Assembly: GCA_023423855.1 (NCBI GenBank)
Contig: JAFAEU010000190.1
Location: 1 to 10,984 of the forward strand
Reading direction: 5' to 3'
DNA: 10,984 nt
DNA from: Pseudomonadota bacterium
GTDB lineage: Bacteria; Pseudomonadota; Gammaproteobacteria; Xanthomonadales; Xanthomonadaceae
Made by a program: the position numbers and the translations under genes. Below, piece by piece: positions 1-10,984 of this stretch (position 1 is its first letter; every line of letters begins with the position of its first letter). The notes under the pieces are model-generated. The model saw only the letters and a list, made by a program, of their open reading frames with translations, had not been told where the DNA came from and did no database searches.

Positions 1-2341
1 TGATCGACTGGTCGACGTGGCGCTGGCGGCGCGCGTTCTGGCGCACGCTGGCGAACTGGTCGACCTTGTACGCGCCCTTCTCGTAGTAGGGCCAGGTCTC
101 CAGCGACAGCCCCGGCGCGGCCACCGGCCGGCGGTAGTCCTTCTTCTCCTCGTAGTAGAACGCGGAGTAGATCGGGTCGATCGAGGCGGTACTGCCTGCG
201 ATCTGCGCGGTCGACATGTTCGGCGCCACCGCCAGCAGCCAGCCGTTGCGCACGCCGTTGACCGCCACCTGCGCCGACAGCTCCAGCCATGGCGGACTGT
301 TGTAGTCGCGCGCGCGGAAGTACTCGCCGTTGTGCCAGTCGCTGCCGAGGAAGGCGCTGTAGGTGCCCTTCTCCCTGGCCAGTTCCATGCTCGCCTGCAC
401 GGTGAGGAAGTTGATCCGTTCGTACAGTTCGTCGCTGAAATCCTCCGCTTCGGGCGAATTCCAGTGGATGCCCTTCTGCGCCAGCAGGTGGTGCCAGCCG
501 AACGTGCCCAGGCCGATCGCGCGGTACTTGCGGTTGGTGATCGTGGCCTGCGGCACCGGCAGGTCGTTGAGGTCGATCACGTTGTCGAGCATGCGCACCT
601 GGATCGGGATCAGGCGCTCGAGCACGTCGGTGATCAGGTCGCCCTGGTCCTCCTGCGGCAGCACGGCGCGGCCGAGGTTGACCGAGGACAGGTTGCAGAC
701 CACGAAGTCGCCGGCCTGCCGGGTGGTGACGATCTGGTTGCCCGAGATGATCTCCTGCATCATCCGCGTCGGGCTCATGTTCTGCAGGATCTCGGTGCAC
801 AGGTTGGACGAATACACCATGCCGGCGTGCTTGTTCGGGTTCTTCCGGTTGACCTCGTCGCGGTAGAACATGAACGGGTTGCCGGTCTCGAGCTGGCTGA
901 CCATGATCCGCTTGAAGATGTCGATGGCCTTGACGGTCTTGCGCGCGATGCGCTCGTCGGCCACGACCTCCTCGTACTTCTTGCGGAACGTGCCCTCGCC
1001 CCTCGACTCGTCGAAGAAGTCCTGCAGGTACCAGCCCTTGACCCGCTTCACCTCGTGCGGGTCGAACAGGTACCAGTCGCCGCGGCGCTCGACGGCCTCC
1101 ATGAACAGGTCGGGGATGCAGACCGAGGTGAACACGTCGTGCGCGCGCAGGCGCTGGTCGCCGTTGTTCAGGCGCAGGTCGAGGAAGGCCTCGATGTCGC
1201 GGTGCCAGATGTCGAGGTAGACCGCGACCGCGCCCTTGCGCTGGCCGAGCTGGTCCACCGACACCGCGGTGTTGTTGAGCTGCTTGATCCACGGCACCAC
1301 GCCGCCCGACGAATTGGGCACGCCGCGGATCGCCGAACCCGACGAGCGCACGTAGCCCAGGTAGGCGCCCACGCCGCCGCCACCCTTGGACACGCGCGCG
1401 ATGTCGGTGTTGGAGTCGTAGATGCCCTGCAGCGAATCATCGACGGTGTCGATGAAGCACGAGGACAGCTGGCCGCCGATCTTGCCGGCGTTCTGCAGCG
1501 TCGGCGTCGCGACGGTCATGTACAGGTTCGACAGCGCCCAGTAGGCCTCGCCGACCAGCTGCATGCGGCGCTCGCGCGGCTTTTCGTCCTGCATGAGATA
1601 GAGCGCGATCGTCAGCCAGCGCTCCTGCGGCAGTTCGTACACCGCGCGCGAGGTGTCGGTGGCGAGGTAGCGCGTGGCCAGCAGGTACAGGCCGTTGTAG
1701 GCGAACAGCTTGTCGCGCTCCGGGTCGATCATCTTCCCGGCCTCGACCAGCTCCTCCTTCGAGTACGCGCGCAGGATGTCGTTGGAATAGACGTTGCGGT
1801 CGGCCAGGCTCTCCTGCAGGCCGACGTAGGAGCCGTATTTCTGCTCGGTGTCGTAGAAGCGGTTGCGGCTGGCGCGCTTGTACAGGCGGTGCAGGTACAG
1901 GCGCGCGGCGAAAACCTCCCACTCCGGCGCGGCGACGTCGACGCGCGCCTCGGCTTCGCGGATCAGGTGGTCGACGAGGTCGTCGGCGTTGACCGCGTCC
2001 TTGCGCTCGACGAAGCCGAACACGCTGCGCTTGTAGTCGGCGATCTCGAGCTGCGGGAATTCGGCGTGGACGCGGTCGATGGCGCGCTCCAGGCGCGCGC
2101 GGTCGTAGGGGATCCGGCGGTTGCCGGCTTCCTTGGTGATCCAGGTGGCCACGTCCTGGTCGGCGGTGGCGGTGTCGGGCATGTCGGTGGTTCTCGGCGC
2201 CGGGATGGCGTCGTCGCTGTCGACGGGCTCCGGGGCGATGGCGGCCGCGGGCTTCGCGGCCGGAGTTGCTGCGGTGGCGGCGGCGTCTGCCGCCGTCGGT
2301 TCGATGGCCGGTTCTGCGGCCGGGGTGTTGTTGTTGCTCAT
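1..2341 (-). CDS. nrdA: Class Ia ribonucleoside-diphosphate reductase, alpha (catalytic) subunit, 3' end outside window
   Basis: This gene encodes the large subunit of the oxygen-dependent ribonucleotide reductase. The enzyme reduces ribonucleoside diphosphates to deoxyribonucleotides in the cytoplasm, using a radical generated by the NrdB subunit. About 780 codons are visible and the frame runs open off the left edge. The reading begins MSNNNTPAAE and has an Ala/Pro-rich stretch of about 60 residues. An ATP-cone follows (about residues 65-155), then the ten-stranded barrel. Catalytic landmarks are present: Cys295 in GGQLSSCFIDT (like E. coli Cys225), the Asn-Leu-Cys-Thr-Glu motif with Asn513, Cys515 and Glu517 (like Asn437/Cys439/Glu441), and Cys549 in FVVCNLSS (like Cys462). 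The two C-terminal thioredoxin-interacting cysteines should lie beyond position 1, as should nrdB if the usual order holds. The start is set by GGAGGA at 2350-2345, three bases before ATG. An internal Met at codon 54 has no comparable site. Upstream are a promoter, NrdR boxes and a cobalamin riboswitch. Confidence 0.96.
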   Translation of the reverse strand, partial: MSNNNTPAAEPAIEPTAADAAATAATPAAKPAAAIAPEPVDSDDAIPAPRTTDMPDTATADQDVATWITKEAGNRRIPYDRARLERAIDRVHAEFPQLEIADYKRSVFGFVERKDAVNADDLVDHLIREAEARVDVAAPEWEVFAARLYLHRLYKRASRNRFYDTEQKYGSYVGLQESLADRNVYSNDILRAYSKEELVEAGKMIDPERDKLFAYNGLYLLATRYLATDTSRAVYELPQERWLTIALYLMQDEKPRERRMQLVGEAYWALSNLYMTVATPTLQNAGKIGGQLSSCFIDTVDDSLQGIYDSNTDIARVSKGGGGVGAYLGYVRSSGSAIRGVPNSSGGVVPWIKQLNNTAVSVDQLGQRKGAVAVYLDIWHRDIEAFLDLRLNNGDQRLRAHDVFTSVCIPDLFMEAVERRGDWYLFDPHEVKRVKGWYLQDFFDESRGEGTFRKKYEEVVADERIARKTVKAIDIFKRIMVSQLETGNPFMFYRDEVNRKNPNKHAGMVYSSNLCTEILQNMSPTRMMQEIISGNQIVTTRQAGDFVVCNLSSVNLGRAVLPQEDQGDLITDVLERLIPIQVRMLDNVIDLNDLPVPQATITNRKYRAIGLGTFGWHHLLAQKGIHWNSPEAEDFSDELYERINFLTVQASMELAREKGTYSAFLGSDWHNGEYFRARDYNSPPWLELSAQVAVNGVRNGWLLAVAPNMSTAQIAGSTASIDPIYSAFYYEEKKDYRRPVAAPGLSLETWPYYEKGAYKVDQFASVRQNARRQRHVDQSI

Positions 2342-2344
2342 GCG

Positions 2345-2392
2345 TCCTCCACGCGTCGCGCACACGTCCGGCCTGTCCCCCGCAGGCGGAGG
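2345..2392 (-). promoter_or_regulatory. Possible Shine-Dalgarno sequestering element in the nrdA leader
   Basis: The nrdA ribosome binding site lies within GTGGAGG (2352-2346). The leader segment CCTCCGC (2392-2386) can pair with all seven of these bases, one pair being G-U, across a loop of about 33 nt. The same segment can instead fold onto the adjacent GCGGGGG (2383-2377) as a tight hairpin that would leave the ribosome site free. The two folds exclude each other, which is the layout expected of a riboswitch expression platform acting on translation. This rests only on visible complementarity. GC-rich leaders form such pairings by chance, so the call is tentative. Confidence 0.3.
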
Positions 2393-2424
2393 CCCGGATC
2401 GTCAGGTTGAAAAAGCGGCGTCGC

Positions 2425-2454
2425 AAAAGCGGGGACTGCGCGAACGGCGCCCCG
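2425..2454 (-). terminator. Weak candidate intrinsic terminator/attenuator between riboswitch and nrdA
   Basis: On the minus strand CGGGG (2454-2450) can pair with CCCCG (2434-2430). A smaller GCG/CGC hairpin may form inside the loop. A C and then four T residues (2428-2425) follow, and a second short run of five T residues lies about a dozen bases further on. The position, about 70-100 nt after the riboswitch core and about 85 nt before the nrdA start, suits an attenuator. The stem is short and the T tract poor, so it is only a candidate alternative to the ribosome-site sequestering fold. Confidence 0.25.
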
Positions 2455-2525
2455 GTCCTGCGTCGCCAGCCCTCTCCCCCCGGAGATCCCGCGGCCGGCA
2501 CCGCGCGGCGTGCAGGCGCGCGGCT

Positions 2526-2729
2526 GTCGGCAGGTCTTCGGACTCACGGGCACGGAAGGCTGGCCTTCCACCTTGTCCGCCGCTTCCCGGAAGCCTTGGC
2601 TCCAGTGCTGATGGCGGGTTCGTTCCCGTTTACCGCTGCGGGGCAGTGCCGGAATGGCCGCGGACCCTTGCGGGCGCGGCGTCACCGGCTTCCCTTTTCA
2701 TCCTCCGGCGTGGGGCTGGAGGAACCGAC
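2526..2729 (-). promoter_or_regulatory. Cobalamin (B12) riboswitch in the nrdA leader
   Basis: The minus-strand leader carries the conserved parts of the adenosylcobalamin riboswitch in order. A closing P1 helix pairs GTCGG (2729-2725) with CCGAC (2530-2526). A TCCTCC/GGAGGA helix leads into GATGAAAAGGGAAGCCGGTG (2702-2683). CTGCCCCGCAGCGGTAA lies near 2646-2630, and AGCACTGGAGCC and the GGGAAGC region follow at about 2610-2580. The 3' B12 box GAGTCCGAAGACCTGCCG (2545-2528) fits the family consensus rAGYCMGgAgaCCkGCC with one soft mismatch. The element starts at about the predicted transcript start and is followed by about 180 nt of leader before nrdA. Riboswitches of this family bind cobalamin and usually reduce expression of the downstream gene. 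Here that would silence the B12-independent reductase when B12 is plentiful. The orientation fits nrdA and not the divergent receptor gene. Confidence 0.93.
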
Positions 2730-2731
2730 GG

Positions 2732-2747
2732 GCACAACATAGTGGGG
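2732..2747 (-). promoter_or_regulatory. NrdR box, proximal (overlaps -10)
   Basis: The plus-strand reading is GCACAACATAGTGGGG. It matches about 11 of 16 positions of the palindromic NrdR consensus acaCwAtATaTwGtgt. It covers the -10 element of the nrdA promoter. Its centre is 32 bp from that of the distal box, with a 16-bp gap, which is the spacing known for paired NrdR boxes. Alone it would be a moderate match; the pairing makes it convincing. NrdR is an ATP-cone/zinc-finger repressor of reductase genes that responds to adenine nucleotide status. Confidence 0.75.
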
Positions 2748-2764
2748 TGTAATCGAACCGTCAA
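2736..2764 (-). promoter_or_regulatory. Sigma70-type promoter for nrdA
   Basis: The -35 element is TTGACG (2764-2759, five of six consensus bases). A 17-bp spacer separates it from the -10 element TATGTT (2741-2736, four of six). The predicted start is about 2729-2730, at the first base of the riboswitch P1 helix, giving a leader of about 388 nt. Both hexamers are touched by the two NrdR boxes, so bound NrdR would block polymerase. It is among the few AT-rich patches in this intergenic region. Confidence 0.75.
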
Positions 2765-2779
2765 CACCAAATATTGTGT
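2764..2779 (-). promoter_or_regulatory. NrdR box, distal (upstream of -35)
   Basis: The minus-strand reading is ACACAATATTTGGTGT. It agrees with the NrdR consensus acaCwAtATaTwGtgt at 14 of 16 positions and is one of the clearest regulatory sites in the window. It abuts the -35 hexamer by one shared base and pairs with the proximal box three helical turns away. NrdR boxes of this kind are standard upstream of class I, II and III reductase operons in proteobacteria. Confidence 0.87.
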
Positions 2780-2803
2780 GGAACAGCAAATCGGATGTTC
2801 CAC
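2778..2803. repeat. Inverted repeat upstream of the nrdA promoter
   Basis: GTGGAACA (2778-2785) and TGTTCCAC (2796-2803) are perfect 8-bp arms around a 10-bp spacer. The repeat overlaps the distal NrdR box by two bases. Each arm reads outward as a degenerate DnaA-box-like sequence: TGTTCCACA against TTATCCACA, 7 of 9, on the minus strand, and 6 of 9 on the plus strand. It may be an operator for a dimeric regulator or an activator site for nrdA. No regulator can be named with confidence. Confidence 0.5.
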
Positions 2804-3089
2804 GTCGCCCGCGGAGCGGCAGGCCTTCCGCCGCCGCCCTGGACCGGGCGATCCGCCCGGCTCCCGGCGCCGCCGCGGGGACGCCGGCCGTGGACTGAAT
2901 CCGCCGGCGCGGGGCGTGGACGCGTCGTCGCCGCCGCCGGACGGCGGGCCCGGAATGCATTGGCCTGATCGCGACGGCATGCGGCCCTCGTGATGCAACT
3001 GATTCGCGTTACCGGGCCCATATTCGAAACGTCAGGGTGGGAGGAACCCGACCACAATTCCGCTGTTCCAGACCGACTTGGGGAGACAG
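2804..3089. other. Intergenic region between the nrdA control region and the receptor gene
   Basis: This is GC-rich, non-coding sequence. I find no gene and no convincing promoter. CATATT near 3019-3024 is a possible -10 for the receptor gene but has no good -35. I looked for a Fur operator upstream of the receptor and saw no acceptable match. The best stretch, around 2991-3010, fits fewer than half of the consensus positions. The receptor's ribosome binding site is at 3080-3085. Confidence 0.5.
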
Positions 3090-5237
3090 ATGAACATCGT
3101 CAACGAATACACGAACAGCCTGCGCCGTCGCCGCATGCTGGCCACGTCGATCGCACTGGCGCTGCTGCCGGCGTTTGCCGCGCATGCGCAGGAACGCCCG
3201 TCCGATGCGGTCGAGCTCGACCGCATCGTCGTCTCGGCGCCGAACTACGTGCCGTCGGGCAGCATGACCGCGACCAAGTCGTCCGCTCCGCTGATCGAGA
3301 CCCCGCAGTCGATCTCGGTGGTCACCCGCGACCAGATCGACCTGCTCGGCTTCAACGACGTGCAGCAGGCCATCCGCTATACCGCCGGCATCGTCGGCGA
3401 GAATTACGGCCCCGACCTGCGCTACGACTTCCTCACCCTGCGCGGCTTCACCCCGAAGCAGTACATCGACGGCCTGCAGGCCCCGATCAGCACCACCATC
3501 TTCAACGTCGGCGCCGACCTGTACGGCTTCCAGGAAGTGGACGTGCTCAAGGGTCCGGCCGCGGTGCTGTACGGCAACTCGCCGCCGGGCGGCATCTACA
3601 ACCTCACCAGCCGCCGCGCCGAGGAGACGCTCGGCGGCGAGCTCGGCGTGCAGTTCGGCAGCGACGACTACAAGCAGGTGCAAGGCACGGTCACCGGTTC
3701 GCTGGCCGACGGCCTGAGCGCGCGCGCGACGCTGCTGTACCGCGACCGCGGTTCGCAGACCGAGCACGTGACCGGCGAGCGCACCTATTTCGCGCCGACC
3801 TTCACCTGGAAGATCGGCGAGAACACCAGCCTGACCGGCCTGGCCTACTACCAGAAGGACGCCAACACCGGCGACACCAACGGTTTCCTGCCGGCGCACG
3901 GCACGCGGCTGGGCAACCCCCACGGCGTGATCCCGCGCGGGCGCAACCTGGGCGAGCCCGACTACAACAGCTACGACCGCACCCAGACCGCGATCGGCTG
4001 GGACTTCAACCACGCCTTCAGCGATCGCGTCAGCTTCCAGCAGAACGCGAAGTGGTACGAGTACGAGGAGTTCCAGAAGGTCGTCTATTCCACCGGCCTG
4101 CAGGAGGACATGCGCACGGTCAACCGCGCCAGCTATCCGTACGCCGAGGACGTGGACGGCTTCGCGATCGACAGCCGGTTCACGCTGAAGCTCGGCGGCG
4201 ACGGCGTGCGGCACACGGTGCTGGCCGGCTACGACTACCGCGACCTGGAGAACTTCGCGCGGTTCGGCTTCGCCGGCGCGCCGTCGCTGGATGCCTTCGA
4301 TCCGGTCTACGGCGCGGCGCCGATCGTCACGCCGGAGCTGGCCTTCATCTTCAACGACCAGCGCGTGAAGCAGTCCGGGCTCTACGTGCAGGACCAGATC
4401 AAGGCCGGCAGGCTCGTCGTCACCCTCAGCGGGCGCTACGACGACGTCAAGCTGCACGACAACCAGGGTGGCGCCACCACCAAGCAGGACGAGTTCACCT
4501 ATCGCGCCGGCGTGAACTACGTGTTCGACGGCGGCTGGGCACCGTACGCGAGCTACGGCACCTCGTTCGAACCGGTCCTGGGCACGGATTCGGAAACCGG
4601 CGAGGGCTTCAAGCCCAGCACCAGCACGCAGGTCGAGGCCGGCGTGAAGTTCGACGCGCGCGGGCTGCCCAGCGGCGTGCGCCTGTTCGCGACCGCCGCG
4701 CTGTTCCGGATCGAACAGGACAACCTGGTCAGCGTGCAGTCCGGGCAAACGCCGATGTTCGGTCGCCAGCTCGGCGAGGTCGAGGCCAAGGGCGGCGAAC
4801 TGGAGGTCGTGGCGCGCATCCACGACCAGTGGAGCATCAACGCCTCCTACAGCTATACCAGCACCGAGGTCGTGCGCGACGCGGGCGGCTTCGCCACCGG
4901 CGATCCGCTGCCGACCACGCCCGAGCACAAGCTCACCGCGTTCGTCGACTACACCTTCCAGCAGGGCAGCCTGGCCGGACTGGGCTTCGGCCTCGGCGGA
5001 CGCTATCTCAGCGAATCCGCGGGCGGCCTGGTCGACCAGTGGAACCCGGAGGTGATCTACGCCAAGCCGACCACGATCTGGGACGCCATCGTGCACTACG
5101 ACCGCCACAACTGGCGCTTCGCGCTCAACGCGACCAACCTGTTCGACAAGGAATACGTGGGGCGCTGCGCCAGCGTGGCCAACTGCATCTACGGCCAGGG
5201 CCGGCAGCTCATCGCCACGATCAGCTGGAGGCTGTGA
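3090..5237 (+). CDS. TonB-dependent siderophore receptor
   Basis: This is a 715-residue outer-membrane receptor for energized uptake of a chelated metal, most likely a ferric siderophore. A signal peptide (arginine cluster 12-15, hydrophobic core, AHA|QE cleavage after about residue 33) precedes a TonB-box-like DRIVVSAP at 44-51. The plug domain (about 60-180) contains TPQSISVVTR, RYDFLTLRGF, YIDGLQ and LKGPAAVLYGNSPPGGIYN. These are the signatures of the ferrichrome/FhuA-FoxA-FpvA type rather than of BtuB. The rest is a beta barrel, with a two-cysteine segment GRCASVANCIYGQGR near the end, as in other siderophore receptors. The protein ends ISWRL rather than with an aromatic residue. ATG at 3090 is preferred over TTG at 3078 because GGGGAG (3080-3085) lies four bases before it. 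It is divergent from nrdA and upstream of a YncE-like gene. The ligand cannot be read from sequence. The B12 riboswitch points the other way and does not control it. Confidence 0.93.
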   Translation: MNIVNEYTNSLRRRRMLATSIALALLPAFAAHAQERPSDAVELDRIVVSAPNYVPSGSMTATKSSAPLIETPQSISVVTRDQIDLLGFNDVQQAIRYTAGIVGENYGPDLRYDFLTLRGFTPKQYIDGLQAPISTTIFNVGADLYGFQEVDVLKGPAAVLYGNSPPGGIYNLTSRRAEETLGGELGVQFGSDDYKQVQGTVTGSLADGLSARATLLYRDRGSQTEHVTGERTYFAPTFTWKIGENTSLTGLAYYQKDANTGDTNGFLPAHGTRLGNPHGVIPRGRNLGEPDYNSYDRTQTAIGWDFNHAFSDRVSFQQNAKWYEYEEFQKVVYSTGLQEDMRTVNRASYPYAEDVDGFAIDSRFTLKLGGDGVRHTVLAGYDYRDLENFARFGFAGAPSLDAFDPVYGAAPIVTPELAFIFNDQRVKQSGLYVQDQIKAGRLVVTLSGRYDDVKLHDNQGGATTKQDEFTYRAGVNYVFDGGWAPYASYGTSFEPVLGTDSETGEGFKPSTSTQVEAGVKFDARGLPSGVRLFATAALFRIEQDNLVSVQSGQTPMFGRQLGEVEAKGGELEVVARIHDQWSINASYSYTSTEVVRDAGGFATGDPLPTTPEHKLTAFVDYTFQQGSLAGLGFGLGGRYLSESAGGLVDQWNPEVIYAKPTTIWDAIVHYDRHNWRFALNATNLFDKEYVGRCASVANCIYGQGRQLIATISWRL

Positions 5238-5254
5238 CGCCGGCGGCGGCGGGC

Positions 5255-5280
5255 AGCCCGGCCGATGCAACGGCCGGGCT
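5255..5280 (+). terminator. Hairpin terminator after the receptor gene
   Basis: AGCCCGGCCG (5255-5264) and CGGCCGGGCT (5271-5280) form a perfect 10-bp stem around the 6-nt loop ATGCAA, starting 17 bp after the receptor stop codon. No T tract follows (TTGCCG), so it is either a weak or Rho-assisted terminator or a 3'-end stabilising hairpin. It suggests that the receptor message mostly ends here and that the next gene has its own or read-through expression. Confidence 0.65.
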
Positions 5281-5505
5281 TGCCGAAGCGCGATCGGTGC
5301 CCCGCCCGCAACGGACTGGCGCGCACTCGTCGCGTTCCGCCCGATCGTGACCCGGATCGCCGCAAGTCGGGCACCGAATGGATAAGCCGCCGCGCGCCGC
5401 AGGCGGCAAGCTGCCGCGACCGTCAGCTTCGCATCAGGCGCCTTCGGGCCCAATGGCGTCCTGCCGGGCCACTCCATGTCCTGCACACATCGAGGGAGTC
5501 AATCC
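5281..5505 (+). other. Intergenic region upstream of the YncE-like gene
   Basis: No gene is seen here. An imperfect hairpin (CAGGCGCC at 5435-5442 against GGCGTCCTG at 5455-5463, one bulged T) precedes the ribosome binding site GGGAG (5494-5498). No clear sigma70 promoter or Fur operator was found, so whether the downstream gene has a separate promoter is open. Confidence 0.4.
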
Positions 5506-6555
5506 ATGACGCTACGTTCCGGCCTGATCGCGGCCACCGCCGCGGCCTGCATGGCGGCGCTCGCGCCGGCGCATGCCGGCGACCTGCTCTATACGCTCAC
5601 CGACACGGTCACCCTGCCCAGCACCGATAGCGGCTGGGACTACATCAAGATGGAGCCGGGCAGCAATCGGCTGTTCATGGCGCGCGACAAGGACGGGCTG
5701 ACTGTGTTCGACGTCGACGCCAACAAGGCGATCGCCACCGTTGGCAATTCCGTCGGCGCCAACGGGCCGCTGCTGCTGCCGCAGTACAACCGCGGCTACG
5801 TGGCCATGACCGACGGTTCGTTCCTCAGTTTCGAGCTGGATTCGCTCAAGCCCATCGCGCGGCTGCAGCTGGACGGCAACGGCGGCATCAACAGCGCCAT
5901 CCATGATCCGCTCACGAGGCGCATCCACGCCATCGTCGGCACGCGGCCCAGCGAATCGACCTGGTACACGCTCGACGCGGCCAGCGGCAAGCTGCTCGGC
6001 AGCAGGACCTTTCCGTTCCGGAAGATGGACGACCCCGCGACCGACGGCAAGGGTCGCTTGTTCGCACCCGCGCGACGGGACAACCTGATCCTGGTGCTGG
6101 ATTCGGAGACGCTGGACGAGCAGGCCCGCTGGACGGTGCCGTGCAACGTCTCCAAGGTCCGCTACCAGGCGCACAGCCACCGGATCCTCGGCGCATGCGC
6201 GGGCGACAATCCGATGTTCTTCGCGCTGGACCCGGACAGCGGCCGGGTGGTGGCCAGCCTGCCCATCGGCGACGGCATCGACGGCTTCGCCATCGACGAA
6301 GGGCGCAAGCGCATCGTCACCTCGAACTACGAAGGCACGCTGACCGTGATCCGCCAGGACGGGCCGGACAGCTATTCGCTGGCCGGGACGGTGTCCACCC
6401 TGCCCCGGGCGCGCATGATGACGATGGACGAGCGTACCGGGAGGCTGTTCGTGGTCACCGCCCGCTTCACGCTGGGTCCGCCGGATGCCAGCGGCGCGAC
6501 AGCGGCCACATACCATCCCGACAGTTTTGTCGTCCTGACCTATGCGCCGCAGTGA
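5506..6555 (+). CDS. Secreted YncE-like beta-propeller protein
   Basis: This is a 349-residue exported protein. The signal peptide MTLRSGLIAATAAACMAALAPAHA is predicted to be cleaved before GDLLYTL (after residue 24). The mature part is built of repeated blades with motifs such as NRLFMARDKDGLTVFDV, RGYVAMTDGSFLSFEL, GRLFAPARRDNLILVLD, FFALDPDSGRVVASLPI and GTLTVIRQDG. These typify WD40/YVTN-type propellers of the YncE family. No catalytic residues are evident, and the role is probably binding or scaffolding in the periplasm. ATG at 5506 was chosen over ATG at 5476 because GAGGGAG lies seven bases before it and the signal peptide then sits at the N-terminus. It follows a TonB receptor gene, as yncE neighbours yncD in E. 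coli, where yncE is iron-repressed. A link to metal uptake here is inference. It is convergent with the porin gene, with 34 bp between stops. Confidence 0.85.
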   Translation: MTLRSGLIAATAAACMAALAPAHAGDLLYTLTDTVTLPSTDSGWDYIKMEPGSNRLFMARDKDGLTVFDVDANKAIATVGNSVGANGPLLLPQYNRGYVAMTDGSFLSFELDSLKPIARLQLDGNGGINSAIHDPLTRRIHAIVGTRPSESTWYTLDAASGKLLGSRTFPFRKMDDPATDGKGRLFAPARRDNLILVLDSETLDEQARWTVPCNVSKVRYQAHSHRILGACAGDNPMFFALDPDSGRVVASLPIGDGIDGFAIDEGRKRIVTSNYEGTLTVIRQDGPDSYSLAGTVSTLPRARMMTMDERTGRLFVVTARFTLGPPDASGATAATYHPDSFVVLTYAPQ

Positions 6556-6589
6556 CCAAGCTTGCCTGGGACGCCGGCGGCCGCGCGCG

Positions 6590-7786
6590 TCATCGGGCCA
6601 GGCTGGCGACCATGCGCAGGCCGATGGCCAGGGCATCGTCGCGGCTGCGGTCGAGCCCGGGGTCGATGATGTACTGCAGGTCGGGCTGGAGCGTGAGCCA
6701 ATCGTTGAGTGCGAAACGGTAGGTAAGCTCGAGTGCGGTTTCCGCACGGGCAGCGGCGATTCCCTCCCGCACCATGGCCCCGCGCCAGGAGCGGCTGGCG
6801 GACGCGCGGGCGATGGCGATGCCGGCCTCGTCGTCCGGCCGCGCCGCGAATGGCCCGAGCCAGCGCAGGCCGACGCTGTGGAAACGGTCGAAGGGATGGG
6901 TGCGCCCCGTGGCGGCGCCGATGCGGTAGAACCCGTGCAGGCCGCGCGCCCGGTTGCCGGAGAGCAGGGCCTCGCCGCGCAGGTAGGCGCCGGCGCTGGT
7001 GCTGCTTGCGCCGGTGTCGCCAGGTTCGTCGTGATCGCGGGAATAGCCCCATGCGCCCAACAGGATCCGCTGCCGGTCGAGCTGCAGGTCCATCTCGGCG
7101 ATGCCGAAGGCGCCCTCGTCGCGGCTGATGCGCAAGGTACTGTGGTCGGGGCGATCCGGGTCGTTCGGGACGCCATCGAGCACGGCCACGCGCAGGGTCG
7201 CGTGATCGCCGATGGCGAGGGACAGGCGCAGCCCCGCGGACGTGTGCGGGAAGATCGATGGTCCGTTGCGGCCGCTCTGCGCGATGTCGGTCCCGATGCC
7301 ATGGGCGCTGTGCAGGAACACGTCGGAACTCTCGAGCGCGTCGAACTCGGTGTTGATGTCGTACAGGCCCGCGCGCAGGGACCAGCGGCCGCCGTCGCCG
7401 GCGTATTCGATCCAGGCCTCCAGCGGCAGCAGCGCGCGCGTGCCGGTTTCGATGTTGGAGAGACCCTGGGCGTCTCCGGCCAGGTCGCTGACGCTGTTGG
7501 CGCCGTTGTTGATCAGGTGGATCCGCGCGCTTGTCCGCGGCAGGCCGAACAGCCGCTCCAGGTCGAACGCGGCGATCATGTCGACCTGGTTCAGGTACCG
7601 CATCCCCCGGTCGCCGCCGGCGGTGACCGACCACGCGTCGACGGTGTAGGCAAGTTCCATCGCCGGCGTGTGTCCTTCCGGGGAGACCATGGCGGCAGCC
7701 GGCAATGCCGGCGGGAGCAGGCCACCCAGCAGCAGGATGTATCCGTGGATGCGCGGTGCATGGCTGGAGGCGGTGGCTGGAGTCAT
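6590..7786 (-). CDS. Carbohydrate-selective porin, OprB family
   Basis: This is a 398-residue outer-membrane beta-barrel protein of the OprB type, which passes sugars or other small polar solutes. A signal peptide with hydrophobic core at about 15-32 ends LPAAA. Family-typical stretches follow: QVDMIAAFDLERLFGLP, RIHLINNGANSVSDLAGDAQ, WSLRAGLYDINTEFD, SGRNGPSIFP, RGLHGFYRIG, and the C-terminal segment ELTYRFALNDWLTLQPDLQY. ATG at 7786 is preferred because AGGAGA (7802-7797) lies ten bases before it and the signal peptide starts close by. Reading further upstream adds about 98 residues with no porin character. The chain ends MVASLAR, without the terminal Phe that usually serves as the barrel-assembly signal. 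It is divergent from cytochrome b561 and convergent with the YncE-like gene. The substrate is unknown. Confidence 0.85.
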   Translation of the reverse strand: MTPATASSHAPRIHGYILLLGGLLPPALPAAAMVSPEGHTPAMELAYTVDAWSVTAGGDRGMRYLNQVDMIAAFDLERLFGLPRTSARIHLINNGANSVSDLAGDAQGLSNIETGTRALLPLEAWIEYAGDGGRWSLRAGLYDINTEFDALESSDVFLHSAHGIGTDIAQSGRNGPSIFPHTSAGLRLSLAIGDHATLRVAVLDGVPNDPDRPDHSTLRISRDEGAFGIAEMDLQLDRQRILLGAWGYSRDHDEPGDTGASSTSAGAYLRGEALLSGNRARGLHGFYRIGAATGRTHPFDRFHSVGLRWLGPFAARPDDEAGIAIARASASRSWRGAMVREGIAAARAETALELTYRFALNDWLTLQPDLQYIIDPGLDRSRDDALAIGLRMVASLAR

Positions 7787-8069
7787 GGTCTGCGGATCTC
7801 CTGGCTGGGCTGGGCGCGTGGCGATGCGCGCGCGTGGCGGTGGGCCAGGCAACGATCCCAGCGTTTGCGCCCGCATGCTGTGCCTAAAAGGCCACAGGCT
7901 GCCGCCGAAGGGCCGCAATCTGGCACCCGGACGCGGTTTCGTGGCCGCTGCGCGACAGTCGGATGCGCGGCCGCTTGCTAGCGTGGGATGCGGAAAGACG
8001 GAAGGCCGGGCGATCGCGCGGCCCCCGGGAAGTGCCACTGGAACTTCATTCGACGGGAGGGTTGAAACA
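7787..8069. other. Divergent intergenic region between porin and cytochrome b561 genes
   Basis: No gene is seen here. An operator-like inverted repeat, CTGTGCCT (7878-7885) and AGGCCACAG (7889-7897), has one bulged C and a 3-nt AAA centre. It lies about 90 bp upstream of the porin start and 170 bp upstream of the cytochrome start. Other hairpins can be drawn in this GC-rich stretch but none stands out. No convincing -35/-10 pair was found on either strand. Confidence 0.4.
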
Positions 8070-8624
8070 ATGAAAAACACAGTTTCCTCAGGCGGCTATC
8101 ACCGCTGGTCGATCCTGCTGCACTGGGCGATGGTGGTGCTGTTCGTACTGGTGTATGCCTTCATCGAGCTGCGTGTCGTGTTCGAGAAGGGCACCGATGC
8201 GCGCGATGCGATGAAGGCCGCCCATTTCATGCTCGGCCTGCTCGTGCTGTTGCTGGTGTGGCTGCGGCTGGCGCTGCGGGTGGTCTATCGCGTGCAGCCG
8301 ATCGTGCCGCTGCCGCCGGCCTGGCAGCGGATGGCGGCGGCGGTGGTGCAGGGCGCCCTGTACCTGCTGATGATCGGCATGCCGCTGGCCGGATGGGCGA
8401 CCCTGAGCGCGTACGACCATCCCGTGCCGTTCTTCGGACTGGAACTGCCGGCGATCATCGCGCCCGACAGGGCGCTGGCCTCGCAGCTCCAGGACTGGCA
8501 CGTGCGCATCGGCGACCTCGGCTACTGGCTGATCGGCCTGCATGCCGTCGCCGGCCTGGGACACCACTACGTGCGCAAGGACAACGCATTGAAGCGGATG
8601 CTTCTCTCCAAGTCCGCGGGCTGA
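8070..8624 (+). CDS. Cytochrome b561, inner-membrane di-haem protein
   Basis: This 184-residue protein is of the bacterial cytochrome b561 (CybB/YodB-like) type. It carries electrons between the quinone pool and a partner in the cytoplasmic membrane. Four hydrophobic segments lie at about 15-33, 52-70, 90-110 and 148-167. The expected haem-ligand histidines are present: His18 (LLHWAM), His52 (KAAHFMLG), His144 (DWHVRIG) and His158 (IGLHAVAG). The length is normal for the family. The start at ATG 8070 follows GGGAGGG (8055-8061) with an 8-base spacing. The coding start is AT-rich (AAAAACACA), unlike the surrounding sequence. It is divergent from the OprB porin gene. No catalase or YceI-type partner gene is next to it, so its redox partner is unknown. 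Confidence 0.93.
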   Translation: MKNTVSSGGYHRWSILLHWAMVVLFVLVYAFIELRVVFEKGTDARDAMKAAHFMLGLLVLLLVWLRLALRVVYRVQPIVPLPPAWQRMAAAVVQGALYLLMIGMPLAGWATLSAYDHPVPFFGLELPAIIAPDRALASQLQDWHVRIGDLGYWLIGLHAVAGLGHHYVRKDNALKRMLLSKSAG

Positions 8625-8638
8625 TCGAGGGCGCTTGT

Positions 8639-8668
8639 GGCTGCGGCCCCGGCCCCGGGGCCGCAGCC
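8639..8668. terminator. Strong bidirectional hairpin between convergent genes
   Basis: GGCTGCGGCCCC (8639-8650) and GGGGCCGCAGCC (8657-8668) form a perfect 12-bp stem with a GGCCCC loop. The hairpin lies 14 bp after the cytochrome b561 stop and 45 bp beyond the stop of the opposing SUMF1-like gene. It has no T tract on the plus side (CCTTGCC). It fits a shared terminator for the two convergent transcripts. Confidence 0.75.
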
Positions 8669-8713
8669 CCTTGCCGGCCTGCAACGGGATCCGTCACCGA
8701 TCAGGCGGATCGA

Positions 8714-9628
8714 TCAAGGCAGCGAGCGAACCACCCGGAACCCGAGCGTATTGTTCTGCCGCGCCGGATCGTCGCCTGCGTAGCGCATCGCCGGACGCAC
8801 CGTCTCGGGCTTGTTGTACCAGCCGCCGCCGCGCACGACCCGGCGCACGCAGTCGCCGGTGAGCCATGCGCTGCCGTCGCCGGGCGCGCCCTCGTACGTG
8901 GGGTTGTAGCAGTCCTCCACCCACTCCCAGGCGTTGCCGGCCGTGTCGTACAGGCCGAAGCCGTTGGGCTGGAAGCTGCCCACGGCGGCGGTGGTCCTGG
9001 CGTAGCGGTCGCTGCAGTCGTGCAGCGGCCAGTCCGGACGCACTTCCCTCAGCGCGTCGTCGCCCACGTTGCCGAACTCGCAGGCGCGGGTGGGGTCCTC
9101 GCCCCAGAACCACGGCGTCGCGGTCCCGCCGCGGGCGGCGTATTCCCACTGCGCCTCGCTCGGCAGGCGGTAGGACTGCCCGGTCCTGTGCGAAAGCCAG
9201 CGGGTGTAGCCGACGGCCATCTCGAAGTTCACGTACAGGACCGGCCTGCGGCCGCGGCCCCAGTCCTCGTCGGGCACGGCCTCGCAGCCGCCGTCGGCCA
9301 CGCAGGCGTCCCATTCGTCGTACGTGACCTCGTACCTGCCGATGGCGAACGGCCTGGCGAAGACCACCTCGTGCTGCGGCGCCTCGTTGGCGTCGTGGCC
9401 CGGTTCGGCGTCGGCGGAGCCCATCATGAAGCGACCGGCGGGCAGCACGACCATCTCGGGGCATTCGGCGCAGTCCCGGTCACCCGGTCCCGCGAACGGT
9501 GACGCCGCCGCCGGGCCGAGGGTGCAGGCACCGATGGCCAGCAGCAGGCAGGCGAGCCGCGGGCGACCGTGCCGCGATGCCGCGGTCCGCGGCCATGCGT
9601 TTCCTGCGATCGATGCTGCTGCGCTCAT
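8714..9628 (-). CDS. Exported SUMF1/formylglycine-generating-enzyme-like protein lacking the catalytic cysteines
   Basis: This 304-residue protein has the fold of formylglycine-generating enzymes. Landmarks are ECPEMVVLPAGRFMMGS (55-71), PFAIGRYEVTYDEWDACV (93-110), YRLPSEAQWEYAARGG (153-168), NGFGLYDTAGNAWEWVEDC (222-240), RVVRGGGW (263-270) and LGFRVVRS (295-302). In true aerobic formylglycine-generating enzymes, two copper-binding cysteines follow the RGGS motif. Here the corresponding residues are about Asn272 and Val277, so sulfatase activation is unlikely. The N-terminus has a basic region and a hydrophobic stretch with IGAC at 32-35, a possible lipobox, so it may be a periplasmic lipoprotein. 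Cleavage near PAAA|SP is the alternative. Seven further cysteines downstream of the signal could form disulfides. ATG at 9628 follows AGAGG with a 6-base spacing. It lies 28 bp downstream of the amidohydrolase gene on the same strand and is probably cotranscribed. The function is unknown. Confidence 0.88.
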   Translation of the reverse strand: MSAAASIAGNAWPRTAASRHGRPRLACLLLAIGACTLGPAAASPFAGPGDRDCAECPEMVVLPAGRFMMGSADAEPGHDANEAPQHEVVFARPFAIGRYEVTYDEWDACVADGGCEAVPDEDWGRGRRPVLYVNFEMAVGYTRWLSHRTGQSYRLPSEAQWEYAARGGTATPWFWGEDPTRACEFGNVGDDALREVRPDWPLHDCSDRYARTTAAVGSFQPNGFGLYDTAGNAWEWVEDCYNPTYEGAPGDGSAWLTGDCVRRVVRGGGWYNKPETVRPAMRYAGDDPARQNNTLGFRVVRSLP

Positions 9629-9656
9629 GCCTGTCCTCTTGCGTGGATCCGTGCGG

Positions 9657-10984
9657 TCAATGTCCAGGGTCGCCGCCGGCGCGCGCGCCCGGGTCGGGCG
9701 TGCCGGGCGGGCGGTCGTCCCAGTACCACGGGCGCGGCAGCTGCCGCGTCGCGGGCCAGAGTTCGTCCAGGGTGGCGCCGTCGTACAGGCGGCCGTTCTT
9801 CATCACCTGCACGATCGACAGCGTGTGCGCGAGGTCCTCGCGCGGATCGCGCGCGAGCAGCACGAGGTCGGCGAACTTGCCGGGCTCGATGCTGCCGAAC
9901 TCCGCGGCGCGGCCGATCGTCGCGGCGCTGCCGAGGGTGGCCGCGCGCAGGGCTTCCGCGTTGCCCATTCCACCGGCCGCATGCGCCTGCATCTCCCAGT
10001 GCAGGCCGATGCCGGGCATCTCGCCGTGCGAACCCATGCCGACCACGCCGCCGGCGCGCATCACCTCGGCGACGCCCGCGGCGATGCGCGGGTACAGGTA
10101 TTCGTCGGGCTCGCGCCACATGCGCTTGCGGGTCTTCATGTCGACGATGAAGCCGGGCGCGAAGCGGCGCAGCTTGCGGTCGTGGGCGAGGCCGCCGCGC
10201 GAGATGAAGTCGTCCTGCGCCTCCGGCCCGCCGTTGCCGATCATCAGCGTCGCCGAATAGGCGGTGCCCGTCTCGGCGAACAGCCGCACCACGTCGTGCT
10301 GCAGCGGCGCCGCGACCAGCGCGTGCTCGTTGCCGGCGTAGCCGTCGATGGCGTGGGTCAGGCCCAGCTTCATCGACAGCGCGCCCTCGGTGGTCGGCGC
10401 CAGCCCCAGCTCGCGCGCGGCCATCGCCACCCACTGGCGCACGCGGCGGTTGCCGCTGCGGTACATCTTGATGTTGCCCAGGCGATAGTGGTCGCGGTAG
10501 CGCGACAGCACCGCGCGGACCTCGCCGTAGGAGCGGAATTCATTGAACGAAAAGATCGCCGGGCCGGTGGAGTAGATCCGCGCGCCGGGCATCAGGCCGG
10601 CCTCGATCGCGTCCTGGTAGGCCAGCATGTCGATGCTCAGCGCGGAGGGATCGAACACCGTGGTCACGCCGTAGGCGAGGTTGGCCAGCGGGCCCCAGCT
10701 GTCGAAGTCGAGTACGTCGCGGCGGATGTCGGCGACGTGGGTGTGGGTGTCGATCAGGCCGGGGATGATGTAGCGGCCCGGGACCTCGCGGATCGCGACG
10801 CCCTCGGGCAGCGCGACGCTGCCGCGCGGGCCGACCGCGGCGATGCGGTCGTCGACCACCAGCAGGTCGGCGTCGGCGACGGCCTCGTCGCCGCGCATGG
10901 TCAGCACCGTCGCGCCGCGCAGCAGCAGTGCGCCGCGCGGCGTGTCGCGCGGCAGCTCGACCACGGCCGCGAACGCCTGCACCC
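9657..10984 (-). CDS. Amidohydrolase-superfamily protein, C-terminal part (5' end outside window)
   Basis: About 440 residues of a metal-dependent hydrolase are visible and the frame is open to the right edge. The GTG at 10982 is not a credible start, because the sequence already lies inside a conserved run with no ribosome binding site visible. An N-terminal strand region (PRGALLLRGATVLTMRGDE, DLLVVDDRIAAVGPRGSV) leads to PGLIDTHTHVAD, the His-x-His metal motif at visible residues 80 and 82. A candidate metal-bridging Lys (NIKMYRSGNRR), further histidines (GLTHAIDGYAGNEHA) and GMGSHGEMPGIGLHWEM follow. It closes with GSIEPGKFADLVLL, the returning small beta domain. This pattern matches the large amidohydrolases, about 1,000 residues long, whose N-terminal half is a TolB/WD40-like propeller. 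That half is inferred, not seen. The usual metal-binding Asp near the end of the barrel is replaced by GSHGEM, so the substrate (possibly a peptide- or imide-like bond) cannot be named. A SUMF1-like gene follows after 28 bp. Confidence 0.88.
   Translation of the reverse strand, partial: VQAFAAVVELPRDTPRGALLLRGATVLTMRGDEAVADADLLVVDDRIAAVGPRGSVALPEGVAIREVPGRYIIPGLIDTHTHVADIRRDVLDFDSWGPLANLAYGVTTVFDPSALSIDMLAYQDAIEAGLMPGARIYSTGPAIFSFNEFRSYGEVRAVLSRYRDHYRLGNIKMYRSGNRRVRQWVAMAARELGLAPTTEGALSMKLGLTHAIDGYAGNEHALVAAPLQHDVVRLFAETGTAYSATLMIGNGGPEAQDDFISRGGLAHDRKLRRFAPGFIVDMKTRKRMWREPDEYLYPRIAAGVAEVMRAGGVVGMGSHGEMPGIGLHWEMQAHAAGGMGNAEALRAATLGSAATIGRAAEFGSIEPGKFADLVLLARDPREDLAHTLSIVQVMKNGRLYDGATLDELWPATRQLPRPWYWDDRPPGTPDPGARAGGDPGH

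Follow-up and report, generated by a model that had tools for sequence, protein, structure and literature searches.

Probable two-input control of a class I ribonucleotide reductase gene by an NrdR-type promoter and a cobalamin riboswitch in the Luteimonas/Xanthomonas group

A nrdA gene that is preceded by a promoter with NrdR-box-like sites and by an RNA of the cobalamin riboswitch type raises the question of which signals set its expression, and of which enzyme it would give way to. The gene lies at one edge of the window, the whole stretch of 10,984 nucleotides analysed here, which comes from a Luteimonas-like bacterium, and it is very probably under a two-input control, in which an NrdR promoter is combined with a B12 riboswitch deferring to the class II enzyme NrdJ. 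The first-pass annotation had taken the controlled gene for a class I nrdA, in agreement with its matches to TIGR02506 (509.7 bits, cut-off 341.05) and NF006665 (1372.4 bits). Pfam detects no ATP-cone in the encoded NrdA (2-2341, minus strand), whose N-terminal 280 residues were scanned with E values of up to 10, and none in Luteimonas marina NrdB either; the dATP feedback on class I may hence depend on NrdR alone. On the side of the promoter away from nrdA, the window (3090-9628) encodes a TonB-dependent siderophore receptor, an OprB porin, a cytochrome b561, a PvdO-like FGE-sulfatase protein and an ORF weakly matching a PQQ-type beta-propeller.

Regarding the start of the transcript, TTGACG-17-TATGTT on the minus strand is the sole sigma-70-like promoter on both strands of 2300-3100 (mean of 0.0 in 50 shuffles), and counting seven bases from its -10 places the putative +1 at 2729. 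The one gathering-level Rfam match of the window is to RF00174 (Cobalamin), from 2744 to 2512 on the minus strand and in the sense of nrdA, with 103.7 bits (gathering 31.5) and spanning positions 1-189 of the 189 of the model, thus not truncated. As the outermost model positions (bases 2744-2730) fall within the promoter, the aptamer would start at the putative +1, its transcribed part being approximately 2729-2526; its closing helix, GUCGG/CCGAC, opens at that very base, which agrees with the earlier placing of a riboswitch at 2526-2729 minus that begins at about +1. The likeness to RF00174 lies in the core motifs, which were chosen with the help of the alignment, and in an L5 CCCC with a GGGG loop downstream; GCACTG, GGGAAGCG and the L5 hairpin are all three present in the window. 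Judging from the sequence, the L5 CCCC would meet the downstream GGGG (L13), and a B12-sensing role of the leader, with both its ligand response and the direction of that response, is presumed by analogy. The features of the region are collected in Table 1.

Table 1. Features of the nrdA control region, in window coordinates, ordered from the gene to the upstream NrdR box
Feature	Position	Strand	Basis or remark
nrdA, class I ribonucleotide reductase alpha subunit	2..2341	-	ATG at 2341; open at window edge
Shine-Dalgarno GGAGG	2346..2350	-	Read from sequence and leader alignment
GUGUGC upstream of Shine-Dalgarno, complementary to hairpin A loop	2360..2365	-	Leader comparison
Hairpin P14	2417..2467	-	5' strand overlaps P13 3' strand; partly mutually exclusive
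P13-like hairpin with GGGG in its tip loop, the complement of L5 CCCC	2465..2499	-	Alignment
Hairpin A (CCGCGCG/CGCGCGG), invariant GCAC in loop	2501..2523	-	27-leader alignment
Cobalamin riboswitch aptamer, transcribed part	2526..2729	-	RF00174
P5/L5 hairpin CUGCCCCGCAG	2636..2646	-	Its CCCC loop would form one side of the L5-L13 contact
NrdR box 2 CCCCACTATGTTGTGC	2732..2747	-	Score 16/22; covers -10
-10 hexamer TATGTT	2736..2741	-	Promoter scan
-35 hexamer TTGACG	2759..2764	-	Promoter scan
NrdR box 1 ACACAATATTTGGTGT	2764..2779	-	NrdR-box-like, score 20/22

Between the aptamer and nrdA, an alignment of 27 leaders (the window and 26 nrdJ-bearing relatives, the short leaders L028, L039 and L046 being left out) shows three conserved elements: hairpin A, a P13-like hairpin and hairpin P14. 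In hairpin A, 98.4% of the cells are paired and the pairs are mostly invariant, and the P13-like hairpin has both-sided changes in 5 of its 12 pairs; taken together, 97.7% of their cells pair, with a covariation of 0.217 vs 0.148 (0/500 shuffles, kinship kept in). The P13 loop reads GUGG or GAGG in one Luteimonas subgroup, a poorer fit to CCCC. P14 is weaker than P13, with 94.2% of cells paired and a covariation of 0.235 vs 0.196 (9/500 shuffles), and since both hairpins overlap they may be alternative folds. Folding of the leader alone was no better than shuffles (z -0.91 and -1.11). Intrinsic termination was considered as the conserved output and rejected, as the minus strand of 2300-3100 yielded no intrinsic terminator and the 27 leaders have no conserved U-tract after P14, with few U-tracts seen by eye. 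Consequently, the way in which the ligand would lower expression is drawn from the riboswitch family.

In a variant of this mechanism the output is translational: the GCAC in the hairpin A loop would pair with a GUGC beside the Shine-Dalgarno. This variant may apply, though we lean slightly against it. The missing terminator and the scarcity of U-tracts after P14 would suit it, as would the presence of GUGC near that place in 44 of the 45 related leaders compared (0.37 expected per leader; 45 of 46 leaders, L045 having been dropped where the script found no loop). Nevertheless, taken leader by leader, the longest complementarity between the hairpin A loop and the ribosome-binding region never exceeds shuffles (p 0.09-0.91), it lies elsewhere in L047 and L048, and the GUGC may be part of a local hairpin. 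The same element can be followed in 15 Xanthomonas leaders (L012-L018, L021, L022, L025-L027, L029, L032 and L079) that are nrdJ-less and have no detected aptamer but keep hairpin A: its 16-nt block, GCGACAGCACACCGCG, is identical in 15/15, as is the presence near the Shine-Dalgarno of GTGTGC, the exact complement of the hairpin A loop. Their mean majority identity is 0.85 in hairpin A/P13, 0.65 in the former aptamer stretch, 0.79 in the remaining leader sequence and 1.00 in the last 20 bases. That a second leader RNA element works without the aptamer, the B12 sensor being a removable input on a platform that outlives it, is a tentative reading and a rather doubtful one.

The proposal that class I is turned off when class II can work makes predictions on genome content, which were examined in relatives of the window. 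These are the best 80 of 111 nrdA loci, mostly from Luteimonas, Pseudoxanthomonas, Xanthomonas and Stenotrophomonas, also including Halotalea, Carnimonas and Kushneria, which we take to be Halomonadaceae; their readable leaders number 79, that of L023 being cut by the contig end. A class II nrdJ (TIGR02504 over cut-off) is present in 31 of the 80 (30/50 in one set and 1/30 in the other), gene absence being judged on public assemblies of which some are drafts or MAGs (e.g., G010), and weaker matches below the cut-off (e.g., G044, 163.8 bits) being scored as no nrdJ. All 80 relatives have at least one cobalamin riboswitch, and 35 have a match at nrdA, 34 among the 50 by script mapping and one, L045, among the 30 with coordinates taken by eye. 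The whole-genome Rfam searches scored 40 or 59 of approximately 150-360 candidates per genome, one of them with stricter filters, so that weak matches can be missed; the matchless leaders of L013 and L050, scanned directly with Rfam at E up to 5, likewise showed no cobalamin riboswitch.

As predicted, the nrdA riboswitch tracks nrdJ across the 79 relatives with a readable leader. It is found in 29 of the 30 nrdJ genomes with such a leader, with 77.4-112.3 bits, the sole exception being Halotalea, where nrdJ is present and the nrdA riboswitch absent. Among the nrdJ-less genomes, 43/49 have no match at nrdA and 6/49 have one of 33.6-72.7 bits; accordingly, nrdJ is present in 29 of the 35 relatives with a match, the other six having degenerate aptamers. 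An intact nrdA aptamer is thus seen only alongside nrdJ among the relatives examined (79 leaders).

Some assignments of class deserve a comment. Matches of 360-373 bits to TIGR02504 in 22 Stenotrophomonas-group genomes were first taken for a divergent class II enzyme, a reading that was rejected because the protein of S. maltophilia D457 has 742 bits to class I NrdE_NrdA vs 366.5 to NrdJ, and an ATP-cone. As the D457 protein is class I, all 22 genomes were placed in the nrdJ-less group, the other 21 on similarity of score alone. This second class I nrdA of D457 (L093, 2893-6501) lies beside a 365-aa ORF, with a cobalamin riboswitch some 8 kb away. Two-piece nrdJ matches in single frames of 1307 and 1112 aa, intein-like in appearance, were observed in G022 (C14:5129-8515) and G035 (C2:100493-103522), respectively.

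It could be argued that the riboswitch senses B12 without being a selector between class I and class II, and that its association with nrdJ is due to shared ancestry. A rank test of the nrdA riboswitch score against nrdJ gives 4e-15 with kinship ignored, the taxa are nested, and the independent pairs on well-supported branches are only four, of which three agree, none opposes and one is without difference, a result that is not significant and that uses a 75-bit cut picked after the scores were seen. When any gathering-level match is counted as present, 1.4 pairs agree on average and none opposes, again not significantly, the genomes being related and the independent pairs too few. However, in the best tree, a quick NrdA tree with 29 of its 78 inner branches open, nrdJ changes at least eight times and the riboswitch at least seven times, and the nrdJ-less genomes retain other cobalamin riboswitches while none is intact at nrdA. 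Shared ancestry as the whole explanation is therefore improbable, and the selector role remains the preferred reading.

The decay itself can be seen in the six weak leaders, which have GCACTG in 0/6 and GGGAAGCG in 0/6, vs 27/29 and 29/29 of the nrdJ leaders, and the L5 hairpin CTGCCCCGCAG in 1/6 vs 29/29 (Halotalea set apart in each case). Meanwhile, metH and a PduO-type adenosyltransferase are each over cut-off in 17/17 genomes sampled, 13 of them nrdJ-less, and another cobalamin riboswitch is present in 49/49 nrdJ-less genomes; the single cobalamin riboswitch detected in X. euvesicatoria sits before a 938-bit btuB. As B12 use is kept in nrdJ-less genomes, the loss of the aptamer tracks nrdJ and not B12 use. 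From these sequences, the nrdA aptamer appears to have been lost together with NrdJ, the enzyme to which class I would defer.

The nearest among the best 80 of 111 relatives is Luteimonas marina, whose NrdA is 99% identical over 728 columns. The genome had been predicted to hold nrdJ, NrdR and a means of B12 acquisition, and in L. marina all were found: an nrdJ of 584.8 bits, nrdR, an adenosyltransferase, and a btuB-like TonB receptor whose match to the B12-receptor family (585.4 bits) falls slightly short of the cut-off of 599.7. Three cobalamin riboswitches were detected in this genome, at nrdA, at metE and at the TonB receptor gene, with no such match at nrdJ; these are the genes one would expect if B12 lowered the expression of both B12-independent isozymes and of its own uptake. 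The metE of L. marina lies near nrdAB with its own riboswitch (L089, 8412-11171). In another locus (L074, 11726-14226), nrdAB is followed downstream by a riboswitch and by an ORF that was taken for metE-like on its appearance alone. In Luteimonas sp. Y-2-2-4F (L095, 1083-2974), a methylmalonate-semialdehyde dehydrogenase gene has a cobalamin riboswitch of 98.5 bits in front of it.

With respect to the promoter, the first-pass annotation had described two NrdR boxes, 32 bp apart, that cover both hexamers. The spacing and the position of box 2 over the -10 were upheld, but box 1 abuts the -35 rather than covering it, the overlap being its first base only. A scan with an NrdR-box matrix, which had been suggested at the same time, bore out the pair, which lies 32 bp start to start and scores 36/44, the best of 60 Markov shuffles being 26; the scoring used an NrdR-box consensus and the spacings tried were 30-32 only. 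Both boxes have C at position 4 and G at position 13. PMC9110341 describes the geometry seen in the window, a pair of NrdR boxes separated by about three helical turns and having conserved G-C pairs, and a 32 bp spacing also appears in PMC4428469. Among the relatives with a leader (79 of the best 80 of 111 nrdA loci), the best box pair scores above every one of its 60 shuffles in 78 cases, L072 being the exception; in L019 and L035 it is placed on a different promoter layout, and L068, L071 and L075 are loci with unrelated surroundings. The nrdR gene is present in 50/50 relatives searched for it (50 of the 80 genomes). That the boxes are not bound by NrdR and are conserved as -35/-10 promoter alone is very improbable: box 2 does overlap the -10 with a modest 16/22 and only spacings of 30-32 were searched, yet box 1, at 20/22, lies upstream of the -35, the pair beats shuffles in nearly all relatives, nrdR accompanies it wherever searched, and the geometry is that of the pair in PMC9110341.

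NrdR pairs upstream of nrdJ were also considered and rejected, with no consistent pair in 8 loci. Single NrdR-box-like sites (17-18/22) were observed in L081, L083 and L091 (3/8 loci), 327-345 bases ahead of the nrdJ match; random 500-bp slices score 17-19 for an NrdR box in 8/400, some of them overlapping nrdA promoters.

In the two-input control favoured here, a high dATP level would lead an NrdR tetramer to occupy both boxes, three helical turns apart, and to block RNA polymerase, as suggested by the behaviour of the family. When transcription proceeds, the transcript would begin at the aptamer, and plentiful adenosylcobalamin would bind it, closing the L5-L13 contact and refolding the leader. 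Thus, nrdA would be turned down and the B12-dependent class II NrdJ would take over, and when B12 is absent nrdA would be expressed.

Borovok et al. (cited in PMC5962746) are said to have described, in 2006, a B12 riboswitch on the nrdABS of Streptomyces. The locus studied here resembles that system in that a class Ia nrd operon with a class II alternative carries both NrdR control and a B12 riboswitch, here as read from sequence; unlike it, the relatives are gammaproteobacterial and the leader is different. NrdR binds the nrdAB promoter of S. coelicolor, according to PMC9110341. In Propionibacterium acnes, PMC3848588 reports an nrd box on the nrdAB promoter, an annotated cobalamin riboswitch in the leader and nrdJ in the genome, and the authors likewise infer that class I and class II divide the work in this way. 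Differences are that nrdAB of this actinobacterium has a single nrd box, while the window has a pair, and that nrdR is co-transcribed with nrdJ in P. acnes (PMC3848588). Dual control of a class I ribonucleotide reductase by NrdR and a B12 riboswitch is, then, already described in actinobacteria, and the P. acnes report makes the combination less novel. Isozymes of B12-dependent enzymes are one class of cobalamin-regulated genes in a survey (PMC3766115). Nothing bearing directly on the subject was found in PMC4465626, PMC2864759, PMC2667541 or PMC8123684. No title or abstract on such control in Luteimonas/Xanthomonas, or on an nrdJ-linked decay, was found among the open-licence papers listed, which is weak evidence.

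Dual control of class I ribonucleotide reductase by nucleotide pool and B12, described in actinobacteria, is extended here to the Luteimonas/Xanthomonas group, with repressor sites, promoter and aptamer packed in one 250-bp block. Moreover, the relatives offer a natural experiment: in the 79 leaders compared, nrdJ-less genomes showed no intact aptamer and one nrdJ genome, Halotalea, is without it, with the NrdR-type promoter and the use of B12 being retained. This nrdJ-linked pattern speaks for the function of the switch, and it points to genomes in which to study riboswitches in decay and a possible leftover leader element.
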